Source: Halodesulfovibrio sp. (GTDB lineage: Bacteria > Desulfobacterota > Desulfovibrionia > Desulfovibrionales > Desulfovibrionaceae). Taken from it: a stretch of 54,394 bases of DNA. The notes below the pieces were generated by a model that did not search any database, was not told where the DNA came from, and was given only the letters and a program-made list of their open reading frames with translations. The position numbers were made by a program, and so were the translations under genes. Shown here piece by piece: positions 1 through 54,394 of the stretch; the first letter of the stretch is position 1; each line of letters opens with the position of its first letter. Location: positions 1-54,394 of the forward strand of contig NZ_JADMLB010000058.1 in NCBI RefSeq assembly GCF_015482765.1, written 5' to 3'.

Positions 1-1
1 T

Positions 2-1396
2 ACCTATCAGGAAGAAGTCCTTGATCCTTCCCGTGTTGCGGAAGTGCTTAACCGTGTCATCTTAAAGGCAAAGCGCGCCTCTGCGCCTGCACAGCTCAAT
101 ATTCCTCGTGATTTCTGGACGCAGGTGATTGATATCGAATTACCTGAGGTCGTAGAGTTTGAGCAGCCGGCCGGTGGTGAGAACGCCATTTCACGTGCAG
201 CTGAGATTCTGTCTAAAGCAAAATTCCCTGTTATTCTTAACGGTGGCGGTGTGGTAATCGGCGATGCTATTGGAGACTCCATGGCGTTAGCAGAACGCCT
301 TGATGCTCCGGTTTGTTGTGGCTATCAGCACAATGATGCATTTCCGGGAAGCCATCCGCTTTATGCGGGTGCACTTGGTTACAACGGCTCCAAGGCTGCA
401 ATGGAACTTATTTCCAAAGCGGATGCCGTGCTGGCTTTGGGTACTCGGTTGAATCCATTTTCCACTCTTCCAGGTTACGGTATCGATTATTGGCCGAGCA
501 ATGCCGAGATTATTCAAGTAGATATTAATGCTGATCGTATTGGGCTGACCAAGCCTGTGAGCGTTGGCATCGTGGGCGATGCCAAGAAGGTTGCACAAGG
601 TATCCTAGCAAAACTTAGCCCTTCTGCCGGTGATGTGGATCGTGAAGCACGCAGGCAGAGTATCGCGGAAACCAATGCGTCATGGGCAAAAGAGCTCGCC
701 TCTATGGATCATGAAGAAGATGATCCGGGTACTACTTGGAACGAACGCGCACGTTCTCGTGAGCCGGAAAAGCTTACTGCGCGTATGGCGTGGCGTGTGA
801 TTAAAGAGGTAATGCCTGAAGGCTCAATTATCTCTACAGATATCGGAAACAACTGCGCAATCGGTAACGCATATCCAACATTTGAAGAAGGTCGTAAGTA
901 TCTTGCTCCGGGTATGTTCGGCCCATGTGGATATGGCTTCCCAGCAATCCTCGGTGCCAAAATGGCGAAGCCGGAAGTACCTGTCATTGGCTTTGCCGGA
1001 GACGGTGCGTTTGGTATTTCTATGAACGAAATGGTTTCGTGCGGGCGTGACGATTGGCCTGCAGTAACAATGGTAGTGTTCCGCAACTATCAGTGGGGCG
1101 CAGAAAAACGTAATACCACGTTATGGTATGACGATAACTTTGTCGGTACTGAGCTGAACCCGAACGTTTCCTACGCCGGAATCGCTAAAGCATGTGGCGT
1201 TGAAGGTTGTCAGGCGGCAACTGTTGAAGAACTTCGTGAAAAGCTTGCTGCTGCCATCAAGGCGCAGATGGAAGAAGGAAAAACAACCTTTGTAGAAGTT
1301 CTCAATAATCAGGAACTTGGTGAGCCATTCCGTCGTGATGCTATGAAGAAGCCTGTCCCTGTTGCCGGTGTAAGTAAAGATGATATGAAATCATAA
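2..1396 (+). CDS. xsc: sulfoacetaldehyde acetyltransferase, 3' part
   Basis: A thiamine-diphosphate enzyme expected to convert sulfoacetaldehyde plus phosphate to acetyl phosphate and sulfite, the desulfonation step of taurine/isethionate use. The window opens inside the gene: the frame is open from base 2 with no start, leaving about 464 C-terminal residues of a family near 590. Visible are the central domain and the C-terminal TPP-binding signature, GFAGDGAFGIS followed about 30 residues on by FRNYQWG, plus a C-terminal RRDAMKKPV stretch that I associate with Xsc. An acetolactate-synthase-like paralogue is the main alternative. The sulfite it releases would feed dissimilatory reduction, which suits the exporter and rhodanese genes downstream. 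Confidence 0.9.
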   Translation, partial: TYQEEVLDPSRVAEVLNRVILKAKRASAPAQLNIPRDFWTQVIDIELPEVVEFEQPAGGENAISRAAEILSKAKFPVILNGGGVVIGDAIGDSMALAERLDAPVCCGYQHNDAFPGSHPLYAGALGYNGSKAAMELISKADAVLALGTRLNPFSTLPGYGIDYWPSNAEIIQVDINADRIGLTKPVSVGIVGDAKKVAQGILAKLSPSAGDVDREARRQSIAETNASWAKELASMDHEEDDPGTTWNERARSREPEKLTARMAWRVIKEVMPEGSIISTDIGNNCAIGNAYPTFEEGRKYLAPGMFGPCGYGFPAILGAKMAKPEVPVIGFAGDGAFGISMNEMVSCGRDDWPAVTMVVFRNYQWGAEKRNTTLWYDDNFVGTELNPNVSYAGIAKACGVEGCQAATVEELREKLAAAIKAQMEEGKTTFVEVLNNQELGEPFRRDAMKKPVPVAGVSKDDMKS

Positions 1397-1450
1397 TGTC
1401 ATGAAAAATCGGGCGGGATAATTGTAACGGTTCCGCTTGAGTAACAGTAT

Positions 1451-1488
1451 AAAAAAGGCTCATGGGCGGTTGCCTATGAGCCTTACTT
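1451..1488. terminator. bidirectional intrinsic terminator
   Basis: Nine-base arms at 1455-1463 and 1476-1484 (AAGGCTCAT / ATGAGCCTT). Six A on the left read as a U-tract on the minus strand, so it best ends the 1501-1902 gene; on the plus strand the U-rich tail after xsc is weaker. Confidence 0.75.
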
Positions 1489-1500
1489 TGTCTGTGGTAG

Positions 1501-1902
1501 CTATTGCTTATTCACGTAAAATGTTTTGATACCTTTTGATGTTACCACGATAATATCACCGTCCTGCGTCAGGGCAAGATCTCCGGTTCCAACAATGTTG
1601 CATACTGTTTTGGAAAGTAGCCCTTTTCTGTCAATACAGTATACAGCACCATGTGAAACGGAGCTTACACAGACGGTGCGTGCATCATTTACGGCAATGC
1701 CTGCAAGTTTTCCAAGTCCAGTCGCCAGATCAACCTGTAAGCCGTCTTTATATGTGGCAACTACCCGCCCTTCTTCAGCAAATCCCACATATAAAACCCC
1801 TCTGTGGTCTCTTGCCAATAAAAGATGCTCCCCCGTAATATCTTCTGCATGCGCAATTGTGCCACATAGAATTGCGAATAATACTATAACTACCCGTGCC
1901 AT
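1501..1902 (-). CDS. small periplasmic protein with beta-propeller-like repeats
   Basis: A protein of 133 residues with a clear Sec signal peptide (MARVVIVLFAILCGTIAHA) and predicted cleavage after AHA, so it should be periplasmic. The mature part reads as short beta-strand repeats of the NHL/SMP-30 kind (GVLYVGFAEEGRV, GIAVNDARTVCVSSV, DLALTQDGDIIVV), about three blades. That is too few for a closed propeller, so it may oligomerise or be a remnant. It is transcribed away from the LysR gene across a 127-bp gap, an arrangement often associated with LysR control. I do not recognise a specific function. Confidence 0.65.
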   Translation of the reverse strand: MARVVIVLFAILCGTIAHAEDITGEHLLLARDHRGVLYVGFAEEGRVVATYKDGLQVDLATGLGKLAGIAVNDARTVCVSSVSHGAVYCIDRKGLLSKTVCNIVGTGDLALTQDGDIIVVTSKGIKTFYVNKQ

Positions 1903-2029
1903 ATGTCTCTCCTCTGTCTTTTCAGGCGGTTGGCGTTACCACCTTGTTTGTTTGGCAAAGACTATACAGCTGAAAATAAGACCAATCCAATACCATTTAC
2001 ATTAAGAATGATGCGATTTAGGTATTATT

Positions 2030-2917
2030 ATGCGTATACAACAACTGGAAAACTTCATTGTACTGGCAGAAGAACTGCACTTCGGAAAAGCTGCAGAGCG
2101 GCTGCATATGCAGCAACCGCCACTGAGCAGGCAAATTAAAGCCCTTGAAGATGAGCTTGGGGTTCTGCTTTTCAAACGCAACAACAGAAAAGTAGAGCTG
2201 ACAGAAGAGGGAGTCTTTTTTTTGCAGGAAGCAAAGGCTGTTACAACGCGCCTCACTGTTGCACAGCATACACTTAAAGCTATGGGGAATGGCGAAGCAG
2301 GAACCTTGCGTATAGGTTTTGTCGACTCATCCATCACAGAGCGCTTCGTTACTGCAATGGGACGTTTTAAGGAACAATACCCCAATGTGATTATAGAGCT
2401 GGAAGAAAAAGTATCAGTTGAGCAACTTGCGGCCATAGAAGAGGGAAGTTTGCATATAGGCTTTATCCGTACTCATCTGGTGGAAACACACGAGTTGCCT
2501 CATATTGATGTCATTAGCGAGCCGTATATTGTAGCTTTGGCAAAGGATCACCCGTTAGCAGGACAGGAGACTGTTTCTGTGTACGATCTCGCTAAAGAAC
2601 CGCTTATTTTCTTTCCTCATCGTAAAAATCCGGGAATTTACAATTGGGTTTTAAACGGCTTTTCGCAGTATGGGTTAGTACCAAAATTCGGCTTTGAAGT
2701 AGTAATGGATCAAGCTGCTGAGATGTTTGTTGCAGGCGGTTTTGGGTACACTCTTCTTCCGTCCACGTCTTGCAGAATGGGCAGACGGGGATTGACCTAC
2801 AAGCGGGTTAAGGAACCATTCTTGAATTTACGTATAAGTATGGCGTGGAGTCAGGCACATGAGTGCCCGCTAGTGAAGAATTTTATCGAGGTGTTTACAC
2901 AGCAGGCTGATTCATAG
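2030..2917 (+). CDS. LysR-family transcriptional regulator
   Basis: A protein of 295 residues with the usual LysR layout. The N-terminal winged helix-turn-helix covers about residues 1-60 (LENFIVLAEELHFGKAAERL, then PPLSRQIKALEDELGVLLF), followed by a linker helix and a periplasmic-binding-protein-like effector domain from about residue 90 to 290. The best-known relatives of this subgroup sense aromatic or small organic acids, but the ligand cannot be read from the sequence. It lies between xsc and a sulfur gene run and is divergent from the 1501-1902 gene, so either could be a target. ATG at 2030 is chosen because the HTH begins at once. Confidence 0.9.
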   Translation: MRIQQLENFIVLAEELHFGKAAERLHMQQPPLSRQIKALEDELGVLLFKRNNRKVELTEEGVFFLQEAKAVTTRLTVAQHTLKAMGNGEAGTLRIGFVDSSITERFVTAMGRFKEQYPNVIIELEEKVSVEQLAAIEEGSLHIGFIRTHLVETHELPHIDVISEPYIVALAKDHPLAGQETVSVYDLAKEPLIFFPHRKNPGIYNWVLNGFSQYGLVPKFGFEVVMDQAAEMFVAGGFGYTLLPSTSCRMGRRGLTYKRVKEPFLNLRISMAWSQAHECPLVKNFIEVFTQQADS

Positions 2918-2931
2918 CGGCTGTGGTAAAA

Positions 2932-2959
2932 AACTCATAATAATAGGCTATTATGAGTT
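2932..2959. promoter_or_regulatory. 11-bp inverted repeat after the LysR gene
   Basis: Perfect arms AACTCATAATA (2932-2942) and TATTATGAGTT (2949-2959) around a 6-base loop. There is no T-tract, so it is a poor intrinsic terminator. It touches the putative -35 TTGACA at 2958-2963 of the arsR promoter and may be a second operator. Confidence 0.5.
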
Positions 2960-2973
2960 GACAAATATGTTCG

Positions 2974-2991
2974 TTTGGCAATATTGCCAAA
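2974..2991. promoter_or_regulatory. palindromic operator of the ArsR-family gene
   Basis: TTTGGCAATATTGCCAAA is a perfect 18-bp palindrome ending 12 bases before the ArsR-family start codon. With TTGACA at 2958-2963 as -35, it covers the expected -10 region, the classic place for an autorepressor. ArsR-family repressors bind such dyads; this pairing with the adjacent gene is inferred. Confidence 0.7.
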
Positions 2992-3003
2992 TGAGGAAGC
3001 GTT

Positions 3004-3315
3004 ATGACAAAAAATACTGACAAATTAGTAACATTAGAACGTATACACGAACGAGCCAAGGTTATGAAAGCTATGGCTCATCCTTCACGTCTTATGATCA
3101 TTGATGAGCTTGGTCATGGGGAGCGATGTGTCTGTGATCTGCAAGAATTGGTAGGACATGATATGTCAACTGTTTCTAAGCATCTGAAAGTGCTCAAAGA
3201 TTCAGGTATTGTGAAGGATGAACGCCGAGGTAAGCAGATTTTTTATACACTGAGAGTTCCATGTATTCTTAAGTTCTTCCACTGTATCGAGTCAGTAATA
3301 GATGCACACAACTAA
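3004..3315 (+). CDS. ArsR-family winged-helix repressor
   Basis: A protein of 103 residues with the ArsR/SmtB fold. The core reads MAHPSRLMIIDEL, then the ERCVCDL motif with C42 and C44 in the alpha-3 metal-binding position, then recognition helix STVSKHLKVLKDSGIV and a beta-wing. C87 and C94 in the C-terminal helix could complete a thiol site. The cysteines fit arsenite/metal sensing or, given the rhodanese and TauE/SafE genes next door, reactive-sulfur sensing of the SqrR/BigR kind; the sequence cannot decide. The palindromes just upstream suggest autoregulation. Confidence 0.88.
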   Translation: MTKNTDKLVTLERIHERAKVMKAMAHPSRLMIIDELGHGERCVCDLQELVGHDMSTVSKHLKVLKDSGIVKDERRGKQIFYTLRVPCILKFFHCIESVIDAHN

Positions 3316-3328
3316 AAAAATTTGCCAT

Positions 3329-3362
3329 AACATTTGGTCATTTTACCATATGACTAAATGTT
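3329..3362. promoter_or_regulatory. inverted repeat between arsR-like and rhodanese genes
   Basis: Arms AACATTTGGTCAT (3329-3341) and ATGACTAAATGTT (3350-3362) pair over 13 positions with one G-T wobble and an 8-base loop. No T-tract follows. It shares ATTTGG with the arsR operator and lies 120 bp before the rhodanese start, so it may be an operator or an RNA processing hairpin. Confidence 0.45.
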
Positions 3363-3482
3363 AGCCGGACAGTGTCCTTATTTCACAGCGTAGCGGACTA
3401 AAATAACACAGCACAACTCGTTATTGATTTTGCAACTAAAACGCTCCATTACTAATGATGGAGAAATAAAAAGGATATTGGA

Positions 3483-3857
3483 ATGAAAGAGTTAGATGTT
3501 GTTTTAGAAGAAATGGATTTTGAATTTTTAGGCTCTGGTGAGCATTCTATGAATATAGAAGGGATGCGGAAAGCGTTAAAGAACGATCATTTTATGTTTC
3601 TCGATATTCGTTCCGAGGAAGAAGTAAGCTATACGACATTCCCCTTTGCTGTATCTATTCCGCTGCATGATTTGCCTAAAAAATATGAGGAACTACCGAA
3701 GGATAAATGCATTGTCGTATTTTGCTCTTCTATTTTCCGTGCTGCTGTTGCGTATACGTATCTTCGCGCAAAAGGATTTGATGAGGTAAAAGGCCTTACT
3801 GTTCCAATGGAAGATATGGTTAAGGCATTTAAGCCGGGTCCATTGTCTAAAATGTAA
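3483..3857 (+). CDS. single-domain rhodanese-like sulfurtransferase
   Basis: A protein of 124 residues with one rhodanese domain. The CH2A-like FLDIRSEEEV is at about residues 39-48. The active-site loop FCSSIFR carries the catalytic cysteine at C81 in a six-residue loop typical of sulfur (not phosphate) transfer enzymes. It should carry a persulfide and pass sulfane sulfur to thiols. No signal peptide is seen, so it is cytoplasmic. It follows the ArsR gene by 167 bp and precedes the TauE/SafE gene by 63 bp with a weak hairpin between. Co-regulation with the ArsR-type gene is likely but unproven. Confidence 0.88.
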   Translation: MKELDVVLEEMDFEFLGSGEHSMNIEGMRKALKNDHFMFLDIRSEEEVSYTTFPFAVSIPLHDLPKKYEELPKDKCIVVFCSSIFRAAVAYTYLRAKGFDEVKGLTVPMEDMVKAFKPGPLSKM

Positions 3858-3865
3858 GCTGCTGC

Positions 3866-3900
3866 GCACCATCTTTATTTTAAGGGTGGTGCATTTTATT
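3866..3900 (+). terminator. weak hairpin between rhodanese and exporter genes
   Basis: Six-base arms GCACCA (3866-3871) and TGGTGC (3887-3892) are followed by a broken T-rich run. It may partly terminate or tune read-through into the exporter gene. Confidence 0.4.
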
Positions 3901-3920
3901 CTTAGTATTGGAAGGTTGTA

Positions 3921-4670
3921 ATGGACTTTATGACGTTGGCGATCACGCTGCTGTCCTTTTCATTGAGTTTTCTTTTTGCACTTGGCGGCGTCGGATCGGC
4001 ATTAGCACTTATTCCTATGCTGACATGGCTTGGTGTTCCTTTTAGTTTAGCGCGTCCAACCGCATTATTCGTGAATACAGTAAGTATGCTTGGTGCAACG
4101 TATTCAAATATCAAAGCACGGCGGCTGGATTACCGGTTAGGACTTCCGATCATCGCCTCATCAATAGTGTTGGCGCCTGTTGGAGCATGGTGCGGTAACT
4201 TGTTACCGACACAATATGTCCTTTTTGTTTTCATTCTTTTCCTTTTATTTTCAGGGCTGATGATCTTGTTTTTCAAAGGAGGGAAGTATGCAAATCAATA
4301 TCGTGAGGATAGACCGGTTTTAGGGCCCTTGCTTGTCGGGGTGCTTTCTGGCTTTTTATCGGGACTGCTTGGAGTTGGTGGCGGCGGAGTGATAGCTCCA
4401 TTGATGCTGTTGCAAGGTTTTAATCCTAAACGAGTTGCAACTATTACAGCGTTTGCAGTGCCGTTTTCATCATTTTCTGCCTTTCTTACCTATGTAATGT
4501 TAGGGGATTTTTCGTGGAAAATTCTGCTCTTTGCCGGTGTTGCGGCATGGGTAGGCGGGTATTTAGGAACAATCGTGATGCATCGCAAGATGCGTTCAGC
4601 AACTGTTAAAAAGATATTGGGTGTTGTTCTACTTTTGTTAGCGGCACGCTTGATTCTGACTCTGGTGTAA
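3921..4670 (+). CDS. TauE/SafE-family membrane exporter
   Basis: A protein of 249 residues, almost entirely hydrophobic, with about eight predicted transmembrane segments and the duplicated glycine-rich repeat of the family: FALGGVGSALALIPML near the N terminus and LSGLLGVGGGGVIAPLML after the middle. TauE/SafE proteins export sulfite, sulfoacetate or other sulfur anions; the substrate here is inferred from the adjacent rhodanese and nearby xsc. It would protect the cell from sulfite or move oxidised sulfur out. The run ends with the small Cys-cluster gene 103 bp on. Confidence 0.85.
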   Translation: MDFMTLAITLLSFSLSFLFALGGVGSALALIPMLTWLGVPFSLARPTALFVNTVSMLGATYSNIKARRLDYRLGLPIIASSIVLAPVGAWCGNLLPTQYVLFVFILFLLFSGLMILFFKGGKYANQYREDRPVLGPLLVGVLSGFLSGLLGVGGGGVIAPLMLLQGFNPKRVATITAFAVPFSSFSAFLTYVMLGDFSWKILLFAGVAAWVGGYLGTIVMHRKMRSATVKKILGVVLLLLAARLILTLV

Positions 4671-4773
4671 GCGGGGAAGTCGTTGCAGTTTGCCCCTGTT
4701 TTGGCAAATGCTTGATAGTGAATATTTACTTCTGTATTGAAGAGCAATCAACCAAAACAGGTAAGGTTCAGCT

Positions 4774-5076
4774 ATGTCGAATGATTTTACGATATTTCCC
4801 GATATTCAGCAGATGGAAGCGCTCACTACAGAGAATAAACCATGTGTTGGTTGTGGTTGGTGCTGTCTTCATGATCCGTGTTCAGAATCGCACCGGAAAT
4901 ATGGATACACAAAACGGTGTCCTGATTTGCTGTGGGATGAAGAGAATACCCGCTATATTTGCAAGCTGATGCTTGATCCGGCGTATAGTGAGAAGGTACG
5001 GGAATCTCAGCATGAAGGGCAAGGCTGCTATGCGCCGCTTAATGACTGGCGAAAGAACGTTAAGAATCGTGGTTGA
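4774..5076 (+). CDS. YkgJ-like cysteine-cluster protein
   Basis: A protein of 100 residues with C24-x2-C27-x2-C30-C31 (PCVGCGWCC), then C36, C49, C63 and C85, a pattern seen in the zinc/iron-chelating YkgJ family. These proteins probably bind a metal or Fe-S centre through the eight cysteines; no reaction is established. It has no signal peptide. It is the last gene of the sulfur run, followed by a strong terminator at 5171-5202. Confidence 0.75.
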   Translation: MSNDFTIFPDIQQMEALTTENKPCVGCGWCCLHDPCSESHRKYGYTKRCPDLLWDEENTRYICKLMLDPAYSEKVRESQHEGQGCYAPLNDWRKNVKNRG

Positions 5077-5170
5077 GAATATGCTATTCTTCTGAATCAC
5101 AGCAAATATTGGTTTATTAGTAGCTGGTCATGCCTAGAGAAAAGGGCACAGTTTTTAAGAAGAGTACGTA

Positions 5171-5202
5171 AAAAGAGGGCATCGAACGGTGCCCTCTTTT
5201 TT
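5171..5202. terminator. convergent-gene terminator
   Basis: Arms AAAGAGGGCA (5172-5181) and TGCCCTCTTT (5190-5199) with T-runs on both strands. It lies between the Cys-cluster gene (+) and the CO-dehydrogenase-like gene (-). Confidence 0.85.
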
Positions 5203-5216
5203 GTGGTCGCACATTT

Positions 5217-6845
5217 TTAACGCCAGCAGAGCTCGGAGCGGGTTGTGGTGAAATTGGAGATAATGATCTTTGCAAGCTCATCGTAGTTCGGCGCTGCATG
5301 TATGGTTGAGCCAAGGTTTTCTTGGGTTGAAGTTGAGAGGTGTTGAGGCGTGTCGTGTTGCGAAGTTGAGGCACGGTGGTAGATATCAATACCGGACAAT
5401 TGCAATGCAAAGGTAGAACCGGAGTCTTTTGCGGAAAGGTTGGAGGTAACAGAAGCCAGAGGCAAATCTTTGATTTTGTGACCGGCATACTTTGCAATTT
5501 CTCTTAATGTTGCGAGTTGCTGTACGTTGTCTGTAGCTTCTCCGAAGTGCCAGACTGGAGGCATGGATGGACTGAGAAATTGATTTAGCAACCTTCCGCA
5601 TTTTTCACGAGCGTTGCTTGCACACAGACCGTTACGGGCTGTGGTAAATGCCGTTTTACCACTGGCAAAAAGTAAAATGTTATTTTTCAGTAACGTCTCG
5701 GTAAAAGCAGAAAACTCAATGGCCTCTTCCTCGGTAGCCGGTGCGTCTCCAAAGAGATTCACTATACCCAAAATCTTACCTTCAATTAATCCGGATGCCA
5801 TAATATCCATACAGCCGTAATAGTGATCAATTGAATCCTTACAGAAACCGACTTGTGCGGTCACTGAGGTGTCAGGGAGCAAAGGCTTGATGGTACGCCT
5901 GTCTTCAAAGCTTGAGAGGGCATGTCGTACGATAGATTTTGCTAACTCTTCAAGCGTGGCAGAATTTTTATTAAGAGATGTGGCATCTGGAATGTGGCTT
6001 ATTTTATTGGCAGTTACTATGGCTGTTTTAGCAGAGCGGGCAGCTTCTGTGACTGTTGGAGAAAGTTTCAGTGTGTCAGCCATGAGCAAGTCGATCGCAC
6101 CAGTTTGTAGGGCCAGTCCTATTCCGTTGAATGTAGCAAGGTGAGGAAGCTTGGCTGCCGACACTTCATCTTTACTACCTACTCCGAGTACTTGAATCCC
6201 CGCCGGACATAAGTCCTTAAGCATGGCGAATTGGTCGTTATCGTTCGCTGCTTTTTTAACTGCGTCAGCAAGACCGGGAATGTGTTCGTAAAGAGCAATA
6301 GTAATGGCGTCTGCATTTAGAGATTCAAGATGAACATTCGTGGTAATACGTTCTGGCACGCCGCAGATACAGTGAGGTATAAGGGTGTTGCTAATCAAAC
6401 TGGTTAATAGAAATGCTGCACCAAATCGTAAGACCATTTTCTCAGTTTCTTGCCAGTTTTCTTCTCCATTCTCGGATAACACTTGCATATTGCAAAGCAT
6501 GTCAGAAGTAGACCCTGTAGGGAGTAAGTTATGCTTTGTCCAAACCTGAATTCGTTCAGGAGGGGATACAATATGTAAGCTCGCTTGTGCGTCTTGTTCG
6601 TTGCACAAGATGTCTCCAAGAAGTGCATCAGCAAGATTGGAAGCAATGTCAGACGTCGATCTGTCTTTCGTTGCAATAGAGTAGTGTTCTGCAATTTTGC
6701 GTAACGTTCTTTTGCCTACGATAGAGAATGACGATGTATCTTCTGCTGCATATTTGAATAACTCAAGCTGCAGACGTGCTTGTTTTTCAAGAGTCGCGGC
6801 ATTTTCTGCTGCGGCAACAAGCAGTGATCTATATGTTTTTTTCAT
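5217..6845 (-). CDS. CO dehydrogenase-like protein lacking cluster ligands
   Basis: A protein of 542 residues that follows the CooS catalytic subunit along its length: a helical N-terminal part (KRTLRKIAEHYSIATKDRS), H188 in YEHIP where CooS has the C-cluster histidine in HGHNP, and a C-terminal HFGEATDN where CooS has HMGSCVDN. The five cysteine ligands of the Ni-Fe-S C-cluster appear replaced (GVGS at 221, ADT at 256, NLFGD at 363, ASGKTAF at 394, EAT at 436). The N-terminal B/D-cluster cysteine region is absent. It is therefore unlikely to oxidise CO and may be a scaffold, sensor or decoy. The start is ATG at 6845, behind AAAGGGAGAT; an upstream in-frame start lacks such a site. Confidence 0.75.
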   Translation of the reverse strand: MKKTYRSLLVAAAENAATLEKQARLQLELFKYAAEDTSSFSIVGKRTLRKIAEHYSIATKDRSTSDIASNLADALLGDILCNEQDAQASLHIVSPPERIQVWTKHNLLPTGSTSDMLCNMQVLSENGEENWQETEKMVLRFGAAFLLTSLISNTLIPHCICGVPERITTNVHLESLNADAITIALYEHIPGLADAVKKAANDNDQFAMLKDLCPAGIQVLGVGSKDEVSAAKLPHLATFNGIGLALQTGAIDLLMADTLKLSPTVTEAARSAKTAIVTANKISHIPDATSLNKNSATLEELAKSIVRHALSSFEDRRTIKPLLPDTSVTAQVGFCKDSIDHYYGCMDIMASGLIEGKILGIVNLFGDAPATEEEAIEFSAFTETLLKNNILLFASGKTAFTTARNGLCASNAREKCGRLLNQFLSPSMPPVWHFGEATDNVQQLATLREIAKYAGHKIKDLPLASVTSNLSAKDSGSTFALQLSGIDIYHRASTSQHDTPQHLSTSTQENLGSTIHAAPNYDELAKIIISNFTTTRSELCWR

Positions 6846-7019
6846 TGGTCGATCTCCCTTTGGATAAATGCGTGATCGAAACCGGACATCATCTTTTGTC
6901 AGGTCCGACCATGCTAGGACTATGGCCTGTTGTTGTATCCTTTTGTGGCATTCTTCCATCAGGAGTGATGGTTTGAATGTCAGGAAGGCGACTGCTCGTA
7001 GGAAAAAAATAGTTTGAGG

Positions 7020-7061
7020 ACGTCAGACGGTGGCATACGCGCTGCAGTCTGACGTTTTTTT
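7020..7061 (+). terminator. hairpin with T-run in a divergent intergenic region
   Basis: Nine-base arms ACGTCAGAC (7020-7028) and GTCTGACGT (7047-7055) with T7 at 7055-7061. It lies upstream of both flanking genes, so it ends no annotated plus-strand gene. On the minus strand a T7 follows only after about 10 other bases. It could close a short plus-strand RNA antisense to the leader of the CO-dehydrogenase-like gene. Confidence 0.6.
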
Positions 7062-7137
7062 GTGATCATATTTTATGAATAATTCATAGTTTTAGTATGT
7101 TACTTGACTCTTTCTTGCTCGGTAAGTAGGTGTGTCT

Positions 7138-7164
7138 GTGTTACATAATAAAATTTAGTAACAC
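7138..7164. promoter_or_regulatory. NikR-type operator
   Basis: GTGTTAC (7138-7144), 13 bases, GTAACAC (7158-7164). This is exactly the dyad that comparative genomics assigned to the nickel repressor NikR in delta-proteobacteria (GTGTTAC, 13-14 bases, GTAACAC). It ends 45 bases before the binding-protein start. TTGACT at 7104-7109 is a possible -35. Repression by Ni-loaded NikR is inferred. Confidence 0.75.
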
Positions 7165-7209
7165 TTTCAGATGAGTTTTTAGCTGTCTGTATACACTTGG
7201 GAGCGAGTC

Positions 7210-8319
7210 ATGAAAATTTTTATGCACAGTCTTATTGTTTGCTTGCTACTGGTTTCATCTGCGTCGGGTAAGGAACCAGCTCGGCAGATGATAGATGCTT
7301 TGGGTAGAGTTGTTGATGTGCCTGAGAAGGTTGAACGTGTCATTTGTTCAGGTTCCGGGTGTCTTCGTTTGTTGACCTACCTTCAAGCGCAATCAATGGC
7401 TGTGGCTGTAGATGATATAGAGTCGCGGGATCGAAATTTTGAAGCCCGTCCGTATGCGTTAGCGAACCCGCAGTTTAAGACTATGCCGATCTTTGGCGGC
7501 TTTCGCGGGCACGATAACCCTGAGCTAATCTTAGCGCTGGAGCCGCAGCCGCAGGTTATTTTCAAAACCTATGCTTCAAGTATGGGCTTCCCTCCTGATG
7601 ATTTACAGAACAAAACCGGCATTCCAGTCATCACTCTTGATTATGGAAATCTTGGGGAAAAGCGTGCGCAACTCTATCAATCCCTTCGTGTAATGGCAGA
7701 TGTTCTTGGCAAGCAAGAGCGTGCAGGGAAGGTTATCGCCTTCATGGAAGGTCAGATAGCAGAGCTCAAAAAGCGGACAGCTAATATTCCAGAAAAAGAT
7801 CGACCGACTGTTTTTATTTGCGGCGTGGCTTTTAAAGGGCCTCATGGATACCAATCTACAGAACCTGCGTACCCTCCGTTTACATTCGTAAATGCGAACA
7901 ATCTTGCTGGAAGTATGGGAGGGACTGGGCGTGACCTTCAACACTCTACTATTTCAAAAGAAAAGATACTTGAGTGGGACCCGCAAATTCTTTTCCTCGA
8001 TTTATCAACGTTGCAGATGGGTGATAACGCGAGCGGGCTGTATGAGCTTAGAAATGATCCGGCATACCGCAATCTGACTGCTGTAAAAAATGGACATGTA
8101 TACGGACTGTTACCTTATAATTGGTATACTAAAAACTATGGCTCCATTCTTGCGAATGCATACTATGCAGGAAAGCTGCTGTATCCGGAACGCTTTGCTG
8201 ACGTGCAGCCGGAAGAAAAAGCAGACGAGATATATCGTTTTTTAGTGGGAAAAGACGTTTTTACGAAGATGGATACGATCTTTCACCAATTGGCGTATAA
8301 ACCTGTTCCGGTGAAGTAG
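7210..8319 (+). CDS. ABC importer periplasmic binding protein, probably nickel
   Basis: A protein of 369 residues with a signal peptide (first 20 residues, ending SASG) and the class III BtuF/FepB-like fold: ARQMIDALGRVVDVPEKVERVICSG, then NPELILALEPQPQVIF, then the C-terminal lobe ending with VKNGHVYGLLPYNWYTKNYGS. Relatives bind ferric siderophores, cobalamin, haem or chelated nickel. The NikR box directly upstream makes nickel, perhaps as a chelate, the favoured substrate. It is the first gene of a four-gene run (binding protein, permease, ATPase, FmdE-like); the permease starts one base after the stop codon. Confidence 0.87.
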   Translation: MKIFMHSLIVCLLLVSSASGKEPARQMIDALGRVVDVPEKVERVICSGSGCLRLLTYLQAQSMAVAVDDIESRDRNFEARPYALANPQFKTMPIFGGFRGHDNPELILALEPQPQVIFKTYASSMGFPPDDLQNKTGIPVITLDYGNLGEKRAQLYQSLRVMADVLGKQERAGKVIAFMEGQIAELKKRTANIPEKDRPTVFICGVAFKGPHGYQSTEPAYPPFTFVNANNLAGSMGGTGRDLQHSTISKEKILEWDPQILFLDLSTLQMGDNASGLYELRNDPAYRNLTAVKNGHVYGLLPYNWYTKNYGSILANAYYAGKLLYPERFADVQPEEKADEIYRFLVGKDVFTKMDTIFHQLAYKPVPVK

Positions 8320-8320
8320 T

Positions 8321-9391
8321 ATGCATTTTTCAGATGGACAGGTTCCTGTTGAGTACAGCCAGTACATACATAGAAAAATTATGCTGCTGGTAGGCGTTGT
8401 GGGGTTGCTTGCAGTGACACTTGTTGTTGCTGTTTCCATGGGGGTTGCAAACATATCGCTAAATGATGTCGCCAGTAGCCTGCTGGGTGGCGATGTTCTC
8501 CGCAGGGTGGACATAATTATCTGGAACATCAGACTCCCGCAGGCTCTTACAGCCGTTGTTGCCGGAGGCGGATTGGCCGTTTCCGGAGCAGTAATGCAGT
8601 CCATTCTTCGTAATCCTCTCGGGTCGCCGTTCACCTTGGGCATATCACACGCAGCGGCATTCGGGGCGGCATTTTCTGTGATGGTGCTGGATGGAGGCAT
8701 TATGGGGTCGACCACTGCGGACGCAGTAACTATCACCAATCCATATATTACAACACTTTGTGCGTTTCTTTTCAGCTTACTTGCTGCCGGTGTTGTCATA
8801 AGCGTCTCCCGTCTTCGGGGAGCGACTCCCGAGGTTATGATTTTAACGGGAGTTGCTATGGGAGCATTATTTACCGCCGGTACCATGTTTCTTCAATTTT
8901 TTGCCGATGATGTGCAGCTTGCTGCAATGGTATTCTGGACATTTGGTGACACCGCACGTGCTACATGGTCTTCTTTGGGGATTATCTCTTTTGTAGTTGT
9001 TGTTATTACGGGCTATTTTATTGCTAACAGCTGGAATCTGAATGCTATTGATGCAGGGGACGAAACTGCAAAGAGCCTTGGAATCCGTGTGGAACGGGTG
9101 CGTATTGTTGGAATGGTGTTGTCATCCATGGTTACGGCACTGATAATTTCTTTTCTAGGGATAATCGGCTTCATCGGACTGGTCGTACCACACATGGTAC
9201 GGCGCATTATCGGTTCAGATCATCGTTTTCTGCTTTTTGCATCCACCGTGTTTGGTGGAGTGCTGCTTCTTGTCTCAGATACTATGGCACGACTTGTCCT
9301 TGCCCCTCATTTAGTCCCTGTGTCTGTGCTGACAGCGTTCATGGGCGCTCCGGTGTTCTTATACCTGATAGTAAGGGGGCAGGGACGATGA
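8321..9391 (+). CDS. FecCD-type ABC transporter permease
   Basis: A protein of 356 residues with about ten hydrophobic segments and family signatures: RLPQALTAVVAGGGLAVSG, then MQSILRNPLGSPFTLGIS, AMVFWTFGDT, and the coupling region FLGIIGFIGLVVPHMVRRIIG. It forms the membrane channel of the importer and should be a homodimer. Its stop codon overlaps the ATPase start (ATGA at 9388-9391), showing tight translational coupling. Confidence 0.93.
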   Translation: MHFSDGQVPVEYSQYIHRKIMLLVGVVGLLAVTLVVAVSMGVANISLNDVASSLLGGDVLRRVDIIIWNIRLPQALTAVVAGGGLAVSGAVMQSILRNPLGSPFTLGISHAAAFGAAFSVMVLDGGIMGSTTADAVTITNPYITTLCAFLFSLLAAGVVISVSRLRGATPEVMILTGVAMGALFTAGTMFLQFFADDVQLAAMVFWTFGDTARATWSSLGIISFVVVVITGYFIANSWNLNAIDAGDETAKSLGIRVERVRIVGMVLSSMVTALIISFLGIIGFIGLVVPHMVRRIIGSDHRFLLFASTVFGGVLLLVSDTMARLVLAPHLVPVSVLTAFMGAPVFLYLIVRGQGR

Positions 9392-10143
9392 TTCTTTCTG
9401 TTTCGGATATTGATTTTACCTACGACAACAGCCCGGTGCTTTCTGATGTGGATTTTCAGTTGGCAAATGGTGAACTGCTGGCAATCTTAGGCCCTAATGG
9501 AGTCGGAAAGACAACATTGCTGAAGTGCATTAACGCAATACATCGTCCTGACTCTGGTGTGGTAATGGTCGAAGAACGTGATGTGCTGACCATGCGTCCT
9601 GATGAAATAGCTTTGTGTGTCGGCTATGTCGCACAGAAGACCGAAACAGCACGGCTGACAGTGTTTGATGCCATACTTATGGGGCGAAAACCTCATATTC
9701 GTTGGAAAACAAGCAAGCAGGATTTGAAAATAGTGGATTCTGCCATCCAGCGGTTGGGGTTGAATGCGTTGCTGATGCGGTATTTAGATCAGTTAAGTGG
9801 CGGAGAATTACAAAAGGTAGCCATCGCCCGTGCAATGGTTCAGGAACCACGGTTATTGCTTTTGGATGAGCCGACCAGCTCTCTGGATTTGAAGAGTCAG
9901 ATAGATATTCTCGGTATGCTTCGGCAGGTAGTGAGTGAGCATTGCATTGGCGCGGCAATGACAATGCATGATTTGAATCTGGCATTGCGTTATGCGGATA
10001 AGGTTTTGTTTCTTAAAGATGGAGCTATTCATTTTATCGGCTCTACAGATTCTGTGACATCTGAGGTGATTGAGGATGTGTATGGACTGCCTGTTTCCAT
10101 GCACATTGTTCAAGGGCATCCAATGGTCGTACCGGCTGCTTAA
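9388..10143 (+). CDS. ABC transporter ATP-binding protein
   Basis: A protein of 251 residues with Walker A GPNGVGKT (35-42), signature LSGGE (136-140), Walker B LLLLDEP (156-162) and switch H194 in TMHDLN, as in the FepC/BtuD group. It powers the FecCD-type permease with which it overlaps by four bases. The FmdE-like gene follows after 16 bases. Expected substrate nickel, from the upstream operator. Confidence 0.93.
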   Translation: MILSVSDIDFTYDNSPVLSDVDFQLANGELLAILGPNGVGKTTLLKCINAIHRPDSGVVMVEERDVLTMRPDEIALCVGYVAQKTETARLTVFDAILMGRKPHIRWKTSKQDLKIVDSAIQRLGLNALLMRYLDQLSGGELQKVAIARAMVQEPRLLLLDEPTSSLDLKSQIDILGMLRQVVSEHCIGAAMTMHDLNLALRYADKVLFLKDGAIHFIGSTDSVTSEVIEDVYGLPVSMHIVQGHPMVVPAA

Positions 10144-10159
10144 AAAAAGGAGAGTGCCA

Positions 10160-10768
10160 GTGGCTTGCTATTTTTCAGAACAACTTATTGAAGATGTAAT
10201 CACGTTCCATGGTCATAGCTGTCCCGGTTTGGCCATTGGGATTCGGGCTTCCGAGTTAGCAATGAAAGAATTTGGAGATAAAGAGGGCGTTGAGATGGTG
10301 GCAGTGTCGGAAACGGATATGTGCGGAGTGGATGCTATCCAGTTTCTTACAGGATGCACATATGGAAAAGGCAATTTTCTGCATAGAGATTACGGGAAAA
10401 TGGCTTTTTCGTTTTTTGACAGAAATTCCGGGCACGGTATCAGAGCATTGCTAAAGCCTGAGGCTCGAGCTGGTGCGGGCGAAGAACTCGATGCTCTGAT
10501 GGCGATTGATGAGCCTTCTATGACTGATGCGCATAGCCAGCGTATTGTCCAGTTGAAGCTCCAATTGCAACAACAGATAATGAATCTTGCCTTGGACGAG
10601 CTATTTGAGGTTACGCCGTTGAATAGTGGAATGCCGCGTCCAGCAAAGATTATGAAGAGCATTGTGTGTGAGCACTGTGGTGAATCTGTGATGGAATCCC
10701 GTATCCGTTGTTTTAGCGGTAAATTTGTATGTATTCCATGTTTTACAACAATGGAGCAGAAACGTTGA
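10160..10768 (+). CDS. FmdE-family protein with C-terminal zinc ribbon
   Basis: A protein of 202 residues. The N-terminal FmdE domain shows ITFHGHSCPGLAIGIRASE, then ETDMCGVDAIQFLTGCTYGKGN; the H and C residues form a metal site in this family. The C-terminal zinc ribbon is CEHC-x12-C-x7-CIPC in the last 30 residues. FmdE-type genes recur beside metal ABC importers in sulfate reducers and are thought to handle the metal or molybdopterin enzymes, but no reaction is settled. GTG at 10160 is chosen because AAAGGAG lies about seven bases before it; an earlier in-frame ATG would overlap the ATPase gene by 74 bases. Confidence 0.82.
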   Translation: MACYFSEQLIEDVITFHGHSCPGLAIGIRASELAMKEFGDKEGVEMVAVSETDMCGVDAIQFLTGCTYGKGNFLHRDYGKMAFSFFDRNSGHGIRALLKPEARAGAGEELDALMAIDEPSMTDAHSQRIVQLKLQLQQQIMNLALDELFEVTPLNSGMPRPAKIMKSIVCEHCGESVMESRIRCFSGKFVCIPCFTTMEQKR

Positions 10769-11497
10769 TGGCGCACCTATCATATTGAAAGGTAATGTAT
10801 TCTATTAGGCAGGATTGTTGTCTGAGATAAAAAACAGCCAGTCGAAGGCTTTTGCTTTTTATGTGGATAAAAAAGCACACTCTTTGCCCGCTTTGATGCA
10901 TCCTTAATGTGATCATTTTGAAGGCTGATGTGTTCATAATGAAGGAAATGAACTCATAATTTGTTTGATTCTGTTTGCAGCTATCATGCTGAAAGAACTT
11001 ACTATCAGTCTGTTACAAGGAATTTGATTTTCCGAATTGACATTCTTAGATATATTTCGGAGAAAGACGTTCAGGAAGACTTTAAGAAATTAGGCGGACA
11101 GATAAGAATATTTCACGTTGTATTTTGTGTGTCTGTCACATGTGAGGCGTCATTGTGCCGCAGTTACTTGAGTGAATAGTTCTGTGTTTTTTTATGTAAA
11201 AAAGTAAGTAAGTATATACTGACAAAAAGTAGTTGGCGCATAACTCTCTTAATTTAGTGAGATGTACCGCAATGGCACCTCAGTATTAGGCTGGAAAATG
11301 TAAAAGACAAAGTCGGCAGTGAAAACACATATGAGGAAGTAATTTTTTACCCCCAATGGCTATGAATTTTGTCTTTTATCGTATCAACATATAACAATTA
11401 AATGCTCTCCATATCTCGAAAGCAAATTGTGTCTATCTAGTATATAGTACTCATTTTTGATTTGAAGTAAGCGATTCGATTAACAGGAGAATACGTT
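10769..11497. other. 729-bp stretch without a convincing gene
   Basis: The only open frame of note (10961-11179, 72 codons) has no ribosome site or family resemblance. I see no tRNA, terminator of good quality or IS end. The last part before the radical SAM gene is AT-rich and likely holds its promoter; AGGAGA at 11486-11491 is its ribosome site. Confidence 0.5.
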
Positions 11498-12439
11498 ATG
11501 ATAACTTTTGGACCAGTACCTTCCCGTCGTTTGGGACGCAGTCTTGGGATCAATAATATCCCTCCTAAAACCTGCTCACTCTCTTGCATATATTGCCAAG
11601 TGGGAAAAACAAATAAGCTGCAGGTTACACGACAGCCATTCTATGAACCGCAAGCAATTGTAGATGAAGTTGCAGAAAAGATACGACGTACAGAAGAGCA
11701 GGGTGAAGAAATAGATTTTCTGGCTTTTGTTCCTGATGGCGAACCAACCCTCGACTGTAACCTTGGTAAGACTATAGATTTACTTCGTCCTCTTGGAAAA
11801 AAAATTGCCATTATCAATAATGCTACATTGCTATGGCAAGACGAGGTCAGAGAGGATTTATGTAAAGCCGATTGGGTTTCCCTTAAAGTTGATGCTGTTT
11901 CGCCCAAAGTATGGCGTCGAATTGATCGGCCTCATAAGGAGTTGCAACTTCAAAATGTGTTGGACTCAATGCTTCAGTTTAAGAAAGAATTTACGGGAAC
12001 ATTAGTTTCAGAGACGATGTTACTTCGTGGAGTTAATGACACTCCTGAGGTGCTAACTGAGACTGCTTCCTTTTTAGAAAAATTATCTCCATCCACGTCC
12101 TACCTTTCTATTCCAATACGTCCGACAGTAGAAAAAATAGCTTCTATCCCTGACGAAGAAGCATTGAACACTGCATATCAAATTATTCACAATAAGGTTG
12201 AGAACGTAGAATGTCTTTTCGGCTATGAGGGAGATACGTTTTCATCCACGGGCAATGCAGAAGAAGATTTGTTGAATATTATTGCCGTTCATCCAATGCG
12301 TGAACAAGCCGTTCAGGAATTCTTGGCAAATACTCAAGCAGATTGGTCTCTTATTGATAAGCTTATCGAGCAAGATCGTATTTTTGTAACAACATATGAA
12401 AACAACCGTTTTTATTTGCGAAGATTGCATAAAAAATAG
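11498..12439 (+). CDS. radical SAM protein (COG0731-like)
   Basis: A protein of 313 residues. The N terminus is GPVPSRRLGRSLGIN followed by the radical SAM cluster motif C26-x3-C30-x2-C33 (CSLSCIYC), which binds a 4Fe-4S cluster and S-adenosylmethionine. The core barrel follows to about residue 230, then a C-terminal part that looks like a small winged-helix domain (MREQAVQEFLAN...DKLIEQDRIFVTTYENNRFYLRR). Members of this group occur in anaerobes with unknown substrates. The NifU-like gene 238 bp downstream on the same strand may act with it. Confidence 0.87.
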   Translation: MITFGPVPSRRLGRSLGINNIPPKTCSLSCIYCQVGKTNKLQVTRQPFYEPQAIVDEVAEKIRRTEEQGEEIDFLAFVPDGEPTLDCNLGKTIDLLRPLGKKIAIINNATLLWQDEVREDLCKADWVSLKVDAVSPKVWRRIDRPHKELQLQNVLDSMLQFKKEFTGTLVSETMLLRGVNDTPEVLTETASFLEKLSPSTSYLSIPIRPTVEKIASIPDEEALNTAYQIIHNKVENVECLFGYEGDTFSSTGNAEEDLLNIIAVHPMREQAVQEFLANTQADWSLIDKLIEQDRIFVTTYENNRFYLRRLHKK

Positions 12440-12677
12440 CGAAATCAAAAGGACCTCTTGTCAGGGTAAGTGCTTACTTATATTGTGTTAGACAGGCTCT
12501 TGCCCTCATAAGAGATTTACATAAGCAGGCAGAGCGCTACGTGGTTCGTATAAAGAGACCAAACAAGAACGTTTTATCCAGTCAACGCATGCTTATGAGT
12601 AAAGAACTCGCTAGGAAAAGCTTGCTATGAGCCTCGTATTGAGGCTGCTTGTAACCATTTAACAAACGGATAAGAAA

Positions 12678-13127
12678 GTGCCCAGTTTTGATGAGATTGT
12701 GAATGAACTTCAGGGTAAAATTAATGATGAAATCATTGATGCCTTTGGGCCGGCAGGATTTGAACGTTGGCGTAACCCACCACACAGAGGAAAACCTGCC
12801 AAGGCTAACTACGAGGGCGTATCCACTGGGGGATGTGGTGATACCATACGAATTTTTCTGTATATTGAAGACGATAAAGTCTGTGATGCAGGATTCGCTA
12901 CTGACGGATGTGGTTCCAGTATGATTAGTGGATCAATGGCGGCAGAATTAGCCATCGGCAAGCCTTGCGACGATCTCGATACCATTACAGGAGAGACAGT
13001 GCTTGAAGGCTTGGGAGGGGATAAAGGCCTGCCAGCAGACGACCAGCACTGTGCCTGGTTAGCAGCCACCGCCTTACACGAAGCTGTAGGGGATTATTAT
13101 AAGCAAACCGTGAAATGTAAAAAATGA
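12678..13127 (+). CDS. NifU/IscU-like Fe-S cluster scaffold
   Basis: A protein of 149 residues with the three conserved scaffold cysteines and the aspartate: GGCGD (C53, D55), DGCGSS (C78) and HCAWLA (C125). It should assemble Fe-S clusters and hand them on. It has only the N-terminal scaffold domain, no ferredoxin or C-terminal Nfu domain. No cysteine desulfurase lies beside it here. GTG at 12678 fits best because the homologous region begins within a few residues; the ribosome site GGATAAGA is modest. A strong terminator follows. Confidence 0.85.
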   Translation: MPSFDEIVNELQGKINDEIIDAFGPAGFERWRNPPHRGKPAKANYEGVSTGGCGDTIRIFLYIEDDKVCDAGFATDGCGSSMISGSMAAELAIGKPCDDLDTITGETVLEGLGGDKGLPADDQHCAWLAATALHEAVGDYYKQTVKCKK

Positions 13128-13193
13128 GATTAATCCGGTTTACGAAGTCCAAAAAAGAAATTTGCGTAAGTAAAAATGATCTGACTGAAAAGT

Positions 13194-13238
13194 AAAAACA
13201 AGCTTCATAGGTACCTCCTGTGAAGCTTGTTTTTATTT
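13194..13238 (+). terminator. strong intrinsic terminator after the NifU-like gene
   Basis: Arms ACAAGCTTCA (13198-13207) and TGAAGCTTGT (13221-13230), extended by A/T pairs, followed by TTTTTATTT. Nothing else is seen up to the porin-like gene at 13540 apart from AT-rich sequence that should carry its promoter. Confidence 0.88.
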
Positions 13239-13539
13239 AGGTCTTGTCACAACGAGTTACTCGATCACAAGCTGTATGGGGAGTCCTCAAAAGAGGTAGA
13301 AACTATCGCTACTTGTTATGATAAGTGCGTGTCAGCGATAGTGTGCTCTGCAGTGTTTTGGACGAAGGATTTATGAAATAAGTGCAAGTGATAACGTAAC
13401 AGCGGTCTTTGCAGTACGTATGAAAAAAGATATTTAAGTATTTTAAATAATTAGTTAAATTTGCGTATAGTTATTATATGGAATGAACAGTAATCTTAAA
13501 TGTTGAATGAAATAATCTGCTATCAGTTTAGGAGATAAA

Positions 13540-14333
13540 ATGATTCACCTGCTTAAGCGTTTTTTACAGCTGTTTGTTGCTACTGTTCTTTTGCTTTTCC
13601 TTTGTGTTCCAGTCAGTTCGTACGCTGCTGAAACAGAAAAAGACCTATCTGTCGCAGCTCACGGGGCTTTATGCCGGCATCGGTGTTAGTATTTTCAGTG
13701 GGCAAACAAATTACCCTGCAACTGCATATGGAGACGGTACATATTTTATTGAGGAAGATTTTGTTCAGTTTGAACGTGAAGAGTATCGTTTTACTGAAAC
13801 AAATCCTGCGGGTAGTTTTTTTTGTCGGGTATAACTATTTTTGGAAAGATATTCTTTTAGGCATCGAAGGTGACATTACTTTTACGGACTTTAATAGTTC
13901 GCATTCCATCAATACGTTGTATGATTCAGTACCAGTTCCTTTTTCTATGACCTCAAAGGTTCGTGCCAGCTGGTTTGCATCCATAGCTCCTAAGATCGGG
14001 TATCGTTATAATAATTCTCTGTTCTTTGTTCTAGGCGGAGCTGCCTTTTCTCATTTCCGATATAGTTTCTCATTTAGTGATGAGTATGGGGCAGGGCACC
14101 ATAGCGCTGGTAGTAAATCGGCCAGCCGGACTGGTTGGGTTGTTGGGGCAGGCTATGAGCATACTCTCGAAGACCATTGGGCTCTTCGATTTGACTATCG
14201 CTACTATCGGTTCGATGACATTTTCAATAATTTTAAAACACCGTTAGGGCCAGATGAATTGCATGATGGGTTTTCGCACTCCCTCAAATTCGAGGCAAAC
14301 ATGTTTCGAGTCAGTGTCATTCGAAAATTTTAG
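13540..14333 (+). pseudogene. outer-membrane beta-barrel protein, two frameshifts
   Basis: Three frames must be joined to read one protein of about 263 residues. Frame 1 from ATG 13540 (good site TAGGAGAT) gives a signal peptide ending SSYAA. One extra A in the A5 run at 13637-13641 then moves the reading to the frame encoding TGLYAGIGVSIFSGQTNY. One extra T in the T8 run at 13816-13823 moves it again to FVGYNYFWKDILLGIEGD through to a terminal phenylalanine (SVIRKF), as is usual for barrels. The assembled protein resembles OmpW/opacity-type 8-strand porins. It is either decayed, phase-variable, or the victim of homopolymer sequencing errors. Confidence 0.75.
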
Positions 14334-14381
14334 AGATAGATTTTTATAAAGAGGCTGTTCTGTTTTTATAGCTTACTGTTG

Positions 14382-15050
14382 CTACCACTGCGCATATTCC
14401 ACAAGTCGTTCAGGGGCAAAGACTTCAAAATTATTCTTGGTTATTTTGCCAATAATATTTTCGTCCCGAAGTTGAGCCAGCGCTCTGGAAACCGTCATTT
14501 GGTGAAGGCCAAGAAAATTTCCAATGTCTAACTGGCTAATTTTAAATTCACTTTTACTTTCATATAATTGGAAAAGGATTTCAGATACCCGTGCAATCGG
14601 CTTAAGGTTGAAAAGGTTTGCGGTGAAGTGGCTGATATATGTCCTTTTAAAAATTATATATTGGGAGAGATTTATGGATAACTCAGGGTACGAACGAACA
14701 AAGTTGACGTCTGTAAACATGTCAGAGGGAAAAGCATAGGCCTGAGTATCCGTTAAAAATTCGAATGAAACCCGTCCCCTATGTTTTATCATGCAACCCG
14801 CCTCATTAAATAGCGAGTCAGGGCCAACAAAGTATAAGATACGCCTGTCACCGCTGTGTAAGTAGCAGCTATAACTAATGTAGCCCTCTTTTATTAGATA
14901 TACCCCGTCGTCGGCCTGATCGATCACTTGTCCTTTGGAAAACGAATGTAACCGGGCCAAATGGATAACCTCTTTCCAACAAGCATTCTTTTTTTCAAGA
15001 ACAAAATGTAACTTTTGTTTTTCGGAAAAATTGTAACAACCTTCCTTCAT
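14382..15050 (-). CDS. Crp/Fnr-family transcriptional regulator
   Basis: A protein of 222 residues: an N-terminal cyclic-nucleotide-binding-like barrel (about residues 25-125; FSKGQVIDQADDGVYLIKEGYI, then RRILYFVGPDSLFNEA), a dimer helix, and a C-terminal winged helix with recognition segment LGLHQMTVSRALAQL. It has no N-terminal cysteine cluster like Fnr. Effectors in related sulfate-reducer regulators include nitric oxide and haem (HcpR); none can be assigned here. It is divergent from the cupin gene with nearly 400 bp between. Confidence 0.88.
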   Translation of the reverse strand: MKEGCYNFSEKQKLHFVLEKKNACWKEVIHLARLHSFSKGQVIDQADDGVYLIKEGYISYSCYLHSGDRRILYFVGPDSLFNEAGCMIKHRGRVSFEFLTDTQAYAFPSDMFTDVNFVRSYPELSINLSQYIIFKRTYISHFTANLFNLKPIARVSEILFQLYESKSEFKISQLDIGNFLGLHQMTVSRALAQLRDENIIGKITKNNFEVFAPERLVEYAQW

Positions 15051-15447
15051 AACGATTCCCTCATTTTGACCAACCGAGCTAATAGTAAATTATCTTAGAT
15101 GATAGTGACTGCCAGCCCCTATGCATTAAGCTTCTCAGCCTTGAGAAGGGGCAAGTAGTAGGTCTCTTCTTAAAAAATATTTTCTTTCAAAAAAACAACA
15201 AATGTTATTTTTTTCCTCATTGCATGGCCTAATATATTCTCAAAAAGGGATTGAGCATTGGCTGATTCTCGATCAAAGGATCGTATTCAGAATCGGGCAT
15301 AGTGTCCCTGACGAAGTGGAGCCAACCTATTCCAATAAAAGAGATCGCGTTTCTTGAGGTTGGGTCGGCAACTACAGAAATTAGAATTTATTGATGCTCT
15401 TACAATGGCGCTGTATGCCTGTAAGTAGTTAGCAAGAGGGTAAAATT
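15051..15447. other. intergenic region with several inverted repeats
   Basis: Three potential hairpins: GCCCC (15113-15151 region, with inner CTTCTCA/TTGAGAAG), CCAACCT/AGGTTGG around 15324-15363, and CTTACA/TGTAAG around 15399-15425 just before the cupin ribosome site. No T-runs of note follow them. They may be operators of the flanking Crp/Fnr gene or a small RNA; no family is recognised. Confidence 0.4.
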
Positions 15448-15735
15448 ATGGATTTAAAAAGTACAAAAGAATCACTGAAAGTGCATGTATATCATATTCC
15501 GTCCGATAAAACTGTTCCTTTGCATCAGCATAGTAACTTGGATGAAATATTTTACTGTATCAAAGGTTCTGGCTTTGGAGTACTGGAAGATAAAGAGGTA
15601 GCGCTGAACGTAGGGGATACGTTTGTTGCCCCTGCAGGTGTTATGCATTCATTGAGAAGTGATAAAGAGATTTATGTTACAGCCTTATTAGTTCCGGTCA
15701 TGGATGATAGAAAGGAAAAGGTAAGAGCCGTTTAA
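15448..15735 (+). CDS. small cupin-domain protein
   Basis: A protein of 95 residues consisting of one cupin barrel. Motif 1 is PLHQHSNLDEIFYCIKGSG with H-x-H and the downstream E as metal ligands; motif 2 is GDTFVAPAGVMHSLRS with the last histidine ligand. It probably binds a divalent metal; single cupins of this size serve as isomerases, dioxygenases or ligand sensors, and none is indicated. AAGAGGG about 7 bases before ATG 15448 supports the start. Confidence 0.82.
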   Translation: MDLKSTKESLKVHVYHIPSDKTVPLHQHSNLDEIFYCIKGSGFGVLEDKEVALNVGDTFVAPAGVMHSLRSDKEIYVTALLVPVMDDRKEKVRAV

Positions 15736-15845
15736 TAGGCGACAGACTCCGCAGGTGTTATGACCATGCGGTTTTTTTAATGTTTTTTATATTTCTGTCG
15801 GTAGTGTTTTCAGACAAAAATGAGTGTGTTGCGTTCAGCCGCACG

Positions 15846-15883
15846 AAAAAAGGGTTTAGATCAATTCGATCTAAAACCTTTTA
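15846..15883 (-). terminator. tRNA-type terminator beside the truncated tRNA-Pro copy
   Basis: A stem of GGTTTTAGATC / GATCTAAACC type with a minus-strand T6 tail. It occupies the same place relative to the tRNA fragment as the terminator at 18311-18345 does to the intact tRNA-Pro, though the arm sequences differ. Confidence 0.7.
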
Positions 15884-15884
15884 T

Positions 15885-15933
15885 TCTCTGGTCGGGATGA
15901 CGAGATTTGAACTCACGACCCCTTGAACCCCAT
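15885..15933 (-). repeat. 49-bp copy of the tRNA-Pro 3' part (attachment-site repeat)
   Basis: Identical over 49 bp to 18350-18398, which covers the 3' flank, CCA, acceptor strand, T arm and anticodon-arm side of the intact tRNA-Pro gene. Identity stops exactly in the anticodon loop. A displaced tRNA 3' end at the far side of a tRNA-adjacent segment is the normal trace of integrase-mediated insertion. Confidence 0.88.
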
Positions 15934-16061
15934 GCAGTTGGTTTCTGTGTTAAGGTCTTTTATTTCGATATGTTAAGCTCGATATGTTTTTAGCGAATGG
16001 ACATTTTGCGATATGACCCGATTAAATTTGTTCAGTATAAAAATTTGAGAAAAGCGATTCG

Positions 16062-16388
16062 TTGTTCCTAAATAGGCAGGTATTCAAACCCGCTTTTGGC
16101 ATCAGACATGTTCGGCCTTTCGTTAAGGCGAAACCACGCTCTATGGGGCAGATGTGGCGGACTCTTTCTGAGGTGTTAGCAGAGCCTAATACCGCTATTG
16201 TGATGTCCTTTGCTTCTGAAGAGTGGGCGCACTGGACTGTAGTTCAGGATATTGATGATGAGGCGTTGTGGTTAGCTGATTCTGATGGGATGCGCACAAT
16301 CCTTCGCAAAGAAGCCAGTATGGTGAAGGTTAGTGCTCAGAGATCGCTATGTATTCAGTGGAGAGATGTGTTTGTGATGAGGCTATAA
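16062..16388 (+). pseudogene. C-terminal fragment of a C39/papain-like protein
   Basis: An open frame of 108 codons starting at a weak TTG without a ribosome site. The part from MWRTLSEVLAEPNTAIVM on reads like the end of a cysteine-peptidase-like fold: AHWTVVQDID would hold the catalytic His and LADSDG the Asp/Asn. The expected cysteine-bearing N-terminal half is missing. It sits just inside the left repeat of the tRNA islet, so I read it as debris of a longer gene. Confidence 0.5.
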
Positions 16389-16439
16389 TTTTTTAATAAT
16401 TTTGAGGTGTAAGGTGTTGAGTGGGAGACTGTAAAAGAA

Positions 16440-16473
16440 AACATGGGTACCGCATTTTTGCGATACCCATGTT
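16440..16473. terminator. terminator of the Hsp20 operon
   Basis: Arms AACATGGGTACCGCA (16440-16454) and TGCGATACCCATGTT (16459-16473) pair over 15 bases with one wobble around TTTT. It lies just past the last Hsp20 stop on the minus strand; the T-rich tail is short (TTTTC). Confidence 0.7.
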
Positions 16474-16486
16474 GAGTCATGTTATG

Positions 16487-16990
16487 TTAAGTGCTTTTTA
16501 CCTCGATTCTTTTCACCTCCGTTTTAGTGTCTAGAGTTTGGGGTAGTTTTACAGTCAGTACACCGTTTTTGAATGAGGCTTCAGCCTTTTTGCCATCGAT
16601 GCCGGCGGGGAGAGGTATAGTGCGGTATACTGCACCATATTGGCGTTCGGAAAGGTAATAGCCTTTTTTCTCTTCTTGACGTTCGACTTTTTTCTCACCT
16701 TTTATTGCCAGTACATCATTGGTGATGGATACCTCGATATCTTCCATATCCATTCCAGGCAATTCAACTGAAACTTCAATTGTTTTGTCGGTTTCTACAA
16801 TGTCTGATTTCGCATCACCTCCACTCCAAGGCCATTCAATTGCCTCGATTTTTTGGTCAAAACGATTTTTGAATCGATCGAACACCTGGTTGAGCTCATT
16901 TTGGAGGATTGTGATTGGATGATCTTTATCGGATTGAGCCTCAGGGGTGTGATCCTTTTGTGCCCAAGGAAGTATGTCTTTAATTTGCAT
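16487..16990 (-). CDS. Hsp20/alpha-crystallin small heat-shock protein (third of three)
   Basis: A protein of 167 residues. The alpha-crystallin domain spans about residues 65-160 (IEVSVELPGMDMEDIEVSITNDVLAIKGEK, then ASFKNGVLTVKLPQ with the A-x-x-x-n-GVL-x-V/I motif). The N-terminal arm is polar and includes a helical NQVFDRFKNRFDQKIEAIEWPW segment. It should hold unfolding proteins in oligomers without ATP. ATG at 16990 follows AAAGGAGGATAAC. It is the last gene of the minus-strand trio; the C-terminal I-x-I type motif is weak (RIEVKST). Confidence 0.92.
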   Translation of the reverse strand: MQIKDILPWAQKDHTPEAQSDKDHPITILQNELNQVFDRFKNRFDQKIEAIEWPWSGGDAKSDIVETDKTIEVSVELPGMDMEDIEVSITNDVLAIKGEKKVERQEEKKGYYLSERQYGAVYRTIPLPAGIDGKKAEASFKNGVLTVKLPQTLDTKTEVKRIEVKST

Positions 16991-17015
16991 GTTATCCTCC
17001 TTTCGTTTTTCAACA

Positions 17016-17414
17016 TTAGGCGGCGTTAACAACAATCTTTTTGGGTTGTGCAGCCTCGGCTTTTGGGAGCTTTACAGTGAGTATGCCATTAGACATTTTT
17101 GCTTCGATTTTATTAGGATCAAAGTCTTCCGATAGTGTGAAAGCCCGTTCATAGTCGCCTTGACCATATTCTTTATAGGTCAAATCAAGCTTTTCTGGCT
17201 GTACAGGGTGAATTTTTCCACGGATGGAAAGTACCCGTTTCTCTAGAGTTATATCAATATTGTCAGGAGCTACACCAGGCATTTCAAGTATCATCGAAAC
17301 GCCATTCGAGCTTTCGATTATATCCGCAACTGGTCGATATGTGTGCCTGCCCTGAAAGGTTTCAGGAGTTTCCGCTGGGGTTTTAACAGTTGTCTGAGTT
17401 ATTTCATTTTTCAT
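17016..17414 (-). CDS. Hsp20 small heat-shock protein (second of three)
   Basis: A protein of 132 residues with a short N-terminal arm and an alpha-crystallin domain over about residues 30-125 (SMILEMPGVAPDNIDITLEKRVLSIRGK, then AKMSNGILTVKLPKAE). A KKIVV motif near the end could act as the C-terminal anchor. AGGAGATTATAAC precedes ATG 17414, nearly identical to the leader of the third gene, which suggests the trio arose by duplication or shares translational control. Gaps to its neighbours are 14 and 25 bases, so it is one operon. Confidence 0.92.
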   Translation of the reverse strand: MKNEITQTTVKTPAETPETFQGRHTYRPVADIIESSNGVSMILEMPGVAPDNIDITLEKRVLSIRGKIHPVQPEKLDLTYKEYGQGDYERAFTLSEDFDPNKIEAKMSNGILTVKLPKAEAAQPKKIVVNAA

Positions 17415-17428
17415 GTTATAATCTCCTG

Positions 17429-17857
17429 TTATGCAGCTTTGACCTCAATTTTACGTGGTTTGTCTTCTTCAGCTCGACCAATAACGACGCATAACACGCC
17501 ATTTTCAAAACGGGCTTCGACTTTATTTTCATCAATATTGAATGGAAGCTGAACAGGTCGGCTGAACTTACCGTAGCTACGTTCACGTCGGAGCCAAACG
17601 TCATCTTTTGCAGTATCTGTGACGGCTCTTTCTCCTGAAATTGTGAGGAGATCGTCTTTTACTGTAATTTCAAGTGCAGAAGGTTCAATGCCGGGAAGTT
17701 CGGCTGTAATAGCCATGGCATCATCACCTTGCCAGATGTTAACTACCGGGAAGACTGTTTGTGACCTGTAGGTGTTGGGAGGGGAGGCAACGTCTCGCAT
17801 TAAAGAGCGCATGAGCGCAAAAGGATCGTTGCGTTTGTAGAGAGTAGGGTAGAACAT
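17429..17857 (-). CDS. Hsp20 small heat-shock protein (first of three)
   Basis: A protein of 142 residues, first in the trio. The N-terminal arm is PTLYKRNDPFALMRSLMRDV; the alpha-crystallin domain is from about residue 45 to 140 (MAITAELPGIEPSALEITVKDDLLTISGER, then ARFENGVLCVVIGRAEE) and ends RKIEVKAA. AAGGAGACTATAAC precedes ATG 17857. The promoter must lie in 17858-17990; I do not see a clear heat-shock sigma-32 box or a CIRCE element. The three paralogues differ enough to form mixed oligomers. Confidence 0.92.
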   Translation of the reverse strand: MFYPTLYKRNDPFALMRSLMRDVASPPNTYRSQTVFPVVNIWQGDDAMAITAELPGIEPSALEITVKDDLLTISGERAVTDTAKDDVWLRRERSYGKFSRPVQLPFNIDENKVEARFENGVLCVVIGRAEEDKPRKIEVKAA

Positions 17858-18310
17858 GTTATAGTCTCCTTCATTGAATATAAAAACAATAAATTAACTA
17901 TAGAGCTCGTTCCGGCCTTGTTTTCCTTTTCAGGAGTGTGGCCAAAATGAACAGAGCCTAACCAATCTCTGGCCAGTGGAACAGTACATTGTTTGTTACA
18001 AGATCTACTGTTCAGGCCGTGTTGAAAAAAGCTTCATTATTTGTGTCGCATAGCTATCTTCAAGATGAAATTGAAAATAAATTTGCTTCAAAAAATGTCA
18101 AGAAGAACCGTACAGATTTTTTTTTGAAAAAATTTAAGTTTTTGAAAAAAAAGAAAATATTTTTGTTTTGATTTGTTTGACTGTCTGTTTTCGGCAGAAC
18201 ATCCAACTGTTCTGTATTTCAAATATAACAGGTCATTTTATTCCAGCCTGTTAGTTGGCTATTTCGACTTTCATAACCACCAAGGCGTTCAGCCAACGTT
18301 CAGCCACACT
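17858..18310. other. AT-rich flank of the Hsp20 islet
   Basis: No gene is supported. The stretch around 18060-18175 is extremely A/T-rich with T9 and several A-runs, unlike the surrounding chromosome, which fits acquired DNA. Should hold the Hsp20 operon promoter near its left end. Confidence 0.5.
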
Positions 18311-18345
18311 AAAAAAGGGTTCACAGCGAATCGCTGCAAACCCTT
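18311..18345 (-). terminator. terminator of tRNA-Pro
   Basis: Stem AAGGGTT/AACCCTT with inner AGCGA/TCGCT, ending in a T6 run on the minus strand, directly after the tRNA 3' end. Confidence 0.8.
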
Positions 18346-18353
18346 GATATCTC

Positions 18354-18430
18354 TGGTCGGGATGACGAGATTTGAACTCACGACCCCTTGAACCCCATTC
18401 AAGTGCGCTACCAAGCTGCGCTACATCCCG
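18354..18430 (-). tRNA. tRNA-Pro (anticodon GGG)
   Basis: A complete 77-nt cloverleaf on the minus strand: acceptor CGGGATG/CATCCCG, D stem GCGC/GCGC, anticodon stem CTTGA/TCAAG around a loop ATGGGGT with anticodon GGG, T loop TTCAAAT, and an encoded CCA (18354-18356). The T stem has two G-T pairs. Its 3' 49 bp (18350-18398) recur at 15885-15933, so this gene served as an integration site and the present 3' half probably came with the insert. Confidence 0.95.
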
Positions 18431-18571
18431 AAGTGAAGATGTAAAATATCGTGCAGTTATGGGAGCGTCAATATAGTTTTCAAGTTGTAATATTATTCTA
18501 ACGCCAAGTTCTTTGGCACGCTTTTTTGGGATGATTGGTGCAGAATCTTGGTAATAGGTAACTTACGCCTT

Positions 18572-19036
18572 TTAGCTCTTCACGTGTGTTTTTCTTTGTT
18601 TCAAAAGTAGGGCTGCACAAAGCAGATTAAGAATAATGCTTATGCCAAGAATAATCCGCAGAGGCTGTGAAGCTCCGGATGTTGCCGAGCTTGCTTGAAC
18701 AGCCCCGTCTTGAGTAACCGTTACATCCAACTCAGCTCTGTGCCCCATGTCTGTAGCGCTAATATTCCATGTTCCTGAGGTGTTCGGAACAAACGCAAAG
18801 TTCCCTTTAGCGTCAGTTCTACCGTTTTGGAACTCCGCATCCCCGTCTTTTGATTCTGGCGCGAATACAAGAACTTCTGCGTATGACATAGGATCACCAC
18901 CAGCGTATTCAAAATGAACCGCAACAGTTTTACTGGTGATGCCGTTTGCTGTTACTCCGTGTGCAAAAGCTGTCTCAATGGCAAAACTGGATACTCCCAG
19001 CAGCATAAACGCCAACGTGTATACTAAGCGGTACAT
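18572..19036 (-). CDS. NikL-like nickel-uptake accessory protein
   Basis: A protein of 154 residues with a signal peptide (cleavage near AFA-HG, giving an N-terminal His), a carboxypeptidase-regulatory-like beta domain (SYAEVLVFAPESKDGDAEF, then GRTDAKGNFAFVPNTSGTW) and one C-terminal transmembrane anchor with a basic tail. This matches the NikL-type accessory subunits described with nickel ECF transporters. ATG at 19036 lies one base after the stop of the DUF4198 gene, so translation is coupled; a TTG 12 bases earlier is less likely. The ECF core genes are not adjacent. Confidence 0.65.
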   Translation of the reverse strand: MYRLVYTLAFMLLGVSSFAIETAFAHGVTANGITSKTVAVHFEYAGGDPMSYAEVLVFAPESKDGDAEFQNGRTDAKGNFAFVPNTSGTWNISATDMGHRAELDVTVTQDGAVQASSATSGASQPLRIILGISIILNLLCAALLLKQRKTHVKS

Positions 19037-19037
19037 C

Positions 19038-19802
19038 TTATTTTTCAATCGGGAATGTTAATGTGGCACGCATAACATGGCTTTCGTATTTTGAGCCGTT
19101 ACCTTCAGCAACATGCTGTACACGAATCATCCAAAGACCTGAGCTGGAAAGATGAATTTTTGCAATGCCTTCACCATATGGCTCTGTGGTGTACGCGTAA
19201 GTGTTTTCTGTGTCAGAGAAACCTTTGTAGGTTGCAAAGATATTTTCAGGTGAAATGGTTTTGCCGTTAAAAAGTACTTTGATGCGGATGTCATCCCCGG
19301 CACGGGCTGTTAACGGGTTATCAATCGGGATAATTTCAAGAGCATGCCCAATCTTGCGATCAAAGTTTGCTGTCTTACCATCGACAGGTAAGATTGATTT
19401 TGCGAACTTCTCGTATTTTCTGGAAAGAATTACGCCCGATAACGTTGATGCATCCCCTTTTTTCCAACCCTGCGTAGTTTTGCTCCACACTTCTCCCTTT
19501 CGATGTGCGGAAAGAACAGCGGCTTCCCCACCTTTAAGAGTCACGCTTCCATCCCATGTCAGATATGGCTTGTTGGCAAATAAAGACACTTTGTTGCCCT
19601 TATATGATGCAACAACACTTTCTGCAGCTTCAAGCTCTTCGCTGTGCATAAAAGAGTGAGAAGAAGCGAGGCTGAATGGTAATTTTTGTCCATCATGGTA
19701 TGCCTGCCATTGTTGCGGCACCAAAATAAATTCGTGCGCGGCAGCAAGAGACACAGTTGAAAACACCATCAGTAAACTCAAAATAATAGCACTTTTTCTC
19801 AT
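19038..19802 (-). CDS. DUF4198/NikK-like periplasmic protein
   Basis: A protein of 254 residues with a signal peptide cleaved near LAAA-HEF, leaving His close to the mature N terminus, then a DUF4198 domain (HEFILVPQQWQAYHDGQKLPFS, later ITADDIRIKV-like strands and IFATYKGFSDTENTYAYTT). DUF4198 proteins accompany nickel or cobalt uptake systems as periplasmic metal carriers. ATG at 19802 follows AAGGAGGATGTT. It is first of a two-gene operon with the NikL-like gene. No canonical NikR dyad is visible before it. Confidence 0.7.
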   Translation of the reverse strand: MRKSAIILSLLMVFSTVSLAAAHEFILVPQQWQAYHDGQKLPFSLASSHSFMHSEELEAAESVVASYKGNKVSLFANKPYLTWDGSVTLKGGEAAVLSAHRKGEVWSKTTQGWKKGDASTLSGVILSRKYEKFAKSILPVDGKTANFDRKIGHALEIIPIDNPLTARAGDDIRIKVLFNGKTISPENIFATYKGFSDTENTYAYTTEPYGEGIAKIHLSSSGLWMIRVQHVAEGNGSKYESHVMRATLTFPIEK

Positions 19803-20091
19803 AACATCCTCCTTGAGTAACACGAATAATAATTTAGTATACAGCTAGCAGCGTAAAAAAAAGATGTCAACGCTATATGACCAATATTTATAGCATGTTA
19901 ATTTGATGAAGTTCTACACGGTGTTTAATGAAAACATGTTGACTGGAAAGGGAGTATCTGTCTTTTCAGAGGATAGTGTGTGCTTTTTTAATGACAAGGA
20001 ATAGTAGAGAAGGGTAATACTAGACTGTGTGTACGCGATAGGTGGGGTGTCCGCAGGACAGCCAATATAAACATTATGTTTTTAGAACAGT

Positions 20092-21057
20092 ATGAGGTTG
20101 CGATTGACTAACACAGCACAGAAAGCGGGCGGATTGATTCCTGTAGCGTTAACTCAATGCGATGATTATGACTATCGTACCGTGTATAAAGCTGTTTCTG
20201 AATGTTTAGAAGCAAGCCATTTTGCGCCTTCGCTAGGAGCATCAGTACTGGTAAAACCAAACTTGTTGAAGGCAGACCGTACAGGCCTCTGTTGTACACA
20301 TCCGGTGGTTGTCGAAGCTGTATGCGAAGCAGTATTGGACTACGGATGTTCTGTCAGGGTCGGCGATTCTCCGGCATTTGGTTCTGCCGCTTCTGTTGCC
20401 CAAAATATAGGATTACTGGAGCGGTTGGAACGATTGGATGTTCCCTTAATTACACTTGATTCTCCGGAAAAAGTGCGTTTTGAAAGCGGGGCTTCGATAG
20501 GTATTTCCCGAAGTGCATTGTATAGTGACATGCTGCTGAATGTTCCTCGTATGAAGGCGCACACGCAAATGCGTGCTACGTTTGCTGTGAAGAATTTGTT
20601 CGGCTGCGTAAGTGGAGTGCGAAAAGCGATAGCCCATTCAACTCATGGGGATAAGGCAAATGCTTTCAGGGAACTTTTGGTAGATGTCGCAATGGCATTG
20701 CCTCCATCTGTAAGTGTCGTGGACGGGATTACCTGTATGCACAGGACGGGGCCGAGCGGAGGCGATCCATACTCTTTGGGGTTGATCGGTGCGGCAGGCG
20801 ATCCTGTTTCGTTGGATACTGCTTTATATTCGGTACTTGGCTGCAGTGTGGATGAAATGCCGTTATGGCTGGAACTGCAACGAAAAAATATCCGAGGGGC
20901 GTTCGCAGAAAAACTGACGTATCCGTTATTGCCTCCTTCAGCATTCAACGCAGAAGGATTTATTCTTCCGCAGCAACTAACTCCGGAAACATTTCATCCA
21001 TTACGGCTACTTCAGAGCGGGATTAAACGCTTCTGGAAACGCTATCTTTGCCCGTAA
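20092..21057 (+). CDS. DUF362-domain protein
   Basis: A protein of 321 residues with DUF362 landmarks: VLVKPNLL near residue 60, THPVVVEAVCEAVLDYG, then VGDSPAFGS and LLNVPRMKAHTQMRATFAVKNLFGCVSG, VVDGITCMHRTGPSGG near the C-terminal third. The family's role is unsettled; many members carry a ferredoxin domain, which this one lacks. It has no signal peptide. It converges on the DUF342 gene with no gap between the two stop codons. Confidence 0.83.
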   Translation: MRLRLTNTAQKAGGLIPVALTQCDDYDYRTVYKAVSECLEASHFAPSLGASVLVKPNLLKADRTGLCCTHPVVVEAVCEAVLDYGCSVRVGDSPAFGSAASVAQNIGLLERLERLDVPLITLDSPEKVRFESGASIGISRSALYSDMLLNVPRMKAHTQMRATFAVKNLFGCVSGVRKAIAHSTHGDKANAFRELLVDVAMALPPSVSVVDGITCMHRTGPSGGDPYSLGLIGAAGDPVSLDTALYSVLGCSVDEMPLWLELQRKNIRGAFAEKLTYPLLPPSAFNAEGFILPQQLTPETFHPLRLLQSGIKRFWKRYLCP

Positions 21058-22722
21058 TCATTCATGACTTTGTTGCGATCGGACTGCTCTTTGGTGATTT
21101 TCCAACTCCATGGATAGTTTTGGAAGTGGATACTCGATGGTCAGAGTCTGTCCGTGCATTGTTACCAGCGTTCCTGCAGCAACATTGCCCCGTATGATAA
21201 CTCGATGAACAGGGTGTGTTACTTTTGGTGTAACTTTGTTGGCAATGGATTTGCGGATGCGCTTTGCTTTTTCAAGCAGCTTGTCAGCACGATTCCGCAT
21301 AGAACCGGACACTTCTTTCTGCTGGCTTTTTCTGATCCATTCGTCGAGTTTTGAAATAGATTGGGAAAGGACCGTTTCTGCCTCGGATGTAATGCGCTGC
21401 AATGCTTTTGGTGATCCGGCTTCATTTGTGATTATCAGAATCGGCGGTGCTCCGTGCTCTCCTCCTGCTTCAGCGATATTTATTTCGCTGCCTGCCACTA
21501 GTGTGCTTCCAAGCACCGTCCCTTTTTCAGAACAGGTGCGTATAGCGCTGCCGGCGGTCAGTTCAGAGTTTATAATAGAGCCGGAAGTCACAATGCTGTG
21601 TGCTGCAACAACATCAGCATTGTGCATGTGGTTGGCATACACTGAACCTTTAGAGGTAATGGTGCTGGCTTTGTTCATAATGATGGCACCGGAAACAAAT
21701 ACATCCCCGCCGCAGGTAATATTTCCCTGATCTACATTTCCATCAACAATCACATGCTGTGGAGCCTCAACCGTAAAACCGGCAGTGATTGAGCCTGTAA
21801 TATGCACCGAGCCTTGTTTAACGACAATATTTCCGGTCTTCATGCTTACATCTCCTTCGATACGTAAGACGTCGGTAATCGAAAGGATGTCGTCGCGTAT
21901 GCTCATAAGCCCTTTGCATGAAGAGTAGTAGACTGTATGTCCGCCGTGTTGGGGGATTCCATATAGATTTTCCCCGATAGTGAGAGGCTCTTTGGCAGAG
22001 CTGTTTTGCTTGGGTGCCGGTTTTTCCATAACCGGTAAGGCGTTGCCGTATACATCAAACCCGTTAGATGTTTCAGGAACCGGCATTTGAATGGCTACAG
22101 GCGTATGTGCAGGTATTTCAGCGAAAAAGCCTTGATCCCGATAATCAACAGGAGCAGACGCATCCTGCATTGTGCGGAGAATCCGTTCCGGAAGTAATGG
22201 CAAAATAACAGGCGGTTCTTCATGAATTGCAGGTTTTCCCTTGCAAATTGGTACCATGCGCACGGGCGTTTCAAGCTCTCTTGCTTTGCGGGCGGCGGCA
22301 TTAAAACGGGCGGTATCAATAGGAGCATTTACCTCCAGCTGCCAGAGGGCTGCTGCATAATGACTCAACAGCAGGGAGTTGCCTGAATAGTCCTTGTGGT
22401 AAATATCACCATATACTGTCATGCCGTCGTTAGCGGGGTACAATATTGGGCGGACAACAATCTTGTTATTATCAATATGCAGTACACCCAGAGTTGTTGC
22501 GTAGATTTTATTGGTTCCTGTATCTATAGAGTAATTATGTGTATTGGGAACAGCATCATTTTCATTCCCGACTTCAGAGGAAAGATGAAAATGTTCAAGG
22601 CGTTGTATTGTACCTATGCATGTACCGGGAGTAACAGGCAAAAGCGGATTGCCTGTTAAAGCAATATATCGGGAAAAAATGGATTCTTCTTCAGTAAGAA
22701 TTGTGGATTTATCGTGTGTCAT
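21058..22722 (-). CDS. DUF342 (FapA-like) polymer-shaped protein
   Basis: A protein of 554 residues. The N-terminal part is mixed; from about residue 265 a long run of short beta repeats follows (ILSITDVLRIEGDVSMKTGNIVVKQGSVHITGSITAGF, DGNVDQGNITCGGDVFVSGAI), the right-handed beta-helix of DUF342. Near residues 445-500 comes a helical coiled-coil-like part (ETVLSQSISKLDEWIRKSQQKEV). DUF342 proteins are annotated flagellar assembly protein A or polymer-binding; no flagellar genes are nearby. ATG at 22722 follows CCGGAGGACAGT and is preferred to the GTG five codons upstream. Confidence 0.82.
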   Translation of the reverse strand: MTHDKSTILTEEESIFSRYIALTGNPLLPVTPGTCIGTIQRLEHFHLSSEVGNENDAVPNTHNYSIDTGTNKIYATTLGVLHIDNNKIVVRPILYPANDGMTVYGDIYHKDYSGNSLLLSHYAAALWQLEVNAPIDTARFNAAARKARELETPVRMVPICKGKPAIHEEPPVILPLLPERILRTMQDASAPVDYRDQGFFAEIPAHTPVAIQMPVPETSNGFDVYGNALPVMEKPAPKQNSSAKEPLTIGENLYGIPQHGGHTVYYSSCKGLMSIRDDILSITDVLRIEGDVSMKTGNIVVKQGSVHITGSITAGFTVEAPQHVIVDGNVDQGNITCGGDVFVSGAIIMNKASTITSKGSVYANHMHNADVVAAHSIVTSGSIINSELTAGSAIRTCSEKGTVLGSTLVAGSEINIAEAGGEHGAPPILIITNEAGSPKALQRITSEAETVLSQSISKLDEWIRKSQQKEVSGSMRNRADKLLEKAKRIRKSIANKVTPKVTHPVHRVIIRGNVAAGTLVTMHGQTLTIEYPLPKLSMELENHQRAVRSQQSHE

Positions 22723-22994
22723 ACTGTCCTCCGGCACGCCGGCACTGTACGCAAAATGCGTAAGAATAAGAGTGACTAGGGGATTTTTAGTATGCGCTAT
22801 TTTGCAGCCCGATTCTATGTAGCTTTGGTATAGATGTGGCTCTTACTGGTTGATAATAAAAGAAATAGGGTGAAAATCCGTTTGCAGCCTGCACTCTGCT
22901 TGCCTTTTTTAGCAGCAGGAGTAGGTTCAGCCCTGCCATACAGGGTGGTAAGATGTACTCATCAATTTGTAGAATTGATGTCGGAGATATTACA

Positions 22995-23825
22995 ATGACT
23001 TCTCTTCCAATTGGACTGTTTGATTCTGGCGTAGGCGGGCTTACAGTGCTGAAAGCACTGCGTTCAAGCCTTCCATGCGAAGAATTTTTATATCTTGGTG
23101 ATACTGCACGGCTTCCGTACGGAACCAAAAGTCAGGAAACCATTATTCGTTATGCAGTGCAGGCAGCAGGTAAGCTTGTCGAGCGCGGCGTAAAAATGCT
23201 TGTTATTGCATGTAATACCGCAAGTTCTGTAGCTATTGAACCTTTGCAGCAGGCGTTTCCTGATATTCCGGTACTTGGTGTGGTTAAACCCGGTGCCGCG
23301 GCAAGCTGTGCTGCAACAGAAAACGGCAATATCGTTGTGCTCGCCACAGAATCCACAATTCGTGGGAATGCTTATCAGCGGGAAATATACAACATTCGTG
23401 AAGATGTGCAGGTAACAGGACTTCCATGTCCACTGTTTGTTCCTCTGGCAGAAGAGGGCTGGACAGAAGGTGAACTTGTTGAAGGGATCGTTGCCCGTTA
23501 TTTGAACCCGTTGTTTTCTTCACCGCTCGAAACAGCTCAGCGTACAGCGCCGGATACAGTTGTTCTTGGCTGTACCCACTTTCCTTTACTCGCTCCATCA
23601 ATTCGCAATGTTGTAGGCGACGGCGTCCATATTGTTGATTCTGCAGAAACAACAGCGCAGGAAGTGAAAAAAGTACTGACTGACCGCGGGCTGTTACAGA
23701 AAAAAACTGAATGCGGTGGAACGCTGTTTTTAACAACAGACGATATTTCCAGATTCGCCAGAACAGGAAGCTGGTTCTTAGGGCTTCCGATAGAAGTTGG
23801 TGATGTCGAGCTAGTCGATTTATAG
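22995..23825 (+). CDS. murI: glutamate racemase
   Basis: A protein of 276 residues that interconverts L- and D-glutamate for peptidoglycan. Motifs: IGLFDSGVGGLTVLKAL at the start, YLGDTARLPYGTKS, first catalytic cysteine in VIACNTASS, second in LGCTHFPLL. Length matches the family. ATG at 22995 follows CGGAGAT; an earlier in-frame ATG at 22953 would add 14 residues that do not resemble MurI. A 7-bp inverted repeat (ATCAATT/AATTGAT, about 22963-22981) lies just upstream. A terminator follows. Confidence 0.96.
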   Translation: MTSLPIGLFDSGVGGLTVLKALRSSLPCEEFLYLGDTARLPYGTKSQETIIRYAVQAAGKLVERGVKMLVIACNTASSVAIEPLQQAFPDIPVLGVVKPGAAASCAATENGNIVVLATESTIRGNAYQREIYNIREDVQVTGLPCPLFVPLAEEGWTEGELVEGIVARYLNPLFSSPLETAQRTAPDTVVLGCTHFPLLAPSIRNVVGDGVHIVDSAETTAQEVKKVLTDRGLLQKKTECGGTLFLTTDDISRFARTGSWFLGLPIEVGDVELVDL

Positions 23826-23851
23826 CTGACTGTTTTCTTTACCTATAAGAG

Positions 23852-23911
23852 CCGAAGGTGTTTTTTTGAATGGCGGCAATGGCCATTTAGAAAAATTCCT
23901 TCGGTTTTTTT
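23852..23911 (+). terminator. terminator of murI
   Basis: CCGAAGG (23852-23858) pairs with CCTTCGG (23898-23904), with an inner AATGG/CCATT stem, followed by T7. Confidence 0.8.
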
Positions 23912-24058
23912 GTGTAGAATGGTTAGAAAGCATTGCACACGTAGCCTGCTGATAAGCTGTCTTTTCTGTATCTCATATCATTTTTTTACATAGTGTCGGG
24001 AGTATACTGGTTGAGATTCGCAATTCTCAACGAACAAAACAGACCTATGGAGACCACG

Positions 24059-24883
24059 ATGAGACATGGCAGGCTGATGCGGTGTGGTCGCATCTGTATC
24101 GCGGTTTTGATCCTGTGTGTATTTGCATACACTCAGGCATACAGCTCGCAGGAGCCGCAACTTGTAGCGGTTGCTGTTAAGAAAGAAGCTTCTTCTCTCA
24201 AGTTGCGCAGCGTGAAATATACTCCGCGAACTTCACGTACGTCGCACTATCCACAGACCGATCTGGCGTACTTTACGCCTGAAGCGCAGGGGATAACATG
24301 TCCTCCGGGAAAGATTTTCTTTATATCTGCTTTTGGAGACAGCCTTATTTCCGGCTATGGGCTGGATAATGCTATGGACTCGTTTCCGGTGGTATTGCAG
24401 GAAACACTTCGTCGGTTAGGATATTCTGTTGTTGTGGAGAATGATGGCATTGCCGGAAACACAACCGCGGAAGGGCTTGCCCGATTACCCAAAATTTTGC
24501 TGAGCAGACCCGATATCGTCATATTGGAACTCGGAGCAAATGATATGCTGCAACATAGAAGTGTAACACGTATGAGAAGTAACCTTGCAGCAATGATACG
24601 GGAAATTCAGAATAGGGGCGTTAGGTTGCTACTTGCTGGGATGTATTCACTTCCGCATCTCGGGCAAAAGTATGCCGATAAGTTTGATGCCGTATACCCC
24701 GATCTTGCCGCAAAGTATGATGTTGCGTTTTATCCCTTTTTTTTAGAAGGCGTTGCGCTTAACCATTCCCTGAATCAAAAAGACGGGCATCACCCAAATG
24801 CCGCCGGTGTTCAGGTAATTGTGCATAATATTATTCCCTATGTTGTTAAGCAAATTGAATTGATTTGTGCAAAAAAACTCTAG
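24059..24883 (+). CDS. secreted GDSL/SGNH-family esterase (TesA-like)
   Basis: A protein of 274 residues: signal peptide (RICIAVLILCVFAYTQAYSS), a linker of about 60 residues, then an SGNH hydrolase domain. Block I is FGDSLISGYG with the nucleophilic serine; block II glycine is in DGIAGNT; block III asparagine is in LGANDML; block V is DGHHPN with Asp and His. It should hydrolyse small esters, thioesters or lysophospholipids in the periplasm. ATG at 24059 is preferred because ATGGAGACCACG supplies a ribosome site and the signal peptide begins there. Confidence 0.86.
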   Translation: MRHGRLMRCGRICIAVLILCVFAYTQAYSSQEPQLVAVAVKKEASSLKLRSVKYTPRTSRTSHYPQTDLAYFTPEAQGITCPPGKIFFISAFGDSLISGYGLDNAMDSFPVVLQETLRRLGYSVVVENDGIAGNTTAEGLARLPKILLSRPDIVILELGANDMLQHRSVTRMRSNLAAMIREIQNRGVRLLLAGMYSLPHLGQKYADKFDAVYPDLAAKYDVAFYPFFLEGVALNHSLNQKDGHHPNAAGVQVIVHNIIPYVVKQIELICAKKL

Positions 24884-24969
24884 CGGACAGGTGTATAATT
24901 CGCTTGCTAACCTAATTTGTTCTGTGCATAGTATGCGCATGATTTAACAGATTTCCTCTGGAGGAACGA

Positions 24970-25128
24970 ATGAAAAAGTACGAATGCCCTTGCGGATATG
25001 TGTATGACCCTGAACTCGGGGATATTGAAAGCAATATTCCACCAGAAACAGCTTTTGAAGATCTGCCGGATGACTGGGTATGCCCTCTCTGTGGTGCAGA
25101 AAAAGAGTTTTTCGAAGCTATCGATTAA
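24970..25128 (+). CDS. rubredoxin with a CxC first knuckle
   Basis: A protein of 52 residues. It carries one iron in four cysteines and moves single electrons, for example to rubrerythrin, oxygen reductases or superoxide reductase. The second knuckle is the normal CPLCG (C38, C41). The first is C6-P-C8-G, one residue shorter than the classical C-x2-C-G of Desulfovibrio rubredoxin. The rest ([26 protein letters not shown]) is standard. GGAGGAACGA precedes ATG 24970. It lies 86 bp after the esterase gene and ends in a good terminator. Confidence 0.93.
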
Positions 25129-25140
25129 ACTTGCCAGTAA

Positions 25141-25186
25141 AAAAAGAGCGACCAATCTTGTGCTGCAAGATCAGGTCGCTTTTTTA
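25141..25186 (+). terminator. terminator of rubredoxin gene
   Basis: AGCGACC (25147-25153) pairs with GGTCGCT (25174-25180), with an inner ATCTTG/CAAGAT stem, then T6. Confidence 0.88.
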
Positions 25187-25276
25187 TGGTTGTAATTTCC
25201 GCACGATATTCACGTTTTTGCGATAAAAGCCGCTGTGTGTTAGTATGATTATATCATCACACGGGGGGCACAGCTT

Positions 25277-26020
25277 TTGTTATTATTTCGCCATGCCAAG
25301 TTTTCTTTAGCCACAAAGTTTTCTGTTGCGGCAGCAGTCTTTTTCAGCTGTTCAGGATTGGTAGTGCTTTGTGCACTCCTCATACTTGCTGCAAGTTCCC
25401 CACTCACGCCAGTGGATATTCTGTGGCTTATGGCATGCTGTGCTGCCATTACAGTCCCGTGTTTTTACTACTTGTTTAACAAGTTGTGCAGAGGGCTTGT
25501 ATGCCGTCCTTTAGAGGCACTTACCCAAACGGCAACCGAACTGGGTAGTGCTCCCCTTCCGACCAACATTCCTAAAGAGATAGAACTGGATGCCTTGACG
25601 ATGGCGCTGGTTCGTTCCGGTGAAGTCTTCAGCAGACGTATGCAGAATGCTACAGAGAGCCGTTCATACTTCGAATCTCTTTTCAAAGGGATGCCGGGCT
25701 ATGTTTCTGTTGTGGATACGTCTTTTACCATCGTTCATGCCAACAATGCTTTTATGGAGACCTTTGCTATCGCTGAAGGACGATCCTGCCGACATGTGTG
25801 TACTCGAGAGTTCCCGGGTGGAGATTGCCCTGTGGCAAAAGTTTTTATTTCGAGAAAGCCTGTTGTTGTGACAGAAGAGGGCATGTATCCGGATGGAACA
25901 GCCGCGTTATGGCTTGTAAGTGTGTCCCCTGTATTTGATGCATTGGGGCAGTTGACCGCCGCTATTGAATCTCGTCTGGATATTTCAGACGTCGTTAAAA
26001 CGAACGCCACTAAGCTTTAG
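25277..26020 (+). CDS. membrane PAS-domain protein without an output domain
   Basis: A protein of 247 residues: two transmembrane segments (about residues 13-40 and 47-68) with almost no periplasmic loop, a HAMP-like stretch (RGLVCRPLEALTQTATELG), then one PAS domain (about 125-240) with C-rich CRHVCTREFPGGDCPVAK. It ends there: no kinase, GGDEF, EAL or methyl-acceptor part. The start is probably TTG 25277 behind CGGGGGGCAC. It could modulate a separate kinase; the PAS histidine kinase two genes away is a candidate partner. It converges on the minus-strand hairpin RNA region. Confidence 0.68.
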   Translation: MLLFRHAKFSLATKFSVAAAVFFSCSGLVVLCALLILAASSPLTPVDILWLMACCAAITVPCFYYLFNKLCRGLVCRPLEALTQTATELGSAPLPTNIPKEIELDALTMALVRSGEVFSRRMQNATESRSYFESLFKGMPGYVSVVDTSFTIVHANNAFMETFAIAEGRSCRHVCTREFPGGDCPVAKVFISRKPVVVTEEGMYPDGTAALWLVSVSPVFDALGQLTAAIESRLDISDVVKTNATKL

Positions 26021-26084
26021 CATCACATAGTATTTGGATTGATGAATAGTCTCTCGCCGATGGCGTTGAGCCTTTTGTTGCGTC

Positions 26085-26281
26085 CAAAAGATAGCCCCCT
26101 GTAATCGGGGGGGGGATGATTACAGGGGGCAAGATAGGTTGGTCTGAATCTACGCCTCGGAAATAGAACTATAACTGTAGGGGGGGGAAGTCAGATATAG
26201 TTCGCACCGTATTCAGAGCCTAAGCACGACGGTTGGTACGTTGGGGGGGGGACGCCTAATCGCTGGCAATCCAACCGTCAA
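26085..26281 (-). ncRNA. candidate small RNA with three C-tract hairpins
   Basis: Reading the minus strand from about 26281: stem 1 GACGGTTGG/CCAACCGTC (26279-26271 with 26236-26228) encloses C9; stem 2 has outer CTGAAT/ATTCAG and inner GAACTATA/TATAGTTC around C8; stem 3 is a perfect 13-bp GCCCCCTGTAATC/GATTACAGGGGGC (26130-26118 with 26106-26094) around C9, then TATCTTTT, which may terminate. No reading frame is present. A sigma-54 promoter lies at the right distance upstream. Both the transcript ends and the strand are inferred; the plus strand would give G8-9 loops instead. Confidence 0.62.
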
Positions 26282-26291
26282 CAAGACTTAT

Positions 26292-26308
26292 AGCATCTAT
26301 CGTGCCAA
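26292..26308 (-). promoter_or_regulatory. sigma-54 promoter for the hairpin RNA
   Basis: TTGGCACGATAGATGCT on the minus strand. GG and GC are separated by exactly 10 bases, and only one base departs from the TTGGCACG-N4-TTGCW consensus. Transcription would begin near 26281, immediately before the first hairpin. Confidence 0.7.
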
Positions 26309-26408
26309 AATGTTAAGTTTTGGCTTGTAAAAAAAGAATCTATAAAACAGTATGTTACGTTTTTTTTAGTGTTTTGTTTTGTCAGAAAACTGTTATTGAG
26401 CCTATTTT

Positions 26409-26445
26409 GTGCGGATTCGAACGTTCGAATTCGCACAGTGTGCGA
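26409..26445. promoter_or_regulatory. palindromic enhancer-like site (putative UAS)
   Basis: A 28-bp palindrome with one mismatched pair at 26409-26436 (GTGCGGATTCGAAC and its complement half) overlaps a second dyad TCGCAC-AGT-GTGCGA at 26431-26445. It lies about 140 bp upstream of the inferred start at 26281, the usual distance for an NtrC-type activator site. No T-tract follows on either strand, so it is not an ordinary terminator. Confidence 0.65.
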
Positions 26446-26456
26446 AAATGCACATG

Positions 26457-27929
26457 TTATGAAATTTTCCGATACAGAGCATATCGGGAAATTCCAAGGT
26501 ACTCAGCGGCTTTTGTTTTGTTTCCATCAAACTTAGCAAGTGCTTTGCGAATAACAGATTGTGTAACGTCTTCCAGATTGAACGGGTTTTCTGGGAGAAT
26601 GATCGTCGATGATGCAATGTCGATGGAAGGTAATCCCGTAGTCGGCGGCAACGGGGCACTAACACCTTCGCTGTGCTGTAGTGATCGTGATGATGCTAAA
26701 AACTCAATATGCTCAGGACGCAACAGTATGTCATCATGAATAAGTACTGCACGTTCTATTGTGTTCTCTAATTCTCGCACGTTTCCGGGCCAAGGGTACT
26801 CTTTGAGCAGGGTAAGAGTTTCCGGTGCAATGGCTGTAAATTTTTTCCCTTTTCGTTTTACCTGCTTACGGAGGAAGAGAGATGCCATTTTTACGATGTC
26901 ATCTTGTCGCTCCCGTAATGGCGGGAGACGCAGATGCCCGACGGTTAATCTGTGATACAAGTCTCTACGGAAGAGACCTTCTTCAACCATCATTTCAAGG
27001 TCTTTGTTTCCTGCCCCGATAATACGCGCGGAAAAATGTTTTTTCTGAAGCCCACCGACACGATAGAAGCTTCTGTCTTCCAATACACGTAAAAGCTTAG
27101 GCTGAAGTTGAAGCGGCATTTCTGCAATTTCATCAAGAAAAAGAGTGCCGTTTCCGGCCAGTTCCAATTTACCTGCAGAACCACCGGCGCGTGAGCCGGT
27201 ATATGCTCCGGCCTCGTACCCGAACAATTCACTCTCAAAAAGTGATTCAGCAATGGCAGAGCAGTTCAAGGCAACAAAGGGGGTATCGCAGTGGGTATCG
27301 CCATGATGAACCAGTCTTGCAATAACCTCTTTACCTGTACCGGTCTCACCTTCAATAAGTACAGGAACATCCGGCTCATGATGAAAAATGGTGGCGTCGC
27401 GAATGATTTCCTGCATTTTGGAAGAACCGGAAATAATTTGTCCTATGCCGGACACGTTCCTGAGCTGCGAACGCATTTTTTCAAGATCTTCCTGCAAAGA
27501 TTCCTTTGCTTCAGCAACACGTTCTTCCATATTTTGTTTGAGATCAGTGTTCTCAAAAAGAAGGGTCTGGTGTTCTGCACTGCGTTCAACTGCTGCTGCC
27601 AGTTCTCTGGCATTGATAGGCTTATTTAAATAGTCATACGCACCGTTTCGTAATGCTGTGATGGCTGTTTCCATATCACCGTGTCCGGTAATGATGATAA
27701 CATCACTGCGCTTACTGGTTTCACATGCCTTAAGCTCTGCAAGCAGGGAAAGGCCGTCCATAGCAGGCATTTTTATGTCTGTAATAATAAGGGGATAATA
27801 ACTTTCTTTAGCATGATTCAGCGCTGCAACAGGGTCGCTGAATGTACTAGGCTGGTGCCCCAAGTCAGTGAGTACAACACTCAGACTTTGCAGGCTTGTA
27901 GAGTTGTCATCAACAATAAGTATTCGCAT
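26457..27929 (-). CDS. NtrC-family sigma-54-dependent response regulator
   Basis: A protein of 490 residues: receiver domain 1-115 with phospho-acceptor D51, a coiled-coil linker about 120-160, AAA+ domain about 165-400 with Walker A GETGTGKE (194-201), the sigma-54 contact loop GAYTGS (241-246; usual GAFTGA), Walker B GTLFLDE (261-267), and a Fis-type helix-turn-helix at 455-488 (NKTKAAEYLGISRYALYRKI). It should open sigma-54 promoters when phosphorylated by the kinase encoded 9 bp upstream. The UAS, sigma-54 promoter and hairpin RNA directly downstream are the obvious candidate target. Confidence 0.95.
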   Translation of the reverse strand: MRILIVDDNSTSLQSLSVVLTDLGHQPSTFSDPVAALNHAKESYYPLIITDIKMPAMDGLSLLAELKACETSKRSDVIIITGHGDMETAITALRNGAYDYLNKPINARELAAAVERSAEHQTLLFENTDLKQNMEERVAEAKESLQEDLEKMRSQLRNVSGIGQIISGSSKMQEIIRDATIFHHEPDVPVLIEGETGTGKEVIARLVHHGDTHCDTPFVALNCSAIAESLFESELFGYEAGAYTGSRAGGSAGKLELAGNGTLFLDEIAEMPLQLQPKLLRVLEDRSFYRVGGLQKKHFSARIIGAGNKDLEMMVEEGLFRRDLYHRLTVGHLRLPPLRERQDDIVKMASLFLRKQVKRKGKKFTAIAPETLTLLKEYPWPGNVRELENTIERAVLIHDDILLRPEHIEFLASSRSLQHSEGVSAPLPPTTGLPSIDIASSTIILPENPFNLEDVTQSVIRKALAKFDGNKTKAAEYLGISRYALYRKIS

Positions 27930-27938
27930 GCAGATCTC

Positions 27939-29810
27939 TTAAGCAGACGGAGCCTGTGGAAGTAAAATTTTAATAAGTGTCCCTTTGTTGTCAGATAGCG
28001 GTGACTCGGCTGTAATGGTTCCACCCCAGCTGGTAACGAAGGTATGAACCAAAGCAAGACCCAGCCCCATATTCTTTCCGGATTCTTTGGTTGTAAAAAA
28101 CGGATCAAATATTTTGTCACCAAGTCCTTTCAGTCCGGGTCCGTTATCACGGATGCTTAGCAGAACTTGTTTGTCATCAGTTTCCAGCGTTGTAATGGTT
28201 ATGCAGCGTTGCTCTGAGCAGAGTTCAAGTGCATGTGCAGCATTCATAACAACATTGATTACAATTTGCTCCAGCTGAATGGGCAGAGCAAGAACAGGAG
28301 GAAGCGAATCCTGAAGTTGTTCTTCAATGCAGATATTTCGGGAATCAAGCTTGCTTTGCAACATGCCCAGAGCTTGTGTAACAGCTTGATTTACATCTGA
28401 GTGTTGAAGCGGAATAGCTCCCTGATGACGAACCAGTGAACGCATGTGCGTAATGATATCTTCAATAGTTCCTGTTTCATGAAGGATCCACTGAAGGCGT
28501 TCTTGCAAAATTTCGGGCGGAACTGCTCCGCGCTGCTCAACCATCATATCCAGTCCGCTGGCATACAGGCGCAGTGCAGAGAGCGGCTGGTTGATTTCGT
28601 GTGCAATGCCGGCAGCGAGCGTACTCATGGCTTCCAGTTTCCGCATCTGCTGGGTTCTTTGGGCTATCTTCTTCTTTTCGGTTATATCTTCAAGAAGAAT
28701 AATTGCTGAGGAAAATAATTTGGTTCGATGCAGCGGGCACGCTGTAATGCGGAATGTCAGTTCGGCTCCGTCACGTGTCGTGGAAAATTCGCATTCATGC
28801 TCTTTGCCGTCATGAATGGTTAAACTGGTTGTTTTATCCAATAGTGATTTCCCGTTTTCATCTTCCTTCGTGAGGATAGAAGGGCAACTTACTGGGTACG
28901 ATTCGTTTTGAAGTTTGAACCAGTTTCGGAATTGGCTGTTCGCGGCAGTAATATTGCGCTGTCCGTCAATTACGGCAATAGCGAGAGAAAGGTTGTTTGT
29001 GATCAGGTGATATTGGCGTTCTGTGATCGCCAATTTTTCCTGAAAACGGGTGAGCTGCGTAATATCAAGCCCCATCAGCAGAATGAGCTGATCTCCGTCC
29101 GTGTCGGTAAAAGGGTAGCTTAAAAAGCGATAGGAACGACCTGAACGGGGACTTTTCCAAGCGGAGAATGAAGGAGAACCCGTTTCAAATACATCAAAAG
29201 GCGGGAGATATGGATGGGTAGGCGTACCGGTAGATTCACTGTTTCCTGTGAAAGCATGGTAGCAGGAGTCGCCTACATTTAATTGTACTTGGTTGCGGAA
29301 TGGCTTGTTAATATACCGTAAGGTAAACTGCGGTGTAACCAGCGCCACAAATTCCGGAAGTTTATCCAGAATTGCCAGCAGATTCAGGCGTTGCCTGTTC
29401 GATTGTTTTTGAGTCGGGTTGCTGTCTGATCCTAATGAAAGTGTGCTGCTGATTTTTTTACTTCCGTCCGGCAGACGCAGTGGACGAGAATGGACAAGAA
29501 TTGTGACTCGCTGCCCGTAGGAATCAAGAAAAAACAACGGAAACGTGCTGACCTTTCCTGCTGTTTGCAACTGGATATGGTGCGTCAGGGTAGAAAGGTT
29601 TTCAGGCTCCAGAAGTTGTTCTTTTAAATTTGCAAGAACCTCCTTTCGTTCCCAGCCAAGGGAGGAAGAAAGGAAACAGCGTACGTAATCAAGGTCAAGG
29701 CTCTGGTCAGATAAGCAGGTATCGCTCAACTGTCGAAGAAGAGTAGAAACAGCTTCCGGCAACTGGGAGGAAGAATAGGAACGTGTCGTTGTTGGCAGTA
29801 GCTGAGCCAT
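27939..29810 (-). CDS. PAS-containing sensor histidine kinase
   Basis: A soluble kinase of 623 residues. The N-terminal 150 residues are not recognised; two PAS-like regions follow (around LLAILDKLPEFVALVTPQF and YHLITNNLSLAIAVIDGQR). The HisKA helix carries H404 (AAGIAHEINQPLSALRLY), then N-box near residue 523 (VVMNAAHALE), G1 IRDNGPGL and G2 MGLGLALVH. No membrane segment is present, so it senses something in the cytoplasm. ATG at 29810 follows CCCGGAGACTAC. It forms an operon with the NtrC-type regulator and is its likely phosphodonor. Confidence 0.92.
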   Translation of the reverse strand: MAQLLPTTTRSYSSSQLPEAVSTLLRQLSDTCLSDQSLDLDYVRCFLSSSLGWERKEVLANLKEQLLEPENLSTLTHHIQLQTAGKVSTFPLFFLDSYGQRVTILVHSRPLRLPDGSKKISSTLSLGSDSNPTQKQSNRQRLNLLAILDKLPEFVALVTPQFTLRYINKPFRNQVQLNVGDSCYHAFTGNSESTGTPTHPYLPPFDVFETGSPSFSAWKSPRSGRSYRFLSYPFTDTDGDQLILLMGLDITQLTRFQEKLAITERQYHLITNNLSLAIAVIDGQRNITAANSQFRNWFKLQNESYPVSCPSILTKEDENGKSLLDKTTSLTIHDGKEHECEFSTTRDGAELTFRITACPLHRTKLFSSAIILLEDITEKKKIAQRTQQMRKLEAMSTLAAGIAHEINQPLSALRLYASGLDMMVEQRGAVPPEILQERLQWILHETGTIEDIITHMRSLVRHQGAIPLQHSDVNQAVTQALGMLQSKLDSRNICIEEQLQDSLPPVLALPIQLEQIVINVVMNAAHALELCSEQRCITITTLETDDKQVLLSIRDNGPGLKGLGDKIFDPFFTTKESGKNMGLGLALVHTFVTSWGGTITAESPLSDNKGTLIKILLPQAPSA

Positions 29811-29831
29811 GTAGTCTCCGGGCAAGTCAGA

Positions 29832-31790
29832 TTACGCGAGGTTATTCATATTTCGAGATATTTCTTCGGTTGTCTTAATGCTTAGTTCTTCGAGAGCCTG
29901 CAACTGTTCAGCTGGTACTGGTTTGTGTTTTGCCGCAGCAGCGTAAATCTGCATAAGCGCATTCCCTAAACTGTTTGCACCAATGTTGAATGCAGCCGCA
30001 GCAAAAGACTGGCTGTGCAGAGCAGCCTTATCATAAGCATTTTCTTGTAAAAAGAGTTTCAATCCATACAGACGTTCGGCTACTTCGTCTACAAAGAGAG
30101 AGTACAGGCGGCAGATAAGCTCATTATCATCATCAAGACGAACCATAGCCCCGTCAACGTCCAGCACCTGTGTCATGTCGGTTTGTTCAATTTCCTTTTG
30201 CGGCTGTGCAGGAATTTCTTCAGGTTGCAGTACGCGTGCTATTTCTCGATAAAATTCAGAAGCATGAATAGGTTTTGAAACATACCCGTCCATTCCGGCT
30301 TCAATAAAGCGTTCTTTGTCACCTTTCAATGCAAAAGCAGTTACTGCAATGACCGGTAATGTTGTCGGTGTGTCAGGAATAGTGCCGGAGCGAATGTGGT
30401 TCATTGCTTCAATACCGGTGAGGAACGGCAGTTTGATTTCCGTCACAACAAGATCAACACTCTCAGAAGCTAGTAATTCCAATAGCTCAGCGCCGTTCGA
30501 AGTGACATGACATATAAACCCTTTCTTTTCTAACAACTCCAGAAGCAGTTTTTGTCCCACAATATTGTTGTCAGCAATCGCGACATGAAGTCCCTGCGGG
30601 AATTCAGGAATAATCTCCTGTTCAGTAATATCCTCCTCAAGTTCACCGTGTTCGAATTGAGCTGTAAAATGGAAGGTGCTTCCTGCACCGGGTTTGCTTC
30701 GCACCCAGATTGTTCCGTTCATTAACTCCACAAGGTCTCTACAGATGGCAAGCCCGAGGCCGGTTCCGCGTATAGGTGTTTTACCTTCGGCTAGTACCTG
30801 CTTGTACGGTTCAAAAATGTAATTTTGCTCTGCCTCTGTCAGTCCCACTCCAGTATCGCGTACAGAGAAAAGCAGCATTCGGTATTTAGGAACAGGAATA
30901 TGTTGTTGCTCCGAGTATGCTCCAAGCGTGGCAAGATCTGAAATTTCAAGAGAAATGCCTCCCTGATCTGTGAACTTGATGGCGTTGGAGAGCAGGTTGT
31001 TCAAAATTTGTGAGACGCGCGTAGGATCGCCCTTCAGCATACGGGGAACAAAAGACGGAATGTCATAGGTGAGGGTCAGCTTTTTCTTATGTGCTTTAGG
31101 CAGGTGGGTGCGGATTGTCTTGTTGATGAGTTCTTCAAGGTTGAACCGCTTGGGTGAAAGCGACATTTTGCGTGCTTCAATGCGCGAGAGATCAAGGATG
31201 TCATTCAGGATATCCAGCAGATTCTCTGCGGAATCCAGCACTGTTGTCATATATTCTTTTTGCTCTTTGTCTAAAGCTGTTTCCAGAGCAAGGTCGGTCA
31301 TTCCCACAATTCCGTTTAAAGAGTTGCGGATTTCATGACTCATATTGGCAAAGAAGCTGGATTTGGCACTGTTTTCAAGCTCAGCTTTTTGTCTGGCTTC
31401 CGTAAGACGTGCTTCTTCAGAGTGCTTAACAAGAGCAATTTCAATGGCAGAATGCAGTTTTCGGGCATCAAAAGGTTTTAAAATAAACCCGTACGGATTT
31501 GATGATTTCGCTCGTTCAAAGGTATCCCTGTCAGAGTATGCAGTGAGAAAGACAACAGGTATGGTGTATTTAGCGTTGAAAACATGGGCAATGGCAATCC
31601 CGTCCATTTCTCCCTTTAGGTTAATATCCATGAGGATAAGGTCAGGCGAGTGTGTTTCTGCAGCTTGGAGTGCAGTCTCAGCAGTATTGGCAACAGCACA
31701 GACCTGATACCCGAGAGTTTCAAGGGTACCTTTAATGTCGAGTGCCACAATGCGTTCGTCATCAACAACAAGAATACTGATAGAGGCCAT
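29832..31790 (-). CDS. hybrid histidine kinase with degenerate relay tail
   Basis: A protein of 652 residues: receiver (D55 in LILMDINLKG), HisKA with H152 (MSHEIRNSLNG), HATPase (N269, RDTGVGL, GTGLGLAIC), a second receiver (about 400-520) and a C-terminal HPt-like helix bundle (about 540-650). In the second receiver the phospho-acceptor is Glu (E451 in LVVTEIKLP). In the HPt-like part the position of the phospho-histidine appears to be Gln (Q594 before SFAAAAFNIGA), though H592 is close. It has no membrane segments. ATG at 31790 is used because the receiver starts at once. It lies 21 bp upstream of the PAS kinase gene. Confidence 0.88.
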   Translation of the reverse strand: MASISILVVDDERIVALDIKGTLETLGYQVCAVANTAETALQAAETHSPDLILMDINLKGEMDGIAIAHVFNAKYTIPVVFLTAYSDRDTFERAKSSNPYGFILKPFDARKLHSAIEIALVKHSEEARLTEARQKAELENSAKSSFFANMSHEIRNSLNGIVGMTDLALETALDKEQKEYMTTVLDSAENLLDILNDILDLSRIEARKMSLSPKRFNLEELINKTIRTHLPKAHKKKLTLTYDIPSFVPRMLKGDPTRVSQILNNLLSNAIKFTDQGGISLEISDLATLGAYSEQQHIPVPKYRMLLFSVRDTGVGLTEAEQNYIFEPYKQVLAEGKTPIRGTGLGLAICRDLVELMNGTIWVRSKPGAGSTFHFTAQFEHGELEEDITEQEIIPEFPQGLHVAIADNNIVGQKLLLELLEKKGFICHVTSNGAELLELLASESVDLVVTEIKLPFLTGIEAMNHIRSGTIPDTPTTLPVIAVTAFALKGDKERFIEAGMDGYVSKPIHASEFYREIARVLQPEEIPAQPQKEIEQTDMTQVLDVDGAMVRLDDDNELICRLYSLFVDEVAERLYGLKLFLQENAYDKAALHSQSFAAAAFNIGANSLGNALMQIYAAAAKHKPVPAEQLQALEELSIKTTEEISRNMNNLA

Positions 31791-31976
31791 AATCATTCCC
31801 CACTCTGCCGCATAAGAAGATGTGCAGCAAAAATGCTGCTGATGCGGCACATAAAAAATCAAACAGTTGCGTAGTACTGTTACGAAGAAGAAAGTACGTG
31901 AAGCTCTTGATGTATATGCAATAAATGCATGTGGTTGTCTAGGCGGGGTAGAAGGAATTTTTATGTTGAAGGCCAT

Positions 31977-32010
31977 AAAAAAAGGCGGTCAAAATGACCG
32001 CCTTTTTTTA
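31977..32010. terminator. terminator of the CI-like repressor gene
   Basis: AAGGCGGTCA (31982-31991) and TGACCGCCTT (31995-32004) with A/T runs on both sides, so it works in both directions. It mainly ends the 32026-32733 gene. Confidence 0.88.
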
Positions 32011-32025
32011 TTAGAAAAGTCTTGT

Positions 32026-32733
32026 TTACATTGTCTGAAGGTTCCAGACAACGCGACCTACAACGTCTTCAGTACAGCGATCCATCGGCAGATACTGCTC
32101 AGGGTGAGCAGGGTTTTCACTGCGGAGGATAAAACGTTGATTAGCAGCATCAAGGAAGATGCGCTTAATGGAGATGCCTTCGTACGGTACGTACACGCCG
32201 TAGATTTCACCGGAAAGGATGTTGGTCTGAGCAGTATCAAGACCTACAAAAGCGCCTTTCTTGATGAGTGGTTCCATACTGGAAGCATCAACACGGAAAA
32301 TTTGAATGGTCGCACCAGCAAAAGATTGTGGGATGGAAAGTTTGCCAACGCTGGTAAAGCGACGAGCCTCTTCACCGTTGTCAGAAACTTCAACATTTTG
32401 CATGGAGTGGATAGTTACAACAGCGCTGCGGGCATCTGGATCACCAAATTTAGCTGGGTTTTCAAAAACCCGACCAGCAGCAGGGCCTTCAACTGGCTGG
32501 TAGCCGTCTTCCTCTGTACGCAAGTACATTGGTCCGACGCCTTTTTTAAGCCAGTCCGGATTAAGACCAAACTTTTCAAACAGCTTCATGTACCAGTCAG
32601 AAGGTACAGAATCTCTGCGCTTTGCGTCAGAGATACTTGATTGGCGAATATCAAGTACTTCGGCCAATTCAACCTGAGTTCTAGTATTAGTAGCTAGTTT
32701 GATACGTTCAAAAACTTCATCAAAGGTGGACAC
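32026..32733 (-). CDS. CI/LexA-like self-cleaving transcriptional repressor
   Basis: A protein of 235 residues. The N-terminal helix-turn-helix resembles the phage CI repressor type (LATNTRTQVELAEVLDIRQSSISDAKRRDSVPSDW). The C-terminal S24 peptidase domain holds catalytic S152 (VDASSMEPLI) and K190 (GISIKRI). An Ala-Gly pair at 86-87 in GPAAGRVF could be the autocleavage bond. No other phage genes are present, so it is a domesticated or stress-responsive regulator. Targets are unknown; the inverted repeat at 32861-32880 upstream suggests autoregulation. Confidence 0.87.
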   Translation of the reverse strand: MSTFDEVFERIKLATNTRTQVELAEVLDIRQSSISDAKRRDSVPSDWYMKLFEKFGLNPDWLKKGVGPMYLRTEEDGYQPVEGPAAGRVFENPAKFGDPDARSAVVTIHSMQNVEVSDNGEEARRFTSVGKLSIPQSFAGATIQIFRVDASSMEPLIKKGAFVGLDTAQTNILSGEIYGVYVPYEGISIKRIFLDAANQRFILRSENPAHPEQYLPMDRCTEDVVGRVVWNLQTM

Positions 32734-33153
32734 GGTGTCTCTCCCGCCAAGACGTTGGATAAGCTTACGCTTACGGGGGCTAGTCTTGTCGTTGAAAATT
32801 GCTGGGTATTTTGTGCAAAGCCTGCGACATGGTTGCGATGAACAAGCATGGCAGTACGTTAAACAATAGAACTATTGTTTACATGCGAAACACATCAAAA
32901 AAACGAATGCAGTCTTTTTGATGCCTAAAAGAGTTACAAGCTTTTAGCGGATGCAAACACTCTTTGTGGACGGATTTGCAATGGTTTGTCAATATCACGA
33001 TACATGGATATTCATTAAAAATTGTAAATCCGATTGAGCGTAATAGTAACTACTGCTTAATTGGCTATGCTTACCATGAAGTTCAAGGCGCAAATATTAC
33101 CCTGCAGATTAGAGTAAATCGAGGGAAAAGACATGACAAAAAATGTAAAGATA
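32734..33153. other. intergenic region upstream of the repressor, with an operator-like repeat
   Basis: AAACAATAG/CTATTGTTT (32861-32880) is a perfect 9-bp dyad with a 2-base centre about 130 bp before the repressor start. A 67-codon frame at 32964-33167 runs into the hflC terminator and has no ribosome site; I do not accept it as a gene. Confidence 0.55.
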
Positions 33154-33200
33154 AAAAAAGAGCGTAGCAGCATCTAACTACGATGCAGCTACGCTCTTTT
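33154..33200. terminator. terminator of hflKC
   Basis: Long stem AAAGAGCGTAGC / GCTACGCTCTTT with an inner GCAT-type pairing and runs of A and T on the outer sides; ends hflC on the minus strand. Confidence 0.88.
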
Positions 33201-33211
33201 GCATTGTGTTG

Positions 33212-34060
33212 TTATCGCATTTCGTTAAGGAATTTATTTTCCGGAGTTACAATAATGCGAGTGTTGTTTTTGAAGCTGTCTTGATAGGCTTCAAGTGATC
33301 GCTGGAAGTTGTAGAATTCTTCATCCTTACCAAGCGATTCAGCGTAGATTTTTGTTGCAAGTGCATCACCTTGACCACGGATGATCTCAGCTTCTTTGTT
33401 TGCTTTTGCAATAATGATTGTACGCTCTTTGTTTGCAAGAGATTTAATAGTGATTGATTCCTGCTGTCCTTCAGAGCGGTACTGTTTTGCCTGACGTTCA
33501 CGTTCTGCACGCATACGTCCGAAAATAGCACGCTGGTTTTCAGGCGGCAGGTCAGTACGTTTAATACGTACGTCCACAATTTCGATACCGTATGCTTTAA
33601 TCAAATCAGAGGAACGCTTTGTAACCATTCTCATAATGTTGTCGCGTTCAGTAGAAACGATTTCAGTCAGCGTGTAACGACCGAGAGCCGCACGGAGCTG
33701 GGAGTATACAATATCATCAAGTCGTGCCTGAGCACCCGGAATAGTACGAACGGTCTGGTAGAAGAGGAGAGGGTTTACAATGCGCCAGCGGGCGTAGTTG
33801 TCCAGCACAAGAGCTTTTTTGTCTTGTGTAAGAGCTTCCGCAGGCTGCGCATCATATTCCAGAAGACGTGCATCAAAGTAGATGACGTTCTGGATAAACG
33901 GGATTTTGAAGTGCAGGCCAGGTCCGTAAACGTTGTTATCCGGTTTACCAAGTTGGAGAACAATAGCTTTTTCAGTCTGCTTAACAATAAAGGCAGACTG
34001 GAACACTGCAGCAACTAAGAGAACCAGCAGAATGATAATTGGAGTAGCTGTTTTTTTCAT
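33212..34060 (-). CDS. hflC: HflC, modulator of FtsH protease
   Basis: A protein of 282 residues: one N-terminal membrane anchor (PIIILLVLLVAAVFQSAFIV), then a band-7/SPFH domain (TEKAIVLQLGKPDNNVYGPGLHFKIPFIQNV) and a helical C-terminal part rich in charged residues (RMRAERERQAKQYRSEGQQESI). With HflK it forms a periplasmic cage around FtsH. Its start overlaps the last base of the hflK stop, so the two are translationally coupled. Confidence 0.94.
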   Translation of the reverse strand: MKKTATPIIILLVLLVAAVFQSAFIVKQTEKAIVLQLGKPDNNVYGPGLHFKIPFIQNVIYFDARLLEYDAQPAEALTQDKKALVLDNYARWRIVNPLLFYQTVRTIPGAQARLDDIVYSQLRAALGRYTLTEIVSTERDNIMRMVTKRSSDLIKAYGIEIVDVRIKRTDLPPENQRAIFGRMRAERERQAKQYRSEGQQESITIKSLANKERTIIIAKANKEAEIIRGQGDALATKIYAESLGKDEEFYNFQRSLEAYQDSFKNNTRIIVTPENKFLNEMR

Positions 34061-35139
34061 TACTTACTCCCCTTCATGCTGTCGTCGCTGAGCGGTAAAA
34101 ATGGAATAGTAGGAGCAACGCCCTTGTTAGGAACAATGACTTTGTTAACTCCGGAACCGCTGAAGACTTTTTCCATAGCTTCTAAATACATTCTTTTTCT
34201 GGTGATGGATTTAGCCTGATTGTATTCAGCAAGGATAGCAAGGAAACGAGACGCATCACCTTGAGCTTTGTTAACGGTAGATTCTTTGTATGCCTGTGCC
34301 TGGTTCACAATTTCTGCTGCAGCACCACGTGCTTTTGGCAGAATATCGTTACTGTACGCCTCAGCTTCGTTAATAATACGGCTGCGGTCTTCACGGGCGC
34401 TGGCAACGTCTTTGAATGCGTCAACAACTTCCTGCGGTGGATGTACGTCCTGCATCTGCACAGCAACAACTTGAATACCGGCTTCATAGCGATTCAGGAT
34501 ATCCTGCAGCAGCTGGCGGCAGTTATTCTGAATTTCCAATTTACCTTCAGTCAGAGCGTTATCAATTTTGTTGTGGCCGATAACTTCACGCATGGCGGCT
34601 TCGGCAGCACTTTTAACAGTAACGGACTGCTGGGTAACATTAAACAGGTAGTCCACAGCGTTGCTGATGCGGTACTGAACAATGAACTGAACATCGACGA
34701 TGTTTTCATCACCAGTAAGCATGAGTGATTCCGCTTTGACAGTACGGGATTGTCCCTGCTGGAAAGATGAAGACTTGCCAGTAGAACGGAACCCGACCTC
34801 AATACGGCGGATTTGAGACACCTTAGGTTTGTAAACTGTCTCAATAGGGTACGGAAGATGATAGTGCGGTCCTGCACCGGTAGTGGCAACATATTTGCCG
34901 AACCGCAGAACAACACCTTCTTCGTCAGGTTGTACAATGTAAATACCGGATGCGAGCCATAAAAGAACTACAAGGGCAAGAACGAACTTGCCCGCAGGGA
35001 AATTAATTCCCCGAAGTTTCTTCAGGCCGTCGCCGATCGGGTCAGAATCATTGCCGTCAGGAGTGTTTCCACCCCAGTTCGGACCATGACCCGATTGCCT
35101 CTGCCGCTTTTCTTGCAGTTTTTCCCAATCCCAATTCAT
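34060..35139 (-). CDS. hflK: HflK, modulator of FtsH protease
   Basis: A protein of 359 residues: a glycine-rich cytoplasmic N terminus (RQRQSGHGPNWGGNTPDG), one transmembrane segment (VLALVVLLWLASGIYIV), a SPFH domain beginning QPDEEGVVLRFGKYVATTGAGPHYHLPYP, and a long helical region to KVFSGSG. It partners HflC. The gene leads the minus-strand pair; no adjacent ftsH is present. Confidence 0.94.
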   Translation of the reverse strand: MNWDWEKLQEKRQRQSGHGPNWGGNTPDGNDSDPIGDGLKKLRGINFPAGKFVLALVVLLWLASGIYIVQPDEEGVVLRFGKYVATTGAGPHYHLPYPIETVYKPKVSQIRRIEVGFRSTGKSSSFQQGQSRTVKAESLMLTGDENIVDVQFIVQYRISNAVDYLFNVTQQSVTVKSAAEAAMREVIGHNKIDNALTEGKLEIQNNCRQLLQDILNRYEAGIQVVAVQMQDVHPPQEVVDAFKDVASAREDRSRIINEAEAYSNDILPKARGAAAEIVNQAQAYKESTVNKAQGDASRFLAILAEYNQAKSITRKRMYLEAMEKVFSGSGVNKVIVPNKGVAPTIPFLPLSDDSMKGSK

Positions 35140-35577
35140 AATATATGAAATCTAGGGCAGTTGTCTGAATAGGTCAAGCAGCATTCAACGTAACGATTAT
35201 AACTTGTTGTATAAATTCGACTATAGAATTCGCTTTAGTCAGAGTATAGGGAATTATGTTCCTGAAAAAATGCAGAAAAACTGACGCGAAGTATGGTATA
35301 CAGAAGGCTGGCAGATCATGAAAGCGCAACAATGGTCATGATCTGAAAATGGTAACCTACAGAAATGGTTCCCTAACTGTAAAAGTGCGGCATAGAAGTA
35401 AGTCATTGCAGACTGCACAACCGGCACAGAAAAGAGACATATGATGATAATCACCATTTTTCTGTGTTTGAATGTCAGCAACTGCTTACGAGAATATCAA
35501 GGATTTGCATGCGCCGGAGCAGTACAAATAGAGGGATCTGGTAACACTCCTTAAGAGGAAAAACAGCAGGATTACGT
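35140..35577. other. divergent intergenic region with stem-loops
   Basis: Between hflK (-) and the ferredoxin gene (+). CAGATCATGA (35312-35321) and TCATGATCTG (35336-35345) form a perfect 10-bp stem with a 14-base loop; GGTAACC/GGTTCCC follows at about 35351-35373 with one mismatch. They could belong to an RNA leader of the tungsten-enzyme operon or be an operator. No gene is supported. Confidence 0.45.
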
Positions 35578-35997
35578 ATGAAAAGACTAGAAGCGGTGCG
35601 AATGGAACAGTGTATAGGATGTCATTCCTGTTCATTGGCCTGCGCGCGACTCGTTCATAAAAAGCTTTCATGGAACACAGCTGGAATCCGTATTTCGTCT
35701 GCCGGCGGGCTGACAACCGGATTCGAAGCGCAGGTATGTGTGGCGTGTGATCCCGCCCCGTGTGCGGAGGTTTGTCCAACGGATGCTCTTAAACAGCGTA
35801 AGGGCGGCGGTGTCATTGTAAAGCACGACAAATGCATTAAGTGCGGCAAATGTGCAGAAGCCTGTCCGGTTGATGCAATCTATTATGAACCGGAAAGTGA
35901 TTTGCCGTATCTGTGCATTCACTGTGGACGGTGCGTGCCGTTTTGTCCGCACAACTGTATAGAGTTGCGCGAAATCCCGACATACGAAGAAGAATAG
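35578..35997 (+). CDS. ferredoxin-like electron carrier with four Fe-S motifs
   Basis: A protein of 139 residues with four cysteine motifs: QCIGCHSCSLAC near the start, CVACDPAPCAEVC, CIKCGKCAEACP and CIHCGRCVPFCP, enough for up to four 4Fe-4S clusters as in AOR-associated and DMSO-reductase-type iron-sulfur subunits. It is cytoplasmic. It precedes the AOR gene by 12 bp and should be its electron acceptor or subunit. Confidence 0.9.
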   Translation: MKRLEAVRMEQCIGCHSCSLACARLVHKKLSWNTAGIRISSAGGLTTGFEAQVCVACDPAPCAEVCPTDALKQRKGGGVIVKHDKCIKCGKCAEACPVDAIYYEPESDLPYLCIHCGRCVPFCPHNCIELREIPTYEEE

Positions 35998-36009
35998 AGG
36001 AGCCTGAGA

Positions 36010-37764
36010 ATGAAAATGGATCCAAATTTCTCCCGCGTATTGCATGTTGATTTGAATACGGGAAAGAGCAAGGCATTGCAGATTGAAGACCGCCATATGC
36101 ACATCGGCGGTAGCGGACTGGCAGCCGTGTTATACGATCGGTATGGTATAGACGACGCTCCGGCGGATGATCCGAGACAGCCTTTGATTTTTGCCATTGG
36201 CCCACTGACCGGTTTTTATCCGCTCATGAGCAAAGTCGTGTGCGGATTCCGTTCACCATACACTGATGAATGGTCAGAAAGCCATGCTGGCGGCAGGCTG
36301 GCATTGTCTATTCGTTTTGCCGGATACGATGCGCTGATGATAACAGGAAAAGCTGAAAAACTCAGCGCTCTGGTTGTCGGTTCACGCTCCTGTGAAATTG
36401 AAAATGTTACCTATCTGCGCGGCAAAGATGTCTTTGCCACTGGTAAATTTTTGCGTCGGTTCGGTAAGAAAAATGCAGGTCATCGTTCCGCCATACGAAT
36501 CGGGCAGGCAGGTGAGCGCGGTGTGGCGTATGCATGCATCAACGTAGACTCCTTCAGGCATTTCGGGCGCATGGGTTCCGGTGCCGCAATGGGCTTTAAG
36601 AACCTGAAAGGCATCGTAGTTTCAGGTGACGGTTCTTTCGATCTTCCGGAAGGAAAAGCCTATGCCGAAATGATGAAAGATATTTATAAAGATATCACTG
36701 AAACAGGGAAGATGAAAAAGTACCATGACTTAGGTACTCCGCAGAATTTGATTCCGTTGAATGAACTGCAAGCTCTTCCATGGAACAACCTGCAAAAAAC
36801 ACAGGATGAAGGCGTAGAAGGGATATCCGGTGAAACCTTCGCAGAACAGCTCCTGCTTCGTCAGGCAGCCTGTGCAGGTTGTCCTGTCGGATGTATTCAT
36901 ATCGGCCTGTTACGTCAGCAGTTTGCAAGCGAGCATGAGTTCCTCTACAAACAGGTTTCGTATGATTACGAGCCTATATTCGCTCAGGGCAGTATGCTCG
37001 GCATTACAAATGCCGCAGACGTTCTTGCCTTGCTGGATGAAACTGAAAAGCTTGGGCTGGACTGCATGAGCGCAGGCGTTGCCCTTGCATGGGCGGCAGA
37101 GGCGACAGAAAAAGGCTACATTTCTCAGGAAGAGACCATTGTCGAACTCAAGTTTGGAGAGATGAAAGGCTTCCTTGAAGGATTAAAGTTCATAGCCTCC
37201 GGTGAAAATGCGTTTTATCAGGCATTGTCCAGAGGATCGATGGCAGCGGCAAAGCTTTACGGTGGTGAAGATTTTGCCTGCGTTCTGGGGCAGGAAATGG
37301 CAGGGTATGCCACTGGTGAAGTCTTCTTTGTTGCTTCAGCCTACGGCTTCAGACACTCACATCTTGATACAGGCGGTTACGCATTTGATCAGAACAATAC
37401 TGAAAAGAATGCAGACAAAGCCATTGAGTTTATGCTCGAAGATGAGCGTGGTCGAATTTACATCAACTGTATGATGGGCTGTCTGTTTGCTCGTGGAACA
37501 TACGGGCCTGAGAAACTGAAGGAAGCGTTGACTGCTGCAGGTTTTCAAAATATTGCCGATAACCTTGAAGAGGCAGGCAAGTATATCCAGAAGTTGCGTT
37601 GGCAGTTGAAGTGCAGAACCGGTTTTGATGTGGATGCCGTAAAGATTCCGAAACGTTTTACCGAAGTAGTTACATGGAAAGGTGAAATTGACACCGGGTA
37701 CATGGACGAAGTAGCACAACGGTATGCCTCAGCCATTAAAGAAATGGCGAAATGTGGTGAGTAG
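36010..37764 (+). CDS. aldehyde:ferredoxin oxidoreductase (AOR family)
   Basis: A protein of 584 residues of the tungsten/bis-pterin AOR family, which oxidises aldehydes to acids with ferredoxin. C288, C291 and C295 (CAGCPVGC) match the cluster spacing of the family; the fourth ligand is C487 or C491 in INCMMGC. Pterin-binding landmarks include GGSGLAAVLYDRYG, AGGRLALSIRFAGYDALMITG and the DSFRHFGRMGSGAAMG stretch. Substrate class cannot be told from sequence. It forms an operon with the ferredoxin before it and perhaps the TPM protein after it. Confidence 0.92.
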   Translation: MKMDPNFSRVLHVDLNTGKSKALQIEDRHMHIGGSGLAAVLYDRYGIDDAPADDPRQPLIFAIGPLTGFYPLMSKVVCGFRSPYTDEWSESHAGGRLALSIRFAGYDALMITGKAEKLSALVVGSRSCEIENVTYLRGKDVFATGKFLRRFGKKNAGHRSAIRIGQAGERGVAYACINVDSFRHFGRMGSGAAMGFKNLKGIVVSGDGSFDLPEGKAYAEMMKDIYKDITETGKMKKYHDLGTPQNLIPLNELQALPWNNLQKTQDEGVEGISGETFAEQLLLRQAACAGCPVGCIHIGLLRQQFASEHEFLYKQVSYDYEPIFAQGSMLGITNAADVLALLDETEKLGLDCMSAGVALAWAAEATEKGYISQEETIVELKFGEMKGFLEGLKFIASGENAFYQALSRGSMAAAKLYGGEDFACVLGQEMAGYATGEVFFVASAYGFRHSHLDTGGYAFDQNNTEKNADKAIEFMLEDERGRIYINCMMGCLFARGTYGPEKLKEALTAAGFQNIADNLEEAGKYIQKLRWQLKCRTGFDVDAVKIPKRFTEVVTWKGEIDTGYMDEVAQRYASAIKEMAKCGE

Positions 37765-37810
37765 TTAACAGCCTGCGGAGCAAGTAGCCCGTAGTAGAAC
37801 CGGAGAGCAG

Positions 37811-38317
37811 ATGGGATTTTTTAGAAATAAACGCGGTCCGCTAATCCGCGCCAAATCTTCTGGCGAATTCTTTTTGCGTGCGATGCTGCTGATAGCAGTG
37901 TTTGTTATTGTTTCCGTCGCATTTTGGTATCAGACAGAATCCAGCTACAAAGAGATTCGTTCCCGTGGAACAGTCTATGACCAGACAGAGACGTTAACAG
38001 CAGCGCAAAAATCAGCCCTGCGTGATTATGCCGCAGCCCTGCGTGAAACCCACGGGCTAAAACTGCGGGTGCAGGTGCGCAATACTCCAGTGGTATTGCC
38101 GGATGAACTGGATACAAAAACCGTGTTTATCGGACTAAACCCGTATACTCGTCAGGTGCTGGTAGAATTCCCACCGTTGCTGCGTAAAGCACTCGGAACA
38201 GATTATATGTACAAATTACAGAATGAATTTTTTACACCGTATTTTGAAAAGAACCAGTGGCAGCACGGGCTTGCCTCGGCACTGCAAAAACTCTGGGATG
38301 ATATGGGCGGGAATTAA
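37811..38317 (+). CDS. TPM-domain membrane protein
   Basis: A protein of 168 residues with one N-terminal transmembrane segment (FFLRAMLLIAVFVIVSVAFWY) and a periplasmic domain resembling the TPM fold (DQTETLTAAQKSALRDYAAAL, then the strand VLVEFPPLLRKALGTDY). TPM proteins such as YgcG are linked to membrane-protein quality control or remain uncharacterised. It follows the AOR gene by 46 bp and may share its transcript, which ends at a clear terminator. Confidence 0.65.
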   Translation: MGFFRNKRGPLIRAKSSGEFFLRAMLLIAVFVIVSVAFWYQTESSYKEIRSRGTVYDQTETLTAAQKSALRDYAAALRETHGLKLRVQVRNTPVVLPDELDTKTVFIGLNPYTRQVLVEFPPLLRKALGTDYMYKLQNEFFTPYFEKNQWQHGLASALQKLWDDMGGN

Positions 38318-38330
38318 TTCTCTTTATAGA

Positions 38331-38369
38331 TAACAAAACGGCAGGTCACATGACCTGCCGTTTTTTGTG
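38331..38369. terminator. terminator after the AOR operon
   Basis: AACGGCAGGTCA (38337-38348) and TGACCTGCCGTT (38351-38362) form a near-perfect 12-bp stem with T6; it may serve the minus-strand DUF1499 gene too. Confidence 0.9.
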
Positions 38370-38424
38370 AATAGCCTTGCAAACTTTTTGAACCGGCATA
38401 ACCCTACTTGGTTAAGCGGGATGC

Positions 38425-38904
38425 TTATTGCAAATAGAGTTTCTTAAAAGCATCGTATCGTGCTTTGTTGGCACCTAGGTCAGATTTACCGACTCTGGAT
38501 GCTGAACGGAACTGCACTTTGTTGTTGGCAGCATCAATATAAAACTCAACATCATCATGGTATTTCATGAATGGTGTGACAAACACTGCGTGAATGTAGT
38601 TGTCGAGCTGGGTCGTAACTGTATTGTTCCCCATTTCCTGCAAGCAGGCCAAAATTTTGGTAAGAGTTTCTTTGGCGGAACCTTGCATGGGCAGAGCGTC
38701 AACATGTTTGGAGGCATCATCGGTCTGACTCGAAACAGCGTTAGGCGTGTCAGGCATGGCGGCAAGCTGACCGTTATGAACACCGAGCTTACTTGTAATG
38801 TCTGCCGAACGTGTTCCTAAATGGCGGAAAAATAAAAAACCGGCAATAATAAGGGCACATAGAATAATAAAAGCCCATTTAACAAGAACAGTTGTATTGG
38901 TCAT
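38425..38904 (-). CDS. DUF1499-domain lipoprotein-like membrane protein
   Basis: A protein of 159 residues with one N-terminal transmembrane helix (VKWAFIILCALIIAGFLFF) and a DUF1499 domain in the second half (LACLQEMGNNTVTTQLDNYIHAVFVTPFMKYHDDVEFYID, then VQFRSASRVGKSDLGANKARYDAF). Function of the family is unknown. It is exported across the membrane and single-gene, divergent from the rnhA block. Confidence 0.82.
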   Translation of the reverse strand: MTNTTVLVKWAFIILCALIIAGFLFFRHLGTRSADITSKLGVHNGQLAAMPDTPNAVSSQTDDASKHVDALPMQGSAKETLTKILACLQEMGNNTVTTQLDNYIHAVFVTPFMKYHDDVEFYIDAANNKVQFRSASRVGKSDLGANKARYDAFKKLYLQ

Positions 38905-39042
38905 ACGTTTCCTTTAGGTAATGCAGACAGTTAAAAAGCTGGATGTTGTCATGCAAAAAGCTGACAGACGACCTGTGGTTGCTACGTGTTGTAAATGTAC
39001 CATGCAGCGGTGAGAGCATAAAGACTGTTTGTAGAAAATATC

Positions 39043-39228
39043 TTGTCCGTTGCTTTGAAGGTTTTTGTTGGCTTGGTGTTGGGAACTTTCTTACTGACAG
39101 TCATGCCGGTATGGGCAAGGCGTGTGGAAAAAGCTAGCCGCGGCGCATTTTTTATGTTCCATACTGATGACGTTGCCCCGCAGTATATCATCAGCCATGC
39201 GGAACGTATTCCATTTCGAACTACATAG
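39043..39228 (+). CDS. possible small membrane protein upstream of rnhA
   Basis: An open frame of 61 codons beginning at TTG with no clear ribosome site. It has one hydrophobic segment ([21 protein letters not shown]) followed by a basic, polar tail, as in a signal-anchored micro-protein. It ends 17 bp before rnhA. I know no homologue; it could equally be chance coding. Confidence 0.3.
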
Positions 39229-39245
39229 AATATGCGAGTAAGAGT

Positions 39246-39713
39246 ATGAAACATATTTATTTATATACAGACGGTTCCTGCCTCGGTAACCCCGGCCCGG
39301 GTGGATGGGCAAGTATTCTGCGATACGGCGATACTGAAAAAGAATTATCAGGCGGTTTTGCCCTGACAACAAACAACAGAATGGAAATTCTTGCTGTTAT
39401 TGAAGGGCTTGCAGCGCTGAAAGAGCCTTGCAAGGTCGACCTGTACACAGACTCTCAATATGTCCGCAACGCTGTTGAGAAAAAATGGCTTGTGAACTGG
39501 CAGAAAAACGGCTGGAAGAATGCTTCCAAGAAGCCTGTGAAAAACAAAGACCTCTGGCTGCGTCTGCTTCCATATCTTGAAAAGCATGATGTGACTCTGC
39601 ATTGGGTTCGCGGACACAGCGGACATCCTGAAAATGAGCGATGTGATGATCTTGCTCGCGAAGAGGCTTCAAAGCCGAATCTGCCTCGCGATGAAGGGCA
39701 TGAAGAGGGCTAA
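39246..39713 (+). CDS. rnhA: ribonuclease HI
   Basis: A protein of 155 residues that cuts RNA in RNA-DNA hybrids. The metal-binding acidic set is D9 ([15 protein letters not shown]), E47 ([12 protein letters not shown]), D69 (LYTDSQYV) and D134, with H124 in the [14 protein letters not shown] flap. Length matches the bacterial enzyme. A terminator-like hairpin lies at 39739-39774. Confidence 0.96.
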
Positions 39714-39738
39714 ACGTGCCCGCTAACGTTATTGATAT

Positions 39739-39774
39739 AAAAAGGTTGTTCAGCCATGCTGTACAGCCTTTTTT
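39739..39774 (+). terminator. terminator of rnhA
   Basis: AAGGTTGT pairs with ACAGCCTT through one G-T wobble, followed by a T6 run. Confidence 0.75.
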
Positions 39775-39887
39775 GTTACCGTGTTTCAAGAATTTCTACG
39801 CAACTTCATAAGATGATTTAAGTACGTAGAGAACCGATGGAATGAGAGTAGATTTCTTATTGCGACAAAGTATGGTAGAAATTGAGT

Positions 39888-40865
39888 ATGCACACAGAAT
39901 TGTTTTCTTTTATGGATATGGATGTTCTTTGGAACGGACTTTTTCGTCCGCTCATTCGGCTTATTCTGTCTATTTCAATAGGTCTGGCTATCGGGAACAT
40001 TATTGAAGCCCTGCATTGGGGCCGTTTTCTGGCGCGAATTTCGTCACCGCTTGTTCGTATGGCACATTTGCAGGATGTTTCCGGTGCTGCATTTACGATG
40101 GCTTTTTTTTCGAGCATCACTGCAAACACATACCTTGCGGAGCAGTATGAACAAGGGAAAATTGCACGCAGGGAACTCTACTTTTCCAACTTGCTGAACA
40201 GCACGCCTGTCCTTTTTCTTCATCTGCCGTCATTGTTTTTTCTGGCAATACCGTTTCTTGGGAACGCAGCCTTTTGTTACGTCGGTATTATTGTAAGCGC
40301 TGCTCTGTTACGCACCTTCGGGATTGTTGTTATCGGGCGTTTTGCGCTTCCTCCTACACCGGAGGGGTGCGTAACGTGCGAACTGGATGATAATGCTCCC
40401 AAAGATTTTCGGGAAGTTGTGCAACGCGTCACATCTCGTTTTCTGCGCCGAATCAAACGTGTTCTTCTTGTGACTATTCCAGTGTACACACTTGTGTTTT
40501 TGCTGAACCGTTCAGGTGCATTTGAAGCATTGAATAACATCGTCGGCGGCAGTAACGGTATTTTACCGTTTATTAATCCGGAAGCTGCGGGTGTCCTTAT
40601 TCTCAGTCTGGCTGCGGAGATTACGGCCTCTATGGCAGCTGCCGGAGCATTGCTGACAGAAGGAACAATTCAGTCCAAAGAAGTTGTCCTTGCTCTTTTG
40701 GCAGGCAACATTCTCTCTTCCCCCATGCGGGCAATACGTCATCAGCTTGCAACGTATATGGGGATTTTTCCACCTCGTTTAGCGATATGGCTCATCGTTT
40801 GTAACCAGAGCGTACGAGCGGCATCTCTTCTGTTCTTTACAGGTCTGTATTACGTGATGAGTTAA
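39888..40865 (+). CDS. nucleoside-recognition (Gate) domain membrane protein
   Basis: A protein of 325 residues with about eight hydrophobic segments and two copies of a Gate-like motif (RLILSISIGLAIGNIIEAL, and later INPEAAGVLILSLAAEITASMAAAGALL). Related proteins include the spore-maturation and ferrous-iron gate proteins; the transported substrate is unknown. The start is uncertain: ATG 39888 is favoured, a TTG two codons earlier is possible; the ribosome site is weak for both. Confidence 0.78.
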   Translation: MHTELFSFMDMDVLWNGLFRPLIRLILSISIGLAIGNIIEALHWGRFLARISSPLVRMAHLQDVSGAAFTMAFFSSITANTYLAEQYEQGKIARRELYFSNLLNSTPVLFLHLPSLFFLAIPFLGNAAFCYVGIIVSAALLRTFGIVVIGRFALPPTPEGCVTCELDDNAPKDFREVVQRVTSRFLRRIKRVLLVTIPVYTLVFLLNRSGAFEALNNIVGGSNGILPFINPEAAGVLILSLAAEITASMAAAGALLTEGTIQSKEVVLALLAGNILSSPMRAIRHQLATYMGIFPPRLAIWLIVCNQSVRAASLLFFTGLYYVMS

Positions 40866-40956
40866 GCGGGCTGGAAAGTTTGAAGCTTCTGCTGAAGAAT
40901 TCGTTATGACGATGGCATAACGGTTTCTGCCTTCTTGTTTTCAGATAAAGAAAACG

Positions 40957-40995
40957 AAGAACCCCGGCGCGGGTGGGGACCGGCCGGGGCTCAAC
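40957..40995 (-). terminator. terminator of the qrc operon
   Basis: CCCCGGC (40962-40968) and GCCGGGG (40983-40989); on the minus strand the stem is followed by TTCTTCGTTTTC. GC-rich and just after qrcD. Confidence 0.75.
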
Positions 40996-41027
40996 TGACT
41001 TTAAGCTTACCTATCTGAAACTAAGCC

Positions 41028-42293
41028 CTAGCTGGACTTAGTCGCATTCAAAGCACGTTCCTGCGGGAAAATCGGCAGGTAACGGTATGACAGACTGAGA
41101 ACAATAGCACCGTAGGCGAGTACGAGTGCAGTAGCACCCCATTCAGCCCAGTTCGGATTGTATGTTTCCCAGGTGTCGAAAGGCATTACAGGCATAGCAA
41201 GTGCCTGAACCGTAAATACGTAACGGTTAATTGTAATGCCGATACAATCAAGCAATGCTGCAGAGTAGAACAGAGCAGGATTATTGCGGAGTTTCGGTGT
41301 AAGCAAAATAGCACACGGAACTACGCCGCAAAGGAAGAGCTCAGACCACAGCAGCCATTTGCCGTAGATTGTCTGGTAGAAGTTCTGGTCAAAGGTAAGA
41401 CCGGAACGTGGCAGTACATCGACTACCCATGCGTAGGTGTCAGCAAACTTGAATACGAGGTATACAAGCAGCATCGCACCGGCAATTTTACCCATAAGGG
41501 TTTTGATTTCCCAGCTGACCAGTTTCTTGCCAGTCATTTTTTCCATGAGGGTCGCGATAAGCACGGTAAATACCGGACCGGAACCAACAGCGGAAATAAC
41601 AAACAGGAAGAATGTCCAAGGCCAGATGAAGAAGCCGTCACGGAGTACGTAAGGACGACCGAAGAGAACGCCGTACATACCACCGAGAGAACCCTGGTGG
41701 AAAGTAGAAAGGAACGCACCGATACCTGCAAACAGCGGCATCCAAACGTGCAGGTTATGCGCGAGGTGATGCAGAATAGGAATTCTGTTCAGCTGTTTTT
41801 GTTCAAGGATCAGCGGGATGTACTCGATGATCAGAACAATGAGGTAACATGTAATACAGAAGATAACTTCTGTAAGCATGGAGTGTACGTTCGCATGCCA
41901 GTAACCGAACCATGCACGAATCGGCTGACCAACGTCGAGCACGAGAATGAGCATAGCACCGGAGTAGCAAATAAAACCGATAATAACGGTGAGGTTAATG
42001 ATGTTTTTCAGTGGATCAATGTTCAGAATGTATCTGAGCAGACCGGTGAAGAACGCACCAGCACCGAGAGCAATAACAGCAAGGTCAAAGGTGATCCAGA
42101 GACCGAAGCCGAAGTAGTCGTCAAGGCCTGTAACGCCAAGACCTTCCGCAAGCACTCTAAATGCAGCGTAAAGACCCCAAAGAGCTACAGCACCGACAAG
42201 TCCCATCCAGACAGAAAACTTTGTCAGAGAGCAACGAGTAGTGCCTTCCGGAAAGAGTTCATGGTCTGCAGGAAGAGAGTAGTTCTTTCCCAT
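41028..42293 (-). CDS. qrcD: QrcD, NrfD-family membrane subunit of menaquinone reductase
   Basis: A protein of 421 residues, highly hydrophobic with about ten transmembrane segments, of the NrfD/PsrC family (GLYAAFRVLAEGLGVTGLDDYFGFGLWITFDL; AGIGAFLSTFHQGSLGGMYG). In Qrc it is the integral membrane subunit that interacts with menaquinone. AAGGGGTAAC just before ATG 42293 overlaps the end of qrcC, five bases away. Last gene of the operon. Confidence 0.93.
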   Translation of the reverse strand: MGKNYSLPADHELFPEGTTRCSLTKFSVWMGLVGAVALWGLYAAFRVLAEGLGVTGLDDYFGFGLWITFDLAVIALGAGAFFTGLLRYILNIDPLKNIINLTVIIGFICYSGAMLILVLDVGQPIRAWFGYWHANVHSMLTEVIFCITCYLIVLIIEYIPLILEQKQLNRIPILHHLAHNLHVWMPLFAGIGAFLSTFHQGSLGGMYGVLFGRPYVLRDGFFIWPWTFFLFVISAVGSGPVFTVLIATLMEKMTGKKLVSWEIKTLMGKIAGAMLLVYLVFKFADTYAWVVDVLPRSGLTFDQNFYQTIYGKWLLWSELFLCGVVPCAILLTPKLRNNPALFYSAALLDCIGITINRYVFTVQALAMPVMPFDTWETYNPNWAEWGATALVLAYGAIVLSLSYRYLPIFPQERALNATKSS

Positions 42294-42298
42294 GACTG

Positions 42299-43063
42299 TT
42301 ACCCCTTAACCTTTTCGTCTTCCAGATAGTTATCAAGCTGACGCAGTACCCATTCACGGCGGCTTACGTAGTAAACCTGAGTGTCGGCACCGAGACGCTC
42401 GAGCAATCTGTGAGCGTATTTGGAGCTAGCAAGTTTCGCTACTTCATGGTCTTCGTTGTTAAGGTCACCGAAGGTGATAGCACCGTTAGGACAAGCCTCG
42501 GTACAGGAAGTAACGTATTCGCCTTCAGCCAGATCCATAGGATCACGGCCTTCAACGATTGCTTTGTCTTTTGCAGCCATCCAACGGTGGTGACAGAAAG
42601 TACATTTCTCAACAACACCGCGCGGACGTACAGATACGTCTGGAGTAAGAGCTTTTTCAAGTCCGCCAGGCCATACCGGATCACGCCAGTTAAAGTAGCG
42701 TGCGTGGTAAGGGCAGGCAGCCATGCAGTAACGACAGCCGATGCAACGAGGAGTTACCTGGCTGACGATGCCGCCTTCTTCGTTTTTGTCAGTCGCGATA
42801 ACCGGACAAACAGAAACGCAAGGCGGGTGACCACACTGCTGACAAGGGCGAGGCAGGTAGGCTACGTCGTGTTCAGGGTAAGGTTTACCGTTGGACAGTT
42901 CGTAGACTGTGATCCAGTTCATTACTTTGATTTTATTGGAAGCATCGGCAATTGGTGCAAGGTTGTTTTCAGCCTGACATGCAACCATGCAGGCACCGCA
43001 ACCAGTACATTTGTCGAGGTCAATCGCCATGCCCCATTTGATAGTGAATTCTTTAGTTTCCAT
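42299..43063 (-). CDS. qrcC: QrcC, iron-sulfur subunit of menaquinone reductase
   Basis: A protein of 254 residues with four Fe-S motifs of the DMSO-reductase-type electron-transfer subunit: DKCTGCGACMVACQ, CQQCGHPPCVSVCP, CIGCRYCMAACP and CTFCHHR with the distal CTEACP. It carries electrons between the haem subunit QrcA and the quinone site. It lacks a signal peptide and is expected to be exported with QrcB. Confidence 0.94.
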   Translation of the reverse strand: METKEFTIKWGMAIDLDKCTGCGACMVACQAENNLAPIADASNKIKVMNWITVYELSNGKPYPEHDVAYLPRPCQQCGHPPCVSVCPVIATDKNEEGGIVSQVTPRCIGCRYCMAACPYHARYFNWRDPVWPGGLEKALTPDVSVRPRGVVEKCTFCHHRWMAAKDKAIVEGRDPMDLAEGEYVTSCTEACPNGAITFGDLNNEDHEVAKLASSKYAHRLLERLGADTQVYYVSRREWVLRQLDNYLEDEKVKG

Positions 43064-43075
43064 GACGCTCGTCCC

Positions 43076-45148
43076 TTATGCCTTGCTGACGTTTACACCA
43101 GCAACATTCCAGACAGATTGTCCGGTGCCGGCTTCATAACCAACAGTCAGCAGCTCCATGACGTTTTCGCCTTTGCCTTTGCTGAACTCATCAAATGCGG
43201 TGTGACCAAAGCCCATCAGCACTGCGATGGTGTTTGGCATAACGCCTTCAAAAATGTTCACACGGGCCTGGATGCTGCCACTGGAATTGCTGAGCTTGAT
43301 GCGCTGGTGTTTCACCACGCCAAGCTCACGCGCTGTTGCACCGTTCATAGCAACATACATTTCGTTCTTCTGGAGTTCCCAGCGGCGAATTGTCTTGTTG
43401 TTGTAAGGTGGAATAGCGGTGTTCGGGGTACCGATGTTCAGCTTCTGCACAGGGGCAATGCTCAGTTTTGCAGGCTTCGGTGCAGCAGCAAGTGCTTTAC
43501 CGATAACGTCTGCGGCAATGCGCAGATCAGACTGTTCTGCAACAGCATCACTAGTGAAGAATTCGCCTTCCATCAGGCTGTCCCAATCAGCACCTGCGGC
43601 TTCTGCCTTCGCTTGAAGAACTTCTTCAAAGGTTTCGAAACCGAGATCCATGTTGAGCTGACCAGCAACACCCAGCAGAACGTCAGCAGCAGGTTTGCCG
43701 TCAATTACGCAAGGCGCAACCGGACGGGCAAGACCATAGAATGCCTGATTGATGCCGTAAGGAGATTCCACGTCATCAAAGCGTTCAAGACCGAGTGGAG
43801 TAGGCAGAATAAGGTCACAGGCTTCAGCAGTTTCATCAAGGAAGCTGGTGAAAGCAACTTTAAACGGAACCTTATCCATAACTTTAGCCATAGCTGCAGG
43901 CTGAGGCAGACCGTATACAGGGTTTGCTTCATAGAAGACCATAGCACGCGGAGTTGCAACTTTACCGGCACTGATGCGGGAAAGGTACGCCACGAGGTCT
44001 TTATCAGCAATTTCAGCACGATCCATACCGGAAGCAATAACTTTCGGTGCCAAAGGAATAGCGGTTACGCCACCTTCGCGACCAAAGCCGCCAAGCAGCA
44101 TGTTCACGGCGGTACCTGCCAGAACTGTTGCAACGCCAGTGCCTTGACCGAATTCAGAACCGGTAAGAACAACAGGACGTTTAGCTTTGGAAAGCTCAGC
44201 TGTAATCGCTTTAAGTTTTGCAGGAGTTACACCGGCAAGAGCTGCAACCTTTTGCGGAGTGAACTGAGCGGCAAGCGCTTTAAACTCTGCAAAGTCTGGT
44301 GCGTCAATTGTAGCGCCGGCCTTGATAAGCAAGTTTGCAATGCCCATTGCAACAATTGCTTCAGTGCCGGATTTTGCAGGTAACCATTCGTCAGAACCTG
44401 CAGCAGTGTTGTTCTGCACAGGGCCTGCGTAAACGAATTTTACAGTTGGTTTCTCTGCAGCAGGGTGGGAATTCTTGTATGCAGCGCGGTTGCGGAGCAC
44501 AGTTCCCCATGACTCAAGGATGTTGGCGCCGATAGCAAAAACATAATCGCTGTTTTCAATATCGTAACCAAGCTGACCGTTGCCGTTCATGCTTGCAAAA
44601 GCACGGGCAGCCGGCTGAACTTCGGAAGGCATGACATAAAAGTCTTCGGAACCACTTTCTTTCGCCATACCGGAAAGAAGCTCGTTGATTGTACCGGTTT
44701 CGTCACCGGATACATATGCAACTTTGGAACCGGCTCTTCTCAGGTTCTCTTTGAGCATTTTCTCTGCTTCTTCCCATGAAATCGCAACAAAAGCGCCGTC
44801 ACCGGCATGCTTAAGAGGACGTTTCACACGGGAAGGAGAGTACATAAGCTGAACTTCTGCTGCAGCAAGCGCAGTGATGCCACCCATGGAAAGAGGGTGG
44901 TTGTCATCCGGAAGAACGCGCACAGGGCGTGGACCGACCAGACGAACTTTCATGCCCGCAGCGGAAGGACACAATTTACTGATGGTTGAAACGTAGGAGT
45001 TTTCACCGTCTACATTTCGTGGAATCCAGGGCCAGTTCTGTGTCCAAATACTCACGTCATCAAGGAGCTTCCAAGGAACGGGAGTAGCCAGAACACCAGT
45101 GGTGGCGCCTGCAACAAACTTAAGGAATCCTCGTCTATCTACTGCCAT
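43076..45148 (-). CDS. qrcB: QrcB, molybdopterin-oxidoreductase-like subunit
   Basis: A protein of 690 residues with a twin-arginine leader (DRRGFLKFVAGATTG). It has the fold of molybdopterin oxidoreductases, but QrcB of Desulfovibrio is known to carry no molybdenum cofactor, and the N-terminal cysteine cluster motif of the superfamily is not visible here, which agrees. Landmarks: GSDEWLPAKSGTEAIVAMGIANLL, YEANPVYGLPQPAAM. It is a structural and electron-transfer partner of QrcC, located on the periplasmic side. It lies 14 bp after qrcA. Confidence 0.94.
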   Translation of the reverse strand: MAVDRRGFLKFVAGATTGVLATPVPWKLLDDVSIWTQNWPWIPRNVDGENSYVSTISKLCPSAAGMKVRLVGPRPVRVLPDDNHPLSMGGITALAAAEVQLMYSPSRVKRPLKHAGDGAFVAISWEEAEKMLKENLRRAGSKVAYVSGDETGTINELLSGMAKESGSEDFYVMPSEVQPAARAFASMNGNGQLGYDIENSDYVFAIGANILESWGTVLRNRAAYKNSHPAAEKPTVKFVYAGPVQNNTAAGSDEWLPAKSGTEAIVAMGIANLLIKAGATIDAPDFAEFKALAAQFTPQKVAALAGVTPAKLKAITAELSKAKRPVVLTGSEFGQGTGVATVLAGTAVNMLLGGFGREGGVTAIPLAPKVIASGMDRAEIADKDLVAYLSRISAGKVATPRAMVFYEANPVYGLPQPAAMAKVMDKVPFKVAFTSFLDETAEACDLILPTPLGLERFDDVESPYGINQAFYGLARPVAPCVIDGKPAADVLLGVAGQLNMDLGFETFEEVLQAKAEAAGADWDSLMEGEFFTSDAVAEQSDLRIAADVIGKALAAAPKPAKLSIAPVQKLNIGTPNTAIPPYNNKTIRRWELQKNEMYVAMNGATARELGVVKHQRIKLSNSSGSIQARVNIFEGVMPNTIAVLMGFGHTAFDEFSKGKGENVMELLTVGYEAGTGQSVWNVAGVNVSKA

Positions 45149-45162
45149 TGGATACTCCCCTT

Positions 45163-45795
45163 TTACTTATGACAGACGAAGCATGCGTTGCTGGAACGGG
45201 TCACGCCATAGTGCTCAGGGTGAGCATGGCAGCGTTCACATTGCCACATCTTCATGGTCTGCTTGCTGTACTTGGTCAGCTTGTTTTCATAGTAAGTCGG
45301 GGCCTTGTCCATGTTTGCCACATCAATGTGACACTGGGAGCAGAGCTCGGTTTCTGAGAAGTCATGACATGCGTTACATGACTCAAGAGAGTGAGCTGCG
45401 TGACTGAAGAAAACGTTATCCGGCTGTGCTTGGTACACGCGCCATTTAACCTCTTTTCCGGTTTCCACGTACTCTTTAATAAAGCGCGCTTCTTCCGGAT
45501 CTTCCCCGAGTGGTTCGTCGCTGTGACATTCAGCACAGCTTTCAGTTGTCGGAAGGCCGGCAAAAGTGCCGTCTTCACGGAAATAATGGCACGCAGAACA
45601 TTCCATTTCTGCGTCTTGAATATGCACCTTATGGCTGAAATTAATAGGCTGTTCCTGTTCTGAGAAAAGCAGTCCAGGGAATGCCCACCAACCAAAGATG
45701 AGTGCCACTACCAGACCTACGAAGAACGGGGCCGCGCCGCCAAATTGGCGTGACGTACTGTTCCCGTCGGCAGGATGTAAAAGCCTCTCCTCCAT
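45163..45795 (-). CDS. qrcA: QrcA, multihaem cytochrome c subunit
   Basis: A protein of 210 residues: an N-terminal transmembrane anchor (FFVGLVVALIFGWWAFPGLLF) and a periplasmic part with six C-x2-C-H haem sites: CSACH, CAECH, CNACH, CSQCH, CERCH and CFVCH. It receives electrons from the periplasmic type I tetrahaem cytochrome c3 pool fed by hydrogenases and formate dehydrogenases. ATG at 45795 is chosen because GAAGGGTT lies just before it; ATG at 45810 would add five residues. Length and haem number fit QrcA. Confidence 0.94.
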   Translation of the reverse strand: MEERLLHPADGNSTSRQFGGAAPFFVGLVVALIFGWWAFPGLLFSEQEQPINFSHKVHIQDAEMECSACHYFREDGTFAGLPTTESCAECHSDEPLGEDPEEARFIKEYVETGKEVKWRVYQAQPDNVFFSHAAHSLESCNACHDFSETELCSQCHIDVANMDKAPTYYENKLTKYSKQTMKMWQCERCHAHPEHYGVTRSSNACFVCHK

Positions 45796-46299
45796 AACCC
45801 TTCGCCTCATAGCTGGTTTAAAATATTGAAAAAAAGCCCACATTACCACATCCATGTGTCTACTTCTTAGGGGCAGCTGCGTCAAGGTGAAATATTTCAC
45901 GAGCGGCAATTAACCCTTCTGAAACGTACACATTCAGCGGATGCGATGTATCCATTAACTGTGTTTCTAAAACATAAAAATAAAGTTTTTGATACAAAAA
46001 AAACCGCTGGAATCGTGCTGTTTGAAAGTCCAAACAGTTTATTATTTTCGGTAAATTCAGCATGTTATCTTTTAAAATAGAGTAAATTAGTAGTTTTTTG
46101 GCGCTTGTGCAAAAAATAGTAAAGCCAAACGCTTTTTCCCGTTTTGAGATAGCGGCGGGCTTGGGCTGGTTGTAGTTGGGGAGCTTGCAATATTTCAAAA
46201 AATTTATCTGCAAATGTTGTATAATTAGAAGATTTTTTTCTGAAGCTGTGGTACGCATAAGTGTGATTTCATGTATATGTGCAAGAACTGGGGGCGCAT
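45796..46299. other. divergent promoter region of qrcA and the hybrid kinase
   Basis: No gene is supported. TATAAT at 46220-46225 is a good -10 hexamer for the plus-strand kinase with no clear -35 partner. A 132-codon minus-strand frame here (45860-46258) lacks codon character and overlaps the promoter area, so I reject it. Confidence 0.5.
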
Positions 46300-47982
46300 A
46301 TGGATAAAGATATGAGTGACAATCGGTTGTTGTTACACGGTGTAACGGGGAAGCACTGTTGCATTACAGAGCCTGTTGATCTTTCCTCCGCAATAAACCG
46401 AATAGTTGAATTGGAAGCCTACGCAGCTCGGCTTGAGCTGGAGACGACAGCAGCAAAACGTGAGGCGTTGCTGCTGAAGGACGTGTTGCGGGCAATTCCA
46501 GCCGAAACAACGGTCTATCGTGCTGATGATAGCATTGCATTTTCTACTGACAATGTAGAGGAAAGTGCAGGACTGCCTGGTGAAACCGATGACATCGAAA
46601 CCCGTAGTAAACACCTACAAACAATGCATGGAGCTCTTGCTCAAGGGGAGTGCGCTATAGGCACAGAGCGGAATTTTGATTCAAATGCGTTGAGGTCGGT
46701 TCAGTATATTCCTCTTCATACAGAGCAAGGTGAGCCGCTGCTGGTTAAGTTTAGTAGTGAAATGGCGCATGCCTTCGAAATGGCACACGAACTCAAAGCT
46801 GCCAAGGATGCCGCAGAATCAGCTGACAAAGCAAAGAGTGAGTTTTTAACGACTATGAGTCACGAGATACGGACACCTATGAACGGGTTGCTTGGTATGC
46901 TCGATTTAGCGTTGGACACTGAACTTGATGCGGAGCAGCGTGAGTATCTGGAAGCCGTAGAAAATTCGGCGGAGTCTCTTCTTGTTTTGATTAATCAAAT
47001 TTTGGACTTTTCTAAGATTGAGGCAGGTGTCTTAGAAGTAGATAAGCAAGCCTTCAGGTTGCGTAAACGGCTTTCTGCTTTGCGGACAATGTTCTTCCAT
47101 CGGGCTGAGGAGCGTTGTTTGAAACTTATGTTCTCTGTGCCGGATGATGTTCCGGATGTTTTGGTTGGAGATTTTCCACGCATTCGGCAGGTGATCGTAA
47201 ACTTGCTTGATAATGCCTTGAAATTTACTGATGGTGGTACAGTTCAGCTTACTGTCGGGTTAGAAGAGATCGTCGAAGACACTGCGAGATTACGCTTTTC
47301 AGTTAAAGATAGCGGCATTGGAATTTTAAAAGAACATCAAGAAGCAATTTTTGAACGATTTGTTCAGTCAGATAGTTCTGTTTCTCGCCAATATCAGGGA
47401 GCAGGGCTCGGATTGGCCATTTGCCGGAAGCTTGTCGAATTGATGGGTGGTACACTTGAGGTAAGCAGTGCGCCGGGGGAAGGCGCTGAGTTCTTCTTCA
47501 CCCTGCCGTTCCAGCTAGGGAAATTAAATGAGAACGGCGTAGTCGCAACCAAAGAGACCGCACTTGCTCAACCGGAGCTGGGCAGTGAAAAAAAAGTACT
47601 GGTTGTCGACGATAACGCTGTGAATCTGAAGTACATGGAAATTTTTCTTAAGAAGCAAGGCTTCGAAGTAGAATTGGCGACAAATGGTATTGAAGCCATT
47701 GAAGCAGTGAAGGCTGAGTCATATGATGCCATTTTAATGGACATAGCGATGCCTCATATGGATGGTATAGAAGCAACACGTCAAATTAGGGAGTCTACAG
47801 ATTTTAAAGTTCGTCAGGACGTACCGGTGGTTGCAATGACCGCTCATGCACTAAAAGGTGATCGAGAAGCCTTTTTAGCTGCCGGAATGAGTGAGTATGT
47901 TGGAAAACCTATTAATCCTGATAACTTACTTAGGATTTTGTTCGGTTTGTTACAACAGCCAGATATAAGGGCGCAGCAGTAA
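46300..47982 (+). CDS. cytoplasmic hybrid histidine kinase
   Basis: A protein of 560 residues: N-terminal coiled coil (about 30-65), an unrecognised or PAS-like region to 165, HisKA with H188 ([14 protein letters not shown]), HATPase (N301 region [25 protein letters not shown]), and a C-terminal receiver with D481 ([13 protein letters not shown]). No membrane segment. It lacks an HPt, so a partner must take the phosphate. ATG at 46300 follows CTGGGGGCG; an in-frame GTG seven codons earlier is less likely. tRNA-Ser follows after about 95 bp. Confidence 0.9.
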
Positions 47983-48077
47983 ATTTAGAAAAAAATACAA
48001 AAAAATGCTTTTTGTGCTTGCGCTTTGAATTGGAATTCCCTATACAGACCACCTCTGCTTCGCAGAGAACACAACAC

Positions 48078-48169
48078 GGAGAGGTGGCAGAGCTCGGTTG
48101 AACGCGGCGGTCTTGAAAACCGTTGAAGGTTTGCGCCTTCCGGGGGTTCGAATCCCTCCCTCTCCGCCA
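48078..48169 (+). tRNA. tRNA-Ser (anticodon TGA)
   Basis: A 92-nt class II tRNA with CCA encoded. Acceptor GGAGAGG/CCTCTCC; anticodon-arm CGGT...ACCG around TTGAAA with anticodon TGA, reading UCA; long variable arm GAAGG...CCTTC; T loop GTTCGAAT. A terminator follows at 48178-48212. Confidence 0.96.
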
Positions 48170-48177
48170 TGAGAATT

Positions 48178-48212
48178 AAGCCCTTACAGTGAAAACTGTG
48201 AGGGCTTTTTTT
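48178..48212 (+). terminator. terminator of tRNA-Ser
   Basis: AAGCCCTTACAGT (48178-48190) pairs with ACTGTGAGGGCTT (48195-48207) around GAAA (tetraloop type), then T7. Confidence 0.9.
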
Positions 48213-48589
48213 GTGCCCAACGATTGAGGTTAACGAGTTTGTCCAACCTTTGTTCGCGTTCCTAAATTGGAACCTACCGAAGCAAGTTGCTGGAAAGATA
48301 TGTTTCACTTGAAGCAGCCTGCACAGGAGAAGATGAAGATCCTGTTGTGTTTAACTACGCACAATCAGAAAAAAACGTGTTGCAACCGACCTCCCTTACA
48401 TGCAAAGGGAAAGAATATTTCTTAGCATATTAAAATGTTGGAACTCTTTTGGCTATTGCTGATGGAGCGGGGCAGGTCGTGCACATGGAAGAGACAGATA
48501 GTTTTGGGGAAAGATTGTCGAACCATATTATAGCGAGCTTTCTGAGTTAGCTAGCGATAGGCATGAAGGAAAAGAGTTGTAGAGAGCAA
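48213..48589. other. region without a recognised gene
   Basis: No open frame with a ribosome site or family likeness. AT-rich parts near 48420-48440 and several short inverted repeats are present. It leads into a possible membrane gene at 48590. Confidence 0.4.
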
Positions 48590-48935
48590 ATGAAAAAATA
48601 TTTTTGGTCAGCCGTAGTCATTAATTGCCTTTTTGAAGTTGGAGTAAATTTCGTAGGTCTGGTGTCCTCGACAGGGAGACTATACCAACTTATTTTTTGG
48701 AATGACCTTTGCCGTAAACCCTTTTGGCTGGTTGCTGGCAGGCATTAAATGGCCTGGAAGCATGTATGATGTGTTGCTTACGCATACAGTTATTATTGGG
48801 CTTAGTGCTGCGTGTATATGCGTTGCAGGCTTTTTGCGAGAACGATCTGAGAAAATTTTTCACATATCGGGAACACTTATGTTGTCGGTATATGTACTGC
48901 TGGGGCTCTTTAGCTTTGTTATAAGTGTATTGTGA
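48590..48935 (+). pseudogene. small membrane protein interrupted by a T-run frameshift
   Basis: From ATG 48590 the frame reads MKKYFWSAVVINCLFEVG...RLYQLIF, then would leave frame; one base fewer in the T6 run at 48693-48698 joins it to GMTFAVNPFGWLLAGIKW through ...LLGLFSFVISVL, ending at 48935. The joined product has about 114 residues with three or four hydrophobic segments. A ribosome site GAGAG is near the start. No family is recognised. The break may be real decay or a homopolymer error. Confidence 0.5.
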
Positions 48936-49000
48936 GCGCAATTTGGTATCTGTATACACAAACGGTGTTATCATAACCTAATGCTGTATTAACCTAAAGT

Positions 49001-49045
49001 GTCCCGCTGACCCTCTTTCCAGTAGACGGGACAGCGGGACTCTTT
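49001..49045 (+). terminator. hairpin after the small membrane gene
   Basis: GTCCCGCTG (49001-49009) and CAGCGGGAC (49032-49040) pair perfectly over 9 bp around a 22-base loop, followed by TCTTTCAT. A sequence of the same style occurs at 54250-54295. Confidence 0.6.
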
Positions 49046-49428
49046 CATATTTTTGTTCTTTTAATGTAGACGCGATTCGTAGTTATCCATTTTTTTGTAA
49101 TTTTGTTGAGTAAGAACCTGTTTGTCGCTTTCCAGCAACGTTGTCCACATGAATAACAAGTCGTTCGCATTAGTTTGATCTTTTCAAGCAGGTTTGTACT
49201 TCTATCGGGTATTTTATTAAATATACGTATGAGTTGTTGAGGGTAAATAGTAAAGAGAGGATGGTATTGCCTTTGGCACGGTGTGGTGCTTCTGATAACC
49301 CTTATTATGAATATAGCAGAGGTATTTCTGGATCGGGGTATTGGTGAAGACCTTGAAGCTCGATCAGAATGGTTGGATTGTTTTTGGGAGATGATAGCCT
49401 CAAAAAAAATATGGGCACGGAGGTGAGA

Positions 49429-49992
49429 GTGGAAGTTACTATGAGCGATGTAGAATTTTTGTTGGGCTGGGTTCAGTTGGTTCCTGGAGGAGTGTTTCTC
49501 TTTGTTGTCTTATTGTCGCTCTTTTTTTCCGTAAAAGGACGGGCATTTTATAGGGAGTGCTCTCATTTTTCATTATGTGCAGCAGGATGGGATAAAAGCG
49601 GAACAGTTGAGTATGCAAGGGGATATTTTCGGTGGGTCGTAGGGATACTGTTTTTCCTTATGTATTTGGAAATCTTTTTTTTCGATTATACTATAATATT
49701 GAATAATCCCTCACTGGATACTTGGGTGTTTTTAGTCCCACTTTTTACTGGAGCCGCGATTTTTTTTGTAGTGTATCTTACTGCCTTTTATAGCTGTGTG
49801 GCTGTTGGGGATGACAAGATTTGGATTGTTCCCGTTCGAATAGATGATGGAATCGCAGTAGATAAAGAGTCGTTTGATGAGCTTGTTATACAGGATTTTT
49901 TGATCATGAGTCTGGTTTATTCACCTCGTTGGGGAGGTAAGCGTTTTGTTCTTGTTAGTAAAAGATCAATTCTCGAGATGATAGATGAATAG
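49429..49992 (+). CDS. three-TM membrane protein of unknown family
   Basis: A protein of 187 residues with three hydrophobic segments (near residues 12-36, 70-95 and 107-135) and a soluble C-terminal part of about 45 residues (WIVPVRIDDGIAVDKESFDELVIQDFLIMSLVYSPRWGGKRFVLVSK). GTG at 49429 is chosen because GGAGGTGAGA lies directly before it; an ATG four codons on is the alternative. I do not recognise it. Confidence 0.6.
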   Translation: MEVTMSDVEFLLGWVQLVPGGVFLFVVLLSLFFSVKGRAFYRECSHFSLCAAGWDKSGTVEYARGYFRWVVGILFFLMYLEIFFFDYTIILNNPSLDTWVFLVPLFTGAAIFFVVYLTAFYSCVAVGDDKIWIVPVRIDDGIAVDKESFDELVIQDFLIMSLVYSPRWGGKRFVLVSKRSILEMIDE

Positions 49993-50127
49993 AAATGTAA
50001 CGAACGCTTCTGATCAATAAGATGCTGGTAGAGCAGAGGATGAGTGGTCGCTCAAAAAGGGTACTCATAGAGTGCATGGGAATGAAATTTTTTTAAAGTA
50101 ATAGCCGTATTACTAAACTTGAAACAA

Positions 50128-50168
50128 AAATACGTCCGGTAGCTATCTTAAGCAACCGGACGTATTTG
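50128..50168. terminator. terminator of the symporter gene
   Basis: AAATACGTCCGGT (50128-50140) and ACCGGACGTATTT (50155-50167) pair over 13 bp; T-rich on the minus strand after the stem. It faces the 49429-49992 gene from the other side, so it may serve both. Confidence 0.88.
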
Positions 50169-50247
50169 TTTTAAGTCTGGTGTGTTCCTAATAGTTAAGG
50201 AAGAAGCACCAAAAAACTGCTAAGTACAAATACCATCACACGTAATA

Positions 50248-51633
50248 CTAACGGGCTGGTTGTGTTGCAGCAGCATCTTTTGCAGGTTCACGAGTCTTAT
50301 CTGCAAAGTAGTTTTTGGTTTCTTGAACAATAACAGGAGATAACAGGAGCAGGCCAACGAGGTTTGGAAATGCCATCAAACCGTTAAACAAGTCACAAAG
50401 CAGCCACAGGAAGTTCAATTCCATTACTGCCCCAACACCGATGCAGGCAATGTATACCAAGCGGTATGGAAGAACAGCACGTTCGCCAAACAAGAACTCA
50501 ATGGATTTTTCACCATAGTAACACCAGCCGAGAATGGTGGAGTATGCAAAGAGTGCCAGTCCAATGGAGACAATGTAATCGCCACCAGTCAGCAAGGACT
50601 TAAAGGACATAGCGGTCATACCTGCTCCGGTCGCACCGCTGGACCATCCGCCTGCAATAATGATTACCAATCCGTTAAGCGTACAGACGACCAAAGTATC
50701 AATGAAAGTCTGTGTCATGGAAACTAACGCCTGACTAACAGGGTGGTTTGTTTGTGCAGCAGCAGCAGCGATAGGAGAGCTGCCAAGGCCGGATTCGTTG
50801 GAGAAAACACCACGAGCTACACCCATACGCACGGCAAGCATCACACTGGCACCGGCAAAGCCGCCGGTTGCAGCCGTAGGGTTGAATGCTTTCTCAAATA
50901 CCAGTGCAAACGCACCAGGTACCTGATCCAGATTCATGAGCACGATGAGCAGTGCACCGGCAATGTAAAATACAATCATAATAGGAACGAGTACGCCGGT
51001 AACTCGACCGATGCTTTTGATGCCACCAATAAGCACTAATGCACAGCTGATAAGCAGAATAGCACCTGTAATCCATTCAGGTACACCAAAAGAGGTTTGC
51101 AGAACATCGGCAACAGAGTTGGATTGAACCATACTACCGGTTCCCAGAGCGGCAATGGAAGCAAAAACGGCGAATGAAGCCCCGAGCCACCATTTATTCA
51201 GGCCTTTGCTGATGTAGTACATAGGGCCACCGTTCATTTCGCCGTTGGCATCCACTACACGGTATTTAACAGCCAGTACTGCTTCGCCATATTTTGTAGC
51301 CATCCCCAGCAAGCCGGATACCCACATCCAGAACATCGCACCGGGGCCGCCAATAGCCAGAGCAGTAGCAACACCGGCAACGTTACCGGTTCCAACAGTG
51401 GCGGAAAGAGCAGTCATGAGAGCCTGAAAGTTACTGATATCACCTTCTGCTCCCTTTTCTTCACGCTTTACCAACGCTAACCATAGAGAATGAATAAGCT
51501 TGGTAAACTGAATACCTCGTAAGCTGAACGTAAGGAATAACCCTGTGCCAATAAGCATGACAAGCATGGGTGCACCCCAAACGAAACCACTGAGGTCACT
51601 AATAAACATCTGCAACTGAGAAAAAAAATCCAT
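50248..51633 (-). CDS. sodium:alanine/glycine symporter (AGCS family)
   Basis: A protein of 461 residues with about eleven hydrophobic segments and family signatures: [30 protein letters not shown] near the start and [22 protein letters not shown] in the middle. It imports alanine or glycine with sodium (or protons), fitting a marine organism. Single-gene unit; upstream on the same strand lies a terminator-like leader hairpin at 51758-51793. Confidence 0.93.
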
Positions 51634-51757
51634 AACAATCCTACTTTGTATAAAAAGAATGACAACAGATAGCCAACGGCCTTCTGCACAAAAGATAATA
51701 GGAGTTCAGCGCCACCTAAAATCAATGTAGGCACACTTAATAATGTAAATAACACGC

Positions 51758-51793
51758 TAAAAAAATAAAAAAAAAGAGGTTGAACAAACAACC
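51758..51793 (-). terminator. leader hairpin upstream of the symporter gene
   Basis: On the minus strand GGTTG, a 6-base loop, CAACC, then TCTTTTTTTTTATTTTTTT. The stem is short, but the U-run is unusually long. It lies about 125 bp before the symporter start and could attenuate it or end an upstream short RNA. Confidence 0.5.
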
Positions 51794-52513
51794 ATCACTA
51801 AACTGATTAGCAGTACAACCCCTTTAATTCTGCAATCACAAAGAATAGCAACATAGGCCGTTAAGAAATGAGCACAAAAAAAAGATGTAAATGAGCACAC
51901 AATCTGTTTTTAGAAATGAAACCTGTTGATATGATTATACAATAGAATTTTGAGATGGAATCTTTTTGGACTAAAATACTCTGAAATAAGGCTTTAACAT
52001 AGGCAGTACAAGCCTGTACGAGCATCTTTAGCTTTAGAATTGGCATGAATAAAAATCGAATTTCACAGATTTGTAGTAAAAATTTTGATGTGATCATTCA
52101 ATCAATCTTGTTCAATCACTTTTGGCGAGAATGAGGGGCATTACCCAAAATTACTTCGAATGAAGTGATCGGTTGTTGGGGGAATTCCTGTTTTCGCAAA
52201 CAATGCTGTAAGACGTTTGGGGGCGACAGGCTTGAATGACTCAACGAGGCTTTAGCGTTACGAGGTGATAATAAGCTCTTTCAGTGAAGGCTGTGAGAGC
52301 TTTTTTATTATTTAAAGTAGTATGTTGTGCCTTTTCTACGTGCTGTTTGGTGACTTGAAATTTGAAAAGTAGTTTCTTAGTAAGGTAAAGACCTACCTCT
52401 GCCTTTTTCGACATGTTTTTACCATGCCGTATGCATATTTCACCCTTTTCTTTGCATAATCCTCTCAAGACGTTTTTTGTGGGGAAGAATATGGTAGGGT
52501 CTAACAGACAAAG
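51794..52513. other. 720-bp stretch without a gene
   Basis: AT-rich, with no supported open frame. A plus-strand terminator-like hairpin at 52273-52306 (AAGCTCT/AGAGCTT then T6) resembles the tRNA-Ser terminator in layout but follows no gene I can identify. The AraC gene promoter should lie in the last 150 bp. Confidence 0.45.
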
Positions 52514-53464
52514 ATGAATAATAATTTGAGGTTCATTGTGCAGGATGCCAATCGTATAGATAGTAACAAAGCAAGAAAGCTGCTGAAGCAAAAATTGCAT
52601 AACCGCATGGATGCTTCTGGAGATTACGCAACGTCTATTGAAGGAGTGACTCTTTACAGGAGGGACGTACCAAATAACATTGAAACATGTTTTTACCGCC
52701 CGTTGATAGTTTTGGTTGCACAGGGAAGTAAGCAGACTCAGGTTGGTACAGAGATATACGCTTATAAAGAGGGTGATGTAATGGTGACAGGTGTCGATCT
52801 GCCCGTTGCTAGTACTATCACGCAGGCGTCATCAGAGAAGCCATATTTATCTGTAACTCTTGATGTTGATAAAGAATTGCTTGCTCAGCTCACAGTAGAG
52901 CTGGCGAGAAATACTGTCCCTGCAAATTTAACTATAAGTGGGCTGTTTATTCAAAAGGCAGGGGCAGATATTTTGGATGCCTTTTTACGTCTTGTGGAAC
53001 TTCTAGACCGACCGGAACGAATCTCGATTTTAGGGCCGATGATCAAAAAAGAAATTCATTACCTTTTGCTTATCGGGGCTTGCGGGCATAAATTACGGTC
53101 ATTTCATTCTCTTGGTTCAAAAAGTAATCAAATAGTGCAGGCAGCTGCATGGTTGAAAGAAAATTTGGCGCAACCGGTATTGGTAGAGGAGCTTGCAGAG
53201 CAGGCTAATATGGCTCCATCAACTTTTCATCGGTATTTTAGGGAGATAACAAGTCTCAGTCCGTTGCAATATCAAAAACGCCTACGTCTCCACGAAGCGC
53301 AACGCTTAATGCTTGTAGAAAATCTTGATGCTGGGAGTGCTAGCGTAAGCGTCGGTTATGAAAGTTTAAGCCAGTTTTCAAGAGAATATAAACGTCTGTT
53401 CGGCGATCCACCTCATAGGAATGTTACTAATCTGCGACAACAGTTGGAAAATGCGCAGACCTAA
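52514..53464 (+). CDS. AraC-family transcriptional regulator
   Basis: A protein of 316 residues: an N-terminal AraC-type ligand barrel (about residues 45-190; FYRPLIVLVAQGSKQTQVGTEIYAYKEGDVMVTGVDLP) and a C-terminal double helix-turn-helix (about 215-305; VLVEELAEQANMAPSTFHRYFREITSLSPLQYQKRLRLHEAQRLM). This subgroup often controls a neighbouring oxidoreductase; the nitroreductase gene 62 bp downstream is the likely target. The start at ATG 52514 has only a weak ribosome site. Confidence 0.92.
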   Translation: MNNNLRFIVQDANRIDSNKARKLLKQKLHNRMDASGDYATSIEGVTLYRRDVPNNIETCFYRPLIVLVAQGSKQTQVGTEIYAYKEGDVMVTGVDLPVASTITQASSEKPYLSVTLDVDKELLAQLTVELARNTVPANLTISGLFIQKAGADILDAFLRLVELLDRPERISILGPMIKKEIHYLLLIGACGHKLRSFHSLGSKSNQIVQAAAWLKENLAQPVLVEELAEQANMAPSTFHRYFREITSLSPLQYQKRLRLHEAQRLMLVENLDAGSASVSVGYESLSQFSREYKRLFGDPPHRNVTNLRQQLENAQT

Positions 53465-53526
53465 CTGAATAAATATTTTTTGTATTGCATGATCTTCATC
53501 ATGCCTAACGTTAAAGGAGATCTTTC

Positions 53527-54159
53527 GTGGTTAAAACTTCACAGCTCAGTGTCATAGATGCAATGATGCAGCGTCATAGTGTTCGTTCTTTTACCGATGA
53601 ACCTGTCTCACCTGAACAGTTGAATGCGCTATTTAATGCAGCCAGAGTGGCACCATCCAGTCTTAACTCCCAGCCGTGGCGATTCAAGGCGGTGCAGGAT
53701 GAAAATATTCTCAAAGCATTTGGTACAAAAGAAGTATCAAGAACGCAGACATGGCTTGCCAATGCAGGCGCAATAATTGTCTGCTGTGCAGATATCTCAG
53801 GGTATGTTCGTGACTCACAGGCGAGTGCTTTTTTCTATCGGGAAAATAAGCTGATTGAAGGTGATTCAATGGACGGTATTGAAGAGTATGTAGAGCGCGA
53901 ATCTTCAGCTGTGGAAGTAGCTAAATTTGGAGCAGCTGCGATGAACGTAGGGCTTTCTATTTCATTTATGATGTTACGCGCTGTAGAGTTGGGATTAGGT
54001 ACTTGCTGGGTAGGAATGTTCAATGAAGATAAAGTAAAAGAGCTGGTAGGCATTGACCCGTCACTACGTATTGTTGGCCTACTTGCGGTAGGTCATCCCG
54101 ATCAGGAAATTCCTGAAGAACATGCTCGTAAGTCTCTTGAGGATATCCTTCTTCCATAA
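53527..54159 (+). CDS. nitroreductase-family FMN oxidoreductase
   Basis: A protein of 210 residues with the nitroreductase fold: MMQRHSVRSFTDEPVSPEQLNALF with the FMN-binding R-x-S-x-R-like start, APSSLNSQPWRFKAV, then GLGTCWVGMF and the C-terminal ALGHPDQEIPEEHARKSLEDIL-like end (LLAVGHPDQ). It should reduce nitro compounds, quinones or flavin with NAD(P)H. GTG at 53527 follows AAAGGAGATC. It probably depends on the AraC-type regulator upstream. Confidence 0.93.
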   Translation: MVKTSQLSVIDAMMQRHSVRSFTDEPVSPEQLNALFNAARVAPSSLNSQPWRFKAVQDENILKAFGTKEVSRTQTWLANAGAIIVCCADISGYVRDSQASAFFYRENKLIEGDSMDGIEEYVERESSAVEVAKFGAAAMNVGLSISFMMLRAVELGLGTCWVGMFNEDKVKELVGIDPSLRIVGLLAVGHPDQEIPEEHARKSLEDILLP

Positions 54160-54249
54160 CAACGAGTTGGAAAATTTTTCGTATCAATAAAATGATCTTA
54201 AGATATTGGCATGTTGTCTATCGTGCCATAGTCTTTTTTCGTATTGCCC

Positions 54250-54296
54250 AAGTGTCTCACTGTCTTTCTTTAGTATAAGATATAGTGGGACACTTT
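54250..54296. repeat. inverted repeat between nitroreductase and IS end
   Basis: AAGTGTCTCACT (54250-54261) and AGTGGGACACTT (54284-54295) pair with one mismatch around a 22-base loop. It may be the nitroreductase terminator (weak T3 tail) and resembles 49001-49040 in layout. Confidence 0.5.
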
Positions 54297-54325
54297 GATC
54301 CTACAACGAAAATGTGGACACCAAG

Positions 54326-54394
54326 TTAAGCCACAAGGTCATACTGTTCATTACGATACTCAAAGGTGGCAGGGGAAAGCCAGCCATTGCTCGA
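54326..54394 (-). mobile_element. IS3-family transposase, last 22 residues at the window edge
   Basis: The minus strand at the right edge reads SSNGWLSPATFEYRNEQYDL then VA and stop, the characteristic end of an IS3-family OrfB. The rest of the element lies beyond the window. The IS terminal repeat should lie within 54296-54325, where TGTGGACACC occurs at 54313-54322, but the exact end cannot be set from one side. Confidence 0.85.

Follow-up and report, generated by a model that had tools for sequence, protein, structure and literature searches.

A small RNA with poly-C loops, probably the output of a sigma-54 two-component system of Halodesulfovibrio and probably pairing with G-rich ribosome-binding sites

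Main finding

The 54,394-nucleotide stretch of Halodesulfovibrio sp. DNA analysed here (contig NZ_JADMLB010000058.1, hereafter the window) carries a small RNA gene immediately 3' of the gene for a sigma-54-dependent response regulator. The RNA is probably the output of the kinase-regulator system and probably pairs with G-rich ribosome-binding sites. It is real, conserved and sigma-54-driven; its kind is known from Desulfovibrio vulgaris, and the anatomy described here is new. The most telling feature of the RNA is its poly-C loops, which were absent from the first-pass annotation of this DNA.

Based on the results below, we suggest the following mode of action. The kinase would phosphorylate the regulator, which would bind tandem palindromes just 3' of its own gene and drive the sigma-54 promoter of one small RNA; the arrangement is taken from sequence and conservation, and we infer activation. 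Stable stems would hold up two or three C-rich loops. A C loop would pair with a G run serving as the Shine-Dalgarno sequence and ribosome entry would be blocked, while the repetition of loops would give each RNA several docking sites. In the presence of the signal, the adhesin would go down, attachment would be lowered and taxis would be retuned via a chemoreceptor. Loop-target pairing, its direction and the phenotype are thus predictions from sequence. We find it reasonably probable that such a sensor-driven RNA blocks G-run Shine-Dalgarno sequences with its C loops, and that its main target in the genus would be an RTX adhesin, followed by the chemoreceptor.

Two-component genes, enhancer and promoter

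Table 1. Features of the RNA locus in the window.
Feature	Position	Strand	Basis
Enhancer, tandem GTGCG-N4-CGCAC-like palindromes	26408..26454	-	Putative regulator site
Sigma-54 promoter, TTGGCACGATAGATGCT	26292..26308	-	Motif, position and conservation
Small RNA, about 196 nt, putative start	26086..26281	-	Promoter position, fold and conservation
Hairpin 1, C9 at 26243-26251	26228..26279	-	Fold and covariation
Hairpin 2, long outer stem and covarying inner stem, C8 at 26180-26187, loop with the best fit to the adhesin start	26143..26217	-	
Hairpin 3, terminator-like, C9 at 26107-26115, then CTATCTTTT	26094..26130	-	
NtrC-type sigma-54-dependent response regulator, GAYTGS motif	26457..27929	-	Response_reg, Sigma54_activat and HTH_8
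Sensor histidine kinase	27939..29825	-	PAS domains, HisKA and HATPase_c
Hybrid histidine kinase, immediately 5' of the PAS kinase gene	29832..31976	-	Domain content

According to the domain matches, the kinase and the activator called in the first-pass annotation are both real genes (Table 1). A kinase homologue lies immediately 5' of the regulator at 10/10 genus loci and at the loci of g32, g46, g11, g48 and g3; none adjoining the regulator was found in the g9 and g39 loci. No clear homologue of the hybrid kinase was seen in the short flanks of the relatives, which barely extend that far. The GAYTGS motif of the window regulator recurs in the regulators of g32, g48 and g11 where these were matched, and the remaining orthologs have GAFTGS.

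Paralogs of the regulator (45-49%) were set aside as a separate orthogroup, having a radical-SAM-like gene 3' and no RNA where they were read. One of them (G000:C56:143751-145178; L126, L168), with 47% identity, has a radical-SAM-like gene in the place of an RNA, as is the case in several other genera. Also in the window, a gene for a CI-like repressor with an S24 peptidase domain (32026-32733, minus strand) adjoins the hybrid kinase gene, and a PAS-domain ORF (25277-26020, plus strand) converges on the RNA gene.

The overlapping palindromes, claimed earlier at 26409-26445, are present and were found at 26408-26446. These tandem palindromes are the putative binding site of the regulator. The strict tandem pattern gave 12 matches in 7/10 genus genomes, every one of them at the RNA locus, and the reversed pattern, used as a control, gave 6 matches in four genomes. 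The strict pattern had no match in G002, G006 and G009, thus the uniqueness covers the other seven genomes. On the simplest interpretation, the regulator has a single output, namely this RNA.

The sigma-54 motif TTGGCACGATAGATGCT sits exactly where it had been placed, at 26308-26292, and is the single zero-mismatch match of TGGCAC-N6-TGC in the window. At one mismatch, the pattern occurs 19 times, with 13.5 occurrences expected. The case for the promoter therefore depends on where it lies and on its conservation rather than on the rarity of the motif.

Anatomy and fold of the RNA

As judged from the promoter alone, transcription would start near 26281. The three consecutive stem-loops of the first-pass annotation were found again (Table 1), and C runs of 9, 8 and 9 are raised into the loops of hairpins 1, 2 and 3, respectively. 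The fold of the RNA has a z-score of -3.96, and 0/200 shuffles were as good. Both sides have changed in 14 of the 51 base pairs, a number reached by 0/500 shuffles, while slid registers gave 1 to 6; the outermost stem of hairpin 2 is nearly invariant and hence uninformative for covariation. The reading frames that start within the RNA on its own strand comprise 40, 27 and 23 aa. In an Rfam scan of the window, only two tRNAs reached the gathering score, and neither CrcZ nor 6C was matched.

Conservation and variation of the RNA

The proposal that a structured RNA with its enhancer and sigma-54 promoter forms one array with the kinase and activator genes is borne out: the array is a conserved block in the genus. 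By blastn, the locus block matched in 8/9 congeners and in 0/29 other genomes searched. A covariance model was built from eight genus sequences, which match by construction; among 288 family genomes, it matched 12, namely all ten of the genus (the window's own included) and two of g32, with G002, G003, G056 and G060 not in the model.

A regulator homologue at 1e-120 was present in 54/288 family genomes. For the comparison of loci, 43 regulator orthologs at 1e-150 or better (Desulfovibrionaceae) were taken; the 3' DNA was readable in 41, the contig ending too early for the other two. Scanning and inspection by eye placed an RNA whose hairpin loops are C-rich or of the CCUCC type 3' of the regulator in 32 of the 41 readable orthologs: g1 (10/10), g32 (6/6), g9 (2/2), g48 (2/2), g11 (2/2), g46 (1/1) and g39 (9/11). 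It was not found 3' of the other nine (g3, 2/2; g54, 4/4; g40, 1/1; g39, 2/11). The expectation of the first-pass annotation that relatives would not keep the two-component genes without the RNA therefore held for the ten genus genomes, but not for these nine readable orthologs, which belong to some of the distant genera. A match to the strict sigma-54 pattern was obtained for g1, g32, g9, g48 and one g39 genome; elsewhere degenerate sites were recognised by eye. As a control, 158 strands at 79 loci around distant homologues were scanned: two hairpins with C6 loops occurred within 400 nt in 1/158 and three in 0/158, the C6 criterion being stricter than the C5 of the ortholog scan.

The sequence of the RNA beside the regulator orthologs of seven genera is unrecognisable, yet the loops stay poly-C, or CCUCCUCCC in g39. 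Judged across these genera, loop content is what selection keeps, and it is anti-Shine-Dalgarno in either spelling, poly-C or CCUCCUCCC. This is the main argument for pairing of the loops with ribosome-binding sites.

The arrangement of the locus varies as well. In g9, the palindrome, the sigma-54 site and the C-loop RNA are in tandem, three times in G017 (L111) and twice in G150 (L136). The first loop of the g39 RNAs is UUCCUCCUCCC or near it, and in three g39 loci (L139, L149 and L150) an RNA with a AUCCUCCUCC(C/U) loop runs towards the regulator gene from the opposite strand. In g48 and g11 (L148, L154, L112), an ORF of about 110-130 codons, receiver-like by eye, stands between the promoter and the C-loop hairpins; it is possible that ORF and hairpins form an mRNA with a 3' regulatory RNA. 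In g3 (L113, L156), what follows the palindrome and a promoter-like site is a multihaem cytochrome-like gene, and C loops were absent there. This arrangement may reflect a direct target or an older state.

The RTX adhesin as the main candidate target

A sample of 400 kb from the window's genome contained 288 called genes, and in 11 of them a run of G5 or more lies no farther than 18 nt from the start. The only gene of the 288 with G6 or more encodes an RTX protein of 2653 residues that contains cadherin- and Ig-like domains and by its domain make-up would be a giant adhesin of the biofilm type. In a sample of G005, G6 or more was found near the start in 7/300 genes.

A run of G6-G9 precedes the adhesin start in 10/10 genus genomes. 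The six close homologues have G7, G7, G7, G7, G6 and G7; they share ancestry and hence are not six independent events. The weak homologues have G7 in G005, G9 in G006, G8 in G003 and G7 in G002, these four being found at a laxer threshold only (29-34% identity), and the G005 start being a choice of two ATGs. The search outside the genus covered 27 places, of which six had no locus and one no start; among the 20 starts read, G6 was seen in one and G5 in five. A two-sided Fisher test of genus against outside gave 3.7e-7, a value too small given the relatedness of the genomes.

The loop of hairpin 2 is ACUUCCCCCCCCUACA and the adhesin start is AUAGGGGGGGAAU. Their predicted pairing is -20.3 to -20.8 kcal/mol in 6/6 genomes. 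With the best of the three loops, 2/1200 random 28-mers drawn from the 400-kb sample reached -20.7, and the 1% level was -17.1. Compared with the other five genomes, G001 lacks one C in loop 2 and one G in the adhesin run, which is a single event. No match to Hfq was found in the G000 genome (99.97% complete); the control search found Hfq in 5/14 known genomes. The absence of a match fits a pairing strong enough to do without a chaperone.

The adhesin leader has two conserved hairpins. The first carries a GGGG loop on a covarying stem (5/20 pairs changed on both sides), and the second partly masks the G run. For the adhesin, repression is more likely than activation, because the pairing site would be the Shine-Dalgarno sequence itself; activation through opening of the hairpin is the alternative.

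It should be noted that the same leader could be explained otherwise. The RNA could be base-pairing with the adhesin not as its main target, acting instead on many moderately G-rich starts or on a few other mRNAs, and the adhesin run could be maintained because it serves the leader's own hairpin or phase variation. We consider this rather unlikely. Self-folding of the leader, which hides part of the run, could alone conserve it, the g39 RNAs have a generic anti-Shine-Dalgarno loop, the adhesins of two RNA-bearing genera are without a G6 run, and exopolysaccharide-like genes of G005 likewise have G runs. Against it, G6 or more stands before 10/10 genus adhesins but only 1/20 outside, and the run is present in G002, G003, G005 and G006 despite upstream sequence unlike that of the six close homologues. 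The two RNA-bearing genera are those of G017 and G057, whose adhesins have no G6 run; the target there differs or was not found. Within Halodesulfovibrio, the adhesin mRNA is the best-supported candidate target of the RNA.

The chemoreceptor and other G-run genes

A PilJ-type chemoreceptor ranks second among the candidate targets. Its G runs are G6, G6 and G7 in G000, G007 and G008 and G4 in G001; the best matches in other genomes have G5, G6 and G5 (G005, G006 and G003) and G3 (G002). G5 or more thus occurs in 6/8 genomes, or in 7/12 of all places, and the chemoreceptor had no match in G004 and G009. For the best loop, the predicted pairing energy is -17 to -22 in G000, G007, G008 and G006; in G001 and G005 it is -12 to -14.

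A broad G-run regulon was rejected, as a clear excess over the reversed control was seen, among the matches listed, in only 3/10 genus genomes (G002, G006 and G005). In the window's own genome, G6-N2-10-ATG gave 75 matches versus 58 in the reversed control. For G7-N3-9-ATG, the counts against the reversed pattern among the matches listed, overlapping matches included, were 16 v 12 (G000), 4 v 7 (G001), 55 v 16 (G002), 36 v 34 (G003), 30 v 26 (G004), 56 v 33 (G005), 58 v 15 (G006), 12 v 10 (G007), 7 v 10 (G008) and 15 v 16 (G009). Among 20 stretches around G-run sites, few were gene starts.

Several G-run start sites belong to exopolysaccharide-like genes of G005 (L277-L282, G005:C1:180-300 kb), and in the stretches at 187-217 kb and 259-295 kb, a run of G5 or more lies close to the start of 11/49 called genes. 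These genes were not retained as targets, since the stretches were picked post hoc and the gene tested, that for Wzz, is not conserved, with no ortholog in the other nine genus genomes. A Fisher test on these genes was disregarded because its counts (10/46 and 13/254) combined two different gene calls. The clustered G-run stretches of G003 and G004 had no shared theme. In addition, a gene in a prophage-like contig (L304, G000:C78; start at about 7808, minus strand) lies behind G8.

Comparison with known systems

The mode of action proposed here resembles that of RepG and of 6C RNA/B11, and the window RNA has stem-loops with runs of six or more C. In Helicobacter pylori, a C/U-rich loop of RepG was experimentally shown to pair with the leader of a chemoreceptor mRNA, at a homopolymeric run of G (PMC8295292). 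RepG differs in having one targeting loop and a phase-variable G repeat that lies away from the start codon; it has no dedicated sigma-54 system, and no sequence relation to the window RNA was found. The mycobacterial 6C RNA/B11 has two C-rich loops and represses eccB4 via a tract of six G, an effect lost with both loops mutated (PMC10470900). It is actinobacterial, and the window has no match to the 6C covariance model of Rfam. B11 is reportedly chaperone-independent, and we know of no link between it and a sigma-54 regulator. The adhesin starts of the genus have a conserved G tract with a high predicted pairing energy, and would be the counterpart of the target leaders of RepG and B11.

In Vibrio, the sigma-54 response regulator LuxO drives the base-pairing Qrr RNAs, which exist in several copies, one adjoining luxO. 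The two or three tandem RNA copies of the g9 genomes recall this system. The Qrr RNAs require Hfq and have no poly-C loops. The CcsR 'Cuckoo' RNAs of Rhodobacter have the loop motif CCUCCUCCC, which is common to the g39 RNAs as well; they differ in phylum class, promoter and gene neighbours.

A CbrA-CbrB-crcZ design, as in Pseudomonas, had been proposed for the window. The gene order stands, with a two-component activator, a sigma-54 promoter and an adjoining RNA, but the C-run loops and the lack of an Hfq match in the genome depart from it. CrcZ titrates Hfq/Crc through A-rich motifs. The window RNA has poly-C loops in their place and no Rfam match, and in this respect the statement of the first-pass annotation that it is unlike CrcZ was correct. 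A CrcZ-like sponge was accordingly dropped as the main reading, the loops being C-rich and not A-rich and Hfq not having been found in the genome, and kept as a rival in which the C-rich loops titrate a protein such as Rho, a KH protein or a cold-shock protein. Rho has affinity for poly-C, and titration would be suited by the repeated identical loops of each RNA and by the two or three tandem RNA genes of g9. This rival is nevertheless decidedly improbable: the g39 loops are CCUCCUCCC, the loops are only about 8 nt long on stable stems, complementary G runs stand at conserved starts, and the G000 genome gave no Hfq match.

Returning to the pairing RNA, the earlier statement that no equivalent has been described in sulfate reducers did not survive. 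In D. vulgaris, the response regulator DVU0679 targets Dv_sRNA2, located immediately 3' of its gene (Rajeev 2011, PMC3333781). Dv_sRNA2 is expressed on tiling arrays, is reported to be of unknown function and has likely counterparts in two other species (PMC3333781). ncRNA targets are also listed for DVU0679 and DVU0653, and GAYTGS is given for DVU0679 alone among 37 D. vulgaris enhancer-binding proteins (Kazakov 2015, PMC4641369). The window has both a GAYTGS regulator and an RNA immediately 3' of the regulator gene; from motif and gene arrangement, its system is probably the DVU0679 system, with DVU0679 the ortholog. The loops, structure and function of Dv_sRNA2 are not given in the available text of either source (PMC3333781, PMC4641369), and the nearest stand-in for D. 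vulgaris is g48 (G231, G232), which has GAYTGS and C-loop hairpins. In the open-licence literature, we found no paper in which an RNA of this sort from a sulfate reducer is said to have C-rich loops.

The view that there is no trans-acting RNA, the hairpins being mere terminators or a by-product 3' of the regulator gene, deserves next to no credence: the last hairpin does resemble an intrinsic terminator, but an own enhancer and sigma-54 promoter follow the regulator stop, the RNA is convergent with the regulator in three g39 genomes, every varying helix covaries, and the D. vulgaris counterpart is expressed on tiling arrays (PMC3333781).

Conclusions

Pairing of a C loop with a G-run Shine-Dalgarno sequence is the likely mechanism of this RNA, as read from the compared genomes. 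A more far-reaching possibility, which we put forward tentatively, is that sulfate reducers have a riboswitchboard that is family-wide and needs no chaperone. At its core, a sigma-54 two-component system would be dedicated to a sole output in the genus, a multi-loop anti-Shine-Dalgarno RNA, whose loops would swap between poly-C and CCUCCUCCC. The RNA gene would be found in tandem, inverted, or moved behind a small receiver-like ORF, and the run lengths of loops and targets would co-evolve. In Halodesulfovibrio, the adhesin would be silenced and the chemoreceptor retuned together.

A class of RNA that has been on record in sulfate reducers since 2011, with no function attached, here receives a concrete candidate function, with loops and target named. 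Biofilm formation by D. vulgaris requires one of two large T1SS adhesins, DVU1012 or DVU1545 (PMC5646257), and control of the large adhesins of sulfate reducers is described, in the available text of a further source, at the level of protein and c-di-GMP and not of RNA (PMC13090378). The attachment of sulfate reducers is important in corrosion and in metal cycling. The RNA also exemplifies a family whose sequence is free to change while only the loop content is kept, and sequence-based family searches will miss such a family.
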